Shown here: one piece after another, positions 1 through 60,106 of the stretch
Numbering within the stretch: the stretch's first letter is position 1
Layout of the letters: the number at the start of each line of letters is the position of its first letter
Virus record (IMG/VR): IMGVR_UViG_3300027736_000049
Coordinates: 1 to 60,106 of that record
Length of the DNA stretch: 60,106 nucleotides
Direction: 5' to 3' (one strand)
DNA from: a virus
Program-made: the position numbers and the translations under genes
Notes under the pieces: generated by a model
The model's database searches: none
The model's input: only the letters and a program-made list of their open reading frames with translations
What the model was told of the DNA's origin: nothing

Positions 1-1165
1 CGGGTACGCTGGAAACGGGGGAACTGGCGGAAGCGGGTACAATGGTGGTAATGGCGTGGCGGGCGCAGGTGGCGGTGGCGGCGGTGGTGGCGGCGGTTAT
101 CAGAAGGGAGGCGGCAGCGGCGGCGGCGTTGGCCTTTACGGGCAGGGCAGCAGTGGTGCTCGTGGAACTGGACCGGGCACAGGCTGCAATACCATTGGCA
201 CGGGTGGTTTTGGCGGCAGCGGCGGCGGCGATGGCCAAGATGGTTGTACTAACCCAACAGGCGGCACCTATGGTGGAGGCGGCGGCGCTGCTGGAAGTTC
301 GGGTGGCGCGGGGGGGCCGGGCAGTGGCGGCACAGGCGGTGTCCGCATAGTTTGGCCCGGTTCAACCCGCCAGTTTCCATCAACCAATGTTTCCGCAGCG
401 TATGACAATCGGGGCAGCGCGATATTTGCTGGAACGGCTGGAACTTATTCTTGGATTGCTCCTGCTGGTGTAACAAGCGTTAGTGTTGTGGCAGTAGGGG
501 GTGGCGGCGGGGGCAATTTGCGCGGTGGCGGCGGCGGTGCGTTGCGGTACAAAAACAATATTTCAGTAACACCGGGCACTTCGTATACTGTTGTTGTCGG
601 GTCTAAAGGAACCTATAACACGTCGGGCGGAACTTCATATTTTAACAGTACAGGAACTGTTGGCGCTGGCGGTGGAAGCGCCGCTGGTTGTTGTGCTTCG
701 ACTACTCCCGTTGCGGGCGGAACTGGCATTACTGGAACGGGCGGCTGTGGTGGTTCTGGTGGGGGATATTGCACTGGCGGATGTAGCGTTGGTGGATCAG
801 GCGGCGCGGGCGGGTACTCTGGAAATGGTGGAAACGGCGCTTTGGGCGCTTATGGAAGTGCCCCAACTGCGGGCGCAGGCGGCGGCGGCGGCGGCGGTGC
901 AAATTCAGCTTGCTTGGGCAGTACTTCACAAGGCGGCGGTGGCGGCGTAGGTTTGTGTGGTCAAGGCTCCAGCGGAGCCGCTGCTGGTACTTACAGTCGT
1001 GAAAGAGGCGGTGGTGGTTCTGGCGGAGTTGGCGGCGGTGTCACTAATGCCGGTGGTGCGTATGGCGGCGGCGGTTATGTCAGTAATGCCGCCAATGGCG
1101 CAGTTCGCATAGTCTGGCCGGGAACAACTAGACAATTTCCTTCAACATGTGTGGGGTATCCATGA
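1..1165 (+). CDS. Glycine-rich tail protein, C-terminal part (5' end lies at 59557-60106)
   Basis: The frame is open from base 2 with no start of its own, so this is the 3' part of a gene cut by the window edge. It encodes glycine runs, a VRIVWPG..RQFPST block at about 340-380, a second beta-type block (GTYSWIAPAGVTSVSVV) at about 430-495, more glycine repeats and a closing VRIVWPG..RQFPST. The same modules occur in the genes at 58604 and 59557. Joining to 59557 through the 20-base end overlap gives one frame of 564 codons with two copies of the module. Phage glycine-rich proteins of this type are usually distal fibre or adhesin parts; that role is inferred. The stop overlaps the next start (ATGA). 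Confidence 0.85.
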   Translation, partial: GYAGNGGTGGSGYNGGNGVAGAGGGGGGGGGGYQKGGGSGGGVGLYGQGSSGARGTGPGTGCNTIGTGGFGGSGGGDGQDGCTNPTGGTYGGGGGAAGSSGGAGGPGSGGTGGVRIVWPGSTRQFPSTNVSAAYDNRGSAIFAGTAGTYSWIAPAGVTSVSVVAVGGGGGGNLRGGGGGALRYKNNISVTPGTSYTVVVGSKGTYNTSGGTSYFNSTGTVGAGGGSAAGCCASTTPVAGGTGITGTGGCGGSGGGYCTGGCSVGGSGGAGGYSGNGGNGALGAYGSAPTAGAGGGGGGGANSACLGSTSQGGGGGVGLCGQGSSGAAAGTYSRERGGGGSGGVGGGVTNAGGAYGGGGYVSNAANGAVRIVWPGTTRQFPSTCVGYP

Positions 1166-1578
1166 TGGAACTTTTTATCCAAATCCGAAACGGTCAGCCA
1201 TTCGAACACCCAATCTTTGGCGACAACTTTCGTCATGCGTTCCCGGACATCGACGTAGATAATTTGCCGCCACAGTTTGCTAGGTTTGAGCGTGTGCCGC
1301 AGAATGTCATGCCGGAAATCTTTGAAGTGGCCGAAGTCCGCTACGAATGGTTCGATGCCATTGTCAAAGATGTTTGGTCAGTTCGTCCTATGACGGATCA
1401 GGAAAGGGCCGACAAGATTGCTCAATACAGGGCAAACCCGCCTTTCCCCTCATGGACATTGGACGAGACCACATTAAAGTGGTCCGCGCCGACGCCAAAA
1501 CCGGATGACGGCCAGAAATACCGTTGGGATGAAGATACTCTTTCTTGGGTTGTTTTTGTCCCGCCCACCATTGCCTAG
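1162..1578 (+). CDS. Tail-fibre-associated hypothetical protein
   Basis: A 138-aa acidic protein beginning MMELFIQIRNG. An ATGA overlap with the glycine-rich gene fixes the start at 1162 rather than the earlier ATG at 1147. The C-terminal half holds two copies of a W-x-(L/W)DE(T/D)TL.W motif (SWTLDETTLKW and YRWDEDTLSWV), typical of small proteins encoded beside phage tail fibres. It may be a fibre chaperone or a virion accessory. No enzymatic motif is visible. Confidence 0.8.
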   Translation: MMELFIQIRNGQPFEHPIFGDNFRHAFPDIDVDNLPPQFARFERVPQNVMPEIFEVAEVRYEWFDAIVKDVWSVRPMTDQERADKIAQYRANPPFPSWTLDETTLKWSAPTPKPDDGQKYRWDEDTLSWVVFVPPTIA

Positions 1579-1589
1579 AGGGGACAGGC

Positions 1590-2264
1590 ATGTGTCAATC
1601 AGCACCAATAGCAGAAACGCCTGTGGTTGATCAGCCACAGGTTTTTACTTACTTCCCAACGCTTGTCTACATGATTAAGCGCCCGGAGTTTTTGGCTTCT
1701 GTCAGGGCCGTATGCGACGAGCATATAGCGAAAGCGAAACAAAAAAAGCTGGATGAAATTTACCCGGTTTACATGACCGGCAGTTTCTATGATGACCCAC
1801 GCATGGCAGAGTTTTCGCAGGCTGTTGGGCAGATGGCATGGGAAATTCTTGCAGGGCAGGGCTACGCCATGCAGGGTCTTAGCACCATGTTCACAGAGAT
1901 GTGGTGCCAGCAGCACTATAAACACTCATCAATGGAACAACACGTCCACGGATTTGGGTCGCAGATCGTTGGGTTTTATTTCACGCAGACGCCAGAAGAT
2001 TGTTCTCGTGTGGTGTTCCATGATCCTGTGCCCGGTCGCGTAATGGCTGGGCTTGGCGAGGCTGATGGAAGCATGGCGTCTGCTGCAAGCCGCATGATTA
2101 ACTTCCAGCCTGAGCCCGGCATGTTGATCTTCACAAACTCTTGGTTGGCGCATTCGTTCACCCGACACGCCTCTAAGAAGCCCATCCAATTCGTGCATTT
2201 CAATCTTGCCGTTCAGCAAGCAGGGCCAGTTGGGTGCCCGGCTCCGGCGGCTGAGATTATTTGA
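1590..2264 (+). CDS. Putative 2-oxoglutarate/Fe(II)-dependent oxygenase
   Basis: A 224-aa protein. The start at 1590 lies just behind a GAGGGG ribosome site. Residues about 118-130 read HVHGFGSQIVGFYF, matching the HxH...(S/Q)(G/I)xYY core of the phage 2OG-Fe(II) oxygenase family known from cyanophages. Later come a VVFHDP strand and LAHSFTRH near residue 190, which can supply the distal Fe ligand His and the 2OG-binding Arg. Such enzymes hydroxylate proteins or nucleotides, but the substrate here is unknown. The position among fibre and glycosyltransferase genes suggests virion or host-surface modification. Confidence 0.75.
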   Translation: MCQSAPIAETPVVDQPQVFTYFPTLVYMIKRPEFLASVRAVCDEHIAKAKQKKLDEIYPVYMTGSFYDDPRMAEFSQAVGQMAWEILAGQGYAMQGLSTMFTEMWCQQHYKHSSMEQHVHGFGSQIVGFYFTQTPEDCSRVVFHDPVPGRVMAGLGEADGSMASAASRMINFQPEPGMLIFTNSWLAHSFTRHASKKPIQFVHFNLAVQQAGPVGCPAPAAEII

Positions 2265-2497
2265 TGCCTAAGTATATCGTCCGGTTCAACAAGAACCGGG
2301 GCATGGAAGGCAGGGGAACGGCTGACCATGTGTGGCGCGTTTTTGAAGGCGAGAAGGAATACGTCTTTAAGAACGTCAAAATCAACGTCCCTTCGTGGGG
2401 TGAGAAGACGGGCGAAGATTGGAGCATTTGCTGCGATGGCAAGTTAACCATTGACCGAGACACTTCAACGGCAATCATCGAGGGGGATGCGCCATGA
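2264..2497 (+). CDS. Small hypothetical protein
   Basis: A 77-aa protein starting MPKYIVRFNKNRG. The start at 2264 overlaps the oxygenase stop (TGATG), and its own stop overlaps the glycosyltransferase start (ATGA), so the three genes look translationally coupled. It is mixed beta-type, rich in Lys, Trp and Asp, with no motif I recognise. The context suggests a partner of the flanking modification enzymes. Confidence 0.75.
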   Translation: MPKYIVRFNKNRGMEGRGTADHVWRVFEGEKEYVFKNVKINVPSWGEKTGEDWSICCDGKLTIDRDTSTAIIEGDAP

Positions 2498-3573
2498 AGA
2501 TATGCGTTTACGCGATCAGCAAAAACGAGGAAATGTTTGTAGAAAGGTTCTGTGCGGCGGCAAAGGACGCTGACTTGATCCTGATTGGCGATACGGGGAG
2601 TACCGATGCAACAGTTGCTAAAGCTCAAGAATGTGGTGCCGTGGTCCACGATATATTCATCTCTCCTTGGCGCTTCGATCTTGCTAGGAATGCTGTTCTG
2701 GCCCTTGTTCCTCGCGATGTTGATGTGTGTATTAGTCTTGATCTAGATGAAGAGCTTCAGCCCGGCTGGCGTGAGGAGATCGAACGTGTCTGGACAGAAG
2801 GAACAACCCGGCTCCGCTACATGTTCGACTGGGGCTGCGGTATTGCCTTTTACTATGAGAAAATCCACGCCCGACACGGCTACTTCTGGCATCATCCCTG
2901 CCACGAGTACCCGGTGCCCGACGGCAGAATTGCTGAAGTTTGGGCGCAAACGGACATGCTCCTTGCCATCCACAAGCCTGACCCGACCAAAAGTCGGGGA
3001 CAGTACATGGATCTTTTGGAGCTTTCCGTAAAAGAAGACCCTCAGTGCCCGCGCAACGCCTTCTACTACGCCCGTGAACTGAGTTTCCACGCGCGTTGGC
3101 AGGAAAGCGTTGACGCCTGCCGCTCCTATCTCAATTTGCCCCGCGCAACATGGCAAAATGAGCGTTGCTATGCCTATCGCGTCATGGGCCGGTGCTACAA
3201 CGAGTTGGGGAACCCTGCCGATGCTGAAAAAGCGTTCCATGCCGCAGCCGCAGAAGCGCCAAACACGCGCGAACCGTGGTGTGAATTGGCTATGCTTATG
3301 TATAGGCAGGGCCGTTGGCCGGAGAGTTTTGCCTACGCCATGCGGGCGCTTCAGATTACAAACAGGGAAATGGTCTACACGGTAGACCCAGAAGTTTGGG
3401 GCTTCCAGCCTCATGACCTTGCCAGCATAGCGGCTTGGCATTTGGGGCTGGTTCAGGTATCTATTGAGCAAGCACAGATGGCTGTGGATAAGTCGCCAAA
3501 TGATGCTCGTTTACAGCAAAATCTTAAGTTTGTGAGGGGCGAACTTGAGGTGCCAGACATAGAGGCGGCTTAG
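2494..3573 (+). CDS. Family 2 glycosyltransferase with C-terminal TPR-like repeats
   Basis: A 359-aa protein. The N-terminal half has GT-A/GT2 features: MKICVYAISKNEE at the start, IGDTGSTDATV at about residues 31-41 for nucleotide-sugar binding, and a DLDEE (DxD-type) metal motif near residue 84. From about residue 180 the helices resemble tetratricopeptide repeats (ALMYRQGRWPESFAYAMRAL). GT2-TPR fusions are found in phages and in surface-glycan loci. Likely roles are glycosylation of virion fibres or of host glycan; the sugar donor cannot be read from sequence. Confidence 0.85.
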   Translation: MKICVYAISKNEEMFVERFCAAAKDADLILIGDTGSTDATVAKAQECGAVVHDIFISPWRFDLARNAVLALVPRDVDVCISLDLDEELQPGWREEIERVWTEGTTRLRYMFDWGCGIAFYYEKIHARHGYFWHHPCHEYPVPDGRIAEVWAQTDMLLAIHKPDPTKSRGQYMDLLELSVKEDPQCPRNAFYYARELSFHARWQESVDACRSYLNLPRATWQNERCYAYRVMGRCYNELGNPADAEKAFHAAAAEAPNTREPWCELAMLMYRQGRWPESFAYAMRALQITNREMVYTVDPEVWGFQPHDLASIAAWHLGLVQVSIEQAQMAVDKSPNDARLQQNLKFVRGELEVPDIEAA

Positions 3574-3575
3574 GC

Positions 3576-3809
3576 ATGGACGCGCAAAACCTTATTAACA
3601 TTGTGGCTGGCATAGCCATGGGGGTCGGAGGATGGTTTGCGCGTCAATTATGGGACTCAGTTCAAGAACTTAAAAGAGATTTGCATGAGCTTGAGGTAGA
3701 CCTGCCTAAAACTTACGTCATGAAAGATGATCTCGACAAGCGGATGGACCACATTGAAGACATGTTTCAGCGGATCTATGACAAGCTGGATGGGAAGGCG
3801 GACAAGTGA
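3576..3809 (+). CDS. Small membrane/coiled-coil protein, lysis-cassette candidate
   Basis: A 77-aa protein with one short hydrophobic segment (about residues 6-20, NIVAGIAMGVGGWFA) followed by a charged helix that looks like a coiled coil (KDDLDKRMDHIEDMFQRIYDKLDGK). It sits two genes before the endolysin and its stop overlaps the next start (GTGA). Size and topology fit a holin accessory or XhlA-like membrane protein, but no family signature is clear. Confidence 0.7.
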   Translation: MDAQNLINIVAGIAMGVGGWFARQLWDSVQELKRDLHELEVDLPKTYVMKDDLDKRMDHIEDMFQRIYDKLDGKADK

Positions 3810-4279
3810 GCACTACCGAAGAGAAACAGGAAAAAATTGCTCTTGAGATGGCGGCGAGCGTTAGCAAGGGCGCATTGGTCGAGAAGATCACCTTTGCCGG
3901 TATTCCAATCCTATTTTCCTGCGTCGTTTATCTCATGAGCGCCCTGTCCAGCGCGAACAATGAAATTATCCAGCTTAAGTCCAAGGTGGCCGTCGTCGTC
4001 AATGCCGACAACAAGGCCATTCCCCCGCAGGGAACGACCATCGACATGGCGCAGATTAGGGAACACCTGAGCGAGCAGATAAGCAAAGTTGACCGGGAGA
4101 GCGCCCTTTCTCGCGCCGCCATGACCCTTGACAGGGAACGGTCAATGTCTGCGATTGAGAAGAGCCGCATGGATATGGTGGCTGATGCCGCACAGGCCCG
4201 CGCGGCCATTCGTTTTGATACGGCCCAGATGATCGCGGCGTTAGATAAACGCATCACTTTGCTAGAGAAGGGGAAATAG
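3806..4279 (+). CDS. Single-pass membrane protein with long coiled coil, possible holin or antiholin
   Basis: A 157-aa protein with GTG start overlapping the previous stop. A hydrophobic stretch at about residues 30-48 (FAGIPILFSCVVYLMSALS) is followed by roughly 105 residues of charged helix. It lies directly upstream of the endolysin, where phages commonly place holin functions. One membrane span and a long soluble tail do not match a standard class; a pinholin or structural membrane protein are alternatives. Confidence 0.7.
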   Translation: MSTTEEKQEKIALEMAASVSKGALVEKITFAGIPILFSCVVYLMSALSSANNEIIQLKSKVAVVVNADNKAIPPQGTTIDMAQIREHLSEQISKVDRESALSRAAMTLDRERSMSAIEKSRMDMVADAAQARAAIRFDTAQMIAALDKRITLLEKGK

Positions 4280-4281
4280 CC

Positions 4282-5034
4282 ATGAAAATGAGCAAAGAAG
4301 GCGTTGAAGCCCTTCTCAAGAAGTTTGAGGGCTGCAAGCTTAAGGCATACCGTTGCCCAGCTAATGTATGCACAATTGGCTATGGCCACACTTCTGCGGC
4401 TGGTACTCCTACCGTCATAGATGGCATGACCATCACCCAAAAGCAGGCCGACGACATCCTGTGGCAGGATCTGGTCAAGTACGAGACCGCTGTGCAAGGG
4501 TTGGTGACGCAGGACCTGACGCAACACCAGTTTGATGTGCTGGTGGATTTTGCCTACAACGCTGGCGTTGGCGCTCTCAAATCTTCCACACTGCTGAAGA
4601 AAATCAATGCAGGCGACTTTGACGCCGTGCCAGCCGAATTGATGAAATGGACCAAGGGCGGCGGGAAAGTGCTACCCGGCCTTGTGCGTCGTCGTCAGGC
4701 AGAAAGTGCGTGGTGGGCGACATCCCCCGCCGCAACCAAAACGCCAGAACAGGCATTTGAGCATGAACAGGAACAGCGCACCGATCCAGATCCTGTACCT
4801 GTCAGAACAATGGCAGAAAGCAAACAGGGTAATGCGGCGGTTATCACGGCAGGTCTCGGAGGTTTGGGTGCCGCTAAGGAGATCGCTGCGCAGGCGCAGG
4901 ATGCGTCTGACACAGCAAATCAGCTTATGGGCCTACTTAGCAACACGAACTTCCTCATTATGGTGGTCATCGTTGGCCTTGGCGGAGCGATCTGGTACTG
5001 GCGCAAAAAGAACATGGATCGTGACGGTGTTTAG
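4282..5034 (+). CDS. Endolysin, GH24 lysozyme, with C-terminal membrane anchor
   Basis: A 250-aa muramidase cutting the MurNAc-GlcNAc bond of peptidoglycan. The triad E16 (KKFEG), C25 and T31 (CTIGYGHT) has the E-8aa-(D/C)-5aa-T spacing of T4/P1/R21 lysozymes, with Cys in the second position as in P1 Lyz. Typical GH24 segments follow (QHQFDVLVDFAYNAGVGAL; RRRQAE). After about residue 150 comes a linker, then a hydrophobic segment at about 226-242 ending in WYWRKK. No N-terminal signal or SAR segment is visible, so the anchor is at the wrong end for a classical SAR endolysin. The i-spanin overlaps its 3' end. Confidence 0.93.
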   Translation: MKMSKEGVEALLKKFEGCKLKAYRCPANVCTIGYGHTSAAGTPTVIDGMTITQKQADDILWQDLVKYETAVQGLVTQDLTQHQFDVLVDFAYNAGVGALKSSTLLKKINAGDFDAVPAELMKWTKGGGKVLPGLVRRRQAESAWWATSPAATKTPEQAFEHEQEQRTDPDPVPVRTMAESKQGNAAVITAGLGGLGAAKEIAAQAQDASDTANQLMGLLSNTNFLIMVVIVGLGGAIWYWRKKNMDRDGV

Positions 5035-5257
5035 CCTGCTTTTCACGCCAGTAGGGCGTTGCCTGACTATGGCGGTTGTCGCCATAATGGTCTTGTCTGG
5101 CGTTTACTTTAAGATCAGGGCCGACGCCGTGGCGGAAGTTGAGGCTGCGGCGACGGCAGACGCTTTGAGGAGGATGGGCCGTGCGGTTAATGCTGGCGAT
5201 GCTGTCGATACTTCTCCTGAGCGGGTGCGCGAGTCAGACGGCCACCGTCGCGACTAA
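5021..5257 (+). CDS. i-spanin (Rz-like), inner-membrane lysis subunit
   Basis: About 78 aa. GTG at 5021 or 5027 are the likeliest starts, overlapping the endolysin end; ATG at 5069 would cut into the membrane segment. One transmembrane helix (LTMAVVAIMVLSGVYF) is followed by a short charged periplasmic region. The o-spanin starts inside it in another frame, the classical nested Rz/Rz1 arrangement. With its lipoprotein partner it would span the periplasm and fuse inner and outer membranes in the last lysis step. Start choice is uncertain. Confidence 0.75.
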   Translation: MTVFSLLFTPVGRCLTMAVVAIMVLSGVYFKIRADAVAEVEAAATADALRRMGRAVNAGDAVDTSPERVRESDGHRRD

Positions 5258-5378
5258 CGGCGCTGTCTGCAAGGTTTGGCGGGATGTGTCTTGGTCGTCC
5301 AAGGACACGACCGCCACGATCATTGAAGTTAAGCAGAACAATGCGCGCCGTGAGGGGTGGTGCGAAGGGCAAAAATAA
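5181..5378 (+). CDS. o-spanin (Rz1-like) outer-membrane lipoprotein
   Basis: A 65-aa protein with a signal peptide ending in a lipobox: MRLMLAMLSILLLSGCAS, lipidated Cys at residue 16. The mature part carries KVWRDVSWSSKDTTATI and NNARREGWC, which resembles small lipoproteins near lysis genes of alphaproteobacterial phages. It is partly embedded in the i-spanin frame. Expected location is the inner leaflet of the outer membrane. Confidence 0.88.
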   Translation: MRLMLAMLSILLLSGCASQTATVATNGAVCKVWRDVSWSSKDTTATIIEVKQNNARREGWCEGQK

Positions 5379-5411
5379 GTGCTATAAGAGGCGCTTACAG
5401 GAGTAACGGCC

Positions 5412-6149
5412 TTGACCACTGGCTTGTCCTATAGCGGAACCGTCTCGGGGACCATGAGCTATGTTCAGCAAATTGCTGAAATGGCCGTTGTTGACCAGAC
5501 GGACGCCAATTATCTGGCCATTTTGCCTGCCATGATCACCTACGCCGAGAACCGGATGTATCGTGATTTGGACTTCCTGTTCACGTCCACGTCCATCACT
5601 GGCTATACAATCACCAATGGGAGCCGTCAGATCACCATCCCAGAGGGCACGATTGTCGTCAGTGAGCAGATCAACGTCATCACGCCTGCCGGGCAAATCA
5701 ATCCCGACGCTGGCACTAGAAACCCTCTTTTGCCCACGACAAAAGAGTATTTGGACGCCGTTTACGGGTCTGTTTCCTATACCGGCATCCCCCAGTATTT
5801 TGTGCCCTTCAACGACAATCTCTTTCTGGTAGGGCCTTTTTCGGACGCCACCTATTTTGTGGAGATCGTTGGCACATACCGCCCGGCGAGCTTGTCCTCG
5901 ACTAACACCACAACCTTTATCAGCCTCTATTTGCCCGACGTGTTCATCATGGCGTCCATGATCTACATCTCGGCATACCAGCGCAACTTTGGGCGGCAGT
6001 CTGACGACCCGCAGATGGCGCAGAGCTATGAGGCCCAGTATCAGGCGCTCCTGAAGGGCGCTACGATTGAAGAGGCGAGGAAAAAGTTTGAGGCTGCGGC
6101 GTGGTCTTCGCAGGCCCCGGCACCTGTTGCTTCGCCGTCGAGGGGATAA
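5412..6149 (+). CDS. Head-tail adaptor/connector protein
   Basis: A 245-aa protein. The TTG start at 5412 is preceded at good spacing by AGGAG; the first ATG (5453) lacks such a site. The fold pattern, a helical start (SYVQQIAEMAVV), YLAILPAMITYAENRMYRDLDFLF, a beta middle and a helical end with AQSYEAQYQALLK, resembles SU10/T7 gp11-like adaptor proteins that ring the portal. A second adaptor-like protein is encoded at 51377. It precedes the nozzle gene, consistent with a short-tail assembly block. Confidence 0.8.
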   Translation: MTTGLSYSGTVSGTMSYVQQIAEMAVVDQTDANYLAILPAMITYAENRMYRDLDFLFTSTSITGYTITNGSRQITIPEGTIVVSEQINVITPAGQINPDAGTRNPLLPTTKEYLDAVYGSVSYTGIPQYFVPFNDNLFLVGPFSDATYFVEIVGTYRPASLSSTNTTTFISLYLPDVFIMASMIYISAYQRNFGRQSDDPQMAQSYEAQYQALLKGATIEEARKKFEAAAWSSQAPAPVASPSRG

Positions 6150-6152
6150 CCC

Positions 6153-8243
6153 ATGCCCCATGCCTCGCTCAAGCTTATCCCCGGCGTTGATGTTAATCGC
6201 ACTCTAGCCCTCAACGAGGCTGCGATTTCATCTGGCGATTTAATCCGGTTTGTGCCGGATCGGCAGGGCGTTGGGCTTGTTCAGAAGCTGGGCGGTTGGA
6301 CTACCTATGCGGGGCCGTTTTCGTCTTACATCCGCTGCCTGTGGGCGTGGGAAGACACCAACAGTAATTCCTATCTAGCAGTTGGCGCTGAAGCTTCGCT
6401 TAGTTACATCCTTAATGGGAATGTTGTCAGCATAACGCCCCGCACATTGACCAATAATGTCGCCGTTAGCGTCAGCACTGTCTCGGGTAGCAGCGACGTT
6501 ACCATTACAGATACTGGGTCCAGCATTACCCAATGGGATAATGTCTACATTCAAACGCCAATTGCCGTTGGCGGCTTGGTGCTTTTTGGCGTTTACCCAA
6601 CAACCAATCCAACATTATCGGCCAACACCTACCACATTACTGCCGTTGACGCTCTTGGCGATCCTGCGCTGGCAACCTCCACTGTCACCAATGGTGGTGC
6701 AGTTGCTTCATTTAGCACGGTCAACACCAGTGCAGTTGTTACTATCACCCTGACAAATCACGGCTATTCCGTTGGCAGCACGTTTCCCATTGTCGTTTCA
6801 ACGACCGTTGGCGGCATCACTCTTTATGGGAACTATACCGTTCAGACGGTAATTGACGCCAATAACTTCACGATAATTGCCGCCAATACAGCGTCTTCGA
6901 CCGTCACAAATAGCCCCATGAACGGGGGATTGGCCCGCTATGTCTATTACATTGGCGTGGGCCCCCTTCCAAACGGCACGGGCTACGGCATCGGCGGCTA
7001 TGGCCGAGGCGGATACGGGACGGGCAATGTAACTGTTCAAAACGGCAATACAATCTCAACGTCCGACTGGACCTTGGACAATTGGGGCGAGATTTTAATC
7101 TCATGCCCTTTGAATGGTCCTATTTATGAGTGGTCTCCTGCGGCTGGATATTCGGTTTCTGCGGTCATTAATACCGCCCCAATCGTCAATGCCGGTATCG
7201 TTGTGGCCATGCCGCAGAGGCAGATCATTGCGTGGGGATCGACGGAAACAGGCATCCAAGACCCCTTGCTGATCCGCTGGTGCGACGTTGACGATTTCAC
7301 CTCATGGACGGCGACCGTCACCAATCAGGCTGGTTCCTACCGCATCCCCAAGGGCTCCAAGATCATTCAGGGCATTCAGGCCGCTCAACAGACCCTGATT
7401 TGGACGGATCTTGGCCTTTGGTCGATGCAGTATGTTGGCCTACCATTCGTCTACCAGTTCAATGAAATCGGCACTGGGTGCGGCCTGATTGGGCGCAAGG
7501 CGGCTGCTTCAATGAGCGGCGTCGTCTATTGGATGGGCCAGAGCCAATTTTACACGCTTGCAGGTAGTGGCCCGCAGCCCATTCCCTGCCCCGTGTGGGA
7601 CGTGATCTTTCAGGATTTGGATAGCACCAACCTCGACAAGATCCGCATTGCCGTGAACAGCCGTTTTGGTGAGGTGGCTTGGTACTACCCGACAAAGGGC
7701 AATGGAGGCGAGATCAACGCCTACGTCAAATACAACGTCGTCTTGCAGCAGTGGGACTACGGCTCCCTTGCCCGCACGGCTTGGACCAACGAAAGCGTCC
7801 TTGGGCCGCCTATTGGGGCTGGGACGGACAAGTACATTTACCAGCACGAAACCTCGACAAATGCCGCCACCAATGGCGTTGACGACGTCCCCATGCTGTC
7901 AAACTTCCAGACCGGCTACTTTCAAATAGCCGAGGCTGAATTGAAGATGTTTGTCGATCAGGTCTGGCCCGACATGAAGTGGGGCTATTTTGGCGGCACG
8001 GCCAATGGCACGACGGTCTACCAGACGCCTACGGCGCAGGTTCAGTTGACCTTCTACGCGACTGATTATCCCGGCCAGACGCCGATTGCCTACGGCCCCT
8101 TTAACCTTACGCAATCGACGACCTTCGTTTCTCCGAGGTTTAGGGGGCGATTGGTGTCGATCAAGATCAGTAGCAGTGACGTGAACAGCTTCTGGCGCAT
8201 TGGAAACATGCGCTACCGCACTCAGCCAGATGGGAAGTTCTAA
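6153..8243 (+). CDS. Tail nozzle / tubular-B-like stabilisation protein
   Basis: A 696-aa protein beginning MPHASLKLIPGVDVNRT. GDLIRFVPDRQGVGLVQKLGGW at the N-terminus and a long beta-rich body with YGIGGYGRGGYG near residue 280 are characteristic of podovirus tail tubular B / P22 gp10-like proteins. IIAWGSTETGIQDPLLIRWCD and ALIWTDLGLW-type propeller strands follow. It should close the tail beneath the adaptor ring. Its stop overlaps the next start (TAATG). Confidence 0.82.
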   Translation: MPHASLKLIPGVDVNRTLALNEAAISSGDLIRFVPDRQGVGLVQKLGGWTTYAGPFSSYIRCLWAWEDTNSNSYLAVGAEASLSYILNGNVVSITPRTLTNNVAVSVSTVSGSSDVTITDTGSSITQWDNVYIQTPIAVGGLVLFGVYPTTNPTLSANTYHITAVDALGDPALATSTVTNGGAVASFSTVNTSAVVTITLTNHGYSVGSTFPIVVSTTVGGITLYGNYTVQTVIDANNFTIIAANTASSTVTNSPMNGGLARYVYYIGVGPLPNGTGYGIGGYGRGGYGTGNVTVQNGNTISTSDWTLDNWGEILISCPLNGPIYEWSPAAGYSVSAVINTAPIVNAGIVVAMPQRQIIAWGSTETGIQDPLLIRWCDVDDFTSWTATVTNQAGSYRIPKGSKIIQGIQAAQQTLIWTDLGLWSMQYVGLPFVYQFNEIGTGCGLIGRKAAASMSGVVYWMGQSQFYTLAGSGPQPIPCPVWDVIFQDLDSTNLDKIRIAVNSRFGEVAWYYPTKGNGGEINAYVKYNVVLQQWDYGSLARTAWTNESVLGPPIGAGTDKYIYQHETSTNAATNGVDDVPMLSNFQTGYFQIAEAELKMFVDQVWPDMKWGYFGGTANGTTVYQTPTAQVQLTFYATDYPGQTPIAYGPFNLTQSTTFVSPRFRGRLVSIKISSSDVNSFWRIGNMRYRTQPDGKF

Positions 8244-8698
8244 TGGCCGCTTCCTTAGACGACATCCTCACTACCCAGCGAAATGGCGTGATTGCCATCA
8301 ATAATCTGGGGCAGAAATTGGCGCTCATTGAGGCCGATTTGCCGTGTCTTTGCACTAATTTGGCGCTGATTGTCACGCAACTTACCAATTTGGCCGGTGC
8401 TTCTTTCCCTGCAACGACAAGCGCGACGGTTGCCGCATCGACTACAACTTTGATAACAGCAGGCACTGGGCGGATTTTTGCAGTCTCCATACCCGTTCAT
8501 GCGGGTTCGGCGCAGGTCTATATCTATAACTCGGCTACAACTGGCGGCATATCAGCAACTAATCTGCTTTATGCGTCTTTGCCGTCAAACGCCGCTTCTT
8601 TCACGCCCTATCAAAACGTGAACTTGGCATACACCAATGGTATAGTTTTGAAAACCGACGCAGGAATGAACTTCTGCGTTGCCTATACGGCCAATTGA
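8243..8698 (+). CDS. Structural hypothetical protein
   Basis: A 151-aa protein coupled to the nozzle gene by a TAATG overlap. The N-terminal helix (MAASLDDILTTQRNGVIAINNLGQKLALIE) is followed from about residue 55 by a Ser/Thr/Ala-rich beta segment. The C-terminal part resembles the small beta domain in the proteins at 49786 and 58199. It is probably a virion tail component. Confidence 0.75.
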   Translation: MAASLDDILTTQRNGVIAINNLGQKLALIEADLPCLCTNLALIVTQLTNLAGASFPATTSATVAASTTTLITAGTGRIFAVSIPVHAGSAQVYIYNSATTGGISATNLLYASLPSNAASFTPYQNVNLAYTNGIVLKTDAGMNFCVAYTAN

Positions 8699-8705
8699 GG
8701 ACGCC

Positions 8706-9263
8706 ATGCCCCTATCGCGCGGAAAATCTCAAAAGACCATCAGCCACAACATCTCTGAGATGATTGGGTCCGGTCATCCTCGCGATCAGGCCATAGCAGC
8801 GGCCCTTAGCACCGCCCGCAAGACCAAGGCGTTTGGTGGCCATACACCCGCTTTTATGCAGAAATCTGCCCAGCCCGGCGCTGAAGTGATCCACGAGGGC
8901 CCAATCCATAGCCCCGTGTCTGGCCGCACAGATCATCTGCCCATGCACGTCGCCTCTGGCTCCTACGTCATCCCCGCCGACATCATCAGCGCGATGGGCG
9001 AGGGAAACACTATGTCCGGCTTCAAGCAGATGAAGCAGATCCTGAGTGGAGCCAAGGCCATCCCCAAAGCGTCCGGTGGCCCTGTTCGCGCCGTTCCTAT
9101 TGTGGCGGCGGGTGGTGAGTATGTCGTAACCCCCCATGAAGTGATGTGGGCGGGAGACGGCGATATGGATGCGGGACATGAAGTTTTTGATGGGTTTGTG
9201 ACGGGGATGCGCGCCAAAACCATTAAAACTCTGAAGGGGTTACCGCCCCCGAAGAAAAACTGA
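8706..9263 (+). CDS. Conserved phage virion-associated hypothetical protein
   Basis: A 185-aa basic protein. ATG 8706 is the likely start, since the frame before it overlaps the previous gene. The N-terminus (KSQKTISHNISEMIGSGHP, then QAIAAALSTARK) is a motif found in small phage proteins. The middle has HLPMHVASGSYVIPADIIS, and the end GGEYVVTPHEVMWAGDGD. Position between nozzle and ejection proteins suggests an assembly or virion role. No catalytic motif is visible. Confidence 0.75.
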   Translation: MPLSRGKSQKTISHNISEMIGSGHPRDQAIAAALSTARKTKAFGGHTPAFMQKSAQPGAEVIHEGPIHSPVSGRTDHLPMHVASGSYVIPADIISAMGEGNTMSGFKQMKQILSGAKAIPKASGGPVRAVPIVAAGGEYVVTPHEVMWAGDGDMDAGHEVFDGFVTGMRAKTIKTLKGLPPPKKN

Positions 9264-9274
9264 GAGGGGAAAAT

Positions 9275-9766
9275 ATGAGCGACGAACTGAAAGTAAGAGT
9301 TGGAACACCGGACGACATCCATGAAGCCATGGAATTGTCCATGATGGCCTGCGCCGAAAACGGCTTCAGAAACCCAGATAAAGTCAAGCTTCTCAATGAG
9401 TTATGGCAGGCCCTTAACTTAAATTACGGCCTCATTGGCATCATCGGAAAAGAGGGTGGTCCTATGGAAGGGGCCATCCTTTTGCGTATCGGCCCAATGT
9501 GGTACAGTCATGATATGGTGTTGGAGGAAAAGGCAATTTTCATCCACCCTGATCATCGCAAGCACAGAGATGGTCGTGCGCGTAAATTGGTCGAGTTTGC
9601 CAAACAGACGGCAGATGAACTTGGTATTCCGCTTCTCATTGGAGTGCTTTCCAATGAGCGGACGGCGGGTAAGATCAGGCTATACGAGCGGCAATTAGGC
9701 AAGCCAACCGGGGCGTTTTTTCTGTATGGCGCCCAGACTGGCGAATATCCTATGACGGAGCATTAA
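9275..9766 (+). CDS. GNAT-family N-acetyltransferase
   Basis: A 163-aa protein with ribosome site GAGAGGGGAA. It has the GNAT layout: N-terminal strand and helix (RVGTPDDIHEAMELSMMA), a beta-hairpin, then IFIHPDHRKHRDGRARKLVEFA, matching motif A (Q/RxxGxG/A) for acetyl-CoA binding. GVLSNERTAGKIRLYERQLG follows as motif B. Phages often encode such enzymes next to internal virion proteins. The acceptor is unknown. Confidence 0.87.
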   Translation: MSDELKVRVGTPDDIHEAMELSMMACAENGFRNPDKVKLLNELWQALNLNYGLIGIIGKEGGPMEGAILLRIGPMWYSHDMVLEEKAIFIHPDHRKHRDGRARKLVEFAKQTADELGIPLLIGVLSNERTAGKIRLYERQLGKPTGAFFLYGAQTGEYPMTEH

Positions 9767-9769
9767 GAG

Positions 9770-12700
9770 ATGAGTAATCCCCTTCTCGCTTTTCGCCGGG
9801 ACGACGACTTTAGCTTTGGCGGCGCGGCTAGGGGATTGCCTCCGGGCGTCCATTTAGAGTTCTATGGTGGTGGCGGCAAGGGGGGCTCTAGCACTCAGAC
9901 CGTCTCCATTCCTCCCGAGGTTTTGGCGCGATACAATGCCGTCAACGCCCGTGCAGAGAATGTGGCGCAGACGCCGTTTACGCCATATTCGACCGATCCT
10001 AACGCCTTTGTGGCCGGCCTTACCTCATCTCAACAGGCTGGAATTGGCAATATTAATGCCCAACAGGGGGCCGCAAATCAGGCCGTTGGCATAGGCCAAG
10101 GTCTTCAGCAGCAAGGGATTGACACTGCCCGAACTGGCCAAGGTCAGGCCAACGCTATCAATCAAACTGCTTTGCAAGGCATTAGTCAGGCACAGCAGCA
10201 GGGAACCGCTTATAATCAGGCCGCGGGCAAGAACATTGGCAACGCTATGTCTTCGGCTGCGCCCTACATGCAGCAAATGGCTGGCCTTACGCAGGCTGGT
10301 CTTGGGCAGGGCCAGCAATACCTTGGCGGGGCTACCGATCTGACACAACAGGCCATTCAGACCGGCCAACAGTACGCCAACAAGGCGGAACCCTATTACA
10401 CCGGCGCTTTGCAGGCTGGACAGCCCCTGAACCAACAGGCGCAGCGATACATGCAGGCCGGGACGCAGGCGGTAAACCCGAATGCGCTGGATTACGGTCA
10501 GTACATGAACCCGTACATGAGCGACGTGGTTCAGGCCCAGCAAGCCCTTCAGGCGCAGGAAAACGCTCAACAGCGTTCCGCCTTGCAGGGTAAGGCTATT
10601 CAGTCAGGTGCGTTTGGCGGCGACCGTGCCGGTATTGAGCAGGCCAATTTGGCTCGCCAACAGAGCCTTGCCAATCAGGCGACAATGGCCAATCTGCTTC
10701 AGTCTGGCTATGGGCAGGCTCAGGCCGCTGCACAGCAGCAGCAGGGCGTGGGTCTTGGCGCTGCTCAAGCTAATCGTGCGGCCCAGCAGGCTGCGGCCCA
10801 ACAAGCTGCGGCGCTTGGTCAACAACAATACGCCCAGCAGCTTGGCGTGGGAACTGGCCTTTCGGCTCTTGGTCAGCAGCAGTATGGACAGGCCCTTGGC
10901 ACTGGCTCGCAGCTCGGCACATTGGGCCAGCAGGGCTACACACAGAACCTTGGCGCTGGTGCGCAACTGGGTCAGGTCGGCCAGAACCTGTATGCACAAA
11001 ATATCGGTCAGGGTCAGGCCATTCAGGGTCTTGGCAATCAACAGTTTACGCAGGGGCTTCAGGGCTCTCAGGCGGCGTCTGGCATTGGCCAGAGCATCTT
11101 TGGCAATGCCGCCCAGACCGCTGGCATTCAGCAGGCTGGCGGCATGAACACCGCCAACCTTGGCCTCCAGAACCAAGCCGCACAGATTGCCGCCGCGCAG
11201 GCTCAGATGGCCGCTGGTCAGCAGCAGCAACAGACTGAACAGGCTGGCAAGACGGCGCTCTACAACCAATTCTTGCAACAGCAGGGCTACCCCTTCCAGA
11301 TCGCGCAGTTCCTTGCCAATATCGCGATGGGCACTGGCGCTCTGTCAGGCTCCACAACAAGCGCCGCCCGTACAGGGCAGCGCGGTGGTCGCATGGGCGA
11401 TGGTTATGCTTCTGGCGGGCTTGTGCCTGATAGTCAGGGCGGCGCGGTTTATGAGCCGGGCCTGTACGAGCGCGGCGGCTATGCCAGTGGCGGCAAGATG
11501 GGTCCTGATTTTGCGCTTGGCAGTGATAATGATGGTAATGAGGTTTGGACTAATCTCGCTACAGGCCGAGCCGTTGACGCAATCAATGACCCTGAATTTT
11601 TGGCGTGGCGCGCAAATGGCAATGTGCCCGTGGGGAATAAAAAGACGGCACCAACAACAAGTTCTGCTGGGTTGGCTGGAACATCTAATTATGACCAAAT
11701 TGTCCGTAACGCCTATGGGCAAATTGGCCGTAAGGATTTTGGCACTGCCGCCAGTAACATTGATGAGGGCGGCTACAACTATTGGATGAACCAACTGAAC
11801 TCAGGAACCATCACGCCTGATCAGTTTAATGCACAATTTACGAAAGAGGGGCAGGCGTATAATGCCGCCAATCCGAAATCTGATGTAGCAAAACTGACGC
11901 AGCCAGTCATGCAATCCAATGCAGATTTTCGTAGTGTCGGCGGGCTTGATCCAGACATTGCGGACGCATTTAAAGAGGCTGTTGGCAGAGATATTGATGG
12001 GGCTTCCGCCCGCAAATATCAGGCTATGAAGGATGCTGGTTTGAGCTTGGATCAAATCACATACAACATCGCAAATTCCCAGCCAGCGAAATTGAAAGCG
12101 GGCGATGTTGACGCCCTCAAGGGCCCATCGCTTGCTTACGATGCCTCCAAGTTCTCCCAGCCAGTTGCCCCTGTTCGCAATCAGTATGGCGCGTTTTCTG
12201 CGGGTGATTTTACAGGTTTAACGCCTCAACAATCGCAGGTCATTAACGCCTATTCGGCGGTTGGTCGGACCCCCGGCAGTCGATATGCTCCTTCGCAAAA
12301 TGAGTTGAACTATTGGACAGGCCAAATGTCTTCTGGCGCAATTGCGCCGGGAGAATTTGGTAATACGTTTAATCAAGCTGTTCAAAGCAATATGGCGCAA
12401 AATCCCAATGCGCCTCTTACGCAGTACATTAATAATTACATGAACCAGCCCATTGGTGGCTATGGTCAGCCGCAGGGTGGTGGTTATAGCGGTGGCCTTG
12501 GTGGTTATGGCCAGCCGCAGGGCTATGGCAATATGTCTGCCATACAGGGTGGATATGGTGGTTATGGCGGCGGGTTTGGGGGTTATGGCGGCGGCATGAT
12601 GGGCGGTTACGGCCAGCCCAGCAACTACGGTATGCCTAACTTTGGCTCATCGCCGCAGTATGGCGGCGCTCCTGACTATGCCGGTGCTATGCAGTATGGT

Positions 12701-15700
12701 GGGATGAGTGCGCAGTATGGGATGCCGCAGGGCTATGGGATGCAGCAGCAGGGCTACGGGATGCCGCAGCAGCAACAGTATCAGCAGCAACAGTATCAGC
12801 AACAGCCGCAATACCAGCAATATCAGCCGCCTATGCAGTCCACGCCTGCCATCCCGCAGGGCGTTTTGGATCGTTATAACGCGACAAATGGTCAACAGGC
12901 CGCTCCCACCGCCACCGGCAAGGGCGCTGCACCTGCTATGGGCACTGACGGTTTGGCTGGCTCCACAACAACCGCGCAGACTACTGCCGCCCCAACGGCA
13001 ACTGGCAAGGGCGCAAGTTCGCCGTCAACTGCCACCGGCAAGGGAGCGTCTGGCATGGCGGGCGGTGGCCGTGCGGGCTTTGCTGACGGTGGTCGGGCGG
13101 GGTATGCCGCTGGCGGCGGAGACCCATCCAGCATACTTCGTGGCCTTATCAGCCAGTACGATCCCGGCGATCCGCAGGGTTTGGTGGCTAGGCAAGCGGC
13201 TATGTTTGCTGGCGCTCCGGGCGCTGGCGCTGCTGGCTATGTGCCGCCCACGCAAAGCATGGCAGGCCAGCGTCAGATGCTTCAGCCGCAGGCAAGCATT
13301 CTTCCGCAACAGCAGAGCGGCATTTCGCAAGCGGCTGCGACCGGCACTAGCATCGCCAGTTTGGGTGAGGCTGGTGGTAAGCTCTATAGCAAAATGACCA
13401 GCAAGCCCGGTACGGACACGGCTGCTGACACTTTTAAAGAAGGTTTTGGCAACTTTGCTGATAAAACCAAAAACTTCTTTGGGTTTGGCGAAGCGGCAGG
13501 TGGTCGCATAGGCTACGCCTTGCAGGGCGGTATCCCTTATTCGCAAGGCGCTGACCCGAACAAAGACCCTTCGCGCGTGGGCTACATGGGGATGCTGGAC
13601 TTGCAGCAGCCCATCGACCCGACGCAAGCGTTCAACGCCCAGAAGGCCGGGCAGATGCCCAGCGTTCATCAGGCGTCTAACCCGCTCGTGCAGGGCGCTC
13701 AGGCTGTGAATGCGCTCAACAGTGGGGCCAAGACCCTCAAAAGTGCTGGCGAGTTCCTTGGAATTGGCAAGACAGCCCCAGATATGGGCTCCTTGGCGAA
13801 TGCGCCACTGCCAATGGCTCGCCCTGAAGGTCTTGGCGCTGCCGCCCCTGAGATGGGCTCTCTATCAAACGCGCCGCTTCCGATGGCGCGTCCCGAAGGT
13901 CTTGGGGCACTTGTGTCTGAAAGCGCCCCCGCAGCCGCTGCGCCTGCCCTTGAGGCCGGTGCTGTTCAGGCTGCCGCCTCGCCCGTCCTTGGCGAAATGA
14001 TTGGCGCTGGCGCTGCCCCTGCGGTGGCTGAAGCTGCTTCACTTACAGCTCTCGGTGAGGGTGCTGCCGCCATGGGCGCGGAGATGTTTGCGGGCTTGGC
14101 GGCTGGCGCTGGCAGTGCGTTGGAATTTCTCCCGTTCCTTTTCCTGAAGACAGGCGGTCGCGTCGGCAAGGCTGGCGGCGGTTCCCTTGTGGACCCCAGC
14201 AATCCCCAAGATCAGGCGATGGCGAAATCTTTCGACAATCTGCTCCAGCGTTACGACAACAACCCGCTCCTCGCCGCTGCGGCGATGGACGTTGGCACCA
14301 AGGTCGTTGACGCCGCCATCCAGAAGGCCGAGCAGACTGGAGGCGACATCACTGACTTCCTGCCCCGCAGGACGCAGGAGTACATGTTTGCCCTGTCCAA
14401 GGCCGCTATGGGCGCGCATGACGCCATGAGCCGCCCTGCCCGTGCGGCGGGTGGGCGGACGGGGTATGCGTTGCCGGGCTTCGTGAATGACGAGCCTACT
14501 GGCCTTGCACCTGCGCCGTCTGACGCTATGACCATGGGCGATGTGGCTGGTGGGCTCTCGCCTGAGCCTACTGTGCAAGTTGCTGAACTGAAGAACCCGG
14601 ACATTCTTCGCGCATTGCGTGGGTCTGAAGGGGCCAATGGCAACCCGGAAGCCAAGAACCCCAACTCAACGGCTGGTGGTTTGTACCAATACCTTGACAG
14701 CACTTGGCAAAAACAAGCTCCCCTTGCCGGTGTGGACATTAAACAATACCCCACGGCTAGGTCTGCCCCTGCGGACATCCAGCACCAAGTGGCCGACGCC
14801 AATGTCAGCAGCATCTTGGAGCAGAACAAGGGTAATGTGCAGGCCGTCCCTCATCTTTGGTATTCGGGCAACCCCGAAGGCAAACTGAGCCCCGAAGGCC
14901 TTGCGGCTAACAAAGGGTTCACGCAAGAGCAATATAATCAACGGTTCTTCAAAAAACTTGAGCCCGGTGCGCCTGAAGGCAAGCCTGTTCAAGTTGCTGG
15001 CCTCAACCCTTCCAAGACTGACGCTGGCTCGCTCAGTGACATTGGAAAGACCATTTCCGACTCCGTTCCTACCAGCAGCAGCTTCTGGGTTCCGCTGATT
15101 GCGGGCCTTGGCACCATGTTGGCCTCTGACAAGTATCGCTTCTCGCAGCGCATTGGTGAGGGCCTTGTGGGCGGTGCGGCTGCGTTTGGTAAGCAGCAAG
15201 AGTTCGGGTTGAGTAAGGAAAAACTGGCGCAGGAAGAGGCGTTGCGTAAACAAGGATTTGGGCTCCAACAGCAACAGATTGGTTTGACTGAGCGTGAAGT
15301 TGCGCTCAAGGAGGCTGAGAGCAAACGTAGGATTGAAGCAGCCAAAGCTGCCGCTGCGGCATTAAGTGGAAATGTTGCGCCGGTGCAACCTTCTGCCCCT
15401 GTTCCGACAGCCAAAACTACGGTTGCCCCTCCCTCTGTTGGCGGTGCACAGCCAAGCAATCCCAATAATGCAGCGCCAGCAATTCCTCCGGCTGGCGGTC
15501 TTGTGCCTCCTCCGGTTGAAGATAAGGATAAAACCCCAGCGGCTCCTATCCCGGCTCCTAACAGCAAATTCTGGGAAAATGTGGACCCTCAGTCCAATCC
15601 GCATAACCTATTAGCTTTGGCGGATAGGTTCGATCAAGCTGCCGTTGCGTCTGCTGAAGATCCATCATCAATGGCTGCCTATCGCGCTTCTGCTCAACAG

Positions 15701-16894
15701 TACCGGGCGCAAGCAAGTGCTATTCGCCTGAGCGGCATAGTCACGATGAAGGATCAGTCAACAGCCTCAATGCCCGGCTTCAATGAAGCCAAGGCAGCGC
15801 AGGCTGCTGCGCTTAAGCAAGCGGAATTGAACGTTACAACTTCGCCAGAAGCCCGCGCTGCCGAAGTTGAAAAACAACGTCTTCTTGAAGAAGAGAAACA
15901 GCGTTATGCCCCCTTCGAAGACAATGAGGGTAATCAATGGCGTCGGGCAGCGCCAAGCGACACGCCAGTTCAAATGGCTGCGGCCCCCAACACCACTGCC
16001 GCTGCTGGTGAGCCGGTGAAGGCGTCTCTTGATCCAAAGACAGCGCGAGTTAATAATGTCATCCCGGCACCTCCTGTTGGTGGTGGTATCCCACAAGCTA
16101 TTCCCCCGCGCGAAGGTCTCGTTCTTGCGAAGTCGGCTGGTCTTTCGCCTGCCGCCAAAGCAAATGACCAAAAGTTTTCAGAAGAATTCCCCGGAAAATT
16201 GCATAATGCAATTGAAGGCGAAGAAGCCATGCAAACTGTGGCGCAGGCTTTCAAACTCTTTACTTCCAATGTTGTTGCCGAAAAACTTCAGGGATACGCG
16301 CTTTTGGCAAGGGCCATCGGAATGCCTGACAGTGTTGTGGAGGCTGTTGCAGGGGGCGACCCTGCGGCCATGCAGCGCGTTGATAAGGAAGCTGTACCTT
16401 CCGTTATTGGCATTCTGAAAGAAGGTGCAAGCCGGTTTGGGCAGCAAGAATTTATGGTTACGCAGAAAACTGCCGTTGCATCCAAAACGGCTGACCCCAA
16501 GGCAAATCATGCCCTTGTCGGCGAGTTGATGGGCAAGGCTCAGTGGAACAAACAATTCCTCACTGATTGGGATAAGGCCAAGGACGAGGGATGGCGTAGC
16601 CCGTCTGCGTTCTTTGCCTCATGGTCTCAGGCCAATCCGCTCAATACCTACATCCTCTCTGCTACCAAGCAGATTGGAAACTTCAGTGGGATGGATCTTC
16701 CCAAAGATCCAAATGCCTATGTGGAAGGGGCTATTTACGTTGCACCCGAAAGATTTGGTACTCCTGCACTAGAAAAATATTTTGGGTCTATCGGGGTGAA
16801 GCCGGGTCAATTGTTCAAGTACAATGGGCCCAATAATCTTCAACCTATAGCCAAAGAAGATTATTACACGGCGCATTTGACCGGGAGGCGATAA
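9770..16894 (+). CDS. Giant internal virion (ejection) protein with transglycosylase-like domain
   Basis: A 2374-aa protein, by far the largest here. In order: a Gln/Ala/Gly-rich helical repeat region (about 60-510); three DUF4214-like segments (about 640-700, 727-775, 817-875; YWMNQLNSGTITPDQF); a Gly/Tyr/Gln-rich stretch (897-1024); TATGKGA repeats; a 23-residue tandem repeat (about 1339-1384, ANAPLPMARPEGLGA); a lysozyme/transglycosylase-like domain at about 1610-1710 with RGSEG (E1620) and AGGLYQYLDSTW; a charged coiled coil near 1810; and a C-terminal region. GGRxGYA motifs separate domains. It likely rides in the head, is injected, and opens peptidoglycan, comparable to T7 gp16. Confidence 0.85.
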   Translation: MSNPLLAFRRDDDFSFGGAARGLPPGVHLEFYGGGGKGGSSTQTVSIPPEVLARYNAVNARAENVAQTPFTPYSTDPNAFVAGLTSSQQAGIGNINAQQGAANQAVGIGQGLQQQGIDTARTGQGQANAINQTALQGISQAQQQGTAYNQAAGKNIGNAMSSAAPYMQQMAGLTQAGLGQGQQYLGGATDLTQQAIQTGQQYANKAEPYYTGALQAGQPLNQQAQRYMQAGTQAVNPNALDYGQYMNPYMSDVVQAQQALQAQENAQQRSALQGKAIQSGAFGGDRAGIEQANLARQQSLANQATMANLLQSGYGQAQAAAQQQQGVGLGAAQANRAAQQAAAQQAAALGQQQYAQQLGVGTGLSALGQQQYGQALGTGSQLGTLGQQGYTQNLGAGAQLGQVGQNLYAQNIGQGQAIQGLGNQQFTQGLQGSQAASGIGQSIFGNAAQTAGIQQAGGMNTANLGLQNQAAQIAAAQAQMAAGQQQQQTEQAGKTALYNQFLQQQGYPFQIAQFLANIAMGTGALSGSTTSAARTGQRGGRMGDGYASGGLVPDSQGGAVYEPGLYERGGYASGGKMGPDFALGSDNDGNEVWTNLATGRAVDAINDPEFLAWRANGNVPVGNKKTAPTTSSAGLAGTSNYDQIVRNAYGQIGRKDFGTAASNIDEGGYNYWMNQLNSGTITPDQFNAQFTKEGQAYNAANPKSDVAKLTQPVMQSNADFRSVGGLDPDIADAFKEAVGRDIDGASARKYQAMKDAGLSLDQITYNIANSQPAKLKAGDVDALKGPSLAYDASKFSQPVAPVRNQYGAFSAGDFTGLTPQQSQVINAYSAVGRTPGSRYAPSQNELNYWTGQMSSGAIAPGEFGNTFNQAVQSNMAQNPNAPLTQYINNYMNQPIGGYGQPQGGGYSGGLGGYGQPQGYGNMSAIQGGYGGYGGGFGGYGGGMMGGYGQPSNYGMPNFGSSPQYGGAPDYAGAMQYGGMSAQYGMPQGYGMQQQGYGMPQQQQYQQQQYQQQPQYQQYQPPMQSTPAIPQGVLDRYNATNGQQAAPTATGKGAAPAMGTDGLAGSTTTAQTTAAPTATGKGASSPSTATGKGASGMAGGGRAGFADGGRAGYAAGGGDPSSILRGLISQYDPGDPQGLVARQAAMFAGAPGAGAAGYVPPTQSMAGQRQMLQPQASILPQQQSGISQAAATGTSIASLGEAGGKLYSKMTSKPGTDTAADTFKEGFGNFADKTKNFFGFGEAAGGRIGYALQGGIPYSQGADPNKDPSRVGYMGMLDLQQPIDPTQAFNAQKAGQMPSVHQASNPLVQGAQAVNALNSGAKTLKSAGEFLGIGKTAPDMGSLANAPLPMARPEGLGAAAPEMGSLSNAPLPMARPEGLGALVSESAPAAAAPALEAGAVQAAASPVLGEMIGAGAAPAVAEAASLTALGEGAAAMGAEMFAGLAAGAGSALEFLPFLFLKTGGRVGKAGGGSLVDPSNPQDQAMAKSFDNLLQRYDNNPLLAAAAMDVGTKVVDAAIQKAEQTGGDITDFLPRRTQEYMFALSKAAMGAHDAMSRPARAAGGRTGYALPGFVNDEPTGLAPAPSDAMTMGDVAGGLSPEPTVQVAELKNPDILRALRGSEGANGNPEAKNPNSTAGGLYQYLDSTWQKQAPLAGVDIKQYPTARSAPADIQHQVADANVSSILEQNKGNVQAVPHLWYSGNPEGKLSPEGLAANKGFTQEQYNQRFFKKLEPGAPEGKPVQVAGLNPSKTDAGSLSDIGKTISDSVPTSSSFWVPLIAGLGTMLASDKYRFSQRIGEGLVGGAAAFGKQQEFGLSKEKLAQEEALRKQGFGLQQQQIGLTEREVALKEAESKRRIEAAKAAAAALSGNVAPVQPSAPVPTAKTTVAPPSVGGAQPSNPNNAAPAIPPAGGLVPPPVEDKDKTPAAPIPAPNSKFWENVDPQSNPHNLLALADRFDQAAVASAEDPSSMAAYRASAQQYRAQASAIRLSGIVTMKDQSTASMPGFNEAKAAQAAALKQAELNVTTSPEARAAEVEKQRLLEEEKQRYAPFEDNEGNQWRRAAPSDTPVQMAAAPNTTAAAGEPVKASLDPKTARVNNVIPAPPVGGGIPQAIPPREGLVLAKSAGLSPAAKANDQKFSEEFPGKLHNAIEGEEAMQTVAQAFKLFTSNVVAEKLQGYALLARAIGMPDSVVEAVAGGDPAAMQRVDKEAVPSVIGILKEGASRFGQQEFMVTQKTAVASKTADPKANHALVGELMGKAQWNKQFLTDWDKAKDEGWRSPSAFFASWSQANPLNTYILSATKQIGNFSGMDLPKDPNAYVEGAIYVAPERFGTPALEKYFGSIGVKPGQLFKYNGPNNLQPIAKEDYYTAHLTGRR

Positions 16895-16895
16895 G

Positions 16896-19517
16896 ATGAC
16901 TTTTGAAGAAGCACTTGCTGCCGAATATGGCTCAAAACCAGAAGCGTCAGCGCCACAAGGTTCTGGGCAGCTCTATGCTCCGGCAACTTCTTTTGCTGAA
17001 GCTTTGGCTTCTCAAGAGGAGAATAAGCCAAGTGTGACTTCATTTGCGTCGGCTTTGCCAATTGGATTGAACCGTGGTGCGGCAAATATCATTGGAATGC
17101 CCATTGATGCCATCAACTGGACGTTAAAGCAGTCCCATGAATATCTTGGCACACCGGCCCCGTCAGAAACACCATTTGGCGGATCGGAGTCGATCAAAAA
17201 AGGAATGGGTATCATTGGCGCAAATCCTGATGCGCCTGAACACAAACCCCGTTCTATGCCCGAACACGTTATGCAGACGTTTGGAGAAGGTGCGGCGGGA
17301 GCATTGATGCCTGCTTTCGCCGCTAAAGCAATTCCTGAACAGCTTGCCACTCAATATCCCCGGATTGTTGAAGGTGCCAAAACGATATTTGGTAAGCCAA
17401 CTGCGACAACTGCAATCGTTGGCGGAACGGGCGCACTTGGCGGAGAAGCAGCTTCATCTCTTGTCCCTGACAAATGGAAGGGTATGGCTGGATTAGTCGG
17501 TGGGTTGGCAGGAGGTGCCGCTGGTGCACTTGGCACAACTGCCGCAAAGACACTTCCCGTCATCGCCCGCGCTCATTTTGCTCCTGAAGAATTATCTGCT
17601 CGCGTGGCTGGGCAGGGTCTTCGTGAAGCAGTAGGGGCCCCTAAGATTGAAACTTCCATATCTGAGCCAACATTGCAGGGCCTTGACCTTGCATCGGCTC
17701 AGGCGTCCCAAAACCGTGGTCTTGAAACTCTTAGTCGCACTTTAGAGACTAGCAAGGGGCTTACTCCCGCCGAAGACATAAAAGTTCAAATTGGCGCGCA
17801 GTCCGCAAAAAATCAGAAGGTTGTTTCTACTGCCGCCGAAGATGCTGCGCGTGAACTTGGGCAAGATGTTAAAAGTGGCTACAACCTGCCCCCTACAGAC
17901 GCAAAAGCTTCGGCAAGTGTTCGCGCTCGCTTAATTCTTGACAATCTTGAAGGCGCTGCTGACGAGAATGTTAAAAAGTTGTGGGAAAATCCCGACTTGA
18001 AAAAAGCAACAATGTACAAAAACAAATCCATTGATCCAGTCAATGAATTTGTCTCGGATTTGTCCATATCTCGTCGAAAGCAACTTGACCCGTCAATCCT
18101 TAATACGATTGATGAAATATCAGCACTTCAAACCCGTGATGTACCCTTAAAAGAATTGCAAGACTTGCGTTCAACCGCACTGGCAAAAGGTCGCGCCGCA
18201 TATAGAAGCGGAGATGACGCTATTGGGGGCGTTCATTACGCCCTTGCAGACAAACTTAAGAATGTCATTGGGGATGGTCAAAACATCGTCTTTGGCGACA
18301 AATCAGGCGCTGCGCGGCAAGCTTGGAGTGATGCTGTAGCCGAAACGGCCAAATATCATAAAACCTTTAACGAAGGGTTTATGAAATCCCTCAATCAAAA
18401 TGCCGACGCAACTACAAGAAAAGTGGCTATTGACGATACGTTCAAGCGTATGTTGGCCGGTGGAAACGCCAATCAAAACATCGCGCAATTTCAAAACGCA
18501 ACGAAAGGCGCGATCAACGGCCATCTCGCCGACTATCTCGTTGGAGATTTGACAACCGACGGTGTAAAGATCGTCTCGCCAAAAGACGTTGACAATTGGA
18601 TGGCAAAAAGGGGGAGCACCGTTTCTCTTGTCCCCGGCTTGCGAGATCGTATTCAAAGCATCCGCGACATGAGCCTTTCCCAGAAAGTTTCTGAGGGGCT
18701 TTCCGCGGTGACGCAAGACCCAGACAAATTGTCGGCGTTTATGTCAAAGAACAAAGCCGACATTGCTACAGTCACACAAAACAATCCGCAGTTACAGTCC
18801 TATATGGAGATGCTGGAAAATTCGGCAAATCGGATCAAGCCGATTGATCCAGATAAGGCAACGAACCTCGCAACTGTGAAGAAACTGGCCAATGGGAATG
18901 TCAGTGACATTTTGTATGGTATTGGCACAGGAAAGATTATCCGTACTGCCGCCTCTGATCTTCTGATCCGTTCAATCGGAGAAAAGATGGGTGTTGATCT
19001 TGGCGCTTCTCTTGAAGCTGTTGGCGCACTGGCTGGCGGTATTGGTTCGCAACATCTTCCATTTATCGGAAAAGGTGTTGAGGGCGCTACCGAGTGGGCA
19101 TTGACCGGAAATGTCCGTCAAAAAGCAATTGAGCTTTTGCATCAGGCGCAAACCGATCCAGAGTTAATGAAAATCTTGATGGCCAAGCCAGACCCGCGCG
19201 CGGTTGAAAGCATTTTCAGCGAACAGAATCGGGCAAATGTTGTGCGCGGTTCAATGGCCGGGCGGGAAGCTGGTGATAAACATAAAAACGAGCCACTTCC
19301 TCTCACTATCCCCGGCCCTGCCAATCGTTTTGCCGGTGGTCGCATAGGCCGCGCCTCTGGCGGCAAGGTCGCCCACAACATTCAGCCGCTTGTGAGCCGC
19401 CTCATGGGGCTTGCGGATCAGGCCAAGAAGTCTACAGACAGTAGCACCAAGCCGTTGCTGGACGCCCCTGACGCTAGTATCGTCAAGGCTCTCCGTGTCG
19501 CCAATCAAGCCATCTAG
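16896..19517 (+). CDS. Second internal virion / ejection protein
   Basis: An 873-aa protein starting one base after the giant protein ends. It has amphipathic Ala/Gly-rich segments (TTAIVGGTGALGG..., GLVGGLAGGAAGALG at about 190-225), long helices in the middle, and another hydrophobic patch at about 690-720. The end carries AGGRIGRASGGK (about 810-823) and a helix with LVSRLMGLADQAKK and IVKALRVANQAI. This architecture fits podovirus ejection proteins that form the trans-envelope channel. No enzymatic motif is recognised. Confidence 0.75.
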   Translation: MTFEEALAAEYGSKPEASAPQGSGQLYAPATSFAEALASQEENKPSVTSFASALPIGLNRGAANIIGMPIDAINWTLKQSHEYLGTPAPSETPFGGSESIKKGMGIIGANPDAPEHKPRSMPEHVMQTFGEGAAGALMPAFAAKAIPEQLATQYPRIVEGAKTIFGKPTATTAIVGGTGALGGEAASSLVPDKWKGMAGLVGGLAGGAAGALGTTAAKTLPVIARAHFAPEELSARVAGQGLREAVGAPKIETSISEPTLQGLDLASAQASQNRGLETLSRTLETSKGLTPAEDIKVQIGAQSAKNQKVVSTAAEDAARELGQDVKSGYNLPPTDAKASASVRARLILDNLEGAADENVKKLWENPDLKKATMYKNKSIDPVNEFVSDLSISRRKQLDPSILNTIDEISALQTRDVPLKELQDLRSTALAKGRAAYRSGDDAIGGVHYALADKLKNVIGDGQNIVFGDKSGAARQAWSDAVAETAKYHKTFNEGFMKSLNQNADATTRKVAIDDTFKRMLAGGNANQNIAQFQNATKGAINGHLADYLVGDLTTDGVKIVSPKDVDNWMAKRGSTVSLVPGLRDRIQSIRDMSLSQKVSEGLSAVTQDPDKLSAFMSKNKADIATVTQNNPQLQSYMEMLENSANRIKPIDPDKATNLATVKKLANGNVSDILYGIGTGKIIRTAASDLLIRSIGEKMGVDLGASLEAVGALAGGIGSQHLPFIGKGVEGATEWALTGNVRQKAIELLHQAQTDPELMKILMAKPDPRAVESIFSEQNRANVVRGSMAGREAGDKHKNEPLPLTIPGPANRFAGGRIGRASGGKVAHNIQPLVSRLMGLADQAKKSTDSSTKPLLDAPDASIVKALRVANQAI

Positions 19518-19528
19518 GGGTCATCGCT

Positions 19529-20209
19529 ATGGTTTCGACCTATACCACCAACAAGCGCATCGAAAAGCCCGCCAATAACGATTATATCGACACATGGAAC
19601 GTCCCCGTTAATAACGACTGGGACATCATCGACAGGGCCTTTGGCGGCACCTACACGGTCTCGCTGACGAACGCCAACGTCACGCTGACGCAGACCAACG
19701 TGCAGAACACCTGCATCCTGTTGCAAGGTGTGTTGACGGCCAACGTGACCGTCTACTTCCCCTCCGGCGTGTCGGGCTTCTACATCATCAACAACGCCAC
19801 CACTGGGGCGTTTACTGTCACACTGCTTTCGGCTGGCGGTTCTCCCGGTCGCGGTATCACGGCTGGGCAGGGCTCCTACACGATTATCTGGTCTGATGGA
19901 AGCAATGTGGATCTTGCCACCAACGCCGCTTTGACGGCTGGTTCTGGCATCAGCATCGTGGGCAATACTGTCTCAATTGATACCCCTCTCTCCACCATCT
20001 ACGGCGGCACGGGACAGAGCGTTTACACCAACGGGCAGCTTCTGATCGGCAACAGCGCCTCTGGGTTGCTGGTTCCCGCTACGCTGACCGCTGGGGCAAA
20101 TATCACTATCACGAACGGCAACGGTACGATCACCATCGCCTCAACTGGCGGCTCTGGTGGCCCTATACCCAATCCCTTTGGTGTCGCCTACATTATGGCT
20201 GGTGTCTGA
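19529..20209 (+). CDS. Tail/fibre-type structural protein
   Basis: A 226-aa beta-rich protein, last gene of the rightward late block. The N-terminus (NKRIEKPANNDYIDTWNVPVN, with NNDWDIIDRAFGG) is an attachment motif seen in phage fibre proteins. The centre is Thr/Asn/Val-rich beta sheet, and STIYGGTGQSVYTNGQLLIGN is a recurrent fibre-shaft motif. The 3' end overlaps the convergent GcrA-like gene by about 69 bases. Confidence 0.8.
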   Translation: MVSTYTTNKRIEKPANNDYIDTWNVPVNNDWDIIDRAFGGTYTVSLTNANVTLTQTNVQNTCILLQGVLTANVTVYFPSGVSGFYIINNATTGAFTVTLLSAGGSPGRGITAGQGSYTIIWSDGSNVDLATNAALTAGSGISIVGNTVSIDTPLSTIYGGTGQSVYTNGQLLIGNSASGLLVPATLTAGANITITNGNGTITIASTGGSGGPIPNPFGVAYIMAGV

Positions 20210-20659
20210 TCTGGGCTTTAGGGTGTAGTAGCACAATGCTCTGTGCTGTCGGCAGTACGACTTCCCCGTTTTTGGCTCTCCGCAATAGCGGGTATTTTCG
20301 CCATTTACGGGCCCAAGAATGTAGCGGCAGGATTTGGGCGTAAGCTCAAAGATTGTGATCCCGCCATCCAGTTTTGGCGGTTTGGGCAACGGTGCGGGTA
20401 TCGGTGCGGGTTTATGTACCTTAATCTTGGGCTCAATTGGCCTTGGGTTTTTCACCATTGGCTTCACCTCTTCCTGCGGCTGCGCAACAGTAACCACTTT
20501 TTTTGCTACCCTGTGGAAAACTCGTCCTTTTTCCTTAAACCTGTGGATAACTCCCATAACTGTCCCGCGAGTTACCCCAAGGCTTTTGGCTATTTCTGTA
20601 CTAGACAGCCCGCTAACTTCCCACATTTCAGCAATTAGCTCATTCCGTTCTTGCGGCAT
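20141..20659 (-). CDS. gcrA: GcrA-like cell-cycle transcription regulator
   Basis: A 172-aa protein. Residues 1-45 form a helix-turn-helix (IAEMWEVSGLSSTEIAKSLG, TRGTVMGVIHRF) matching the GcrA DNA-binding domain. A Pro/Lys-rich linker follows, then CRYILGPV...RYCGEP..GKSYCRQH (about 110-145), the Cys/His block that in GcrA contacts sigma-70. In Caulobacter and relatives GcrA activates sigma-70 promoters near methylated GANTC sites. This phage copy is last in the leftward early operon and overlaps a convergent tail gene. It likely redirects host cell-cycle promoters or times phage transcription. Confidence 0.85.
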   Translation of the reverse strand: MPQERNELIAEMWEVSGLSSTEIAKSLGVTRGTVMGVIHRFKEKGRVFHRVAKKVVTVAQPQEEVKPMVKNPRPIEPKIKVHKPAPIPAPLPKPPKLDGGITIFELTPKSCRYILGPVNGENTRYCGEPKTGKSYCRQHRALCYYTLKPRSDTSHNVGDTKGIGYRATRAAS

Positions 20660-20849
20660 TTCTCTTCTTTTCCCTCTGTGGTGGATCAGGCAGCGACATC
20701 CAATGAGTTGGTTGCGGATTTAGGGCCCCATCAGTGCCCGTGTCCCACACACCGCAGCAAAAGAACACGATTTCCACCCATCGCCCGTTCCACCCCAAAA
20801 TCCAGTTTCCGTCTTGGGGGGCCGTGTCCATTGTTTGCCATTCGGTCAT
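20640..20849 (-). CDS. DUF551-like small protein
   Basis: A 69-aa protein starting MTEWQTMDTAPQDG, the signature opening of DUF551, and ending PTHWMSLPDPP. One of three related genes in this operon (also 22503 and 24419). The C-terminus overlaps the GcrA start by 20 bases. Function is unknown; such proteins are common in phage early regions. Confidence 0.85.
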   Translation of the reverse strand: MTEWQTMDTAPQDGNWILGWNGRWVEIVFFCCGVWDTGTDGALNPQPTHWMSLPDPPQREKKRNAARTE

Positions 20850-20871
20850 GTTGCGCCCTCTCAAGTTAAGT

Positions 20872-20897
20872 GCAGATGGGGCCGCAGTCCCACCTGC
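20872..20897 (-). terminator. Hairpin between early genes, possible weak terminator or processing site
   Basis: A nine-pair stem (one G-U pair) with an 8-base loop: GCAGGTGGG and CCCATCTGC on the minus strand. It lies in a 62-base gap of an operon that otherwise has almost no gaps. No U-run follows, so termination would be partial; it may instead protect or process mRNA. Confidence 0.4.
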
Positions 20898-20911
20898 CTG
20901 TTAACCCTACC

Positions 20912-21244
20912 TCACATCCCGTCGTCAGTCGGAGCGTCAGCAACAGATTTTCTAGCCATTTCGGCAATTTCGTGCTCAAGCATATCGGCTGTCGCAAACA
21001 TCCCCGCAAAGGCAAAATAGTTGATCCCGTCAACATACGAATCTAAATTGCCCCTATCGCCTTCAAGCCTTCCTAGCTTGCAAGCGTGCATAATCATGGC
21101 AATGTCGTATGGCGTGATTGGCTTGTTGAGCAACAATGTGGCGATCTTTGCCTGCCGCTCCAGTGTCTTCTTCATGTCGCCATACTGGCTGGCGCGATCA
21201 TGAAACACTTCAATAGTCCGTGTCATTACCTCTTGATATTCCAT
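20912..21244 (-). CDS. DUF6378-like phage protein
   Basis: A 110-aa protein; start at MEYQEVMTRTIEVF, preceded by AAGGAAAAGGGG. RASQYGDMKKTLERQAKI, ITPYDIAMIMHACKLGRLEG and DSYVDGINYFAFAG match the pattern of DUF6378, a small helical family common in phages (YGD...A..., MM..K..R..., DS..D...Y). Function is unknown; a relation to MazG-like nucleotide pyrophosphatase folds is possible but unproven. Confidence 0.8.
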   Translation of the reverse strand: MEYQEVMTRTIEVFHDRASQYGDMKKTLERQAKIATLLLNKPITPYDIAMIMHACKLGRLEGDRGNLDSYVDGINYFAFAGMFATADMLEHEIAEMARKSVADAPTDDGM

Positions 21245-21260
21245 TGCTGGCCCCTTTTCC

Positions 21261-21491
21261 TTATTGAAATTCGTCGTAGATGCGGACTTTTCCGACGTAG
21301 TGCTGGTTGATAAGTAATTTTCCTCCGTTTTGTAGCTCTCCGTTTTCGCGTTTCCATTCTGTGACCATGATGAAATCCTCTTGGTGCAGAACGTTCTGAA
21401 ACTCTTCCAGTGTTTTTGCAGGGTAATCTCCGACGATTTGATGAGACATGCCATTTTTAGTCGGTACATTTAGTGTGATGAAGAATTTCAT
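21261..21491 (-). CDS. Hypothetical early protein
   Basis: A 76-aa protein starting MKFFITLNVPTKNG with ribosome site AGGGGTC. Predicted mixed alpha/beta, with EWKRENGEL and a Tyr/Asp-rich end. No family recognised. It follows the tightly packed leftward order. Confidence 0.75.
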   Translation of the reverse strand: MKFFITLNVPTKNGMSHQIVGDYPAKTLEEFQNVLHQEDFIMVTEWKRENGELQNGGKLLINQHYVGKVRIYDEFQ

Positions 21492-21505
21492 ATTGACCCC
21501 TGATG

Positions 21506-21748
21506 CTAGTTCCACAATTTTTTCTCTTCTTCCATATTCTTTACTTTTAACCTGATCAATTCCCCTATTTGATTTTTGGCTAATTCTGTTGCGTTATCAA
21601 TATCTTTTTGTGCAATATTTTCGCCTATAAATTCGCAGAGAGCCAACAATATGGCCATGGTCCCATACATAGGGTGTTTGCACATGGAGGCGAGTGCAAA
21701 TATTGCATCGCTAATTTCCATAGCTTCTTCCAGTTTAGGGTCTGACAT
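21506..21748 (-). CDS. Hypothetical helical early protein
   Basis: An 80-aa mostly helical protein (MSDPKLEEAMEISDAIFALA). It has a central hydrophobic helix (TMAILLALCEFIGENIA) and a charged end MEEEKKLWN. The start overlaps the upstream gene's stop region by 14 bases. No function can be assigned. Confidence 0.72.
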   Translation of the reverse strand: MSDPKLEEAMEISDAIFALASMCKHPMYGTMAILLALCEFIGENIAQKDIDNATELAKNQIGELIRLKVKNMEEEKKLWN

Positions 21749-21920
21749 AAGTGGCTCCTCTCATGAGCAGGTGGTCTAAAGCTGATTGATTTGGTTCACT
21801 TTTTGGACGCTTCAACTCTATGATTTCCGCCTCAAGCTTATTGATCCTGTTTTCCATCCTGCGAATGTCCGCTGCATATTGAGCCATCCGGTCTTGCAGT
21901 ACAAGGGCGAAAGTTTCCAT
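21735..21920 (-). CDS. Small coiled-coil protein
   Basis: A 61-aa protein starting METFALVLQDRMAQY. Residues about 15-42 (DIRRMENRINKLEAEIIELK) form a clear heptad coiled coil. The start comes directly after the stop of the 32-aa membrane protein. One of several small coiled-coil products of this operon. Confidence 0.7.
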   Translation of the reverse strand: METFALVLQDRMAQYAADIRRMENRINKLEAEIIELKRPKSEPNQSALDHLLMRGATYVRP

Positions 21921-21921
21921 T

Positions 21922-22020
21922 TTAGCCTCCCGCCACAATGCAGATGGTGAAGATCGCCACTATGGCTATGCCAGTGGCGAAAATGTTGGCGGCTTCATAG
22001 GCTAGGTCCAAGGCTTTCAT
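21922..22020 (-). CDS. 32-aa membrane microprotein
   Basis: Encodes MKALDLAYEAANIFATGIAI then VAIFTICIVAGG. A perfect AAGGAG site sits 7 bases before the ATG. The second half is a single hydrophobic helix, so this is likely a one-pass inner-membrane peptide. Its start overlaps the DnaA-like gene's 3' end by 26 bases. Role unknown; such early peptides often inhibit host processes. Confidence 0.72.
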   Translation of the reverse strand: MKALDLAYEAANIFATGIAIVAIFTICIVAGG

Positions 22021-22498
22021 TTGATTTCTCCTTTTCGATGCAACCACTATGCACCGCAATTTCTTTAGGAAAGCTTAACAGCGGCAAATTATTTCGCTTT
22101 GCATGTTGGCGAACGGCATGGAGGATCGTCGTGTGGTCTCGCTTGCCCAATATCAGCCCCACCATAGGCAGGGATAGGTTGAGCCTCTTTTTGATTTCAT
22201 ATGCCGCTTCCTGACGGGCTCTTGCGTATTTCCATTTTCGACTTTGCCCAGTTATGTCCTTTGCCGTCATCTCATGCTTGATTGCGATTTCCTTCAAAAT
22301 GGCCTGCGCAGGCGTTAAAGGGATGAACAAGCGCGGCATCTTTGGTTTTTCAGGTTCCGGCTCTGGCTCCGGCTCTGGCTCTGGCTCAGGGGCCAGTAGA
22401 ATAATCGGCTGAATGACGATTGGCTTCTTTGGGGGCGCGTATCTCAGACGCTCCCGGACGGCTTTGTAGTGCGCCTGCATTTCTTCAATCGTTTGCAT
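21995..22498 (-). CDS. DnaA domain-IV-like DNA-binding protein
   Basis: A 167-aa protein. Residues about 100-140 carry RQEAAYEIKKRLNLSLPMVG followed by LGKRDHTTILHAVRQH, the DnaA domain IV signature that reads DnaA boxes. The AAA+ ATPase domain of full DnaA is absent. The N-terminal part has a short coiled coil and an acidic-proline spacer of six or seven Glu-Pro units. ATG 22498 is the likely start. It may act at the phage origin or compete with host DnaA for boxes. Confidence 0.85.
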   Translation of the reverse strand: MQTIEEMQAHYKAVRERLRYAPPKKPIVIQPIILLAPEPEPEPEPEPEPEKPKMPRLFIPLTPAQAILKEIAIKHEMTAKDITGQSRKWKYARARQEAAYEIKKRLNLSLPMVGLILGKRDHTTILHAVRQHAKRNNLPLLSFPKEIAVHSGCIEKEKSNESLGPSL

Positions 22499-22502
22499 AA
22501 GG

Positions 22503-22982
22503 TTATTCCTTTGGCGGGTTTGGCAACAACATCCAGTGGGTTGGCTTACGTTTTTCATAAAATGTTTGCTCAATCCACCACATCCCGCCCGCAAAGCACC
22601 CGATAAGAATACCCCCATCCTCACAAAACACCAGAATTTCTGTATCATCCCTTGGCGCGGTTTCTATAGGTTGCCATTCAGCATACATAACATACCCATG
22701 TTTATGCATGTTTTCTTGCCAAAGTTCTGTCATGGAACGATGGGTTTTGCGCAATGCGTTAAGAGCGCGTGTTTGGGCTTCATATTCACTTAACAAACGC
22801 GCATCGGCATGTTCTTCCCAATGCCGTTTGGTTGACAGTTCATGCTCATAGGGAAGATTGGCGCACAGATACTCATATTGCCCCATAACCATCAATGCGT
22901 TTTTTGAAGCTTCATCTTTGCTATCTAGTAAAGCTTCATATTTCGCACGATAGTTCAGTTGTTCTTTGAGCCATTTAAACAT
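22503..22982 (-). CDS. Coiled-coil protein with C-terminal DUF551-like domain
   Basis: A 159-aa protein. The first 100 residues are charged helix (WLKEQLNYRAKYEALLDSKD). The C-terminal third, from EWQPIETAPRDDTEILVF to PTHWMLLPNPPKE, is a DUF551-type domain as in the genes at 20640 and 24419. The start overlaps the upstream stop (GAAGATGTTTAA). Looks like a fusion of a small coiled-coil protein and DUF551. Confidence 0.78.
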   Translation of the reverse strand: MFKWLKEQLNYRAKYEALLDSKDEASKNALMVMGQYEYLCANLPYEHELSTKRHWEEHADARLLSEYEAQTRALNALRKTHRSMTELWQENMHKHGYVMYAEWQPIETAPRDDTEILVFCEDGGILIGCFAGGMWWIEQTFYEKRKPTHWMLLPNPPKE

Positions 22983-23175
22983 CTTCCGCCCCTAACAGTT
23001 CTCTTGCTTTCCCGCATTCTTCCACTGCCGCCCAGCAGTCGCAAGTGCTAAACAGTTTGCGTAGCGCCGCCTCCAGCTCTTCAATACGATCTGCCGCTCG
23101 GTTTAACTCTGACTTGAGCGGGTCGTAGAAGGTGGCCTTAGCGGACTTTCGTAGTTCCTGCGCGAGGTCATTCAT
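22975..23175 (-). CDS. Small coiled-coil protein (ADRIExLEAALR family)
   Basis: A 66-aa protein starting MNDLAQELRKSAKATFYD, ribosome site GGAGA. The core RAADRIEELEAALRKL recurs in related forms in four or five other genes here. The Cys-containing tail (FSTCDCWAAVEECGKAREL) could bind metal. Function unknown. Confidence 0.75.
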   Translation of the reverse strand: MNDLAQELRKSAKATFYDPLKSELNRAADRIEELEAALRKLFSTCDCWAAVEECGKARELLGAEDV

Positions 23176-23392
23176 ATTGTTTCTCCAAAGCGTCAAACGC
23201 ATCTTTACATGGGCAATATTCTTTTCCACACCAATCATCCGGCCCTTCGTGAGGGCAGACCCATATAATATCGGCCAGCGTGCTTCGTAATTCTTCAATA
23301 CAAGTGGCTGCTTCCTCTAGCGTTTTTGATACTTCAACATCGCTGCGGATAACTGCCCATGCGCGCAGCCGAGGCACAAGATCTTTACCCAT
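23168..23392 (-). CDS. Small Cys-rich coiled-coil protein
   Basis: A 74-aa protein starting MGKDLVPRLRAWAVI with an AGGAG site. The helix EEAATCIEELRSTLADI is a divergent member of the ADRIExLEAALR family. The end has WVCPHEGPDDWCGKEYCPC, four cysteines and one histidine in 19 residues, a plausible small zinc site. Confidence 0.75.
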   Translation of the reverse strand: MGKDLVPRLRAWAVIRSDVEVSKTLEEAATCIEELRSTLADIIWVCPHEGPDDWCGKEYCPCKDAFDALEKQYE

Positions 23393-23597
23393 TTCCTTGC
23401 TCCTGTATCTTTCTACCCATAGTCGGATTATTGCGGCCCCGAACCTCGGTGTTAGGCCAGACCCAGATCTCCCCGTTGTCGTTCTGTATGCAGACCCAGA
23501 GCAAGTGATGCTCGTCCCCATTGTCGATCAGGAAGTGGCACAGGGCTTTGCCTCGTGGCGTGGTGAGCGGAATGGTGGGGTTAAGTTGAAGGATCAT
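23385..23597 (-). CDS. Conserved phage hypothetical protein
   Basis: A 70-aa protein beginning MILQLNPTIPLTTPRGKALC. HFLIDNGDEHHLLWVC and EIWVWPNTEVRGRNN follow. I recognise this as a small beta-rich family frequent in phages, without known function. It overlaps both neighbours by a few bases. Confidence 0.82.
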   Translation of the reverse strand: MILQLNPTIPLTTPRGKALCHFLIDNGDEHHLLWVCIQNDNGEIWVWPNTEVRGRNNPTMGRKIQEQGNG

Positions 23598-23769
23598 TTC
23601 CCACCTCCAAAACATGTTTAATTAGTAACACTTTTGCATTTGGGTGGAGTTCTTTCCAGTATTCTGCAACTGCTTTTGCATCTTTTTTATCAAGATACCA
23701 TCCATCCCAAACGGCGTCCCTTGAATTTCGTTTATGTAGCAGGATGCCCCACTCAAGTTTTTTACTCAT
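23581..23769 (-). CDS. Small hypothetical protein
   Basis: A 62-aa basic protein (MSKKLEWGILLHKRNSRD). The DAKAVAEYWKELHPNAK helix and flanking strands suggest a compact alpha/beta fold. Its start sits in the shared ALEGKD junction sequence of the upstream gene. No family recognised. Confidence 0.75.
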   Translation of the reverse strand: MSKKLEWGILLHKRNSRDAVWDGWYLDKKDAKAVAEYWKELHPNAKVLLIKHVLEVGNDPST

Positions 23770-24013
23770 CTTTTCCCTCCAGTGCTTTGCGGGCGATCTC
23801 CCGCATTTCAAAATCATTCTCTGCTGGCAACGTGCAACAATCGGTTATCTCCCGCAGCGCCGCTTCCAGTTTCTCGATGCGGATTGCGTCAAGTTCAATC
23901 TTATCTGCGGCTTGGTCCAATACACTCCAAATGTCGTCATCTTGCCATTTTTCTTTAAACTCTTCCAAATCGTGGCGAAGCGCATCAAGTTCCTTCAAAA
24001 GATCATCAGTCAT
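23762..24013 (-). CDS. Small coiled-coil protein ending ALEGKDE
   Basis: An 83-aa acidic helical protein (MTDDLLKELDALRHDLEEFK). It contains IEKLEAALREI and CTLPAEN, and ends RKALEGKDE. The end codons also form the ribosome site and start of the next gene. Member of the repeated coiled-coil family. Confidence 0.75.
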   Translation of the reverse strand: MTDDLLKELDALRHDLEEFKEKWQDDDIWSVLDQAADKIELDAIRIEKLEAALREITDCCTLPAENDFEMREIARKALEGKDE

Positions 24014-24209
24014 CTTTCCCCTCCAGTGCTTTGCGGGCGCGCACTTCAATTTTCGCCCACTCATCATCGTAGTCACAGTGCTGACAGTGATCTCCCCAGA
24101 GCAGAAAATCCCGCAGTGCGGCAGATAGCATAGCATTGCGTTCTTTGAGCCGGTCGATCTCAGCGTTCTGTTCAGTAAGCAACCGCTGGACCCGTGATGC
24201 TTCAGTCAT
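24006..24209 (-). CDS. Small coiled-coil protein ending ALEGKDD
   Basis: A 67-aa protein starting MTEASRVQRLLTEQNAEIDR. RLKERNAMLSAALRDFL is the family helix, and CQHCDYDDEW adds a CxxC motif. It ends ARKALEGKDD, overlapping the next start by the same nucleotide module as its neighbours. Confidence 0.75.
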   Translation of the reverse strand: MTEASRVQRLLTEQNAEIDRLKERNAMLSAALRDFLLWGDHCQHCDYDDEWAKIEVRARKALEGKDD

Positions 24210-24417
24210 CTTTCCCCTCCAGTGCCTGACGATATTCATTAATATCAAGCACCGCATCAATTTGTGCTTTAATGAATGGTATATCGTTTGGTGCAGCATA
24301 AATGTTGAACAGCGCCTCCTCCAAGTCCTCGATGCGGTCGGCGGCTGAGTTAAACAGTTCATACGTTTCAGTTCTGAACGCTTTTTCGCGCAGCCGCTTC
24401 ACAAGATCGTTGCTCAT
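24202..24417 (-). CDS. Small coiled-coil protein ending ALEGKDD
   Basis: A 71-aa protein starting MSNDLVKRLREKAFRTE. SAADRIEDLEEALFNI is the shared helix; the end is RQALEGKDD. Three adjacent genes with this end suggest tandem duplication followed by divergence of everything except the helix and coupling module. Confidence 0.75.
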   Translation of the reverse strand: MSNDLVKRLREKAFRTETYELFNSAADRIEDLEEALFNIYAAPNDIPFIKAQIDAVLDINEYRQALEGKDD

Positions 24418-24418
24418 G

Positions 24419-24718
24419 TTAAGATTTCCCGTTATTTTTAACACGTTCTGCGGATGTGTTAATTTCATCAACAGGTGCTGGTGGAAGTGGCATCCAGTGG
24501 GTAGGGCGTATTTCTAACTGGTCTTCGCCATCCATGTCAGATGACCAATACGATACAATTCTATCTAAGTTAAATGTTTCCCAATGTTCGGTATCTGCGC
24601 GTGTTGAGATGATGTTCTTGCAAACCATGTAGACAACTGGATCTCCCTTATCGTTTTTCCATGTTACAATGATTGGCTCCATCAACGGCGCGGTCTCTAT
24701 AGGTCGCCATTCAGTCAT
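24419..24718 (-). CDS. DUF551-like protein
   Basis: A 99-aa protein starting MTEWRPIETAPLMEP and containing IRPTHWMPLPPAP, the DUF551 hallmarks. AAAGGGGA lies 7 bases before ATG 24718, which favours it over ATG 24724. The start overlaps the stop of the 43-aa membrane protein (TGATG). Confidence 0.85.
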   Translation of the reverse strand: MTEWRPIETAPLMEPIIVTWKNDKGDPVVYMVCKNIISTRADTEHWETFNLDRIVSYWSSDMDGEDQLEIRPTHWMPLPPAPVDEINTSAERVKNNGKS

Positions 24719-24849
24719 CACCATTCCCCTTTGTAGATAGAACGTAGCGTTTGCCACATCATGTAAGTGAAAAGAACCACTGTGCCGCCTATCATGAACA
24801 GCGCCCAGATGATGAAGATCAGTTGACCCAGTGCGTTAAGGTAATCCAT
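24718..24849 (-). CDS. 43-aa membrane microprotein
   Basis: Begins MDYLNALGQLIFIIWALFMI and continues GGTVVLFTYMMWQTLRSIYK. One long hydrophobic helix (residues 9-31) is followed by a basic end, so a single-pass, C-in inner-membrane peptide is likely. GGAGAAGA precedes the ATG. Both ends overlap neighbouring genes, which supports it as a real gene. Confidence 0.75.
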   Translation of the reverse strand: MDYLNALGQLIFIIWALFMIGGTVVLFTYMMWQTLRSIYKGEW

Positions 24850-25225
24850 CTTTCTTCTCCATCAGTTGCTTCAATTTTGCTTTGTTCTCATCATCCAGAT
24901 AGTAGCCGATGCCGCGCCACGTCTTGATCTCGATGCCGTACTTCCTCATCTTTTGACGCAGCTTCCAGACTGACACTCTGGAACGTAAAAGCTCGTGATG
25001 GATGTCTGTGTAGCGGTTGTACCTGTCAAGCTTTTCAGTGATCCTATCCAGATAAACATAGTCAGCAATCTCTCGCCTATAGATGCCCATCAGAATTGTT
25101 AGCTCTTGTTTTGACAGAACATTTAAAAACGTCGCATCAGTCGGAAGCATATCAGTGCGGAGCTGGCGAACTTCTTCCTCTAATTCAGCGATGCGCTCGC
25201 GCAATTCTCGCACCAGATCAGACAT
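24836..25225 (-). CDS. Coiled-coil protein with winged-helix (Trans_reg_C-like) domain
   Basis: A 129-aa protein. The N-terminus is a strong coiled coil (RELRERIAELEEEVRQLR). From about residue 38 to 112 it resembles the DNA-binding domain of OmpR/PhoB regulators: SKQELTILMGIYRR, then SVWKLRQKMRKYGIEIKTWR and GIGYYL. The receiver domain is absent. A phage regulator that dimerises by the coiled coil is the likely reading. Confidence 0.8.
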   Translation of the reverse strand: MSDLVRELRERIAELEEEVRQLRTDMLPTDATFLNVLSKQELTILMGIYRREIADYVYLDRITEKLDRYNRYTDIHHELLRSRVSVWKLRQKMRKYGIEIKTWRGIGYYLDDENKAKLKQLMEKKDGLP

Positions 25226-25451
25226 TGGCGTCCCTCAACGCCTCAACCACAACGCCATCAATCTCACTGCTGAAACGGTCGCGCTTGTTATTGATTGCAC
25301 TCACTTTGCGTAGTGCCGCCTCCAACGTCTCAATCCGGCTGGACTTCTCCCAGATTTTGACCTCCAACTGATCAAGCAGCTTCTCCGCCGCCAGATATTG
25401 CTGATGCCAGCGGTCTTCTTGCATCTGCCAGTAGTGCGCTTGTTTATTCAT
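25218..25451 (-). CDS. Small coiled-coil protein
   Basis: A 77-aa protein starting MNKQAHYWQMQEDRWHQQYL. The central helix SSRIETLEAALRKVSAI belongs to the repeated family of this operon. GGGAAG precedes the start, and the C-terminus overlaps the winged-helix gene. Function unknown. Confidence 0.75.
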   Translation of the reverse strand: MNKQAHYWQMQEDRWHQQYLAAEKLLDQLEVKIWEKSSRIETLEAALRKVSAINNKRDRFSSEIDGVVVEALRDANV

Positions 25452-25464
25452 CTTCTTCCCTTTC

Positions 25465-26022
25465 TTAAGTGATGTTCATGTCTCTATAGAACTCAAACTC
25501 GGCTGCTTGCATTTCAGGGGTCCACGCTTCATGCGAGACCCCCATTTCTGTAATGTCAGGCAATGGCGGGTTTACTTTCTTATTCTTTTTAATTTGCCTG
25601 AGCCCCTTTTTTTCAAATTTACGAGCAAACTTTCGGCAGATTATTTGAACGCTTGTTCTGCTAAGTTTGTATTCTTCCGCCAAAACTTTCTGTGTTTCTC
25701 CAGCCACCCATCGGTTGTATATATTTTGATTGCGTTCCGGGGGGATAGGTGGCCTTGCGTTCAGCAAAGTCACCCCCTGCTTCTTAAGGATTTCGCAAAC
25801 AATTTGTTTGCTGATCCCGTAATCAACGCATAAATCAAGAATTTTTCTGCCTTTTTTGTAGCCATCAGCTATATTTTTATTGCGCGTTTCAGTCCCATTT
25901 AACGTTGTGTAATGCCGCGCCACTTTCTTGTAATATTCAATGTCGCCTTCAAACCTTTGGCGCTCAACACCATCAACGTACAAGCGGCCATTGACCCAGC
26001 GCGCATCTAACTCATGGCTCAT
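25465..26022 (-). CDS. DNA-binding protein with two helix-turn-helix segments
   Basis: A 185-aa basic protein starting MSHELDARWVNGRLYVDGVE. Two HTH-like segments are visible: KKGRKILDLCVDYGISKQIV (about 55-85) and WVAGETQKVLAEEYKLSRTS (about 105-130), the second resembling Mor/resolvase-type HTH. A Lys-rich tail follows. A transcription or replication regulator is likely; targets are unknown. Confidence 0.75.
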   Translation of the reverse strand: MSHELDARWVNGRLYVDGVERQRFEGDIEYYKKVARHYTTLNGTETRNKNIADGYKKGRKILDLCVDYGISKQIVCEILKKQGVTLLNARPPIPPERNQNIYNRWVAGETQKVLAEEYKLSRTSVQIICRKFARKFEKKGLRQIKKNKKVNPPLPDITEMGVSHEAWTPEMQAAEFEFYRDMNIT

Positions 26023-26257
26023 CTTCTTCCTCCATCGCATACAAAACGTCTTCAGCCCCATCGGCTATCTTTTCCAACTTGTCCTTCATTTTGCCCGGCA
26101 TGTAATCAATGGTTAAAATGACGTATTTTGCATATGACTCAAGCTCATCAATACGATTGCTAACTTCGACAATTGCCAAAGCCTCGTCTTTCCATCCTTC
26201 TTTTGTAAGAACTACGGCGGCTGCGTTAAGGCGCTCCGCTAGGTATTGGTTCATCAT
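26012..26257 (-). CDS. Small helical acidic protein
   Basis: An 81-aa protein starting MMNQYLAERLNAAAVVLTKE, with helix IVEVSNRIDELESYA, loosely like the repeated coiled-coil family. The acidic tail MEEEDEP is encoded by a GGAGGAAGA stretch that also serves as ribosome site for the next gene. Confidence 0.72.
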   Translation of the reverse strand: MMNQYLAERLNAAAVVLTKEGWKDEALAIVEVSNRIDELESYAKYVILTIDYMPGKMKDKLEKIADGAEDVLYAMEEEDEP

Positions 26258-26621
26258 TTCTTTCTTCCTTTATTTTTTCAATCATTCGTTTTGCTTCGTT
26301 TGCGCCTTTGCAGATTATTACCGTGTCTCCGATTAACATCAAGTAGGAATGCCAATCTTTTTGATTTTTATCTACTACGCCACCCTGCACACGTTTCATT
26401 TCAATCCAAAGTTTCCACGCAGGTATATAAAGGTCAGGAACACCCGTGCTTACACCCTCTACCTTTAACCTCGCTGCTGTGGTGATGCTGCGGACGCCGC
26501 CGTTGGGGATAGCAAATATGCGAACACCATCAAACGTCTGACGGAACCATTTGACAAGCTCACGTTGTTCTTCATGTTCTGTTGGGATACGCTCGGTCAA
26601 AATGGTGGGTCCATTATCCAT
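26226..26621 (-). CDS. VRR-NUC domain nuclease
   Basis: A 131-aa protein. IPNGGVRS, AARLKVEGVSTGVPDLYIP, LWIEMKR and QKDWHSYL are in the order typical of VRR-NUC (PD-(D/E)XK) enzymes; catalytic residues would be D of PDL, E and K of EMK, and Q. Stand-alone phage versions are thought to act on branched DNA, for example Holliday-junction resolution before packaging. It lies near a helicase and recombination proteins. Confidence 0.88.
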   Translation of the reverse strand: MDNGPTILTERIPTEHEEQRELVKWFRQTFDGVRIFAIPNGGVRSITTAARLKVEGVSTGVPDLYIPAWKLWIEMKRVQGGVVDKNQKDWHSYLMLIGDTVIICKGANEAKRMIEKIKEERNDEPIPSGAP

Positions 26622-26806
26622 TCATCACACTGATTTGCTACCTGAGTAAACTCCTTTGGAGGTTCCATGTCAAACACGCCGCAACGTCCATCACCGCTAT
26701 AATTTATGCAATTGTAGCAGAACTGGGGAGGGCCTTTGGCAAAGAACTCTTTCATCATTTTCTCATGCGCCGATAATTCATCTGGTTTCTCTTGTCTCAT
26801 GTCCAT
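26597..26806 (-). CDS. Small zinc-binding-like protein
   Basis: A 69-aa protein starting MDMRQEKPDELSAHEKMMKE. FCYNCINYSGDGRCGVFD and a later QCDEWI give the C-x2-C-x8-C...C layout common in small phage zinc proteins. It overlaps the helicase end by 10 bases and the nuclease start by 25. Function unknown. Confidence 0.75.
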   Translation of the reverse strand: MDMRQEKPDELSAHEKMMKEFFAKGPPQFCYNCINYSGDGRCGVFDMEPPKEFTQVANQCDEWIMDPPF

Positions 26807-28389
26807 CTCCTATCTGTAACCTTGAAGAACTTGCCGTCTTTTTTGTATTTGATGGTGTGGGGTGGAGCGCCGGTATTTAATGCCTGAGACATTGCGCCTA
26901 AATCAGTTTCTGTCAAACTGATTTTAGCTTTTGATGCAGAGCTAAGATTGAAAATAGTTTGCGCCGCTTTTTGCCCCGCATATCCGTCATGCGTCACCGG
27001 AAAATATTCAACGATTGGCGGATCAGACAAACCACCATAATATGAAACAGCCAACATTTCTTTACCGCTGGCGCGGCTAATGTGCTTGCGCCACCGCCAG
27101 TCCGTCACCTGCATTTCATTGCCATCCAACCCCATGATGTCGTCGTGGTGAAGCTTCAATTTCTTCTGCGCGATGGGGAAGTGATACCCGCAGCACGGGC
27201 ATTCTTTGGTGTTCGGCGGCACCAGTTCATGGCACTCAGGACAGGATTTAACCGGCGCTTCGCCCTCCTGCCCCGGCTTGGGCTTCTTAGGCGGCTGCAC
27301 GGCGGTTATAGGCCCGTGCGAGGCTACTACGCCAGCGAAGTCTAAAACCATGCAATGGTCCGTGTGTGATTTCACCCGCATCCCCCGACCGGCCATCTGT
27401 ACGTACAGCCCCGCGCTCATGGTGGGGCGCAGCATGGCGATCAGATCAATGTCGGGGTAGTCAAACCCCGTCGTTAGCACATTGGCGTTGGTGAGCGCCC
27501 GCAGCCGCCCTGCCTTGAAATCCTCCAAGATCTTCTCGCGCTCTTTCTTTGGCGTCTTGCCAGTCACGCAGGCCGCAGGAATGTCATTCTCCAACAAAAT
27601 TTTTGCAACGTTATGTGCATGATCAACACCAGTGCAGAAAAATAGCCATGCCTTGCGGTCGCCAGCCCTCTCAATGACCTCTTTCACTACTGCCCTGTTT
27701 TTTGGCTCAAGATTTACCGCCGCCTGCAATTCGCTCTCAATGAACTCGCCGCCGCGCTTTTTCACGCCGGAAACATCCAGCCTCTCTTCCGTATGCTTGC
27801 TGCGCAGGGTAGACAGAAAACCCTTGTAAATCAGCGCCTCAATGCTGACCGGGGTCAACAACGCATCAAACATGGCGGGCTTGTCGGTGATGTAGCCATG
27901 GCCCAGCCTGAAAGGCGTGGCGGTAAGGCCGATCACACGCAGCGCCGGATTGATCATGGTCAGTTCATAAAGGAACGTGCGATAGTCGCCGGTCTCCTTG
28001 TGATTGACCAAATGGCACTCATCAATGATCACCAAATCAATGTGCCCAACATCTGCCGCCTTTTTCCCAATCGACTGAATGCCAGCAAACGTAATGGGTT
28101 CGCCAAGATGCTTCTTACCAATGCTCGCCGAATAGATCCCCAATGGGGCATTGGGCCAGTGCTGGCGCAGTTTCTCAGCGTTCTGCTCAATCAGCTCCTT
28201 TACATGCGTTAGCATGAGGATCTGCGTCTCAGGCCACGATTGCAGCGCGTCCTTACACAGCGCCGCAACGATGTGGCTCTTGCCCGATCCGGTGGGCATG
28301 ACAATGCAAGGGTTCCCCGAATTGCCCGCCGAGAACCAAGCGTAAAGATCGTTTATGGTGTCTTGCTGATATTCACGGAGTTGAGTCAT
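26797..28389 (-). CDS. Superfamily II DEAD/DEAH-box helicase
   Basis: A 530-aa ATP-dependent helicase. Motif I PTGSGKS is at 32-38, motif II DECH at 123-126, motif III GLTATPFR follows, and motif VI is QMAGRGMR after LTTGFDYPDIDLI. About 65 residues later a zinc ribbon reads CPECHELVPPNTKECPCCGY. The combination resembles phage UvsW/RadD-like enzymes that remodel recombination or replication intermediates. It sits in one operon with nuclease, SSB-like and Sak4-like proteins. Confidence 0.92.
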   Translation of the reverse strand: MTQLREYQQDTINDLYAWFSAGNSGNPCIVMPTGSGKSHIVAALCKDALQSWPETQILMLTHVKELIEQNAEKLRQHWPNAPLGIYSASIGKKHLGEPITFAGIQSIGKKAADVGHIDLVIIDECHLVNHKETGDYRTFLYELTMINPALRVIGLTATPFRLGHGYITDKPAMFDALLTPVSIEALIYKGFLSTLRSKHTEERLDVSGVKKRGGEFIESELQAAVNLEPKNRAVVKEVIERAGDRKAWLFFCTGVDHAHNVAKILLENDIPAACVTGKTPKKEREKILEDFKAGRLRALTNANVLTTGFDYPDIDLIAMLRPTMSAGLYVQMAGRGMRVKSHTDHCMVLDFAGVVASHGPITAVQPPKKPKPGQEGEAPVKSCPECHELVPPNTKECPCCGYHFPIAQKKLKLHHDDIMGLDGNEMQVTDWRWRKHISRASGKEMLAVSYYGGLSDPPIVEYFPVTHDGYAGQKAAQTIFNLSSASKAKISLTETDLGAMSQALNTGAPPHTIKYKKDGKFFKVTDRRWT

Positions 28390-29395
28390 ATTTCACCACC
28401 TTGGCACCGGGCCATATCTGTTTCATTTTTTCCACCATTGGGTTGGCGCAGCCCGAGACGTTGTTGATCAACTCTTGGCTGCTAACCTCGCCTTCGCCGT
28501 TCCTGACCTTGCGCCCATCAACTTCATAGACGGCTATCCAGTCGGTTCCGTCAAACATGTGCCACGGCACAAGATCGGGGTGAAGCGTATGCGATGAGCA
28601 TCCATCATACTGATACTCCAATGCAATTTCATTCTCCCAACGTTCACACCGCCAAGTGCTGTCGTCCTTGGGGGTGCTGTGGGCACACGTCCTGCAATTG
28701 ACGTGCTGGGTTAACTTCGTCTCGTGACAGAAAGAATGCGCATCGCAGAATTTACACTGAAACCATGTCGGGTCAGTCGATATAGGTGGAGGCATACGCT
28801 CAGACAATGCCACACGTTTGCCACGCGCGACCAGCTTTTTCGCCATCTCTTTGTTATACCGAACCCGCTCGGTGTAGATGCGGTCATTATCTTTGCAAAC
28901 CGCCACATATAACGCACGGTCAATGCCGGTCCCGTGCATGTAGACCTGCATCTGAGCGAAATGTTCAGGCTTTGATTTCTCGACACCTTTGGCCTCCACG
29001 TCGTTAAACGATTTCAATGAGTGCGTCTTGAACTCGCCAATGTGGCGCTTGTTCGGGGCCTCCGGCACACCCCCCTCGATAACCGCGTCAATGCTCCCAG
29101 ACACATGCGCGCCAAAATCAACGCCATCCTGTGTGTCAACCGGCTTCACTATGATGCCAATGGAGCGAAGGTCCGCGAGGATGTTTGCCTCTTCCTGATG
29201 GCCGCGCCGAAACAAGCGCAAAATCCGCCCCGGAAACTTGGGCTGCACCGCCCAGCGGAACGAAAGCCACAGGCGGCGCTCACATGGGTGCCCAAGCATC
29301 GACGCCCCCATGTGAGGGCGAGGCTTGCTGGTTCGGTTCTCGTGTGCCTTGTTGATCAGGCTTTCAATGGTGTTTTCACGGTTTGGGATTTTCAT
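28373..29395 (-). CDS. Cas4/RecB-like PD-(D/E)XK exonuclease with Fe-S-type cysteines
   Basis: A 340-aa protein (start MKIPNRENTI). Cys38 (HPCERRLW) and a later CKFCDAHSFC give the one-plus-three cysteine pattern of Cas4/AddB iron-sulphur nucleases. Between them are GSIDAVI, HIGEFKTHS and QMQVYM, the D...ExK...Q catalytic set. A second Cys group (CRTCAHS...CERWEN...CSSH) near the end may bind zinc. In phage recombination modules this enzyme resects ends for the annealase. Confidence 0.85.
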   Translation of the reverse strand: MKIPNRENTIESLINKAHENRTSKPRPHMGASMLGHPCERRLWLSFRWAVQPKFPGRILRLFRRGHQEEANILADLRSIGIIVKPVDTQDGVDFGAHVSGSIDAVIEGGVPEAPNKRHIGEFKTHSLKSFNDVEAKGVEKSKPEHFAQMQVYMHGTGIDRALYVAVCKDNDRIYTERVRYNKEMAKKLVARGKRVALSERMPPPISTDPTWFQCKFCDAHSFCHETKLTQHVNCRTCAHSTPKDDSTWRCERWENEIALEYQYDGCSSHTLHPDLVPWHMFDGTDWIAVYEVDGRKVRNGEGEVSSQELINNVSGCANPMVEKMKQIWPGAKVVKYDSTP

Positions 29396-29399
29396 GTGT

Positions 29400-29891
29400 T
29401 TACTTTCCTCTTGCTGATCCACCTGAAAAAAATACGTGCTCTTTGTAAATTGCTTGTTTTTCTATTGCCGGTTTTTTTGGCTCAAATTCAACTCTGCTGG
29501 CTTGCATATCTATGCTAACAATGTTTAAATTTTCAATTGGCTTTGCAACGCCAATTCTTTCTTTTATATATTCTGACAACATCAGCCACGCTTGCATTTC
29601 AGTTCTTGCTTTGATCTCAACATTGACCGATAAATTAAAAATTGCTTTTTTATCAGGTTCAACGCGAGTTTCATTTGATTTTTGTTCTTTCTTTATAATT
29701 TCCCTTCTATTTAATTGATAGAAATTTCCTTTCACACGATGTGTTTCAAACATTGTTTTTGATATTGGTAGGAGTAAATTATGTGATAAAATTTCTGTGG
29801 CATGATCTTGATTAGAAGCGCAAACAATCACTTCGCCATGATCTATTATGTTAGTTTGATGGGCGTTGAAGATAACTTTGTACATTTGCAT
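29400..29891 (-). CDS. Hypothetical protein in recombination operon
   Basis: A 163-aa protein starting MQMYKVIFNAHQTNIID with a GGAGG site. It looks like two similar halves: each has a beta-strand segment followed by a helix (NQDHATEILSHNLL; ARTEMQAWLMLSEYIKER), and the second half opens FNLSVNVEIKA. No family recognised. Its AT content is higher than that of its neighbours. Confidence 0.72.
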   Translation of the reverse strand: MQMYKVIFNAHQTNIIDHGEVIVCASNQDHATEILSHNLLLPISKTMFETHRVKGNFYQLNRREIIKKEQKSNETRVEPDKKAIFNLSVNVEIKARTEMQAWLMLSEYIKERIGVAKPIENLNIVSIDMQASRVEFEPKKPAIEKQAIYKEHVFFSGGSARGK

Positions 29892-29911
29892 TTTAACCTC
29901 CTTCATGAATT

Positions 29912-29935
29912 GCCCCGGCCATTTCTGACCGGGGC
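29912..29935. terminator. GC-rich hairpin after the ssDNA-binding gene
   Basis: GCCCCGG and CCGGGGC form a perfect 7-pair stem with a 10-base loop, 9 bases beyond the stop of the gene at 29944. No U-run on either strand. It may be a partial terminator or an mRNA stability element lowering expression after the abundant ssDNA-binding protein. Confidence 0.45.
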
Positions 29936-29943
29936 GGCTGATG

Positions 29944-30423
29944 TTACTTCTTTGCCCACGGAGGAGCTGCCTTCGCAGGCGCGGAAGCAGGGGTAGCAAC
30001 CATAACGCGCGGAGGTGCGCCGCCTTCTACGGCTTTAAAAGCCCGCACTTGGTTTTTGTCGCCATATTGTTCGGATTTCTCAATGTCCAACTTAATCTGA
30101 AGACTATGACCAATAAGCTGGTCAGTGTCTGACACCCTTGGAATGCCAGTAGCCTTCATAATCTCACCCAACTGCTGATGCCCGATCTCCTCCGCCTTTG
30201 GCGACTGGTTCTTAATATTCAAATTGCCAAAAACCACACGCCCTTGATGGGTCGGGCCAGTGATCGTGTATTTGATGGCTATGTATTCACCCGTGCCTGT
30301 TTTGGTGGACTTAATCTCCGCCGATGACATGGTGGCCGTGTACCAACCCGGAGGAAGTGGGTCGAACGAGGTCTTGCCCTGCGGGAGAAACTCAACGTCA
30401 AAAGTTTGACCAAGATTTGCCAT
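29944..30423 (-). CDS. DUF669-family single-stranded DNA-binding protein
   Basis: A 159-aa protein (MANLGQTFDVEFLPQGKTSF). LPPGWYTATMSSAEIKSTKTG, YIAIKYTITGP and VVFGNLNIKNQSP match the DUF669 family, an OB-fold-like ssDNA-binding family found next to Sak4 recombinases. The flexible tail PAKAAPPWAKK resembles SSB interaction tails. It would coat ssDNA during recombination and replication. Confidence 0.87.
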   Translation of the reverse strand: MANLGQTFDVEFLPQGKTSFDPLPPGWYTATMSSAEIKSTKTGTGEYIAIKYTITGPTHQGRVVFGNLNIKNQSPKAEEIGHQQLGEIMKATGIPRVSDTDQLIGHSLQIKLDIEKSEQYGDKNQVRAFKAVEGGAPPRVMVATPASAPAKAAPPWAKK

Positions 30424-30424
30424 G

Positions 30425-30835
30425 TTACTTTGCCTTCATGTTTGAGATAGGGGCCTCGCGCGTGATTGCGAAAGATGGACGCCCCGGAGTTGAAGTGATA
30501 GCGGGGGAAAAAATGTTCTTCACATTATCGCCCACGCCTTTCCATGCAGCCATGCTCAATTCTGGTTTCCAGCGAAACAACATGCTGAGAAAGTCCCGCA
30601 TGTCGTGTTCAGCCGCAATTTCTTGGGCCAATTCACCGTTTACCTTCCGGTTAATCCGGCAGGTAATTTTGAAAGTGAAAGGGTTCGCTTCAAATTCACG
30701 AGAATGTTCATCGGTTTCTTGGATCTCCAACAACCGAACAACCTCGTCTTCAATCAAGCGCCGCTTTTCAACAGCCTCTTGTTCAGCGTTCTTCGCCTCA
30801 AGCCATTCCTCTGCGAGCTTCTGAAGCGGCTTCAT
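30425..30835 (-). CDS. Conserved hypothetical protein of recombination module
   Basis: A 136-aa protein. The N-terminal half is charged helix (LAEEWLEAKNAEQEAVEKRR), then a beta-rich segment (FEANPFTFKITCRINRK) and WKPELSMAAWKGVG. It lies between Sak4-like and SSB-like genes, as a similar small protein does in many phages. The start overlaps the recombinase stop (ATGA). Perhaps a recombination mediator; unproven. Confidence 0.78.
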   Translation of the reverse strand: MKPLQKLAEEWLEAKNAEQEAVEKRRLIEDEVVRLLEIQETDEHSREFEANPFTFKITCRINRKVNGELAQEIAAEHDMRDFLSMLFRWKPELSMAAWKGVGDNVKNIFSPAITSTPGRPSFAITREAPISNMKAK

Positions 30836-31539
30836 GCGGCACCCGCAATCTTAGCGATGATCTCGCCAAGGTCAGGCGCTTCCCACGCGCCCAGCTTGCC
30901 AGAGCGGTCCTTGGCCAGCCAAAGCCCATCGCTGTCACACATGATGGCGCGCTGGGTATTGCCGTCTGCGTCCTTCTCCACCCGAAGCGCCAACACCTCG
31001 TCAAAGAAGTACGGCAGGCTTTGGCCAGTCTTGTTGCCGGGCATAGACGGGGCATACAAAATGCGCCCCATCTCGTCGGTAGACTTTTCCAGCTTAGCGC
31101 TCATGTAGACATGCCGTCCGGGCAAATCGCGAAAAGCACGAATGATGTCAGCCATTTGCTCTTGCATAGCGCCGTAGGCCTGCCGAGGGTCTTTCGCAAT
31201 CTTCTTTTCGTGGTTCAGCACAACCTCAGCAATCTCGCTGATGCTGTCCAGCGCCACGCTCTTGAACCTCATGCCTTCTGCCGAGGACATCCATTCAAAA
31301 GCTTCCTTCAAATCATCCATGCTGGTGATTTCAATGAAGGGAAGTTTTGCGTCCTGAATGGAAAGCAACCCGCCTTCCGCGCTCAGGACAATAGGGTCTG
31401 GCAAGCCGGGGATGAGAGATGTTTTCCCAGCGCCCGCCTGCCCATAGACAAGCATCTTGACGCCATTGGCGGACAAGCTGCCCGTATTCTTTACTGATAT
31501 GGCCAACGCGGCCTCCTTCGTTTTGATCGGTCGGACCAT
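30832..31539 (-). CDS. Sak4-like single-strand annealing recombinase (AAA_24 ATPase)
   Basis: A 235-aa RecA-core ATPase. Walker A is VYGQAGAGKTS (about 31-41), Walker B KSVALDSISEI (about 94-104), and HVYMSAKLEK is a Q-loop-type strand. These match phage Sak4 proteins (RecA-fold annealases dependent on a DUF669 SSB). First gene of the leftward early operon, starting 15 bases inside the control region. It would drive phage recombination and replication restart. Confidence 0.87.
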   Translation of the reverse strand: MVRPIKTKEAALAISVKNTGSLSANGVKMLVYGQAGAGKTSLIPGLPDPIVLSAEGGLLSIQDAKLPFIEITSMDDLKEAFEWMSSAEGMRFKSVALDSISEIAEVVLNHEKKIAKDPRQAYGAMQEQMADIIRAFRDLPGRHVYMSAKLEKSTDEMGRILYAPSMPGNKTGQSLPYFFDEVLALRVEKDADGNTQRAIMCDSDGLWLAKDRSGKLGAWEAPDLGEIIAKIAGAA

Positions 31540-31623
31540 TCCGTTCGATCAACACTTGCAATATGGGTGATTTGCTGGCAGTTTGCAACAGCCAAATGTT
31601 AAAAACCCACATGGGATTGCAAA
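31540..31623. promoter_or_regulatory. Divergent early control region with three TTGCAA sites
   Basis: An 84-base gap between the leftward recombination operon and the rightward Cro-like gene. The self-complementary hexamer TTGCAA occurs at 31556, 31583 and 31617, spaced 27 and 34 bases. ATATGGGT (31561) is echoed by ACCCACAT (31605). A leftward promoter could use TTGCAA at 31583-31588 and CATATT at 31560-31565 (17-base spacing). The adjacent HTH protein is the obvious candidate to bind here. Confidence 0.55.
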
Positions 31624-31806
31624 ATGCTAACAATCGAACAGATAAGGCTTGCCCTGCGAGACCGGAGGATTAGCATGGTCTCCGCCGCGACTGGCTTGCA
31701 TTACAACACCATCAGAGCCTTGCGGGATAATGAAAGCGCCAATCCAAGCTATAAAGTTTTGAAGGCTTTGAGTGACTATTTTGAGGGGGCAAAGCAACAT
31801 GGCTGA
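31624..31806 (+). CDS. Cro/CI-like small repressor
   Basis: A 60-aa protein that is essentially one helix-turn-helix: MLTIEQIRLALRDRRISMVS then ATGLHYNTIRALRDNESANP and a closing helix. It resembles phage Cro-type DNA-binding proteins. No strong ribosome site precedes ATG 31624. Its end overlaps the primase-helicase start by 8 bases. Expected to bind the TTGCAA region just upstream and balance the two early directions. Confidence 0.8.
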   Translation: MLTIEQIRLALRDRRISMVSAATGLHYNTIRALRDNESANPSYKVLKALSDYFEGAKQHG

Positions 31807-33814
31807 TTTGACGGACATTTTAGGTGGCCCGTGGTCCCCGCCAACCGCTGTTAATCTTGGAACCCCAGAGGAACAGTTATCCACAGCTATGTCTGGGTGC
31901 GGCATTTTGCCACCCAAAGAGATCCTGCTAGATGGGAAAGTTCACCGCTTTAACTCAGGCACCAAAGGCTCAGGTGGGCACGGCGACAAGGCTGGCTGGT
32001 ATGTGGCTTTCTCGGACGGCATTCCAGCCGGACGCTTTGGTTGCTGGCGCGCAGGCATCGAATCCACATGGCGAGCCGACATAGGCCGCAAGTTCACCCA
32101 TACCGAAGAAATGGCCCACGTCCGCCGTATGGGCGAGGCCAAAGCCCTCAGAGACGCCGAGAACGCCAGAAAACAGGAAGTCGCCGCCAACACCGTCGAA
32201 GCCATCTGGGTCGACTGCGGTTTTGCTAACGAAGACCATCCTTATCTAAAAACCAAGGGCATCAAGACCCATGGCGCCCGCGTCACAGGTGACGGGCGCC
32301 TAGTCGTCCCCCTGTTCGATCAGGCCGGGAATCTCTCCAGCCTCCAATACATCGCCGTAGATGGCGGCAAGCTCTACCACTCCGGCGCACAGACGGGCTC
32401 TCGCTTCTGGCAAATCGGCACCCTAGACGAGCCCGGCACCCTCTACGTCGCCGAGGGCTTCGCAACCGCCGCGACCATCCACGAAGCCACAAACCGCCCC
32501 TGCATTGTAGCCTACTCCGCCTCCAACCTCGTCCCCGTCACCGGCATCCTGCGCGAGATCCACGGGGCCACGCAGGACATCGTGATCGTGGCCGACAATG
32601 ACGCCTCCGGCGTTGGCCAGCGATACGCTGAGCAGGCGTCGGCCAAGTTCGGGGCTCGCATGGTTATGCCGCCAGAGCCGGGCGATGCCAATGACTACGT
32701 TCAAGCTGGGCACGATCTGGCGGCGCTCTTGTTCCCGCCAAAAGACAATTGGCTAATTCCCGCCGATGACTTCTGCGCCCAGCCCGCGCCTATCTCATGG
32801 CTTGTCAAGCATTGGCTGCAAGACAAAGCCCTGATCATGGTCCACGGCCCTTCCGGCGGCGGCAAAACCTTCGTAGTGCTGGATTGGTGCCTACGCATGG
32901 CGGCGGGCGTTTCAGAATGGGCAGGCCACCGCGTTAGAACGGGAACGGTTGTCTACCTTGCGGGCGAGGGGCATCACGGCCTGCGGGGGCGCGTAGCCGC
33001 TTGGAAAGTCCACCAGAACGCCGGGCCGCTATCCATGTGGCTCTCCCGCGACGGATGCGATCTCAATACACCGGCTGGCTACATGCGGGTGGTGGATAAC
33101 ATCCGCGCCCTCCCAAATCGGCCCAGCATTATCGTGGTGGATACCTTGCACCGCTTCCTGCTCGGTGACGAAAACTCCGCCCAAGACGCGAAGACCATGC
33201 TCGACGCCTGCGGGGCGCTGATGGCGGAGTTTGAGTGTTCGGTCTTGCTTGTCCACCATACTGGCGTCAGCGAAGAGGCCCAGCATAGGGCGCGTGGCTC
33301 ATCGGCATGGCGGGGGGCTCTGGACATCGAGATCAGTATCGTCCCCGGCAAGGACGACCAACCCATGTCGATCATCCAGCGCAAGTCCAAGGACAGCGAG
33401 CTGGCAGACCCGGTTTATGCCGAGCTTACGTCTGTGACGATACCCGGTTGGTTTGACGAGGACGAGCAGCCAGTCACGAGCGCGGTCGTGAGCCTCGTGG
33501 AGGCCCCCGTGGTGGCTAAGAAGGAGAGTAAAGTTGAGGGGCTGCGTAAGCAATTTGTAGCCGCTTGGTATGACTCAAAGGCTGAGGAACGCGAGGGGTT
33601 GCCTTATGTGAGCCGGTCAGCTTTGAAGCACTTTCTGGTGGCCAATTTGAATTGTAGCGAGGCGACAGCGGACAAGAAGCTGAAGCCGGGGTCAGCGGAC
33701 CAGCTTATTGGTGCGCTCTTAATTGCAGAAATTATCAGCCCATTTGAGAATGGGTGGATCGTTAGTAATGAAGTTTGCGCATCTGCCATGTTGATGGACA
33801 AGAATAAAAGGTAA
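31799..33814 (+). CDS. Primase-helicase (Toprim plus RepA-type hexameric helicase)
   Basis: A 671-aa protein; GAGGGGG precedes ATG 31799. The N-terminal part (to about residue 200) precedes a Toprim domain with LYVAEGFATAATI (about 213-226) and IVIVADNDASG (about 260-271). A RecA-like helicase follows: Walker A GPSGGGKT at 350-357, VVYLAGEGHHG, Walker B SIIVVDTLHRF, then LLVHHTG and ARGSSAWRGA. The C-terminal 100 residues may be a winged-helix adaptor. With no phage DNA polymerase visible, it likely loads the host replicase. Confidence 0.92.
   Translation: MADLTDILGGPWSPPTAVNLGTPEEQLSTAMSGCGILPPKEILLDGKVHRFNSGTKGSGGHGDKAGWYVAFSDGIPAGRFGCWRAGIESTWRADIGRKFTHTEEMAHVRRMGEAKALRDAENARKQEVAANTVEAIWVDCGFANEDHPYLKTKGIKTHGARVTGDGRLVVPLFDQAGNLSSLQYIAVDGGKLYHSGAQTGSRFWQIGTLDEPGTLYVAEGFATAATIHEATNRPCIVAYSASNLVPVTGILREIHGATQDIVIVADNDASGVGQRYAEQASAKFGARMVMPPEPGDANDYVQAGHDLAALLFPPKDNWLIPADDFCAQPAPISWLVKHWLQDKALIMVHGPSGGGKTFVVLDWCLRMAAGVSEWAGHRVRTGTVVYLAGEGHHGLRGRVAAWKVHQNAGPLSMWLSRDGCDLNTPAGYMRVVDNIRALPNRPSIIVVDTLHRFLLGDENSAQDAKTMLDACGALMAEFECSVLLVHHTGVSEEAQHRARGSSAWRGALDIEISIVPGKDDQPMSIIQRKSKDSELADPVYAELTSVTIPGWFDEDEQPVTSAVVSLVEAPVVAKKESKVEGLRKQFVAAWYDSKAEEREGLPYVSRSALKHFLVANLNCSEATADKKLKPGSADQLIGALLIAEIISPFENGWIVSNEVCASAMLMDKNKR
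31877..31885 (+). promoter_or_regulatory. Perfect DnaA-box sequence
   Basis: TTATCCACA, the consensus DnaA box, lies inside the 5' end of the primase-helicase gene. Further exact copies on the opposite strand are at 3483-3491, 20542-20550 and 37316-37324, with a one-mismatch copy at 20512-20520. Because the phage encodes a DnaA domain-IV protein, these may be functional, though all lie in coding sequence. Confidence 0.4.
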
Positions 33815-33827
33815 TTGCCATGCTCAA

Positions 33828-34015
33828 CCGTACCGTACCGTACTTTTGGCGTACTAGTACGTTTTGGTACGTTTTTGGCTTATTGCTTAGCTCAACCGTA
33901 CCGGCGTACCGTACCGTACTTTTGCGTACTGGTACGTTTAGGGGCAAAACGCCCGAAAACGTACCGTACCGTACTCCCCCCCTTTAGGGGGGGTACGGCG
34001 GTACGGTCGGTGCGG
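33828..34015. repeat. GTAC-rich array, candidate replication origin
   Basis: Seventeen GTAC tetramers lie between 33830 and 34004, where fewer than one is expected by chance. Many are in CCGTA repeats of period 5 (33829-33843, 33909-33919, 33960-33974). Two longer direct copies begin CTCAACCGTACC at 33823 and 33891. The last part contains C7-TTTA-G7 (33975-33992), flanked by GTACCGTAC and TACGGCGGTACGG, so it can fold into one long hairpin; GGGC-AAAAC-GCCC at 33942-33954 is a smaller one. The array directly follows the primase-helicase. An 80-codon frame through it is repeat-driven and not listed as a gene. Confidence 0.75.
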
Positions 34016-34030
34016 CGGATAGTCCGGACG

Positions 34031-34055
34031 AAAAAACCAGCCCGGAGGCTGGTTT
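34031..34055 (-). terminator. Rho-independent terminator of the leftward methyltransferase operon
   Basis: On the minus strand AAACCAGCC, loop TCCG, GGCTGGTTT make a perfect 9-pair stem that runs into TTTTTT. It sits 9 bases after the stop of the HTH gene at 34064 and just before the GTAC array. It would keep this transcript from crossing the array. Confidence 0.85.
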
Positions 34056-34063
34056 GAAGTTGG

Positions 34064-34264
34064 TCACTTGTTCAACTGCTGGGCCAGCCAGTCAATGTCG
34101 ATCTTGCCCGCCTCTAGGGCCGCCAGCAGGATCAGGACGGCCCGTGGTGGCTCCCAGCCACCCGCCCGCCATGTCTCCACCGTGCGGACCCCGCACCCCG
34201 TCAGGAGGGCTAGGTCCGCCACAGTGAGGCCGAGCCGGATCATCTGGGCCTTGATGGGGGTCAT
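34064..34264 (-). CDS. Small helix-turn-helix protein
   Basis: A 66-aa protein starting MTPIKAQMIRLGLTVADLAL, ribosome site GGAGA. LGLTVADLALLTG and VRTVETWRAGG form a compact HTH resembling XRE or YdaS types. Its start overlaps the methyltransferase stop (ATGA). Likely a regulator, possibly of the palindromic promoters that drive this operon. Confidence 0.78.
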   Translation of the reverse strand: MTPIKAQMIRLGLTVADLALLTGCGVRTVETWRAGGWEPPRAVLILLAALEAGKIDIDWLAQQLNK

Positions 34265-35292
34265 GGCTGGGTCTCCATAAATGCTTTGATCACTTCTGCC
34301 GCGACTTGCGGGACGATGGCGTTGCCGTAGGCGCGCAGGCGTCCCACGCGGTTGGATACCCCATGAGCCAGCAGACAAATGCTGGGTTCAACGCGCCGGG
34401 CCTTGCCGTCGGCTCCGGTGAGCCAGATGTGGTCGTCCCAGAATGAACCAGCGCACCCAGATCCGTTATCGCTCCGTCCGGTTTTCGCCCCTTCCTTTTC
34501 AGGAAGCTCTCCCCGTCTCCCCCGCATGGCTGAGACGTTGGCGTTGGCCATGTGGACAGGTTGTGCATTACCGTGCTGGGAAGGTCGTCCAGACGGCCCT
34601 TGCGAGCCATCTCCTTCACGCATCCCTCCGGCGTTCGAGATCCTTTGTCCCCGTCCACTGAGCGTGGTGTCGGCCATGTGGTCCGCGCCAGCTCCGGCAG
34701 TGTCCACCCGGCCCTGTGAGCCGCCTCCGGCGTTCTGTTGCCCGTCCTGCCGTTCCCGTTCTTCTCGTCCGATGACCGAGGCGTTGGCCACGTCGAGTGC
34801 GACCCAGTAGAGGCGCTGGCGAATGTGCGGGGCGTTGACCGCGAGAGCCGGAATATCTGCCGCCCGGCTGGAGTAGCCAGTTCCTTCCAGATTAGATTGA
34901 ACTCCATCGAACCATCCGTACCCAGCCTTTCCCGCAACTTGCTCCCCCATGACGACAGGGGGCCTGACGGCGGCGATGAGGCGATGGAAGTGGGGCCACA
35001 GGTGCCTCGGATCGTCTGTACCGGCTCCTTTGCCCGCGACGGAGAACGGCTGGCACGGACAGCTCCCCGTCCAGATTGGCCGGTCGTCTGGCCATCCGGC
35101 GAGTCGGAGGGCGTGTCCCCATCCGCCGATCCCGGCGAAAAAGTGGCACTGGGTGAAGCCTCTGAGGTCATCAGGTGCCACATCGACAATTGACCGGGTA
35201 TCGACTTCGCCATCGGGTATCAATCCTGCTTTGATCAAGTTGCGTAGCCATTGGGCTGCGTAGGGTTCGATCTCGTTGTAGTAGGAGGTCAT
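34261..35292 (-). CDS. DNA (cytosine-5) methyltransferase
   Basis: A 343-aa protein. Motif I FFAGIGGWGHALRLAGW (51-67) binds AdoMet. Motif IV GSCPCQPFS has catalytic C80. Motif VI is GEQV where ENV is usual; APHIRQRLYWV is motif VIII; motif X is RLRAYGNAIVPQVA near the end. The segment between VIII and IX is a low-complexity repeat with VANA, MADT and MANAN. It probably methylates phage DNA against restriction; no restriction partner is seen. A second long frame overlaps most of it. Confidence 0.92.
   Translation of the reverse strand: MTSYYNEIEPYAAQWLRNLIKAGLIPDGEVDTRSIVDVAPDDLRGFTQCHFFAGIGGWGHALRLAGWPDDRPIWTGSCPCQPFSVAGKGAGTDDPRHLWPHFHRLIAAVRPPVVMGEQVAGKAGYGWFDGVQSNLEGTGYSSRAADIPALAVNAPHIRQRLYWVALDVANASVIGREERERQDGQQNAGGGSQGRVDTAGAGADHMADTTLSGRGQRISNAGGMREGDGSQGPSGRPSQHGNAQPVHMANANVSAMRGRRGELPEKEGAKTGRSDNGSGCAGSFWDDHIWLTGADGKARRVEPSICLLAHGVSNRVGRLRAYGNAIVPQVAAEVIKAFMETQP
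34290..35213 (-). CDS. Overprinted frame within methyltransferase (WPTP-repeat protein)
   Basis: A 307-codon frame on the same strand as the methyltransferase, in a different phase, covering about 90% of it without a stop. It encodes KLRERLGTDGSMEFNLIWKE, three TWPTP repeats with RTPE/G, and an end NPAFVCWLMGYP...TATPSSRKSR. I recall this series of motifs from many annotated phage proteins, so the frame seems conserved in its own right. It could be a real overlapping gene or a shadow preserved by methyltransferase conservation. No strong ribosome site at the first ATG. Confidence 0.4.
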   Translation of the reverse strand: MAKSIPGQLSMWHLMTSEASPSATFSPGSADGDTPSDSPDGQTTGQSGRGAVRASRSPSRAKEPVQTIRGTCGPTSIASSPPSGPLSSWGSKLRERLGTDGSMEFNLIWKELATPAGRQIFRLSRSTPRTFASASTGSHSTWPTPRSSDEKNGNGRTGNRTPEAAHRAGWTLPELARTTWPTPRSVDGDKGSRTPEGCVKEMARKGRLDDLPSTVMHNLSTWPTPTSQPCGGDGESFLKRKGRKPDGAITDLGALVHSGTTTSGSPEPTARPGALNPAFVCWLMGYPTAWDACAPTATPSSRKSRQK

Positions 35293-35462
35293 GGCTGCGC
35301 CTCAAGGGCCTCTACAGCCTCGGTGAGGGTTCGGTGGTGGGTGAGTACACCGGAGGGCGTCAAAGCCCTCCAGCAGCCTCGTGTGGCCCGCTGGACCCAT
35401 CCCAGTGTGGCGGTGTTGATGGTGAGGACGTAAAGGCCCTCGGTGGTGCGGGTGATGGTCAT
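35289..35462 (-). CDS. 57-aa hypothetical protein
   Basis: Begins MTITRTTEGLYVLTINTATL and ends HHRTLTEAVEALEAQP. The stop overlaps the methyltransferase start (ATGA) and the start directly follows the stop of the next upstream gene (ATG 35465 is also possible). It is a compact beta-beta-alpha protein; the C-terminal TLTEAVEAL resembles small phage proteins of unknown role. Confidence 0.75.
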   Translation of the reverse strand: MTITRTTEGLYVLTINTATLGWVQRATRGCWRALTPSGVLTHHRTLTEAVEALEAQP

Positions 35463-35465
35463 CAT

Positions 35466-35669
35466 TTATGCGTCTTTCCATTCGTCATATTTTGAATTTT
35501 GGTTCTCCAATCGCTCCATGAGGAGGTCCACGGCTTCGCGGGGGGTGGAGGCATAGCCAATTGGGTCGGTCTCTTGCCCGTCGTAGTCGTCCGTCACGGC
35601 GCACCAGTCCCAGCTGGGATGGAGGGAGTGGATGTTGAAGCTCACGATGATTTTGTAGCTGGTGGTCAT
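35466..35669 (-). CDS. 67-aa hypothetical protein
   Basis: Starts MTTSYKIIVSFNIHSLHPSW after an AGGAAC site. WCAVTDDYDGQETDPIGYAS and TPREAVDLLMERLE follow. The strand-strand-helix plan with a final (T/P)REAV..L helix is similar to the 57-aa neighbour. An upstream 70-base gap has a weak hairpin but no clear promoter. Confidence 0.75.
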   Translation of the reverse strand: MTTSYKIIVSFNIHSLHPSWDWCAVTDDYDGQETDPIGYASTPREAVDLLMERLENQNSKYDEWKDA

Positions 35670-35739
35670 TTGCCTAGTTCCTGTTGGGTGAGTGGACGGG
35701 AGAAAACCCGCCCTGTTTTTGGTGAAGTTTTCGTCCGGA

Positions 35740-36018
35740 TCAGATTTTGGCGTATTCGCTGGGGTCCAGAAAGAAGGGGGCATTTAGCGAACCCACCAGC
35801 TTTCCCTGCACATAGACGGCCTCGACATACTCGGCCTCGTCAGGGGTCTGCATGGAGACGACCTCGACCAGATCACGGGCAGCCACGTCGGAGTAGGGGT
35901 CAGCGCCGAGAACGTGATCGACGATGGACTCGCACAGGGTGTCCCAGAGGCCGTCGCCAGTGGCGACGAAGGTAAGGCAGGGGGTGTATTCGGTGAGGGC
36001 GAAGAAGGTGAAGGTCAT
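35740..36018 (-). CDS. 92-aa hypothetical protein
   Basis: Starts MTFTFFALTEYTPCLTFVAT. It is acidic and beta-rich, with DPYSDVAARDLVEVVSMQTP and VEAVYVQGKLVGS. No family recognised. It has its own promoter 39 bases upstream, suggesting strong or separately regulated early expression. Confidence 0.75.
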   Translation of the reverse strand: MTFTFFALTEYTPCLTFVATGDGLWDTLCESIVDHVLGADPYSDVAARDLVEVVSMQTPDEAEYVEAVYVQGKLVGSLNAPFFLDPSEYAKI

Positions 36019-36056
36019 TTGCTTGGCTCCTGATTGAGTGATTTGCTTACCCGTCT

Positions 36057-36086
36057 TGTATACCCGCAATAACTGCGGGGTGTCAA
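36057..36086 (-). promoter_or_regulatory. Sigma-70 promoter with palindromic operator in its spacer
   Basis: On the minus strand: -35 TTGACA (36086-36081), an 18-base spacer (36080-36063) and -10 TATACA (36062-36057). The spacer holds the inverted repeat CCCGCA-N5-TGCGGG. The -35 is a perfect match. A protein bound to the palindrome would block RNA polymerase. A sister site is at 36431-36460. Confidence 0.7.
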
Positions 36087-36106
36087 GCGCACCCCGCGAT
36101 TTATTT

Positions 36107-36394
36107 TCAGGCCATCGCCTTGGCCGTCGCGCTGACCGTCAGCTTGTAAGTGGCCTTGATCGCCGTGGCATGGCAGCGGCGGAAGTCCTCGGCGCTCAGG
36201 AGCGTCTGGGCCAAGTCCTTGCTGAAGGTCGTGGGGTAGCTCTCGGAGACCTTCACGATGGCCTTCTCGCCGTGGATGACGTTCTCTTTGGTCTCAAGGA
36301 TCAGCTTGCGGATGGCGTCCTGCTGGGCCTTCAGTTCCTTGATCTGGGCGTCGAGGGAAGCGTAGGTGTCGGCGAGGCTGGCGATGTTGGACAT
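36107..36394 (-). CDS. Coiled-coil hypothetical early protein
   Basis: A 95-aa protein starting MSNIASLADTYASLDAQIKE. The first half is coiled coil (IKELKAQQDAIRKLILETK), and the second half is beta/alpha (AIVKVSESYPTTFSKDLAQT). I recognise the layout as a small phage family with a helical start and a substrate-like C-terminal half, function unknown. First gene of the leftward operon. Confidence 0.78.
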   Translation of the reverse strand: MSNIASLADTYASLDAQIKELKAQQDAIRKLILETKENVIHGEKAIVKVSESYPTTFSKDLAQTLLSAEDFRRCHATAIKATYKLTVSATAKAMA

Positions 36395-36430
36395 TGTTGT
36401 GTTCCTGTTTGCTTGCGTTGTTGATGTCCT

Positions 36431-36460
36431 ATCTTTATCCCGCAGTTTCTGCGGGGTCAA
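36431..36460 (-). promoter_or_regulatory. Second promoter with CCCGCAG/CTGCGGG palindrome
   Basis: On the minus strand -35 is TTGACC (36460-36455). The perfect 7-pair palindrome CCCGCAG-N3-CTGCGGG (36439-36455) occupies the spacer. The -10 region (TAAAGA or AAAGAT at 36431-36437) is weak. It matches the arrangement at 36057-36086, including the following GCGATTTATTTT-type sequence, so the two look duplicated. Confidence 0.6.
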
Positions 36461-36514
36461 GCGGGAATTCGCATATTCGCGGCGATTTTGCGATTTATTT
36501 TGCGATTTATTTTT

Positions 36515-36566
36515 GGGGGCCATTTTGGGGGCTATTTCGGGGAAGTTTCGGGGGGAGTTTTGGGGG
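36515..36566 (+). repeat. Five evenly spaced G-runs (G-quadruplex-type block) before terminase
   Basis: Runs of G are at 36515-36519, 36527-36531, 36539-36542, 36550-36555 and 36562-36566, separated by 7, 7, 7 and 6 bases, giving a near-12-base period. This satisfies the standard G-quadruplex pattern (four or more runs, loops of 7 or less). GCGATTTATTTT-like repeats lie just before (36490-36514). It sits 38 bases before the first late gene and about 155 before the small terminase. The rest of 36461-36603 holds no gene; a late promoter was not identified. Confidence 0.7.
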
Positions 36567-36603
36567 TTATTGCGCTTCGCCTCGCCCTCGCCTATCTTTA
36601 GCC

Positions 36604-36789
36604 ATGGAATTGGTGGACAAGATTGCGCTGGCGCTTTGCGGATATGGCTTGCCCGGTGAGCCCTGCGAAACGCCATGCGAGTTTTGTTTAGGTCAAGCTA
36701 ACGCAGTTATGAAGGTGATCAATGGCCACTCCGAAAAAGAAACCAGAGGATCTGTTGAAGGTCGGAAGACCAAGCGGGTATCGGCCTGA
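36604..36789 (+). CDS. Small Cys-containing protein, first gene of the late block
   Basis: A 61-aa protein starting MELVDKIALALCGYGLPGEP. CETPCEFCLGQA gives a C-x3-C-x2-C cluster that could bind metal. Its 3' end overlaps the small-terminase start by 68 bases in another frame. Unknown role; it may assist packaging. Confidence 0.6.
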   Translation: MELVDKIALALCGYGLPGEPCETPCEFCLGQANAVMKVINGHSEKETRGSVEGRKTKRVSA

Positions 36790-37195
36790 GTTCTGTCAGC
36801 TTGTGCTTGAGCTTGGAAAAAAAGGAAAATCCTTCACGCAGATGGCCGTTGCGACTGGTTACACGAAAGCAAGTTTGCACGGATGGCGTGATCAATACCC
36901 AGAATTTGCGACCGCTTTAACGCGCGCGCTCGAAATGTCTCAGGATTGGTGGGAGTCTCGCGGGCAAGAAGGGATCACTTCTCGCGAGTTCAACGCTGCG
37001 CTTTGGCATAAGAACGTCGCCAGCCGCTTCCGCGAGGATTACGCTGATCGCAAAGAGGTCACAGGCGCAGGTGGCGGGCCTATTCAGCAGGCGGTGACGC
37101 TGCGGACGCTTGACGTGTCTGAGCTTGACGACGATCAGCTTGAGGCGCTGGAGACTGCGCTTCTGTCCACAATGGGCGGCGATGGGAAAGATTGA
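36722..37195 (+). CDS. terS: Terminase small subunit
   Basis: A 157-aa protein. The N-terminal HTH region (GRPSGYRPEFCQLVLELGKK, FTQMAVATGYTKASLHGW) is the DNA-recognition domain of small terminases. The middle is helical for oligomerisation (WWESRGQEGI, ALWHKNVASRFREDYADR), and the acidic C-terminus (ELDDDQLEALETALL) contacts the large subunit. It selects the packaging site, probably close to the upstream G-rich block. Confidence 0.87.
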   Translation: MATPKKKPEDLLKVGRPSGYRPEFCQLVLELGKKGKSFTQMAVATGYTKASLHGWRDQYPEFATALTRALEMSQDWWESRGQEGITSREFNAALWHKNVASRFREDYADRKEVTGAGGGPIQQAVTLRTLDVSELDDDQLEALETALLSTMGGDGKD

Positions 37196-38840
37196 TCTCC
37201 CGCGCGACATCGACGGCAAGGCGAGCCTGCGGGCGATCCAGAAGCGGCGCTGCGAGCTGTCGCTGGCCACGTTCATCAAGCAGGCGTGGCACGTCGTCGA
37301 GCCCGGCCAGCCGTTTGTGGATAACTGGCATATCGGGTTAATTTGCGCCCACCTTGAGGCGATCACAGACGGCCACGTTCTCGATGATGGCTCGCTTTAT
37401 AACCGCTTATTAATAAACGTAATACCCGGTGCAATGAAATCAATGATTTGCAACGTGTTTTGGCCCAGTTGGGAATGGGGGCCGAAGAACATGCCCCACA
37501 TGCGCTACATTTGCGCCGCCCATCAGCAGGGCCTCGCGATCCGTGACAGCACCAAGATGCGCCGCCTCGTTACCTCCAAATGGTATCAGGACCGTTGGGG
37601 CGACCGGGTAAAGTTGACCGGCGATCAGAACGCCAAGACTAAGTTTGAAACGACCGCTACAGGTTTTCGCGAAGCGATGGCCGCTGGCTCAATCACAGGG
37701 TCTCGTGGTGATCGCGTGATTATTGATGACCCTCACAGCGTCGAGGGTGCAAACAGCGAGGCCATGCGCCACACGACGCTCGAATGGTTCACTGAAGCCG
37801 TCCCGACGCGCCTCAACAACCCAAAGACCAGCGCCATCGTCGTCATCATGCAGCGGCTGCACGAAGAAGACGTGTCGGGCGTAATCCTAGAGCGCAAGGG
37901 CTTTCAAGGCGTCTACGACCATATCTGCCTGCCCATGCGCTACGAGGCATGGCGGTCAGGCGTTGCAACCAAGCTGGGCTATCTCGACCCTCGTGAGGAG
38001 GAGGGCGAACTGCTCTTCCCGCAGCGGTTCCCGCCCGAAGTGGTGGACCGCGACGAGGCGGCAATGGGCCCGTATGCCGTCGCCAGCCAGCACCAGCAAG
38101 TCCCTTCGCCTCGTGGCGGTAATGTGGTCAAGGACAGTTGGTGGCAGCTTTGGGAGCAAAGCCACTTTCCCAGCCTCGACTTCGTGGTGGCCAGCATTGA
38201 CACCGCCTACAGCACGAAGGCGGAGGAGCGCGGCGACTTCAGCGCTATGACCGTCTGGGGCGTCTTCAGCGGCGATCCCGCCGCCACCGCGACCCGCAGC
38301 GTTGACCGCTACGGCAAGGGCTTTGACGGCTACGTCAACACGTCCTACACCTCAGACCTGAACGCTGTCCCGCGCGTGATCCTCATGCGGGCGTGGGCCG
38401 AACGGCTAGAGTTGCACGAGCTGGTCGAGAAGATCGCCAAGGACTGCAAGGCTCTGAAGGTGGACAAGCTGCTAATCGAAAACAAGGCGGCAGGTCACAG
38501 CGTGGCGCAGGAAATCCGCAGGCTGTTCAGCCACGAGCCGTGGGCCGTCCAGATGTACGACCCCAAGTCCATCGACAAGCTGGGCAGGCTCTACAGCGTC
38601 CAGCATCTGTTTGCCGAGGGCATGATCTACGCGCCCGGCGTCACATGGGCCGAGGCCGTCATCCGGCAAGTCTCCAGCTTCCCGCGTGGCAAGCATGACG
38701 ACTTGGTTGACACAGTGTCAATGGCTTTGCGACATCTGCGAGACCTCGGCCTCCTCACCCGCAGCCCCGAAAGGCTGGCGGAAATCCACGAAAGCAAGAG
38801 CCAATATGGAAAAGCTCCCCCTCCTCTCTACGACGCCTGA
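37182..38840 (+). CDS. terL: Terminase large subunit
   Basis: A 552-aa DNA-packaging ATPase-nuclease. ATG 37182 overlaps the small subunit by 14 bases. The Walker-A-like NVIPGAMKSM is near residue 82, Walker B VIIDDPHS near 179, and the coupling motif VVIMQRLHEEDVSG follows. The RNase-H-like nuclease begins VASIDTAYS (about 336) and has a final Asp pair in GKHDDLVD (about 505). It docks on the portal, pumps DNA and cuts concatemers. Confidence 0.94.
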   Translation: MGKIDLPRDIDGKASLRAIQKRRCELSLATFIKQAWHVVEPGQPFVDNWHIGLICAHLEAITDGHVLDDGSLYNRLLINVIPGAMKSMICNVFWPSWEWGPKNMPHMRYICAAHQQGLAIRDSTKMRRLVTSKWYQDRWGDRVKLTGDQNAKTKFETTATGFREAMAAGSITGSRGDRVIIDDPHSVEGANSEAMRHTTLEWFTEAVPTRLNNPKTSAIVVIMQRLHEEDVSGVILERKGFQGVYDHICLPMRYEAWRSGVATKLGYLDPREEEGELLFPQRFPPEVVDRDEAAMGPYAVASQHQQVPSPRGGNVVKDSWWQLWEQSHFPSLDFVVASIDTAYSTKAEERGDFSAMTVWGVFSGDPAATATRSVDRYGKGFDGYVNTSYTSDLNAVPRVILMRAWAERLELHELVEKIAKDCKALKVDKLLIENKAAGHSVAQEIRRLFSHEPWAVQMYDPKSIDKLGRLYSVQHLFAEGMIYAPGVTWAEAVIRQVSSFPRGKHDDLVDTVSMALRHLRDLGLLTRSPERLAEIHESKSQYGKAPPPLYDA

Positions 38841-39594
38841 CCGGGTCAAGACCATAAGGACAATTAGCTGGTTTTCCTGTGGTGCGGCTAGCGCCGTCGC
38901 CACAAAACTTGCGCTCAAATTATATGAAAATGTTGTTGTAGTTTATTGCGAGACGGGGGCCGAACATCCGGATAATGAGCGTTTCATGTCCGAATGCGAG
39001 CGTTGGTTTGGCGTTTCAATTCGGCGGGTCAAGTCAGACGAATATGCCGATACATGGGATGTCTGGAAAAAAAGGAAGTATCTTGCGGGCATCAATGGGG
39101 CCCCCTGCACTGTTGAGCTAAAAGTTGCACCCCGTTTGGCTTTCCAGCACCCGAGCGATCACCATGTTTTCGGATACACTCACGATAAGCCGGACATGGA
39201 TCGGGCGGATCGCCTTCGCGCCAATTACCCAGAGATGACCATTTTGACGCCGTTAATTGACAATGCTTTGAACAAGGAATCTTGTCTTGGAATGCTTCAG
39301 TCGGTTGGGATCGGCCTGCCGCCTATGTATGCCATGGGGTTTCAGAACAACAACTGCATCCCATGTGTAAAGGCTACCAGCCCAGCCTATTGGGCTTTGG
39401 TCCGCAAAGAGTTTCCCGATCACTTTGCGCGCATGGTTAAGCTATCTCGGGAGCTTGAAGTTCGCTTGTGCCGGATTAAAGGGGTGCGCTCATTCATTGA
39501 CGAAATCCCTTTTGATCATCCAACAACGAACGCAATGTCGCCTAGCTGCGATTTTTTGTGCCATTTGATCGAACAGGAGCTAGAGAACAAATGA
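38806..39594 (+). CDS. PAPS-reductase-like PP-loop enzyme
   Basis: A 262-aa protein whose start overlaps the terL 3' end. The PP-loop is WFSCGAASAVATKLAL (S24-C-G-A-A-S29), a phage-type variant of SGGxDS that binds ATP. VVYCETGAEHPDNERF follows as in adenine nucleotide alpha-hydrolases. CTVELKVAP and NNNCIPCVKATSP carry cysteines. Known relatives include CysH, DndC and thiolation enzymes, but nothing here assigns a substrate. Between packaging and portal genes it may modify DNA or RNA, or act in sulphur metabolism. Confidence 0.85.
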   Translation: MEKLPLLSTTPDRVKTIRTISWFSCGAASAVATKLALKLYENVVVVYCETGAEHPDNERFMSECERWFGVSIRRVKSDEYADTWDVWKKRKYLAGINGAPCTVELKVAPRLAFQHPSDHHVFGYTHDKPDMDRADRLRANYPEMTILTPLIDNALNKESCLGMLQSVGIGLPPMYAMGFQNNNCIPCVKATSPAYWALVRKEFPDHFARMVKLSRELEVRLCRIKGVRSFIDEIPFDHPTTNAMSPSCDFLCHLIEQELENK

Positions 39595-39773
39595 TCAAAG
39601 CCAATGCCTTCGTTGATAAAATCAAGCGAAATCAATGGCTTGTCGAGGTCTGGGGCAAGGCCCCCTACGACTTCACCCGTCGCTATGAAATCAAGGCGAA
39701 ATCCGATACACTAGCGGCACAGGAGGGCATCCGGCGCTTTGTGGCGGAGATGGAAGCTCGCAGGGACCACTAG
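39591..39773 (+). CDS. 60-aa hypothetical protein
   Basis: Begins MIKANAFVDKIKRNQWLVEV and ends FVAEMEARRDH. A single alpha/beta unit with many Lys and Arg. The start overlaps the PP-loop gene stop (ATGA), and its own stop is 2 bases before the portal start. No family recognised. Confidence 0.72.
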   Translation: MIKANAFVDKIKRNQWLVEVWGKAPYDFTRRYEIKAKSDTLAAQEGIRRFVAEMEARRDH

Positions 39774-39775
39774 CC

Positions 39776-42208
39776 ATGCCGTTGACCCCCGGTCTGTCGC
39801 CATCCATTCGTCAGCCCCTTTCCGATGAGGACCCCGCCGTTCAGATCGAGATGATCGAGGATGGCGATATGCCCGTCATGGATCAGCGCGGCAATGTGCT
39901 GGAGATCGAGCACGGCGACGGGTCGATCTCAATCAGCCTTGACGGCAGGCCGCTTGATGAGGCCGGAGAGGCCGAGCCGAAGGACTGGTTTGATAACCTC
40001 GTTGACGACATTGACGAGCTTGAGTTGTATCGGATCAGTGACGAGCTGTTGCGCGGCGTTCAGGACGACATCGACAGCCGCAAGGAATGGATCGAGAACA
40101 GGGCCACCGGCATCAAGCTGATGGGGCTCAAGCTGGAGATCCCCGGTTTGCAGGGTGCGTCTGATGGCGCTCCGGTGGAGGGCATGTCCAAGGTGCGCCA
40201 CCCGCTGCTGCTTGAAGCTGTGCTGCGGTTTCAAGCCAATGCGCGGTCTGAGCTGCTGCCCACCGATGGGCCGGTGAAGATCCGCAACGACGACAACAAT
40301 GCCGATTTCCAAGAGGACCAGCTTGCCAATGCGCTGGAGACGGATCTCAACCACTTCCTGACGACGACCGCGACTGAGTACTATCCCGATACGGATCGGA
40401 TGCTGCTCATGCTGGGCTTTGGTGGCACGTCCTTCAAGAAAGTCTATTATTGCCCCCTGCGCAATCGCCCCGTCTCCGAGACGGTAGACGCTGACGACCT
40501 GATCGTGAACAACGCCGCGACGGATCTGCGTAACGCCAAGCGCATCACGCATCGCTCTTATATGCGCCCGAGCATTGTGAAGCGGCTCCAGATCCTTGGT
40601 GTCTACAAGGACATTGACCTGTCCACCGCCCGCCTGCCGACGCTCGATAGCGTCCAGAAGGAAAAGAACAGCCAGCAGGGCATCGCCCTCTCGGCCTCTG
40701 GCAACCCGGACGACCGCGACCGCGAGATTTACGAAATCTATTGCGAGCTGGATGTTAAGGGCTTCGAACACAAGTACAAGGGCAAGGTCAGCGGTCTTGA
40801 GATCCCTTATCGCGTGACCATCGACACTTCGTCCAAGCAGGTCTTGAGCATCGTCCGCAACTACGATGAGGACGATCTGGATCTGCCAGAGGCGCGCATC
40901 AACTTCGTCAAATACTCGTTCGTTCCGGGGCTGGGCTTCTATGACATCGGGCTCTTACACATTCTTGGCAATACGACCAATGCTATCACTGCTGCGTGGC
41001 GTGAGCTTCTTGACGCTGGCATGTATTCCAACTTCCCCGGCTTCCTCATGGCCGACACTGGCGCACGTCAGAACACGAATATCTTTCGCGTTCCTCCGGG
41101 CGGAGGTGCTCTTGTTAAAACTGGCGGTATGCCGCTGAACCAAGCCATCATGCCGCTTCCGTACAAGGAGCCGTCTGGCGCTCTCATGTCGCTCGTTCAG
41201 AACATGGCCGAAACGGGGATGAGGATTGGCGGCACAAGCGAGCAGCAGGTTGGCGAAGGCCGGGCCGACGCGCCTGTGGGCACGACGCTGGCCATGATTG
41301 ACCAAGCCACCAAGATGATGAACGCCGTCCACAAGCGGATGCACGCCGCGCAGGCGGAGGAGTTCAGGCTACTGGTGCGGACGTTCAAGGACAACCCGGA
41401 AAGCTTCTGGCAACGCAACAAACAGCCGTCCTATCAGTGGGATCAGGATACGTTCCTGAAGGCCATTGACGACTACGAGTTGACGCCGCAGGCCGATCCG
41501 AACACGGCGAGCCACACCCAGCGCATCATGAAGGTCGTTGGTCTCATGCAGCTGATGGGGCAGGCTCCTGAACTTTTTGACAAGAAAGCGGTCATCACGG
41601 ACGCCATGCAGGTCATGGGCTGGAACAACCCTGCGCAGTTCTTTACCAAGACCCCGCAGGGCGGCATTGAAGGGATGCTGGCCAATCCGATGGTCTTGAA
41701 GGGCCTTGGCGACTTGCTGATCAAGAAACAGGACAGCGACACCAAGAAGCTGGTGGGCGAGGCGCAGGCCGCCGAGCTTCACGCCAAGGCGCAGCAGATC
41801 CCCCAAGAGGGTGCGCAGGCTGGTGGCCTCAATCCGATGGACGCTCAGATCAAGCAGGCGCAGCTACAGGCTGATTTGCAGCTCAAGGGCGCGGACTTGC
41901 AACTGAAGCAGGCGCAGATCGCCGAGGTTCAGGCCAAGGGGCAGGCGGATCGCACGGCTGATCCCATGAAGATGGCGGATCTCCAACTTCGCCAGCGCGA
42001 GCTGGACCAGAAGCAGGAAGACGCCGAGCTTGATGCGATCAACCGCAAGCGCGACCGTGAAAGCCGCGAAAGGTTGGCGGCTGTGAAGCTGGCGGAGGAG
42101 ATGGCGGCTAATCCGCAGGGGCTGGGGGTCGTAGATCAGCTCCTTGACCCCGGCATGATCCAGCGGCTTGAGAGCAATGAGCCCAAGCTGAAGAGCGGGA
42201 GCGATTGA
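39776..42208 (+). CDS. Portal protein
   Basis: An 810-aa protein of SU10/T7-like large portal type. SKVRHPLLLEAVLRFQANAR, GFGGTSFKKVYYCPLRN and TDLRNAKRITHRSYM are typical of these portals. The C-terminal 200 residues are a long Gln/Lys-rich helix (QIKQAQLQADLQLKGADLQL), the barrel. The dodecameric ring links head, packaging motor and tail. Its stop overlaps the next start (TGATG). Confidence 0.92.
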   Translation: MPLTPGLSPSIRQPLSDEDPAVQIEMIEDGDMPVMDQRGNVLEIEHGDGSISISLDGRPLDEAGEAEPKDWFDNLVDDIDELELYRISDELLRGVQDDIDSRKEWIENRATGIKLMGLKLEIPGLQGASDGAPVEGMSKVRHPLLLEAVLRFQANARSELLPTDGPVKIRNDDNNADFQEDQLANALETDLNHFLTTTATEYYPDTDRMLLMLGFGGTSFKKVYYCPLRNRPVSETVDADDLIVNNAATDLRNAKRITHRSYMRPSIVKRLQILGVYKDIDLSTARLPTLDSVQKEKNSQQGIALSASGNPDDRDREIYEIYCELDVKGFEHKYKGKVSGLEIPYRVTIDTSSKQVLSIVRNYDEDDLDLPEARINFVKYSFVPGLGFYDIGLLHILGNTTNAITAAWRELLDAGMYSNFPGFLMADTGARQNTNIFRVPPGGGALVKTGGMPLNQAIMPLPYKEPSGALMSLVQNMAETGMRIGGTSEQQVGEGRADAPVGTTLAMIDQATKMMNAVHKRMHAAQAEEFRLLVRTFKDNPESFWQRNKQPSYQWDQDTFLKAIDDYELTPQADPNTASHTQRIMKVVGLMQLMGQAPELFDKKAVITDAMQVMGWNNPAQFFTKTPQGGIEGMLANPMVLKGLGDLLIKKQDSDTKKLVGEAQAAELHAKAQQIPQEGAQAGGLNPMDAQIKQAQLQADLQLKGADLQLKQAQIAEVQAKGQADRTADPMKMADLQLRQRELDQKQEDAELDAINRKRDRESRERLAAVKLAEEMAANPQGLGVVDQLLDPGMIQRLESNEPKLKSGSD

Positions 42209-44817
42209 TGCACGACCTCGACAAAGCCATTCGCGCAGCCATGATGACGGCGCATCGTTATGCCCGTGGCGGGTATGCGGGCGGTGGCGGCGCCGAAAGC
42301 GTGTTGATGCAGGAGATGCCCACATATGACCCTATGGGCAATGTAAGCGTTCCCGCTTTTGGCCCCGCGCCAGAACAAAAACCAATTGCAATGGAAAATC
42401 CAGAGCGCGTTCGCGCTGCTGAAGATGCCGCAAGGCTTGCCAAAGAAATACAAGCTTTTGAGGCCAGCAAGGCCCAAATTCAAACGCAGCCTGAGTGGGC
42501 GCGAATGATGACCCATGCGCCCCAAGAGCCTCGTGCGCCTGTGCAGATTGAGGGCGGCTTCATTGGAAACAGGCAGCTTGGCACGGCTCCTTATCCGGTG
42601 GCCAACGCGCTTTCCGGCATGGCGCAGGGCGCATATGATTTCAAGACTGCGCCTCTTTATGGTCTTGGCGCAGTGTTTCCGCCCGCAGCGGCTTTGGGCA
42701 CTGCGCTGGATACAGCAGAGGGTGTTGCGGCTGGTAGCCCGACACAGGTAGCAATGGGCGCTTTTGGTACGCCCATGAAGGCCGTGCGCAACGTGATTGC
42801 TCCTTTGACGGTTGCGTCCGGTCTTACTGCCCCCGATGAAGCGGAGGCCGCCCGTGCGCCTCGCCTTGGTGGGTTGTCTGCTGCCCTATCCAAGACCGCC
42901 CCGAAGGCCGGAGAAATGTCTTTGGAGCAAGCGATGAATATCGCTAAGTCTATCCCCGCCCGCGAACTCTCCCCGCTTGGCTTCTACAGCCACGGCGCTG
43001 AGACGGCGGCTGGACTTCAGCAGGCGAAGGGGACGCCAGAGCAATATGCTGCGATGCTTCAGAAGGCTGGCGTTAAGCCTGCGGAGCTTGAGGGCTTCGG
43101 TGAGGCGTTTGCCGGTCGCCCCAGCGTGACCCGCGAGGAGATTGCCGCGCACTTCAAGGAGCGGATGCCGCAGATTGAAGAGACGGTGTTGGGCGTTAAT
43201 GCTGCCCGTAAATCAAAACTTGATGCGATAAATAATGAATTGGGATCGCTTGCAGATAGTGAAATTGCGGCGGGCCGCGTTCCTGCGGAAAATCCTCGTT
43301 TTAAAGAACTTGAAAAACAATATTACGAAATTGCTGACAATTCTCTAGCCGAAACGCCCACCAAATTCGGCCAATACACCCTCCCCGGCGGCGAGAACTA
43401 TCGCGAGGTTAGACTGACGCTGCCGGAAGGTTACGGCGCTCCCCAAAAGGCGTTGGATGATCTTGCTGCGGCAAAAGAGCGAGCCTCCGCTGCAAGCAAG
43501 GCTTATACCGACGCTCTTATGGCCGAACTTGATGGAACTTCAAAGCTTTCGCCTGAAGCGTTTGCTGCGCTTGAGAAAGAAAATTCGATTGCCAGTTCGC
43601 GTGTGAAGAACTTTGAAAAGTTGGCAAAGCAACCAGCCTTTCAGTCTTCTCATTGGCCAGATGCACCTAACACGGTTGCGCATCTTCGCATGGCTGACCG
43701 CACCGGCCCGAACGGTGAGAAGATCCTGCATGTCGAGGAGATCCAGTCCGACTGGGGGCAGAAGGGGAAGAAGGAGGGGTTTGTTACAAAATACAACCCC
43801 GAAGATATAAAAGAAATGGACCCAGCCAATATTACTAGCGAGCGCAGACGTAATGAGTTTTGGAACTTTGAAACGCCAACCGGCGCTATAGATGTTCCGA
43901 GAAATAATCGTTGGCCGACGATAGAAGCTGCAAGACAACACATTCTTGATAATGTGAAACCAACTGGCGTTCCCACTGCTCCCTACGTCACCAACACGCA
44001 AGCATGGACTGACCTTGCCCTGAAGCGCGCCCTGCGTGAGGCGGCTGAAGGCGGGTATGACAAGCTCGTCTGGACGCCGGGTGCGGAGCAGGCGAAGCGG
44101 TACAAACTTACCAACCACATCAACTCAATCGACTACATGCGCGAAGGTGAAGACGCCTATCGGCTTGGCATCACCAACAAGCGTGGCGAGGGGATTGATC
44201 TTCCCAAAGACACCTTTACGGCGAAGGAGCTTGAAGACTATCTTGGGAAAGAAGTTGCCCAGAAGATAGTTGAAGACGAGGGCAAAGCTTATCGGGGACG
44301 TAACCACAAAACGCTTGAGGGCCTTGACCTTGAGGTCGGCGGCTCCGGCATGAAAGGCTACTACGACAAGATCGTGCCGAACCAGTTGAGCAAGCTGGTG
44401 AAGAAGCTCGACCCGGAAGCGAAAGTTGGAGTGCATGATCTGATAACAAAGAAGGGCGGCAAAGTGGCGGATGAAGCCGCGCTTAATGAAAATAGTCAGT
44501 TAATTGAGCAGGGGCGTTTCTGGGACGATGCGCGTGCAGAAAATGTAAACGGGTATCGCGTGACTTTGCCCGGAGGTCAGGAACTGGGCGTTTTTGAAGA
44601 CTTGCCAGACGCGCATGATGCTTTGTTGCAAGCTCTTGGCAGCGCAAAGGAGCCCGACACCATTCTTAAAGTCCCCTCCCTCACCATCACCCCCAAGATG
44701 CGCGAGGCCATCATGAAGGGCCAAACAGCCTTCAAGCGTGGCGGCAGCATCCCATTCGGCCCTGAAGCTGCTCAGAGAGCCGTGCAAATCGCAAAGCAGC
44801 AAGCGGGACGCCGCTAA
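42208..44817 (+). CDS. Large polyvalent-type virion protein with EIQSDWGQ domain
   Basis: An 869-aa protein. The N-terminus has [10 protein letters not shown] and a hydrophobic Ala/Gly region (about 150-230). A conserved phage polyvalent-protein module covers about residues 490-760: [12 protein letters not shown] (about 508-517), [14 protein letters not shown] (about 619-632) and [14 protein letters not shown] (about 714). The order and motifs match modules in large injected phage and plasmid proteins, where the activity is unresolved. Directly after the portal and with GGR/GGY linkers, it may be carried in the head and delivered with DNA. Confidence 0.8.
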
Positions 44818-44828
44818 GGAGTACTCCC

Positions 44829-45806
44829 ATGTCTGAAGCCAGCAAGGCCGCAAGGTCGGCCATGAAATCCAAGATCAAGCGTCTAACGACTGATCCCAAG
44901 ACCAAGGTAGACGCTAGTAGCTGGACGCCCCCCGAGCCCCTTAACGCTGACGTTAAGACGGGTATGCGCCCGATCAGCCCCCGCGCCTTCAAGCAGGGTG
45001 GCAAGGTCATGGGCGAGGCTATGGAAGCCAATGCGGGCCGCAAGCCCCGCACGGGCAACAAGCCTGTCACGCCTGACAGCATGATCAACCGCAACGCCAA
45101 GGCCGCTAATGAAGAGCGCGAGGGCATTAAGCACGTCGGCGGCATGAAGAAGGGTGGCCGCACCAAGAAAATGGACGGTGGCCTTTTGACCGAACCTATG
45201 GCGCAGGACAAGCGCATGAGCATGGTTCCCAAGGACGTGATGACCTTTTCTCCCACGGGCGGTAGCAAGGTTGGCCTGAAGAAGGGCGGCAAGGCCGAGC
45301 ATGATGACGTGAAAGAGGACAAGGCGCTCATCAAGAAGATGGTGAAGCCGGGCGCTCGCACGGGCAAGGACACGGGCGGCATGTCCGTCTCCGATGGCGA
45401 GATTGAGGGCACCCGCCCGACCGGTGGCCGCAAGGCTCGCAAGTCCGGTGGTCGCGCCAAGGGAAAGACCAACATCCACATCAACATTGGCAGCGGTGGC
45501 CAGCCCCCGATGGGCATGAAGCCTCCGATGCCTCCGATGGGCCCGCCTCCCGGCGCTGGCGCTCCGCCTCCGATGGGTATGCCTCCCGGTGGCCCGCCTC
45601 CGGGCGCTGGTCTGCCTCCCGGCCCGCCTCCCGGCGCACCTCCCGGTGGAATGCCTGCTGGTCTGCCTCCGGGCCTTGCGCAGCTCCTTCAGGGGCGCAA
45701 GGACGGCGGTCGCACATACCCGAAGATGCGCTACGGCGCAGGCGGCGGGAAGGGTCGTCTGGAAAAGATTGAGGAATACGGCGAGCCTCAGAAGAAGGCT
45801 GGCTAA
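44829..45806 (+). CDS. Basic Gly/Pro/Met-rich protein
   Basis: A 325-aa highly basic protein without hydrophobic core. Lys/Gly motifs recur: [59 protein letters not shown]. From about residue 220 it switches to (P)PPGAG/PPMGM repeats. NAGRKPR...KSGGRA is shared with the small basic protein at 50260. A disordered DNA-binding or scaffold role in the head is possible. Confidence 0.78.
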
Positions 45807-45818
45807 CAAGATTTGGCC

Positions 45819-45883
45819 CGCTGGTCCTCCCACCAGCGCGTCAGATAGGCCGGTGAGTGAGCCCCCTCTCAAACTCACCGGCC
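45819..45883 (+). terminator. Two consecutive strong hairpins
   Basis: CGCTGGT/ACCAGCG with a 6-base loop (45819-45838) is followed by GGCCGGTGAGT/ACTCACCGGCC with a 14-base loop (45848-45883), both perfect. No U-run follows, so they may slow polymerase, stabilise mRNA ends or be RNase III-type processing sites before the capsid genes. Confidence 0.5.
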
Positions 45884-45920
45884 ACTTCCACATGAGAGGG
45901 GCAACCAGAGGGGTGGTTGG

Positions 45921-46124
45921 ATGTTGACGTATAGTGACGCTTTCGAGCGTGAATTGCAGAAGATAATTGTGGGCGAGGTTGATCGACTACTGGAAAATCT
46001 TGGTCACGGTATGGGCGTAACGGATTACGCTAACTACATGAAAATTGTCGGTGAGATAGCGGGCCTTCGCAAGACTTTAGAGTTTTGCGAGGAAGCGCGT
46101 CTTATCGTCAGTGAACAGAGATAG
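45921..46124 (+). CDS. Small helical conserved head-region protein
   Basis: A 67-aa protein starting MLTYSDAFERELQKIIVGEV. It is all helical, with GVTDYANYMKIVGEIAGLRK, and ends CEEARLIVSEQR. Similar tiny proteins lie between portal and capsid genes in related phages. Unknown function. The ribosome site is AGAGGGGTGG. Confidence 0.78.
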   Translation: MLTYSDAFERELQKIIVGEVDRLLENLGHGMGVTDYANYMKIVGEIAGLRKTLEFCEEARLIVSEQR

Positions 46125-46137
46125 AGGGGTATCTACA

Positions 46138-46509
46138 ATGGCAATGGTGATGCAGCATAACGAAGATCCGAAAGAAGAAATCTGGAAGGCGGTTGGTAAT
46201 CTTGCCGACTTCCAGTTGTTTGGGAATGAGGTTCTGGTGGCGATTTATATTCGGCCACAGAAAACTTCGTCAGGAATTTTCCTTACCGACAATTATCGTG
46301 ACGAAGACAAGTGGCAAGGCAAGATTGGCCTTGTCCTAAAGAAGGGAGGCACCTCGTTGGTTGAGTTATCCGACACGGTTAATGTCAATGAATGGGTGTT
46401 GTTCCGTCCCTCAGACGGCTGGGGGCTGACTGTTAACGGCGTGATGTGCCGCCTCTTGGATGATCGCGTCATCCGGGGCCGTCCCGCAAAACCCGACACC
46501 ATTTACTAG
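46138..46509 (+). CDS. GroES-like cochaperonin
   Basis: A 123-aa protein; AGAGGGGTA precedes ATG 46138. From about residue 24: LFGNEVLVAIYIRPQKTSSG, IFLTDNYRDEDKWQGKIGLV and WVLFRPSDGWGL fit the Cpn10 beta-barrel and mobile-loop plan (T4 gp31/GroES). Lying directly before scaffold and capsid genes, it likely pairs with host GroEL to fold the capsid protein. Confidence 0.82.
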   Translation: MAMVMQHNEDPKEEIWKAVGNLADFQLFGNEVLVAIYIRPQKTSSGIFLTDNYRDEDKWQGKIGLVLKKGGTSLVELSDTVNVNEWVLFRPSDGWGLTVNGVMCRLLDDRVIRGRPAKPDTIY

Positions 46510-46519
46510 GAGATAACCA

Positions 46520-47410
46520 ATGGCAGAAGCCAATGAAGAACAGATTGAGATCCATCTTGATGAGCCTGAAAAGGCCAAAGAGGCGGAAATTGAAGTTGTA
46601 AAGGCTGAAGATGTTCCGGTTAAGACGAAGCCGGAGATCCCGCCTGAAGTGCGAGAGCTGAAATTCCAGCTTGAGCAGGAAAAACTGGCCCGTGCGGAGG
46701 CTGAAAAGCGCGCCCGCATGGCGTCAGAGCGTGAGTATGTGGCTAAAAATGAGGTTACAGACACCAATCTGAGCCTGATTAACAACGCCATTAGCTCCAC
46801 GCAGCAAGAAACGGGGTATCTGAAGGCCGAATACCGTGAGGCAATGGCGACTGGCGACTATGCCAGGACGGCTGAAATCCAGCAGCGCATGTCGGACAAC
46901 GCCGCGCGCCTTTTGCAGCTTGAAAACGGCAAGGATGCCTTGGAAAGGCAGGGAAGACAGGTTGCTCCGCAGTATCAGCACCCTATGGACCCTGTTGAGG
47001 CCCTTGCCGCTCAGTTAAGCCCCCGTTCTGCCAATTGGGTACGCGCTAATCCGCAGTTTGCCACTGACCCGCGCCTCTTTCAGAAGATGATTGCGGCGCA
47101 TAATCTGGCTTTGGCGGACGGTTTGCAGCCAGACACGGACGATTATTTCGCCACGGTTGAGGAAACCTTGCGCATTCGTCGTCCCGAGCCGACCTATGAA
47201 GATCCGATGGCCCAATCAGCCTCGGTAACGCAAAGACGTTCCGCCCCACCTGCTGCACCCGTGTCTAGGGGTGGCAATGGGACGGGCAGCAACCCGAACC
47301 GGGTCACATTGAGCGCCGCAGAGCGTGAAATGGCTCAGATGATGGGCATGACCAATCAGGAATACGCGCAAAACAAGCTTTCCCTTCAGAAAGAAGGCAA
47401 GCTCAACTAG
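46520..47410 (+). CDS. Capsid scaffolding protein
   Basis: A 296-aa acidic, highly charged helical protein (VRELKFQLEQEKLARAEAEK; YREAMATGDYARTAEIQQRM). The coiled coil spans about residues 40-150. Its C-terminal part has a Gly/Asn-rich linker and a final helix EREMAQMMGMTNQEYAQNKL, as in known podovirus scaffolds that contact capsid subunits. Encoded upstream of the decoration and capsid genes. Confidence 0.85.
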   Translation: MAEANEEQIEIHLDEPEKAKEAEIEVVKAEDVPVKTKPEIPPEVRELKFQLEQEKLARAEAEKRARMASEREYVAKNEVTDTNLSLINNAISSTQQETGYLKAEYREAMATGDYARTAEIQQRMSDNAARLLQLENGKDALERQGRQVAPQYQHPMDPVEALAAQLSPRSANWVRANPQFATDPRLFQKMIAAHNLALADGLQPDTDDYFATVEETLRIRRPEPTYEDPMAQSASVTQRRSAPPAAPVSRGGNGTGSNPNRVTLSAAEREMAQMMGMTNQEYAQNKLSLQKEGKLN

Positions 47411-47420
47411 GAGTTGACCT

Positions 47421-47981
47421 ATGGAAACCGAAGAAACCCGCCCCGTTGGGCGTCCGCGCAGTCTTTTGGCTGGCAAGATCGCCACCAATGAGGCCGCTGC
47501 GCCTGTTGCTCGTGAAGAAAGTTCCCGTGATCGCGCAGCCCGCCGTGCGGCGGAATTGCGTGGTCATATTGGCAATATGGATCAGGGCACGGACGATTTT
47601 TTCGTCCCGCCTGAGTATATTCCCGATGGCTGGAGCTATGAGTGGAAGCGCAAGACTAATGTCGGCATGGAAGACCCTGCGTATCAGGTTTCTCTGGCCC
47701 GCATGGGCTGGGAGCCTGTTCCGGCGTCTCGCCATCCCTCGATGATGCCAGAAAGTAACAAGTATCTGATCATTGAGCGCAAGGGCATGGTCCTAATGGA
47801 GCGTCCCCTTGAGATTACGGAGGAAGCCCGTGAGATTGAAAGGCAGCGGGCCCGCAATCAGATCCGGCAGAAGGAGGCGCAGCTTGCTTCCGCCCCTGAC
47901 GGTACGCTGACGCGCGATCACGCTCAGGTTAAGCCAAAGATTTCAAAGAGTTACGCACCAATCCCAATTCCAAAGGATTGA
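47421..47981 (+). CDS. Conserved head-region hypothetical protein
   Basis: A 186-aa protein with a disordered start (METEETRPVGRPRSLLAG). A conserved core follows (YIPDGWSYEWKRKTNVGMED, YQVSLARMGWEPVPASRHP) and a charged helical end. The core resembles a family in many phage head operons near the scaffold. It may be a head protein or assembly factor. Confidence 0.78.
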   Translation: METEETRPVGRPRSLLAGKIATNEAAAPVAREESSRDRAARRAAELRGHIGNMDQGTDDFFVPPEYIPDGWSYEWKRKTNVGMEDPAYQVSLARMGWEPVPASRHPSMMPESNKYLIIERKGMVLMERPLEITEEAREIERQRARNQIRQKEAQLASAPDGTLTRDHAQVKPKISKSYAPIPIPKD

Positions 47982-47996
47982 CCCAAAATGGTGTTT

Positions 47997-48020
47997 AGGG
48001 GGGCTTTTAGGCCCCCCTTT
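47997..48020 (+). terminator. Strong hairpin terminator before the decoration/capsid pair
   Basis: AGGGGGGC, loop TTTTAG, GCCCCCCT form a perfect 8-pair stem followed by TTTACATTTG. The rest of the gap to 48160 has a small palindrome TTTTAGTCCTAAAA (48033-48046) and no clear sigma-70 promoter. It may attenuate read-through from upstream late genes. Confidence 0.75.
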
Positions 48021-48159
48021 ACATTTGTGAGGTTTTAGTCCTAAAATGGTTTCAAGGTCTTGATGATCTTCTTTCCCCCGTTGTGGAGAGATAACTTGCC
48101 CGTTTCCTAGTCGCCCCGTTGCGCGATGAGCGGAAACTCCCCTGAAAAAGGAGCCCGTC

Positions 48160-48750
48160 ATGGCGAACACAAACGCGCCTTTCGGTTTTGCCCAGTCCAG
48201 CGGCAATGGTTCCGCGCCGACCTATGAGCAGGTCGCGGTGACTATTGCTTACGATGCTTCCGCACTTTACTTTGGCGACCCCGTATTCCCCACCGCCGCT
48301 GGCGGCGTGGCTAAGGGCACCCCCGGCACTGACGGCATTGCCGGTGTCTTTATCGGCTGCAAGTACCTTTCGGTCGCTCAGAAGCGCACCGTGTGGTCGA
48401 ACTACTGGCCCGGTTCTGACGTTGCCGCGACCCAGACGGTCGAGGGCTACATCGTCAATGATCCGAACGCTCGGTTCGTTGCAATGGTTGGCGGTTCGTC
48501 TTCCACCGGCCTCACCGTCGCTGCGATCAACGCCAACGTCCAGTTCGCCTATGGCACGGGTAACACCGCCAACGGCCTGTCTGGCGCTTACGTTGTGTAC
48601 AACAGCGCAGATACGACTTCGACCCTTCCCTTCCGCGTTATCAGCCTCCTGACTGATCCGCCCGGCTCTGCCGGTACGGAGTCCGGCGCTTATAACCGGG
48701 TCATTGTTGGCTTCAACAATGTCACAACCAAGTCCCTCACGGGCATCTAA
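48160..48750 (+). CDS. Head decoration/structural protein
   Basis: A 196-aa beta-rich protein (MANTNAPFGFAQSSGNGSAP). It has YFGDPVFPTAAGGVAKGTPG, then FIGCKYLSV, WPGSDVAATQTVEGYIV and further beta stretches. This small family precedes the capsid gene in SU10-like and uncultured aquatic phages and is probably a head decoration protein. Confidence 0.82.
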   Translation: MANTNAPFGFAQSSGNGSAPTYEQVAVTIAYDASALYFGDPVFPTAAGGVAKGTPGTDGIAGVFIGCKYLSVAQKRTVWSNYWPGSDVAATQTVEGYIVNDPNARFVAMVGGSSSTGLTVAAINANVQFAYGTGNTANGLSGAYVVYNSADTTSTLPFRVISLLTDPPGSAGTESGAYNRVIVGFNNVTTKSLTGI

Positions 48751-48762
48751 GGAGTAGGATCA

Positions 48763-49674
48763 ATGGCTGTTAATCTCTCAGCGATTAAAGACCTTCTCCT
48801 CCCCGGTCTCCGTGGAATTGAAGGCAAGTACGAGCAGATCCCGTCGCAGTACGACAAGATCTTCACGAAGCACGACTCCAAGATGGCGCTGGAGCGTACC
48901 GCTGAAATGCGTTACCTCGGCCTCGCCCAGCTCAAGACCGAAGGCGGCCAGACCTCCTTCGACAACTCGGCTGGCGAACGCTACGTCTACAATCAGGAGC
49001 ACACCGAGATCGCTCTCGGCTACGCCATCACCCGCAAGGCGATTGATGACAACCTGTACAAGACACAGTTCCATCCGTCGAACCTCGGTCTGATCGAGTC
49101 CTTTCAGCAGACCAAGGAAATCTACGGCGCGAACGTGCTGAACACCGCCACGACCTACAATGCGGCCATCGGCGGTGACGGCAAGGCTCTGTGCGCTACT
49201 GACCACCCCATCGACGGTGGCACGGTTGCGAACACCCCCACTGTGCAGGTTGACCTCAATGAGTCCACCCTGCTCAACGGCATGATCGCTATCCGTACAA
49301 ACTTCAAGGATCAGGCTGGTCTGAAGGTGTTCGCTCGCGGTCGCAAGCTCGTGGTTCCCCCGCAGCTTGAGCCTGTCGCTATCCGTCTGACCAAGACTGA
49401 GCTGCGTCCCGGCACTGCGGACAACGACGTGAACGCAATCCTTACAACGGCAGGTGGCCTTCCCGAGGGCTACATGGTCAACGACTTCTTGACCTCCGCC
49501 TCTGCTTGGTTCTTGCTGACCAACATTGACGGCCTGTCGTACATGGAGCGCGTTTCCTTCGAAACCGACATGCAAGTCGATTTTGTGACCGATAACCTTC
49601 TCGTTAAGGGTTATGAGCGTTACAGCTTCGCCTACTACAACTTCCGTGCGATCTTCGGAAGTTTCCCGACCTAA
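48763..49674 (+). CDS. Major capsid protein
   Basis: A 303-aa protein with ribosome site AAGGAG. HK97-like elements are suggested: N-terminal helix ([20 protein letters not shown]), SKMALERTAEMRYLGLAQLK, a long helix (FQQTKEIYGANVLNTATTYN), a P-domain strand KVFARGRKLVVPPQL and an A-domain end RYSFAYYNFRAIFGSFP. Size and order match capsid proteins of podoviruses. It is directly followed by a perfect terminator. Confidence 0.9.
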   Translation: MAVNLSAIKDLLLPGLRGIEGKYEQIPSQYDKIFTKHDSKMALERTAEMRYLGLAQLKTEGGQTSFDNSAGERYVYNQEHTEIALGYAITRKAIDDNLYKTQFHPSNLGLIESFQQTKEIYGANVLNTATTYNAAIGGDGKALCATDHPIDGGTVANTPTVQVDLNESTLLNGMIAIRTNFKDQAGLKVFARGRKLVVPPQLEPVAIRLTKTELRPGTADNDVNAILTTAGGLPEGYMVNDFLTSASAWFLLTNIDGLSYMERVSFETDMQVDFVTDNLLVKGYERYSFAYYNFRAIFGSFPT

Positions 49675-49682
49675 TGCCAATG

Positions 49683-49707
49683 GGCGGGGCCAAAAGCCCC
49701 GCCTTTT
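49683..49707 (+). terminator. Rho-independent terminator after the capsid gene
   Basis: GGCGGGGC, loop CAAAA, GCCCCGCC form a perfect 8-pair stem followed by TTTT. It lies 8 bases after the capsid stop codon. The following 78 bases to the next gene contain no strong promoter I can identify. Confidence 0.88.
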
Positions 49708-49785
49708 ATCTAGGGTTTACAGTCGCGTTGACCGACCTAGCGGACGCTGCACACGACAACGCGACAACTTGTGCAGGAGGCCATC

Positions 49786-50238
49786 ATGGCTATTACTACT
49801 TTCACCGGCCCTATCAAGGCGGGCAATGTTCTGAACACGACCGGCACCACAGCCGGTACGGTTAAGAATGTTGGCTTCGTTGCTATGGCCCAGACCGCAT
49901 CTATCACGCAGGCGGGTTCCGCCACTGCGTATAAGACCGCCATCTGCATCCCGGCCTACAGCCACATCTTGAACATTCAGTTCTTGACAACGGTTGCTTG
50001 GAACGGCGCTGCGGCAACGGTTAGCATCGGCACTAGCGCCACTTCGACGGAGCTTGTTGTTGGGCAAAGCCTTGGCACCATCGGGCAAGCTTCGGCTGGT
50101 CCCGGCGCTGATGCAACTCGCACGGCCCTTTGGACAAACACCGGCTCGACGGACGTGATCATTTACGTTCTGTCTGCCAACACTGGTGCGGGCGTTGGCG
50201 ACATTGTTGTTCGCTATCTCCAAGCCGAAAACGCTTAA
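49786..50238 (+). CDS. Small beta-rich structural protein
   Basis: A 150-aa protein; AGGAGG precedes ATG 49786. A Thr/Ala/Gly beta protein (MAITTFTGPIKAGNVLNTTG; VAWNGAAATVSIGTSATSTE). Similar to the products of 58199 and the C-terminal part of 8243. Likely a head or tail surface protein. Confidence 0.78.
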   Translation: MAITTFTGPIKAGNVLNTTGTTAGTVKNVGFVAMAQTASITQAGSATAYKTAICIPAYSHILNIQFLTTVAWNGAAATVSIGTSATSTELVVGQSLGTIGQASAGPGADATRTALWTNTGSTDVIIYVLSANTGAGVGDIVVRYLQAENA

Positions 50239-50259
50239 TCTCAGCCATAGGAGGCTACT

Positions 50260-50547
50260 ATGAAGGGTCGTAAGAAGCGTGAAGAGGGTGGTCGTAATCT
50301 GGCTGCCGAGGATGTCAACAAGAAGAACATGTCCTACACCTATGAGAATAAAGTTGGCCCTGCCGCTGAAGAGCGTAAGGCTGGCGGCAAGGTGAAGGGT
50401 GACAAGGCTATGTCCAATGCCGGTCGCAAGCCCCGCAAGTCCGGTGGCCGCGCTGGTTCGGATCAGAGCCCGTTCTCGTCTGCTCTCAAGGGCACGGCTC
50501 CCAAGGGCCGTTCGCTCGACAAGATTACGATGGGAACAAACATCTAA
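50260..50547 (+). CDS. Small basic Gly/Lys-rich protein
   Basis: A 95-aa protein with ribosome site ATAGGAGG. Very Lys/Arg/Gly-rich and likely disordered. NAGRKPRKSGGRAG is shared with the larger protein at 44829. Such basic head-region proteins could bind DNA or act as internal scaffold. Followed by a terminator. Confidence 0.75.
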   Translation: MKGRKKREEGGRNLAAEDVNKKNMSYTYENKVGPAAEERKAGGKVKGDKAMSNAGRKPRKSGGRAGSDQSPFSSALKGTAPKGRSLDKITMGTNI

Positions 50548-50574
50548 GTTGCGTACTTAGTGTCAGTGTAACGG

Positions 50575-50599
50575 ACGGGGGCCTCAGTGCCCCCGTTTT
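50575..50599 (+). terminator. Rho-independent terminator
   Basis: ACGGGGGC, loop CTCAGT, GCCCCCGT make a perfect 8-pair stem followed by TTT. Only 16 bases separate it from the next gene, leaving no room for a promoter, so it must be partly read through. Confidence 0.8.
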
Positions 50600-50615
50600 A
50601 CCATGAGGGGCGAAA

Positions 50616-50855
50616 ATGGCTGGAGCTTGGACGCGCAAAGAGGGTAAAGCCCCGTCTGGTGGGCTGAACGAAAAGGGCCGGGCGTCTCTCAGGGCGCAGG
50701 GCCATGACATCAAGCGCCCCCAGCCAGAAGGGGGTTCGCGAAAAGAGAGCTTCTGTGCTAGGATGACTGGGATGAAGCGAAAGCTGACTGGCTCCGCCAA
50801 GGCGGCAGATCCTGACAGTCGCATCAACAAGTCACTTCGAAAGTGGGATTGCTGA
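50616..50855 (+). CDS. DUF6321-like basic protein
   Basis: A 79-aa protein starting MAGAWTRKEGKAPSGGLNEK. GRASLRAQGHDIKRPQPEGG, RKESFCARMTGMKRKLTG and DPDSRINKSLRKWDC match a conserved small phage family (DUF6321-like) found near capsid genes. Function unknown; its positive charge suggests nucleic-acid contact. Confidence 0.85.
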   Translation: MAGAWTRKEGKAPSGGLNEKGRASLRAQGHDIKRPQPEGGSRKESFCARMTGMKRKLTGSAKAADPDSRINKSLRKWDC

Positions 50856-50856
50856 C

Positions 50857-51018
50857 GTGGACAAACCATTCTGGGAAAAAGAAGCCCCGAAAGATGCCAA
50901 AGTTAAGCATCTGGATCGCAAGCACAAGCAGTCTGCCAAGGCTATGGCGCGCGCGGCTGGTCGGCCTTATCCGAATTTGGTCGATAATGCCGCAGCGTCT
51001 CGCATGAAGGGAAAGTAA
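50857..51018 (+). CDS. 53-aa conserved basic protein
   Basis: GTG start one base after the previous stop. Begins VDKPFWEKEAPKDAKVKHLD and has AMARAAGRPYPNLVDN, a motif recurring in small phage proteins beside capsid genes. The end is ASRMKGK. Basic and mostly helical. Real by spacing, overlap-free packing and motif, though short. Confidence 0.75.
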   Translation: MDKPFWEKEAPKDAKVKHLDRKHKQSAKAMARAAGRPYPNLVDNAAASRMKGK

Positions 51019-51020
51019 AC

Positions 51021-51368
51021 ATGCAGCCGATTACAGTTTCCACCACCGACGCCTCTGGCGGAACCACCTACAGCCGCTCGGTTCGCATGGATAGCTGGGC
51101 CAATGCTCAGACCATCATTCAGGTGAACGTCACGGGAAGTGCGACTTACACGGTCGAGACCTCGATGGACGACCCCAACAGCCCCACCAATCCCGTTGCA
51201 GTGGCCAGTATGGTTTGGGTTAACTGCGCCGACAGCGCCGTTGTTGCCAAGACTGCCAGCGCACAGGGCGTTGTGGTGGCTACGCCTACGTTCATCCGCA
51301 TCAAGCAGACGGCGGGCGCTGGCTCGACAACGATGACGCTCGCGCAATTTGGTAATGCCCCTTACTAA
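51021..51368 (+). CDS. Beta-rich structural hypothetical protein
   Basis: A 115-aa protein (MQPITVSTTDASGGTTYSRS). Strands ANAQTIIQVNVTGSATYTVE and TSMDDPNSPTNPVAVASMVW suggest an immunoglobulin-like fold. The end is TMTLAQFGNAPY. Related forms are common in aquatic phage head-tail regions; likely head-completion or decoration. Confidence 0.78.
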   Translation: MQPITVSTTDASGGTTYSRSVRMDSWANAQTIIQVNVTGSATYTVETSMDDPNSPTNPVAVASMVWVNCADSAVVAKTASAQGVVVATPTFIRIKQTAGAGSTTMTLAQFGNAPY

Positions 51369-51376
51369 GGTGAGCC

Positions 51377-52069
51377 ATGACGACCAGCGGAACATACACG
51401 TTCAATCCGTCGCTTGGTGAGCTTGTCATCTATGCGTTCAATCTGTGTGGGCTTCGGGGCACGAGTGTGCTTCAGGAGCATATGCAGAGCGCCAGAATGG
51501 CAAGCAACATGTTGCTGTCCCGCTGGGCGAACCAAGGGGTCAATTTGTGGAAAGTTGACCTTGTGACGGTTGCGCTTGTCACTGGGCAAGCCACCTACAC
51601 CGTAGACGCCAACACTGTCGTCATGCTCGACGCCTACGTCACCAATGACCAGACCGGCGAAAACATCGACCGCATTATCATGCCCGTCAGCCGCACGGAG
51701 TATGCGAGCTACCCAAACAAGGAGCAGCAGGGTTTTCCGACTGTTTTTTGGTTTGATCGCCTGCTGTCCCCGACTGTGACGCTTTGGCCTGTTCCCAATG
51801 TCGATAATGGTCCAAGTACCCTTAGTTATTATCGGGTAACGCAGATACAGGACTCCAACCTGTCCAGCGGTCAGACGGTGGACATACCCTATTTGTGGAT
51901 GGAGGCGTTCGCCTATGGATTGGCGACCCGGCTATCTCAGATATGGGCTCCAGACAAGCTGGCGCTCCTGAAGCCGTTTGCTGACGAAGCTTATGCCATT
52001 GCGGCGGAACAGAACGTAGAGCAGGCAAATACGTACATCTCCCCCATGATTAGCGGCTACTTTAGATGA
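51377..52069 (+). CDS. Head-tail adaptor (P22 gp4-like tail accessory)
   Basis: A 230-aa protein. ELVIYAFNLCGLRGTSVLQE and SARMASNMLLSRWANQGVNL form the helical core seen in gp4/gp11-like adaptors. LPYLWMEAFAYGLATRL-type helices and a long C-terminal helix (LKPFADEAYAIAAEQNVEQA) complete the pattern. A second adaptor-like protein is at 5412. The stop overlaps the endonuclease start. Confidence 0.82.
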   Translation: MTTSGTYTFNPSLGELVIYAFNLCGLRGTSVLQEHMQSARMASNMLLSRWANQGVNLWKVDLVTVALVTGQATYTVDANTVVMLDAYVTNDQTGENIDRIIMPVSRTEYASYPNKEQQGFPTVFWFDRLLSPTVTLWPVPNVDNGPSTLSYYRVTQIQDSNLSSGQTVDIPYLWMEAFAYGLATRLSQIWAPDKLALLKPFADEAYAIAAEQNVEQANTYISPMISGYFR

Positions 52070-52719
52070 CAAATTTTTATGTCTATGAACATTGGAGAAC
52101 TGATAGGGACGAATGCTTTTACGTTGGTAAAGGGCATGGTAGTCGCGCGTATGATATGCGGCGGCGCAACAATTACCATAAAGCCATCGTAAACAAAGTT
52201 CGTAAATTTGGTTTTGCCATTGAGGTAAAAATTGTTGCGTCAAATTTATTTGAAGAAGAAGCTTATCGTTTGGAAGTTGAGCAAATTCAATTTTGGAAAA
52301 GCTCAAACATTGAATTAGCCAATTTATCTTCCGGCGGCAGGGGTGGCTCTAGCGGCGTAAAAGCATCTGAAGAAAAACGCAAAAAAATATCTGAAAGCTT
52401 GAAAGGGCACAAAGTTTCCAGTGAGCAAAAAAAGAAGCATTCAGAGACATATAAAAAAAATATGACGCAAGAACGTAGAGAAGATTTGCGTCAAAGAGGT
52501 TTGAAAAATGTAAATGTGTTCAAAGAGTATCAAATGATGGGCCCGCGCGCTTCATCAAAAAAAGTCATGTGCGTGGATGACAATAAAGAGTTTGAATCTG
52601 CATCAGCAGCAGCGCGGTTTTACAAAACTGCTAAATCCGCGATAATAGAATTGTGCAATGGTCAAAAGAACCGAAAAACTGTTAAGGGAAAAGTTTTTAC
52701 GTACTTAGAGGAGTCGTAA
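52066..52719 (+). CDS. GIY-YIG homing endonuclease with NUMOD domains
   Basis: A 217-aa protein. YVYEHWRTDRDECFYVGKGH is the GIY-YIG variant (YVY..., YVGKG), R29/E-type catalytic residues follow. EKRKKISESLKGHKVSSEQK is a NUMOD3 motif, and residues about 165-215 (VMCVDDNKEFESASAAARFY) a NUMOD1-like end. It is clearly more AT-rich than its neighbours and sits between two structural genes with 4- and 1-base overlaps, typical of a free-standing mobile endonuclease. Confidence 0.9.
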   Translation: MTNFYVYEHWRTDRDECFYVGKGHGSRAYDMRRRNNYHKAIVNKVRKFGFAIEVKIVASNLFEEEAYRLEVEQIQFWKSSNIELANLSSGGRGGSSGVKASEEKRKKISESLKGHKVSSEQKKKHSETYKKNMTQERREDLRQRGLKNVNVFKEYQMMGPRASSKKVMCVDDNKEFESASAAARFYKTAKSAIIELCNGQKNRKTVKGKVFTYLEES

Positions 52720-53452
52720 TGGCATATGCTTCGCAATCCGGTAGGGCGCGAACAAGCGCAACAAACCCGCAAGCTTTTGCTGTATGCGACCGTTGCGCTA
52801 TTTGGGCTAATCACGTTGATTTGCGTTGGCAGTATGATTGGGCGGGCGCTTCGCTCATTAACAAGCGCATCCTTGTTTGCAGCAATTGCTATGACAATCC
52901 GCAAGAACAACTGCGCGCCATTGTGTTGCCCGCAGATCCGACGCCCATCATGAATGCCCGCGTTGAGCCCTACGCTTGGGACGAAGTGGATCGTCGTCAG
53001 GTGTCTGGCTATGACACAACAAATTCAACGACGGGTATCCCTGTTCAGGCCGGCCCCATTCGCGTTACGTCGCTTGACGATGAGGCGACTGAGGACAAGC
53101 GCGTCACGCAACAGACCGGCGAGGCTCCATATGGGACCAATCAGCTCCCCGGCACTGATCCTAATGCCGTGACCTATCGAAACATCGTGAATGTTGCTAA
53201 TAATGGCATTGGGGCCATTCGGGTGACGGTTAGCCTCACTTCTGGCTTCATATCCGGCCAAAGAGTGATCATTCAGGAAGTTGAGGGGGTCACTAATGCC
53301 AATGGACGCTGGACCATCACGGTCATCAATCAGACCCAGTTTGACCTTCGAAACTCGACTTATTCGGGTACTTACACGTCTGGCGGGTATGTTATCAATG
53401 ATCCCAGCCTGCCGCCCGGCTTCACTGAAATTCCGAGGACGGGACCGCTCTG

Positions 53453-53453
<1 letters not shown>
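52719..53453 (+). CDS. Virion protein with N-terminal zinc ribbon
   Basis: A 244-aa protein. AVCDRCAIW (about 21-29) and VCSNCYDNP (about 52-60) form a C-x2-C...C-x2-C zinc site. From residue 140 a beta domain ([34 protein letters not shown]) resembles baseplate/neck beta modules also seen in the nozzle protein. It lies before the fibre genes, so a fibre-attachment role is plausible. TAATG and TGATG overlaps couple it to both neighbours. Confidence 0.82.
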
Positions 53454-56170
<2,717 letters not shown>

Positions 56171-56180
56171 GGGATAACAG

Positions 56181-56816
56181 ATGACCATCTCTCGCAACAT
56201 ATCAGTCATGGCGCAGGGTGCTAGTAGCTCTGGCATTCTCGCTGGCGGCTACGGCGGGCTTGGCGCAAGCGTGTCGCCAACGACTGCTGGCAATGTGCTG
56301 TTCACTGCGGACGGGTCGGTGTGGTCTTCTACGCAGAAGATTGTGCAGGGCACTTCTGTGGCGTCCACAAGCGGAACCAGCATTGCGTTTACTGCATTGC
56401 CCGCTTGGGTGAAGCGCATCACAATACAGTTTCAGGGCGTCAGCACTAGCGGCTCTTCCAATATGTTAGCGCAGCTTGGTACTGGTGCTACTCCAACCTA
56501 CACGACATCTGGATATATCGGAGCCAGAGCAACCATCTTCAACGCCAACTCCACTACTGCTACCGTGTATTCTGCGGGATACCTTATCGGCGACGGATTT
56601 GGTGCAGCATATTTGCTTCATGGAACGATGGTTATCACAAATTTAACTGGCAACACTTGGGTAGAAAGCCATTCAATGGGCAGAAGCGATAATGCCATGG
56701 CAAATGTTGGCGGCGGATCTATAGCTCTTGGCGCGGCACTCACCGCCGTTCGCCTTACCACCGTCAACGGCACCGACACCTTCGACGCAGGCAGCGTCAA
56801 CATTCTCTACGAATAG
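56181..56816 (+). CDS. Fibre-tip or tail beta-structure protein
   Basis: A 211-aa Ser/Thr/Gly-rich beta protein (MTISRNISVMAQGASSSGIL). TSIAFTALPAWVKRITIQFQ and NSTTATVYSAGYLIG continue the beta pattern, ending FDAGSVNILYE. The ALPAWVKRITI...G segment is familiar from phage tail-fibre proteins. Likely part of the fibre complex. Confidence 0.78.
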   Translation: MTISRNISVMAQGASSSGILAGGYGGLGASVSPTTAGNVLFTADGSVWSSTQKIVQGTSVASTSGTSIAFTALPAWVKRITIQFQGVSTSGSSNMLAQLGTGATPTYTTSGYIGARATIFNANSTTATVYSAGYLIGDGFGAAYLLHGTMVITNLTGNTWVESHSMGRSDNAMANVGGGSIALGAALTAVRLTTVNGTDTFDAGSVNILYE

Positions 56817-56825
56817 GGGGCACAT

Positions 56826-57020
56826 ATGGAACGCATAGAGGTCAACGTCGAGACTGGTGAAGTCACGGTCATCCAGTACACGCCAGAGGAAGAGGCTGCT
56901 GCGCTGGCCTATGCTGCGTCTCTGCCCGCACCCGAAGAGCCCGCCAAGCCGACGCTGGAGCAGCTTCAGGCGCAGCTTACGGCTATCTCTGCGCAGATGC
57001 AGTCGCTGGCGGCTGGTTAA
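56826..57020 (+). CDS. Small fibre-assembly-like protein
   Basis: A 64-aa protein starting MERIEVNVETGEVTVIQYTP. It has an acidic linker (EEEAAALAYAASLPAPEEP) and a helix LEQLQAQLTAISAQMQSLAA. The plan matches small phage proteins acting with tail fibres. The ribosome site is TAGGGGGC. Confidence 0.75.
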   Translation: MERIEVNVETGEVTVIQYTPEEEAAALAYAASLPAPEEPAKPTLEQLQAQLTAISAQMQSLAAG

Positions 57021-57077
57021 GTGAAACTAGATTTTTGTGTTGGTTTCGGAGTAAGATAGGGGAACGGAGTCCCGTTA

Positions 57078-57671
57078 ATGGCCAATCAGCAGATCCCAAA
57101 CTTGCCAGCAGCTATCTCCCTCGGCGGGGCCGAGGAGGTTGAGGTTGTGCAGGCTGGCGTCTCGCGCCGGGCCACAACGCAGCAAATTGCTGACTTAAAG
57201 GGTATCGGACCTACGGGCCCCACGGGCAGCATTGGCTTGTCGGGGCCCACCGGGCCCACGGGAACAGTTGGGCCAACGGGGGCATTTGGGGGACCTACCG
57301 GGCCTACGGGCGTTGCCGGGCCTACTGGACCCACGGGGCCTACAGGGCAGTTAGGGGCTACGGGGCCCACGGGTTTGGGGGCTACCGGCCCCACAGGACC
57401 AACTGGCGCGGCCTCAACAGCCGCTGGACCTACTGGTCCTACGGGGGCCGGAACAACAGGCCCGACCGGCCCAACAGGGGCTGGGTCATCGGTAGCAGGG
57501 CCTACCGGGCCTACGGGAAGTGCCGGAGCCAACGGGGCCGCTGGACCTACGGGGCCAACTGGGGCAAACTCAACGGTAGCAGGGCCTACTGGCCCAACTG
57601 GGGCCACTGGTCCGACAGGTAGTGTATCCAACGCAACGGCGATCCAGTTCGCCATTCTATTCGGACTTTAG
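57078..57671 (+). CDS. Short collagen-like fibre protein
   Basis: A 197-aa protein. The N-terminal 45 residues ([20 protein letters not shown], then [19 protein letters not shown]) parallel the 905-aa fibre. GPTGPTG repeats then run to near the end ([16 protein letters not shown]). There is no binding domain. An HNH endonuclease follows after 10 bases, so this may be a truncated copy or a simple spike/spacer. Confidence 0.85.
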
Positions 57672-57681
57672 GAGAACCGCC

Positions 57682-58185
57682 GTGAACCTGACCCGGGAAA
57701 TGCTCAAAGAGATGTTTGAATACCGGGAAGACGGTAATCTCATCCGTAAGCATACCGTCAGCGGAAATGGCAATAAGGCTGGTCGTGTGGTTGGGACCAA
57801 GCCAAGAATGACGCGCGGTAATAGATATTCTGTCACTACAATTAATGGCAGTCATTGGTGCGTTCACAAACTTATTTATCTGTATCATCATGGTCGGGTT
57901 CCAAGTCAGCTAGATCATGTCAATGGAAATACAGCAGACAATCGGATTGAAAATCTCAGAGAAGCCACGTCTTCCGAAAATATGCGGAACAGAAAGATTT
58001 TTTCCAATAACAAATCTGGCCATAAGGGCGTATCGTGGAGCAAAGCTCACGGTAAATGGTTTGTTTATATGAACGTCAATAACGCTCGAAAGAATTTCGG
58101 GTATTATGACGATCTGGAAATAGCTGCCCTTCTGGCCTCAGAAGTGCGTGATCTTCACCATGGCAACTTCGTTTGCCAACGATAG
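57682..58185 (+). CDS. HNH homing endonuclease with AP2-like domain
   Basis: A 167-aa protein; AGGAG precedes the GTG start. The HNH core runs from VHKLIYLYHHGRVPSQLDHV to NGNTADNRIENLREATSSEN. KSGHKGVSWSKAHGKWFVYM is an AP2/ERF-like DNA-binding motif at the end. Typical mobile phage endonuclease, AT-richer than neighbours, inserted among fibre genes. Confidence 0.92.
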   Translation: MNLTREMLKEMFEYREDGNLIRKHTVSGNGNKAGRVVGTKPRMTRGNRYSVTTINGSHWCVHKLIYLYHHGRVPSQLDHVNGNTADNRIENLREATSSENMRNRKIFSNNKSGHKGVSWSKAHGKWFVYMNVNNARKNFGYYDDLEIAALLASEVRDLHHGNFVCQR

Positions 58186-58198
58186 AAGGATTGTTACA

Positions 58199-58594
58199 TT
58201 GTCAAACCCAAACATTGCAGCCGTAACCGCCATCTACGGCGTGACCACCTACTACACGCCGTCCGGCACGTCGGCGGTGGTTCTGCTCCCCAATGCCGCC
58301 GCCAGCGGCACGGTGATGCGGGTCAACCAGATCGTCGCCTCCAACGTCGATGGCACGAACGCCGTTAACGCTACGGTGTCGATCTACACCAACGGCGCTG
58401 TAGCTCAGGGCTCGGCTCCCGCTGGCGGCACAGCATACCCCATCATTTCGACGGTTTCTGTGCCCGCCAACGCCTCGCTGATAGTTGCGGATAAGACGAC
58501 CAACATCTATCTGATGGAGGGAACGTCGATCACGGTGACGAGCGGCACGGCGAGCAAGATCACCTACAGCGTTTCCTATGAGCTGATCTCGTAA
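58199..58594 (+). CDS. Small beta-rich structural protein
   Basis: A 131-aa protein. TTG at 58199 with AAGGA 8 bases upstream is the likely start; an in-frame ATG lies inside the HNH gene. IAAVTAIYGVTTYYTPSGTS, then VVLLPNAAASGTVMRVNQIV and VSVPANASLIVADKTTNIYL. Beta-sandwich style, similar to the proteins at 49786 and 8243. Likely virion surface. Confidence 0.75.
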   Translation: MSNPNIAAVTAIYGVTTYYTPSGTSAVVLLPNAAASGTVMRVNQIVASNVDGTNAVNATVSIYTNGAVAQGSAPAGGTAYPIISTVSVPANASLIVADKTTNIYLMEGTSITVTSGTASKITYSVSYELIS

Positions 58595-58603
58595 GGATAA
58601 ACC

Positions 58604-59560
58604 ATGTCCAGACGCTACAAGGGCGGTGTAATTAGCGCGACTGCGCCGACGACCAGCACGTCAGCGGCTACAGGCGTTTGGACGCTGCCGCAGCAGATGC
58701 AGGCGCAGGCGGCCGGGACGTGGCCTTCACCTGCTGGTTCTCAGTCCTACACTACTGCTGGGTCATACACTTGGGTTGCCCCTGCGGGTGTGACTTCGGT
58801 TTCTGTTGTTGCAGTTGGCGGTGGGGCCGCTGGTACACCGGGTTTATATAATTGCTGCTGTAGCAGCTACGTAGGTGGTGTCGGCGGTGGTGGTGGCGGC
58901 TTAGGGTATATCAATAATTATTCTGTTACACCCGGCAATTCATATAACCTTGTTGTTGGAAATACGGCTTCGTCAAATCAAAATGGAAATTTTAGCCAGT
59001 TTGTAAATGCAACAACTGTAAAAGGATTTGGTGGTATTGGTGCTGGTGCAGGCCCTGCGGGTGGAACCTACTATGGTACAGGTGGCGGTAATGGTGGTAA
59101 TGGTGGAAGCCCCTCTGTATATTCCAATGGTTCAGGAGGAGGCGGCGCTGGTGGATATTCTGGAACTGGTGGCAATGGCGGTAGCTTATATTCCCTTGCT
59201 GGGGGCAATGCTGCTGCTTGTAGTGGGGGCGCTGGCGGTGGTGGTAGTTACAACGGAGCTGACCAAAGCGGCGGCGCTGGTGGCGGTGTAGGAATATTAG
59301 GTAAAGGAAGCACTGGGAGTGGCGGTATATCTCAACCTAGTCCAACCGGCGGTGGCAGAGGTAGTTGTGGAACATCTGGCAGTAGTGGTAGCGCCGTATA
59401 CCCCCAAACTGGAGGAGCGGGAGGCGCTTATGGGGGCGGCGGCGGCGGCGGCGGCGGCGCCGGCCTCAACCTCGGTGGCCAAGGCGCAGGCGGCGCAGTC
59501 CGCATAGTCTGGCCCGGCGCGACCCGTCAATTCCCATCAACTAACGTAGGTTCTCCATGA
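58604..59560 (+). CDS. Glycine-rich tail protein (first paralogue)
   Basis: A 318-aa protein. An N-terminal segment (MSRRYKGGVISATAPTTSTS...GVWTLPQQMQAQAAGTWP) and a beta motif (AGSYTWVAPAGVTSVSVVAV) precede about 200 residues of glycine-rich sequence ending VRIVWPGATRQFPSTNVGSP. The same plan recurs in the next gene. These are likely distal fibre or adhesin proteins. The stop overlaps the next start (ATGA). Confidence 0.85.
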   Translation: MSRRYKGGVISATAPTTSTSAATGVWTLPQQMQAQAAGTWPSPAGSQSYTTAGSYTWVAPAGVTSVSVVAVGGGAAGTPGLYNCCCSSYVGGVGGGGGGLGYINNYSVTPGNSYNLVVGNTASSNQNGNFSQFVNATTVKGFGGIGAGAGPAGGTYYGTGGGNGGNGGSPSVYSNGSGGGGAGGYSGTGGNGGSLYSLAGGNAAACSGGAGGGGSYNGADQSGGAGGGVGILGKGSTGSGGISQPSPTGGGRGSCGTSGSSGSAVYPQTGGAGGAYGGGGGGGGGAGLNLGGQGAGGAVRIVWPGATRQFPSTNVGSP

Positions 59561-60106
59561 CAACGAGATATGTTGGCGGTTTCATCACCAAGGCACCTGT
59601 CACGCCGACAACATCGGCGGCGTCTGGCATATGGACGCTTGATCAGGCTACCCAATACATCAAGGCTGGGACGTGGCCGCGACCGGGCATTGGTTGCTCA
59701 ACCACATATGCCGCGCCCGGAACGTATACTTGGGTTGCTCCTACCGGCGTGACCAGCGTCAGTGTTGTAACGGTAGGCGGTGGGGCAGCCGGAGGATGCG
59801 GTGGCAGCAGGCTAGGCGGCGGTGGCGGTGCATTAGGATACAAAAACAACTATTCTGTTACCCCCGGCAATTCTTATACAGTTGTAGTTGGGGCACCGGG
59901 CAGTAGAAACGCCCCAAGAGTTGGCAACGATTCATATTTTGTTTCTACCGCTGTAGTCAAAGGTGGCGGTGGATTATGCGCCGCTGGGGGTCTATCCACC
60001 TACGTAGGCGACGGCGGAGGCCAAGGTGGGTCTGGTGGGTGCCGCGCTCTTTGTTGTGGCGGCGGCGGCGGCGGCGGGGGCGCAGGCGGGTACGCTGGGA
60101 ACGGGG
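59557..60106 (+). CDS. Glycine-rich tail protein, N-terminal part (continues at 1)
   Basis: Starts MTTRYVGGFITKAPVTPTTS and has GIWTLDQATQYIKAGTWPRP, close to the first paralogue. GTYTWVAPTGVTSVSVVTVG and glycine repeats follow, and the frame is open to the window end. The last 20 bases repeat the first 20 of the window with one mismatch. Merging them keeps the frame and gives a 564-aa protein with a duplicated glycine-rich module. Likely adhesin or fibre tip. Confidence 0.85.
   Translation, partial: MTTRYVGGFITKAPVTPTTSAASGIWTLDQATQYIKAGTWPRPGIGCSTTYAAPGTYTWVAPTGVTSVSVVTVGGGAAGGCGGSRLGGGGGALGYKNNYSVTPGNSYTVVVGAPGSRNAPRVGNDSYFVSTAVVKGGGGLCAAGGLSTYVGDGGGQGGSGGCRALCCGGGGGGGGAGGYAGNG
60087..60106. 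repeat. Terminal overlap with bases 1-20
   Basis: Bases 60087-60106 and 1-20 differ only at position 13 (G versus A). In-frame joining of the cut gene argues for a circular or permuted genome rather than two chance glycine-codon repeats, but glycine repeats could also create a false assembly join. Confidence 0.6.

Follow-up and report, generated by a model that had tools for sequence, protein, structure and literature searches.

GcrA is known as a protein of Alphaproteobacteria, and a phage gene of this family at the end of an early operon raises the question of which promoters its product would serve, and whether it would still read the methylated site that host GcrA reads. In many Alphaproteobacteria GcrA steers RNA polymerase to methylated promoters (host mechanism reviewed in PMC7403470). 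Phage-borne forms have been known since 2012, when gp222 of phiCbK was described (PMC3556154), and include Atu_ph08 gp5 (PMC6630229) and Pam5 gp57 (PMC9382816); a survey of alphaproteobacterial phages reported GcrA motifs without positional bias (PMC9437464). This literature proposes a role in the control of the host or of lysogeny, without a tested mechanism. The window, which is the whole stretch of 60,106 bases of an IMG/VR virus record, holds one GcrA.

The gene at 20141-20659 (minus strand) belongs to the GcrA family, as a preliminary description of this DNA had proposed with exactly these coordinates. It is an open reading frame with an ATG start and encodes 172 amino acids, of which residues 2-146 match positions 4-147 of the PF07750 profile above threshold (E 7.3e-17; 62.6 bits against a cut-off of 26.9). 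A phmmer search of the PDB returned 7ye1_G (1.3e-13), 5yix_B (the SID) and 5yiu_A (the DBD), all of them Caulobacter GcrA. Compared with L002 (80% identity), gcrA has a dN/dS of 0.23, so it is not a chance reading frame. Its HTH and SID parts are both constrained, and the HTH part is under purifying selection (dN 0.14, dS 0.64). Because a home-made codon-model gene caller passed over the gene, its support comes from homology, synteny and selection and not from codon usage.

The position of the gene is that of the preliminary description, at the end of the early operon: gcrA is the last, 3′-most gene of a leftward block delimited by gene order and functions (31539 to 20141, minus strand). Its 3′ end shares 69 bp with a convergent tail-fibre gene at 19529-20209 (plus strand; PHROG tail fibre, 1.6e-11). 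At its other end, a small reading frame at 20640-20864 (minus strand), also found in L002, overlaps the gcrA start by 20 bp, and translational coupling of the two is possible. The operon continues upstream with a DUF6378 gene at 20912-21469 (minus strand), which has homologues in L002, L003, L004 and L083, and with a protein consisting only of DnaA domain IV at 21995-22648 (minus strand; PF08299, 1.4e-15; TIGR00362). With a DnaA-domain protein encoded in the same operon as gcrA, the phage may intervene in the cell-cycle control of its host.

The DnaA-type gene also occurs in L002 and L003; Caulobacter phage RW has a DnaA-domain gene (gp042), and GcrA-like and DnaA-like genes are found together in the Synechococcus phages L209 (OM868079) and PP438432, despite the alphaproteobacterial association of GcrA. 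Two DnaA-box-like sequences lie within the gcrA coding sequence, at 20512-20520 (TTTTCCACA) and 20542-20550 (TTATCCACA), and the second is unchanged in L002, L003, L004, L083 and L214, although divergence at synonymous sites is high. Perfect DnaA boxes number four in the window against 0.25 in simulated sequence, in a post hoc count. Dense GTAC-rich direct and inverted repeats at 33814-34007 (CGTACCGTACCGTAC), downstream of the primase gene and near the GC-skew minimum, are a possible replication origin. Another candidate late regulator is encoded at 25465-26061 (minus strand); this protein contains two stretches resembling an HTH and weakly matches Mor as well as late activators of phages.

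The place of gcrA is conserved among related phages, in which the preliminary description had suggested that the gene be sought. A GcrA query against viral contigs retrieved L002, L003, L004 and L019 (L083 and L019 come from a single contig). Since such a query favours relatives that carry gcrA, the tail-fibre gene was used as a query as well. Each of the 11 loci that match it over a long stretch (at least 53% identity over at least 200 residues; L211-L221), four on contigs already found and seven new, carries a convergent gcrA within about 1.2 kb, as does a more distant tail-fibre relative (L235) at the corresponding place. The named relative MW202675 is without GcrA; most relatives found with the portal gene are fragments, in which presence of gcrA cannot be judged.

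The protein shows the layout of the GcrA family: an HTH (residues 1-49; 20513-20659, minus strand, from alignments and the structure model), a disordered linker (about 56-98), a sigma-interacting-type domain (99-147; 20219-20365, minus strand, from the PDB match and Foldseek) and a tail. AlphaFold2, given an alignment of the window protein, its relatives and hosts in which the phage rows came from the loci only and not from GenBank phages, predicts the two domains with confidence and the linker with low confidence (mostly pLDDT below 70). The top Foldseek match is 7ye1_G, weak by its E-value of 4e-3; the C-terminal domain can be aligned with 5yix_B in 47 columns (rmsd 2.0; TM 0.82 by target length). 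With VIA-align the same comparison scores Z 5.4 (rmsd 2.0, 47 residues); common small folds score as high, and the sequence match therefore carries more weight. Comparison with host structures, as the preliminary description had advised, thus finds both folds kept, and its Cys block is there too, as C111, C126, C136 and H139. The modelled HTH also resembles those of many regulators, DeoR, SorC and KorA included, as would be expected if the protein were a plain HTH regulator, such as an early-to-late repressor, in which the GcrA-like Cys/His domain is structural and sigma contact is gone. W120, P121, D124, P125 and F130 of the SID are changed, in agreement with this reading. However, the full two-domain layout is found in 12 phage members and the C-terminal domain matches 5yix_B, and an ordinary regulator is quite unlikely.

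Where the phage protein departs from its host counterparts is in individual residues, whose importance was judged by conservation in 120 host-genome rows, some of which may be near-copies or prophage genes. Numbers are counted along the Caulobacter sequence, in agreement with the T10 allele of PMC3667746, unless window numbering is indicated. The recognition helix reads R31-G-T-V-M-G-V-I-H-R40 (window numbering) against R33-N-A-V-I-G-K-V-H-R42 in the host. In the DNA-binding part W3 (120/120 host rows), N34 (119/120) and K39 (120/120) are replaced, and in the sigma-binding part W120 (116/120), P121, P125 and F130 (119/120 each); the canonical set W3, N34, K39, W120 and P121 is thus absent, with five of five replaced. 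R33, G38, H41, R42, C118, C133, G134, C143 and H146 are kept. All 12 phage members have lost W3 and retain the three Cys and the His; N34 and K39 are mostly lost. The HTH described earlier as intact is therefore intact in fold but not in the residues that are near-invariant in hosts. The four changes in the sigma-binding part may bear on the loss of sigma-contacting residues, which the preliminary description had named as refuting its proposal.

These changes bear on two further explanations. The first is that of a true GcrA acting early on host DNA, which would activate methylated-GANTC S-phase promoters and so make replication enzymes available, the role proposed for phiCbK gp222 (PMC3556154). 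The HTH fold, R31, G36, H39 and R40 (window numbering), the Cys block and the DnaA-domain protein in the operon are consistent with it. However, W3, N34 and K39 are lost though invariant or nearly so in the host rows, phiCbK keeps W3 and K39, and the protein falls short of the NCBIfam equivalog cut-off for canonical cell-cycle GcrA (NF050816; 57.2 against 280 bits), all of which makes this role unlikely. The second is a competitor of host GcrA, which would fill its site on sigma domain 2 and silence the methylation-dependent programme while itself activating little or nothing. Here the SID-type domain would be kept while the DNA-reading residues have changed; moreover, HTH-only relatives in Caulobacter phage RW and in the L055 phage indicate that phages use the parts of GcrA separately. 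Against a pure sigma blocker, the HTH is under purifying selection and keeps R31, G36 and R40 (window numbering), which such a protein would not need, and W120 and P121, conserved in the SID of hosts, are changed, so that a competitor is doubtful.

The preliminary description linked the gene to GANTC sites and CcrM methylation, and this link did not hold. GANTC occurs 25 times in the window against 100 expected under a second-order model, the lowest ratio of 16 similar palindromes, and GAATC/GATTC seven times against about 63. When the sites were mapped relative to gene starts, as it had suggested, six of the 25 lay in the 150 bp preceding a start (chance 18.8%, p 0.32), with starts taken from the crude home-made caller that missed gcrA itself. 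For the main promoter regions, the other outcome named in the preliminary description as refuting its proposal, a lack of GANTC near any phage promoter, does apply: no GANTC was found at 31540-31800, 33815-34063, 36395-36721 or 20660-20911, so that neither the divergent early promoter region nor the region upstream of the late operon contains one. The last-named region, upstream of the terminase genes (36395-36721, plus strand), is likewise free of GANTC in five near relatives (L021, L022, L023, L024 and L069), judged on the 330 bp that precede the terminase small subunit. Projected onto relatives, the surviving sites are retained in 21% of cases, and control palindromes in 21-23%. Depleted, not enriched near starts and without excess conservation, GANTC was rejected as the site of the phage GcrA. 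For a true GcrA acting on the host these counts would be irrelevant.

The record gave no match to a CcrM-type N6 methylase (PF01555), although it may be incomplete; its C5-cytosine DNA methylase, at 34261-35292 (minus strand), is not of the CcrM type. The avoidance of GANTC is not caused by gcrA: across relatives the observed/expected ratio runs from 0 in L074 (0/32), where no gcrA was found, to 1.02 in L026, where gcrA is present, and no link between the two is seen. The avoidance may instead reflect restriction. GANTC is nearly absent (0 to 2 sites, 3 to 105 expected) from L057, L061, L065-L068, L072, L074, L076 and MW202675, which form one set of the phage family of the window, and CCNGG ranks next after GANTC in avoidance within the window (ratio 0.50). 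CtrA sites (TTAA-N7-TTAA) are absent from the window. Several of these pattern counts are post hoc.

A promoter scan of 19.4-39.0 kb gave 18 sigma-70-like sites against 14 ± 3.5 by chance, with none on the plus strand in the stretch immediately before the terminase genes, and no binding motif for the phage GcrA was found. Some relatives share a conserved AT-rich block at 36430-36520 (TCGCATATTCGC..GCGATTTTGCGA), just upstream of the terminase genes, and a small Cys-rich reading frame just 5′ of them (36604-36789, plus strand). A phosphoadenosine phosphosulfate reductase-like gene lies between terminase and portal (38686-39594, plus strand).

The host is probably an alphaproteobacterium, as indicated by the presence of GcrA and by relatives of the portal and terminase, which come from phages of Caulobacter, Roseobacter, Pelagibacter, Paracoccus and Rhizobium; the remaining terminase matches are to gammaproteobacterial phages. 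A quick tree sets six phage rows apart by a long branch (SH-aLRT 95); the phage branches are very long, and long-branch warnings apply. A scan of genome contigs with the phage GcrA alignment found no relative, and the best match in 385 alphaproteobacterial genomes reached 66 bits. As far as sampled, recent capture from a host is not supported, and the window protein appears to represent a phage-specific lineage, long diverged and far from all sampled host GcrAs.

Known proteins frame this divergence. Caulobacter crescentus GcrA (PF07750; 7YE1, 5YIX, 5YIU) shares the HTH, disordered linker, SID-type domain and C/C/C/H set at about 29% identity; in contrast to it, the window protein is without W3, N34, K39, W120, P121, P125 and F130, and its gene sits in a phage early operon of a genome that avoids GANTC. 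The GcrAs of phiCbK (gp222) and other Caulobacter giant phages are likewise phage-borne members of PF07750, with 25-29% identity to the window protein, but that of phiCbK, which retains the W-P motif as well as W3 and K39, has a different position in the tree. Pseudanabaena phage Pam5 gp57 (31% identity) also lacks W3 and K39 and comes from another phage type. Agrobacterium phage Atu_ph08 gp5, annotated as a phage GcrA, is reported to be 89.74% identical to an Agrobacterium protein (PMC6630229). Caulobacter phage RW gp061 is a GcrA-type HTH encoded close to where the early block ends, adjoining convergent late genes as in the window; unlike the window protein, it has 105 amino acids and no Cys/SID part.

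The analysis establishes membership of the GcrA family, a layout in two domains, purifying selection, a conserved gene position, altered residues and avoidance of GANTC. The reading preferred here, tentatively and at a little under even odds, is that of a GcrA-family phage regulator acting early as a sigma-70 cofactor whose DNA recognition has been re-specified, probably for a non-GANTC site. Of the earlier interpretation it keeps the family, operon end, folds, Cys block and relatives and drops the tie to GANTC and CcrM. From its operon position gcrA would be expressed early; the C-terminal domain would dock on domain 2 of the primary sigma factor of the host, and the N-terminal HTH would direct sigma-bound polymerase to particular promoters, or stabilise it there, as host GcrA does. 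Both the altered recognition helix and the lack of GANTC speak for a site other than that of the host, and with recognition re-specified methylated GANTC would no longer be read. Likely targets would be middle or late promoters of the phage, or a host promoter set with another motif. A more speculative and rather unlikely extension is that a phage lineage has made GcrA into a sigma-70 cofactor for its own use, with a new site that does not depend on methylation, and has cleared its own DNA of GANTC, leaving little for host GcrA and CcrM to act on.

Phage GcrA was already known, and what is new here is a diverged lineage with altered residues and a retained fold. Diverged yet conserved as a set, it has changed both DNA-reading and sigma-side residues, and could show whether phages borrow or escape the methylation-transcription code of their hosts.

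Follow-up and report, generated by a model that had tools for sequence, protein, structure and literature searches.

Organisation of the locus

The window, that is the whole stretch of DNA analysed, is a virus record of 60,106 bp. An array of short repeated words starts in it directly 3' of the stop codon (33814) of a primase-helicase gene, and the features of this locus are listed below.

31624 to 31806, + strand: 60-aa Cro/XRE-like HTH protein, first gene of the HTH/primase operon (PHROG transcriptional regulator)
31799 to 33814, + strand: primase-helicase with Toprim primase (Toprim_3), RSF1010-RepA-type helicase (AAA_25) and C-terminal winged helix
33497 to 33811, + strand: C-terminal winged-helix domain, aa 576-680, proposed to be origin-binding (AlphaFold2 pLDDT 85, H-E-H-H-H-E-E-H)
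33632 to 33718, + strand: putative word-reading segment, aa 621-649, whose similarity tracks the array word (matched-pair test)
33827 to 34006, + strand: iteron array with the word CGTACC and 17 GTAC cores, the proposed replication origin; layout kept in relatives
33827 to 33843, + strand: first block, three tandem words
33850 to 33871, no strand: inverted word pair CGTACTAGTACG plus GGTACG, with counterparts CGGACTCAGTCCG in L031 and AACGGAATTCCGTT in L038
33905 to 33936, no strand: second block of three words, then an inverted word pair
33941 to 33954, + strand: conserved spacer GGGGCAAAACGCCC; a GGG+CAA-like motif is present in 62 of 100 arrays and in 13% of shuffles
33960 to 33974, + strand: third block, three tandem words, 5' of the hairpin
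33976 to 33993, no strand: hairpin C7-TTTA-G7; stem letters differ between phages, pairing kept
33992 to 34005, - strand: two reversed words (GGTACG n GGTACG) 3' of the hairpin
34010 to 34017, + strand: conserved right-end element GTGCGGCG, at the same position in most relatives
34034 to 34055, no strand: terminator-like hairpin AAACCAGCC-CGGA-GGCTGGTTT of the leftward operon, outside the proposed origin, separating the array from the leftward genes

The GTAC density of the region was analysed. GTAC occurs 17 times within 33830-34004, while 0.25 occurrences per 177 bp are expected from the rest of the window, which holds 85 GTAC in 59,929 bp and at most 3 in any other 180 bp. This density had been reported by an earlier sequence-only reading, and the other elements described there were also located: a period-5 CCGTA repeat in three blocks (33827-33843, 33905-33919 and 33960-33974), two longer direct copies CGTACCGTACCGTACTTTTG that are identical (33829-33848 and 33905-33924), the C7-TTTA-G7 hairpin, and an insulation from the leftward operon in the form of the hairpin at 34034-34055. 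The same reading had taken every unit to be its own reverse complement. This is true of GTAC, but what is repeated is CGTACC, a directional unit found 7 times forward and 4 times in reverse with three blocks of three words, and most relatives use other words, so that the palindromic core of the unit is incidental. Palindromicity is not essential because non-palindromic words stand in the same layout in relatives, and CGGAAC, GGGTCA, AGGGGG and others in that layout ruled out GTAC self-complementarity as the key feature. Folding of the array region as single-stranded DNA gave a structure far more stable than that of shuffles (z = -5.4).

The primase-helicase matched AAA_25 with E=2.8e-33, and its RepA-like fold was indicated by a match to PDB 1g8y (RSF1010 RepA, E=1.2e-7). 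In this one polypeptide a Toprim primase is combined with an RSF1010-RepA-type helicase and a predicted DNA-binding domain. In the AlphaFold2 model the putative word-reading segment comprises the third (recognition) helix, about residues 630-637, and the loop KPGSADQ following it. The Foldseek search with the winged helix returned a single strong match (E=3e-10), to a viral Prim-Pol protein that has this domain as well, and otherwise weak ones, the majority of them winged-helix regulators; no solved structure matched at E<0.001 in Foldseek, and a sequence search of the PDB with the domain returned chance matches only. In L007, which has a CGTACC array, and in the BFVD entry A0A6J5RWR5 the primase attached to this same winged helix is of the Prim-Pol and not of the Toprim type. 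The module of reader plus proposed origin crosses primase types.

Recurrence of the layout with different words

About 100 distinct viral contigs have the same skeleton 3' of a homologous primase-helicase gene, and the different words in them number about 20. It runs in the order of word blocks, inverted word pair, GGGGCAAAAC-like spacer, three words, hairpin, two reversed words and GGTGCGGCG; in the relatives the hairpin apex is T(TT/AT/TA)A and the right end is TGCGGCG-like. The words across the family are CGTACC, CGGACC, CGGAAC, CGTAAC, GGGTCA, AGGGGG, GGTACA, GGAACA, GGTTCA, GGGACA, GGTACC, GGCCCC, CGCACC, CTAACA, GGGAAA and others. Lack of similar arrays in related genomes had been named in the sequence-only reading as evidence against it; the arrays recur directly 3' of homologous primase-helicases. 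A search of other phages for GTAC-dense blocks had also been suggested there. Among 29 viral contigs with ACCGTACCGTACCGTAC, a GTAC-dense array is present in 19 and follows such a helicase gene in all 19 (18 by protein search, and L002 by reading of the truncated junction), while the remaining 10 have neither GTAC density nor such a helicase gene.

The search from the protein side gave more than 180 further loci, most of them with an array at the same place and a different word. One 5-mer reached at least nine copies in the 300 bp after the gene at 73 of 114 loci, compared to 1.3% of other pieces from the same loci; the nine-copy threshold is quoted because six copies, reached by 23% of other pieces, are weak alone. 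The array is also present in the cultured phages Salicola CGphi29, Idiomarinaceae 1N2-2 and Alteromonas XX1924. A DNA-level search of isolated phages for the array gave no match, which is expected because the words differ. The matches in the genome collection were mainly metagenome-assembled contigs, and the close members there are probably phage contigs binned with bacteria.

An exception to the arrangement is the clade of L171, L183, L197, L164 and relatives, where no word array was detected within the 0.5-4 kb of downstream sequence. The members of this clade have the same primase-helicase with a different C-terminal segment (e.g. LKNKSLRAQIPAK) and a conserved small coiled-coil ORF downstream. 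Full or partial word arrays were also seen at broader RepA-helicase loci with other C-terminal domains (L240, L242, L246, L248 and L249), and arrays after such genes suggest a wider principle. In L249, from the isolate Lysobacter silvestris AM20-91, six GGTCCA words and the hairpin GGGGGTACTACGTACCCCC lie just after a RepA-like helicase gene, whose RepA-type product has a different (HTH) C-terminus; L240, L242 and L248 look similar.

The stem of the central hairpin varies widely in sequence with its pairing kept. The paired cells amounted to 89.8%, and the covariation score was 0.79 against 0.19 for shuffled and at most 0.28 for slid stems, figures that are overstated because the hairpins were selected for pairing and are partly so by construction. 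An unselected comparison, in which a six-base stem with the conserved apex was counted, gave 47 of 100 array regions, 1 of 300 coding pieces and 0 of 500 shuffles.

The protein segment that tracks the word

The relation of the word to each part of the protein was scanned over the whole length in 14-residue stretches, using 100 non-redundant homologues with overall similarity removed (partial r). The scan revealed that word identity strongly tracks residues about 618-649 alone, with a partial r of 0.48 at aa 624-637, while the windows in residues 1-575 gave a mean of -0.01, sd of 0.08 and maximum of 0.16. For pairs with 90-100% core identity the segment was 96% identical if the words agree and 34% if they do not, whereas a control stretch in the same matched pairs showed 89% and 92%, respectively. 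This comparison shows that which word the array carries depends on 30 residues within the predicted winged helix at the C-terminus, and this domain of the primase-helicase is the likely binder of the array. The code does not extend to very distant proteins, since prediction of the word from the nearest segment, with all relatives of core identity >=0.65 excluded, was correct in 0 of 100 cases. In L062 the reader segment predicts GTAAC and the DNA after the gene is unrelated; this contig is possibly chimeric.

The HTH protein upstream was considered as the reader and rejected, its similarity tracking the word weakly (partial r 0.18 versus 0.52 for the primase segment at the same 57 loci). It is nearly the same in L038 (GGAAC) and L051 (AGGGGG), the words of which differ, and this excludes it as the reader.

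The switching of words was followed in close relatives. L075 and L072 have a 100% identical core, and their flanking DNA is 98-100% identical on either side, but the winged helix and the array between differ, which points to a natural exchange of the two as a cassette. Between L039 and L038 the segment differs only by Q to V and SP to AT, and the word changes from GTAAC to GGAAC. The sequence GYPDQ is present in all GGACC members and GS(A/T/P)DQ in the GTACC members of the same clade; the held-out L232, fetched after the rule had been seen, has GYPDQ and eleven copies of CGGACC, as predicted, and L091 has GSPDQ and a CGTACC array beyond an insert. On the tree of the core, comprising about 95 phages, the word class changes at least 37 times. 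In all 6 independent pairs taken from the core tree, V/I versus Q/M/L corresponded to GGAAC(A) versus GTAAC/GGTACA (sign test 0.03), and the YP rule was obeyed in both of 2 cases on its well-supported branches, these residue rules having been chosen on the same data that suggested them, with L232 alone truly held out.

Specificity may be changed by two routes, either a few substitutions in the recognition segment with concerted change of all words, or exchange of the whole cassette of winged helix plus array. The reading towards which the data lean, slightly, is a phage replication system of wide distribution whose origin specificity would reside in an exchangeable cassette, in which the segment and its 5-7 bp word would change together by point substitutions or recombination, often enough to suggest selection against origin sharing with rival phages, satellites or origin-targeting nucleases, and in which the rule of protein-DNA recognition would be partly readable from sequence. 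Precedents for a possible driving force are the origin-directed nuclease of ICP1 (PMC8263062) and decoy origins by which lambda is blocked (PMC4488673). What stands out most is how often, and how readably, the word switches along with its reader; the closest precedent is the swapping of RepA/ori in Vibrio PLE (PMC8263062). In the PLE RepA_N/ori system the DNA-binding domain of the initiator and the origin likewise covary and have been swapped repeatedly, and only cognate initiator/ori pairs replicate (PMC8263062). That system has two known types, iterons of about 30 bp and an unrelated initiator (PMC8263062), whereas about 20 words occur here on one skeleton and switch by few residues as well as by swap.

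The array as a proposed replication origin

The comparison of sequences argues that the array is very probably a phage replication origin of the iteron type, bound by its own primase-helicase. The suggestion of an iteron-type origin or binding array, made in the sequence-only reading, is well supported by the recurrence after homologous primase-helicases and by flanking DnaA boxes in some relatives. DnaA boxes are 55-fold enriched around the arrays, in some subgroups only, with three boxes in 15 loci; no perfect DnaA box was found beside the array of the window. The cumulative GC skew, which had been proposed as a check, has its minimum at 32854, less than 1 kb from the array, but the skew also follows gene direction.

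In the proposed mechanism each winged helix would bind one copy of the word, and the direct and inverted words would gather several subunits on both sides of the central hairpin. The RepA-type hexameric helicase would then assemble at the array and open the DNA there, the hairpin perhaps being extruded or exposed as a single strand. The Toprim primase of the same polypeptide would lay the first primers, after which the host polymerase would take over, and DnaA probably helps in some relatives having DnaA boxes flanking the array.

The covariation of protein and word shows binding specificity and not replication as such. It would therefore also fit an operator at which the winged helix or another phage protein regulates transcription or blocks convergent transcription, with replication starting elsewhere, and the array does lie between convergent genes with a terminator-like hairpin nearby. 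Such an operator is unlikely, however: in all relatives examined the array is at the 3' end of the operon and not at a promoter, it is paired with a replicative helicase-primase, the DNA around the arrays is enriched in DnaA boxes, and P4 crr and the pRN1 origin occupy the same position (PMC4234260). Still less likely is that the region acts as RNA, either as a structured 3' end of the primase mRNA or as a small RNA controlling replication. The strong hairpin with pairing kept under sequence change and the very stable fold are in accordance with RNA, but the directional words change in step with the predicted DNA-binding helix, and an Rfam search gave no match. In the inner six stem positions G-U pairs are almost absent (2 T:G, no G:T), as expected for DNA symmetry, and DNA is therefore favoured over RNA. 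The least probable reading is a packaging (pac/cos) or recombination site, for which the small terminase gene 2.7 kb away in the window would speak; against it, word identity goes with the primase-helicase segment, and at loci where the neighbouring genes differ the array remains beside the primase gene.

The iteron-type origin was compared with known systems. The sequence-only reading knew of no described phage origin of this form, but one of the same general form exists in P4: crr directly follows the alpha gene on its 3' side and has the short repeats TGTTCACC/GGTGAACA in either orientation, and the P4 record annotates it as required in cis for replication. On the best reading the system of the window would function in the manner of the P4 alpha/crr or pRN1 origins, with the phage's primase-helicase itself binding to it. 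In P4 alpha, too, priming and unwinding are done by a single polypeptide, and a homologous Toprim primase domain is present (hhalign 99.4%, 35% identity; EGFATA aligns with EGYATA). P4 alpha binds by a C-terminal winged helix (PMC4234260); the C-terminal domain here showed no detectable sequence similarity to P4 alpha, and the winged helix here is predicted. The two differ in the motor, which is SF3 in P4 and of the RSF1010-RepA type (AAA_25) here. The words here are shorter (5-7 bp) and denser, the central hairpin is of variable sequence, and the word has been switched many times across the family, while P4 also has a separate ori.

Experiments have established that replication of pRN1 requires a stem-loop located 3' of its HTH/primase-helicase operon (PMC4234260). 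Both pRN1 and phage BIP-1 resemble the window in having a small HTH repressor, a primase-helicase with C-terminal winged helix and an origin 3' of the gene, and their stem is conserved in structure, not in sequence (PMC4234260), as it is here. Unlike the Toprim_3 and AAA_25 of the window, pRN1 has an archaeo-eukaryotic primase (prim-pol) and an SF3 helicase, and it is without iterons, which are the main feature here. Membership in the P4 alpha/crr or pRN1 family fails on the helicase motor. The RSF1010 RepA/RepB'/RepC oriV has a RepA-type hexameric helicase and iterons plus hairpins at its origin in common with the window, but its functions reside in three separate proteins, whereas helicase, primase and proposed origin binder are fused here.

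If the proposed reading is true, the replication origin of a large and mostly uncultured phage group would be indicated, together with a natural data set of matched reader/word pairs that includes switches by two or three residues. The evolution of replication-origin specificity would become directly testable and origins would be predictable from the primase-helicase sequence; the question of what drives the frequent switching of words would also be raised.

The window revealed other features besides this locus. A gene resembling a C5-cytosine DNA methylase (34261-35292, - strand; PF00145 partial match) is adjoined by a repressor-like ORF at 34064-34267 (- strand). Tandem repeats ATTTTGCGATTT and TTTTGGGGGCCA at 36485-36566, just before the small terminase gene, are a candidate packaging or regulatory site. 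Collagen-like repeats of the GPT/GAT type (53633-54322) lie inside a 905-aa ORF at 53453-56170, which is probably a tail or fibre protein.

Follow-up and report, generated by a model that had tools for sequence, protein, structure and literature searches.

A short-word array directly downstream of a phage primase-helicase gene as a probable iteron-type replication origin with repeatedly rewritten specificity

The viral DNA analysed here, hereafter called the window (60,106 nucleotides, positions 1 to 60,106 of the IMG/VR virus record IMGVR_UViG_3300027736_000049), carries a dense array of short oriented words just behind a gene encoding a primase-helicase. This array is very probably an iteron-type replication origin, whose words would be read by the winged-helix C-terminal domain (CTD) of the primase-helicase and whose specificity would have been rewritten repeatedly, function and binding being deduced from sequence comparison. 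Directly seen are the array with its constant place and arrangement, the variation of its words, the exchange of domain and array as a cassette, the association between residues and words, the covarying hairpin and the enrichment in DnaA boxes. An initial annotation of the same DNA had suggested either an iteron-type origin or a binding array, a proposal now strongly supported by the kept position and scaffold, by the candidate reader in the CTD and by the DnaA boxes of relatives.

How the specificity of an initiator can shift along with that of its numerous binding sites, all of which have to change, is an old question for plasmids, satellites and viruses. The phage family described below records in nature how a replication protein and the DNA on which it lands change in step, and its near-identical natural pairs and clean cassette swaps make the question directly testable. 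Scaffold, word and domain together provide a route to finding origins in many uncultured phages, and the family is a source of small origin-reader pairs that are mutually orthogonal.

Organization of the array

GTAC occurs 17 times within 175 bp of the window (33830-34004), exactly the density that had first drawn attention, as compared with 3 copies in the densest other 190-bp stretch. Because the total in the window (102 observed) matches the dinucleotide expectation (103 in dinucleotide shuffles), only the cluster stands out. A chance repeat was ruled out by this cluster density and by upstream controls of the relatives, namely 200-nt stretches upstream of primases in which the commonest 5-mer mostly reaches 3-5 copies, with rare exceptions. 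The array and its surroundings comprise the following features:

33828..34007, plus strand: array of 17 CGTAC/GTACG words in both orientations
33828..33936, plus strand: left-hand part, made of two blocks that each have three forward words, TTTT and then inverted words (repeat families D1, D2 and D3; alignment with relatives)
33941..33959, plus strand: scaffold box GGGGCAAAACGCCCGAAAA, constant while words change (alignment A6)
33960..34007, plus strand: core module made of three forward words, the hairpin and two reverse words
33976-33993, within the core module: hairpin C7-TTTA-G7
34009..34017, plus strand: conserved 3' box GGTGCGGCG (alignment A6)
34034..34055, minus strand: GC-rich inverted repeat (I9) with a minus-strand T run, probable terminator of the leftward genes

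The array does follow the primase-helicase gene, as annotated, and starts 13 nt past its stop (33814). The period-5 CCGTA runs, the longer direct copies and the C7-TTTA-G7 hairpin described initially were all found again. Blocks of CGTACCGTACCGTAC are present three times (33829, 33905 and 33960) with inverted words between them, the last block leading into the hairpin. A 20-nt repeat, CGTACCGTACCGTACTTTTG, has copies at 33829 and 33905 and a third one, matching at 80%, at 33960, and a 22-nt repeat is shared by positions 33814 and 33882 (86% match). As single-stranded DNA, the array region folds with a z of -6.7.

Palindromy and pairing in many registers had been taken as the essence of the array, a view that is not supported. 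The true repeat unit is the oriented word CGTAC, and self-complementarity is incidental to the GTAC lineage; the words CGGAC, GGAAC and CCCCCT of relatives are not palindromic. Indeed, most words of the family are non-palindromic, and the structure that is kept consists of one hairpin and oriented words. The strong terminator assumed on the leftward side fits the inverted repeat at 34034-34055 and its T run, but this repeat is not among the calls of the terminator scan. Facing the array from the opposite side, a DNA methyltransferase gene is located at 34261-35292 on the minus strand. The window also includes one open frame of 2374 residues on the plus strand (9770-16894).

The primase-helicase and its C-terminal domain

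The genes and protein segments concerned are the following:

31624..31806, plus strand: Cro/C1-type HTH regulator, 60 aa, overlapping the primase start (Pfam HTH_26; PHROG transcriptional regulator)
31802..33814, plus strand: Toprim primase/RepA-like (AAA_25) helicase, 670 aa (Pfam, PDB match)
33521..33811, plus strand: C-terminal winged-helix domain (CTD), 97 aa, proposed word reader (AlphaFold2 model, structural matches, exchanged with the array)
33659..33694, plus strand: specificity segment, CTD residues 47-58, i.e. helix 47-53 and the loop after it (per-column residue-word association)
33674-33676, plus strand: codon of CTD residue 52
33692-33694, plus strand: codon of CTD residue 58, Ser in the window (Tyr in CGGAC phages)

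The Toprim primase, the helicase and the C-terminal part modelled as winged-helix-like are thus all carried by one chain. Residues 214-302 correspond to Pfam Toprim_3 and residues 320-490 to AAA_25, and the helicase part matches RepA of RSF1010 in the PDB (1g8y, E 1.2e-7). The AlphaFold2 model of the CTD, based on 38 aligned domains, has a pLDDT of 92.7 and the element order H E H H H E E H. Its best structural matches are winged-helix proteins, including SqrR, HlyU, SmtB, linker histones, forkhead and RuvB, with moderate Z values of about 6-7, and a Foldseek search against the PDB returned nothing below E 0.001. It is on these many moderate matches that the CTD is modelled as a winged helix. 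The 60-aa HTH protein is the probable regulator of the operon. Bacterial genomes scanned with the primase gave no relative, and those searched with the exact array string gave no hit.

Relatives keep the position and change the word

A scan with the primase retrieved 80 viral loci, nearly all of which have the array directly 3' of the primase stop, and three further scans brought the collection to 173 distinct loci, mostly on uncultured contigs. The initial annotation had named the absence of similar arrays at the same place in related genomes as evidence against its proposal; they are present in most. Word classes were set by copy counts and then curated, automatic classes with fewer than about 6 copies not being trusted. 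These curated classes replaced a comparison of k-mer spectra between close N-terminal pairs, which was affected by array-less groups and noise.

The word CGTAC is shared by the window, L010, L012 and L013, and CGGAC is found in L009, L014 and L015. Other relatives carry GGAAC, GTAAC, CCCCCT, GACCCT, GGTTCA, GGGACA, GGACAA or CGTATC, and among isolates GGGGACA is used by Salicola phage CGphi29, GGTACA by Idiomarinaceae phage 1N2-2 and GGTTCA by the Alteromonas phages PB15 and XX1924. The 17 copies of CGTAC in the window are paralleled by 17 copies of CGGAC in L009, L014 and L015, and most relatives have 7-20 copies of their word. The common scaffold in alignment A6 is made of GGGGCAAAACG..., three forward words, a stem, two reverse words and ..GCGGCG. 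An array of GGGACA words with a hairpin and a DnaA box is also present in MW202867, at about 37-41% identity, the CTD of which is 41% identical to that of the window. No array was detected within 150 bp 3' of the gene in MW202475 (43%).

One group of relatives, with a replaced and quite different primase C-terminus (..NGISNFPGA..GSRRNLIDGKNARYI..), has no array up to 1.3 kb downstream of the gene (L200, L205, L219, L225, L226, L249, L253, L261, L265, L269 and L270). It follows that the phage family can live without the array, and the origin of this group, if any, sits elsewhere.

Variations of the layout were also encountered. The array of L082 and L083 seemingly parts the helicase portion from a distinct frame farther downstream that encodes the CTD, as in a split gene. 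Another case is L069, in which an unrelated repeat (ATATGCGGCGG...) takes the expected place of the array, at 0-600 nt from the primase stop, and the array of 11 CGTAC copies is shifted to about +620.

Exchange of the word with the C-terminal domain

Between word classes, identity drops sharply in the primase C-terminus only. Thus, L050 (CCCCCT) and L053 (GTAAC) have an N-terminal distance of 0.0 and a CTD distance of 0.47, and their DNA displays a sharp breakpoint inside the CTD, beyond which both the domain and the array differ. This breakpoint indicates that CTD and array travel as a cassette. On a tree of the N-terminal part of 116 primases, at least 34 changes of word are counted. The partial Mantel value between CTD and word, given the N-terminal part, is 0.41, with 0 of 200 permutations as high, and that between N-terminal part and word, given the CTD, is -0.15.

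The HTH regulator, which had been listed as a possible binder, was ruled out as the reader of the word because identical HTH regulators are paired with different words (L122/L156, L050/L053, L020/L029, L016/L114 and L017/L148).

Residues 52 and 58 follow the word

CGTAC arrays pair with a CTD carrying ...KPG-Ser-(Ala/Thr/Pro)-DQ and CGGAC arrays with ...KPG-Tyr-Pro-DQ, and GGAAC arrays pair with ..A-K-Val-Y.. and GTAAC arrays with ..A-K-Gln-Y... in the same way. For the loci found by protein, the rule at residue 52 holds in 50/50 cases, the N-terminal tree giving 9 independent contrasts that are supported and all point the same way (p 0.004), and the rule at residue 58 in 14/14 cases, with 3 supported contrasts out of 5 in total, in the same direction; as cassettes recombine, not every one of these N-terminal-tree contrasts is a separate origin. 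Trees built from the short CTD itself have at least 14 and at least 7 word changes, with only 2 contrasts each on well-supported branches.

A check independent of the protein was made by scanning four exact array strings over the viral collection, the upstream domain being read afterwards. With GTAAC, a CTD is found at 54 of 56 arrays, much diverged domains included, residue 52 being Gln in 51 and Leu in 3. With GGAAC, 53 of 67 arrays have a CTD, with Val at residue 52 in 49, Thr in 2, Lys in 2 and Gln in 0. The CGTAC string leads to a CTD at 18 of 28 arrays (13 with Lys52/Ser58 and 5 of another lineage with Gln52), and the CGGAC string at 6 of 43 (3 with Tyr58-Pro59, 2 of another lineage and 1 unaligned), the other 37 being mostly GC-rich repeats with no relation to primases. 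When all distinct domains are pooled, GGAAC and GTAAC are split by residue 52 in 82/82 cases (leave-one-out), and residue 58 holds all the information distinguishing CGTAC from CGGAC (0.938 bits).

The word could be read by another protein, the CTD hitchhiking as the coding neighbour of the array, and CTD and array do recombine together. Linkage alone, however, predicts that residues nearer to the array are at least as informative, whereas the best column after residue 62 reaches 0.76 for GGAAC/GTAAC, as compared with 1.00 for residue 52, and 0.74 for CGTAC/CGGAC. As array-proximal residues predict the word worse, linkage is a poor explanation. In addition, near-identical domains with near-identical tails differ exactly at the rule residues, and the HTH regulator is excluded, which makes hitchhiking very unlikely. 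In the DNA of L016/L017, L156/L122 and L010/L014, the flanks are highly identical and the helix or loop codons are changed together with all words.

Reading by the CTD, the preferred explanation, may extend to an amino-acid-to-base code in which residue 52 in the helix (Val/Gln) sets base 2 of the word (GGAAC/GTAAC) and residue 58 in the loop (Ser/Tyr) sets base 3 (CGTAC/CGGAC). An origin of up to 17 copies would then be rewritten repeatedly in step with one or two residues, probably under selection for incompatibility with rivals by which it is exploited or attacked; the chances of such a code are about even.

Hairpin, DnaA boxes and GC skew

The stem of the hairpin varies among relatives (CCCCCCC, ACACACC, CCCCATC, CCCCTCACTCT, CCCCAACCC and CCGCTCC) but stays complementary, and its loop is usually TTTA. 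Each of the consensus pairs (7/7) has both of its bases altered in at least one sequence. Covariation amounts to 0.578, against 0.202 when shuffled and at most 0.219 when slid, and, since the set is made of sequences chosen for having the hairpin, it measures variation inside the hairpin and not hairpin frequency. RNAalifold recovers the inner 7 pairs only, and inspection by eye suggests an outer stem in which words on either side of the hairpin pair.

Strong folding and hairpin covariation, which alone cannot separate RNA from DNA, would also suit a structured RNA or a transcription terminator ending the primase mRNA. This explanation is scarcely credible, as no Rfam family matches the region 31400-34600 at gathering score, the hairpin is not followed by a T run, the many word copies in both orientations track a domain of DNA-binding type, and DnaA boxes are present. 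Indeed, the exact DnaA box TTATCCACA is found 107 times in the 18.7 kb after primase stops against 52 times in 531 kb elsewhere, i.e. a 58-fold enrichment. At many GGAAC and GTAAC loci, two boxes precede the array and one follows it with near-fixed spacing; the window's own array and the CGTAC/CGGAC lineage have zero exact boxes there.

The boxes also bear on the idea of an operator or silencer, through which the tail of the primase-helicase would regulate its own operon or downstream genes, with replication starting elsewhere. A binding array beside its own gene suits autoregulation, and the residue-word association indicates recognition, not replication. Nevertheless, the array follows the gene, 33600-34500 yielded no promoter-like site, DnaA boxes surround many arrays, the putative reader is fused to a helicase and a primase, and a covarying hairpin occupies the middle of the array. 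An operator is thus unlikely. As for a packaging (cos/pac) or partition site, terminase genes lie within about 2-3 kb after the array in the window and in CGphi29, but the terminase of PB15 is about 6 kb off with many genes between, primase adjacency is kept and the word tracks a primase domain, all of which renders such a site highly improbable.

The cumulative GC-skew check suggested initially did give minima near the array (32.9 vs 33.9 kb in the window, 5.0-6.1 vs 7.2 in CGphi29 and 22.3 vs 19.9 in PB15), but it is confounded by divergent transcription, which coincides with the minima, so that these are not independent evidence of an origin.

In L042 and L070-L086, which have a GACCCT array, a second cluster of DnaA boxes is located about 600-870 nt after the primase stop. 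It resembles a small oriC, an AT-rich stretch being surrounded by TTATCCACA and TTGTCCACA in the two orientations.

Proposed mechanism and comparison with known systems

As an origin, the array would be bound on its short oriented words by the winged-helix CTD, and the word-bound proteins would place the hexameric helicase at the hairpin next to them, the point at which the strands would first open and primers would first be made. In many relatives, host DnaA on the flanking boxes would assist. Origin specificity would be set by few residues, in one helix and the loop after it, and could change by two routes, either by swapping CTD and array as a cassette or stepwise, through a joint change of a single residue or a few residues and of one base in each copy of the word. 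The drive for rewriting could be the pressure of an initiator-mimicking nuclease, by analogy with PLE satellites, whose origins are cut by a phage nuclease mimicking their initiator (PMC8263062), or the rivalry of co-infecting phages.

In common with iteron origins, copies of a short word lie beside a replication-protein gene and the word is matched to the DNA-binding domain of the putative initiator, the latter as a statistical association. The statement that no described phage origin has this form was too strong, since the origins of SaPI/SCC, P4, pRN1, PLE and geminiviruses share parts of it. In SaPI Rep and SCCmec Cch2, short iterons, such as the 5-nt AAGTG of SCCmec, are also placed directly 3' of the initiator helicase gene and bound by the CTD of the helicase, whereas this helicase is of another kind (a 3'-5' translocase) and the primase is a separate protein; neither a hairpin scaffold that covaries nor a rewriting of the word throughout a family is described in the portion of that source used here (PMC7581432). 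The alpha protein of phage P4, compared by its description, likewise unites in a single polypeptide a Toprim-type primase, a helicase and origin recognition by a winged helix, with origin repeats (PMC4234260), but the helicase here is of another family (RepA-like AAA_25), and neither the words nor their layout are alike.

The oriV of RSF1010 depends on the same helicase superfamily (the 1g8y match) and has iterons and hairpins for priming, whereas three proteins are needed, RepA, RepB' and RepC, and the iterons are read by RepC (PMC4234260). By contrast, the phage protein alone carries the helicase, the primase and the probable reader, and the word tracks its own CTD. In pRN1, a small repressor gene and a primase-helicase gene are followed directly 3' by a stem-loop origin of roughly 100 bp, kept in structure and variable in sequence, and the protein has a winged helix at its C-terminus; unlike here, its primase is archaeo-eukaryotic, its helicase belongs to SF3, iterons are lacking and specific binding was undetected (PMC4234260). 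A structure-kept, sequence-variable hairpin directly 3' of the primase-helicase gene is also what the hairpin-bearing phage sequences display.

PLE satellites share the covariation of the initiator DNA-binding domain with the origin and its swapping as a module, but have two specificity groups only, longer iterons and an N-terminal reader (PMC8263062), whereas the phage family has over ten words and also displays residue-level switching. In geminiviruses, iterons of species-specific sequence are arranged around a stem-loop and correlate with residues of the iteron-related domain of Rep, but these are rolling-circle ssDNA viruses with an unrelated Rep (PMC10653810) and the phages studied here are dsDNA tailed ones. 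With respect to the open-access literature, what is new is that these features are combined in tailed phages, that the words are so numerous and that switching proceeds by one residue and one base per copy.

Arrays with hairpins also occur beside other RepA-like helicases in which no copy of the CTD is recognisable (L475, L276, L278 and L293), possibly forming a wider origin class. The array of L475 follows a 358-residue AAA_25-like protein without a recognisable copy of the CTD, and that of L278 follows, in opposite orientation, a Toprim/AAA_25-like protein without a recognisable CTD, the family being judged by sequence in both cases.
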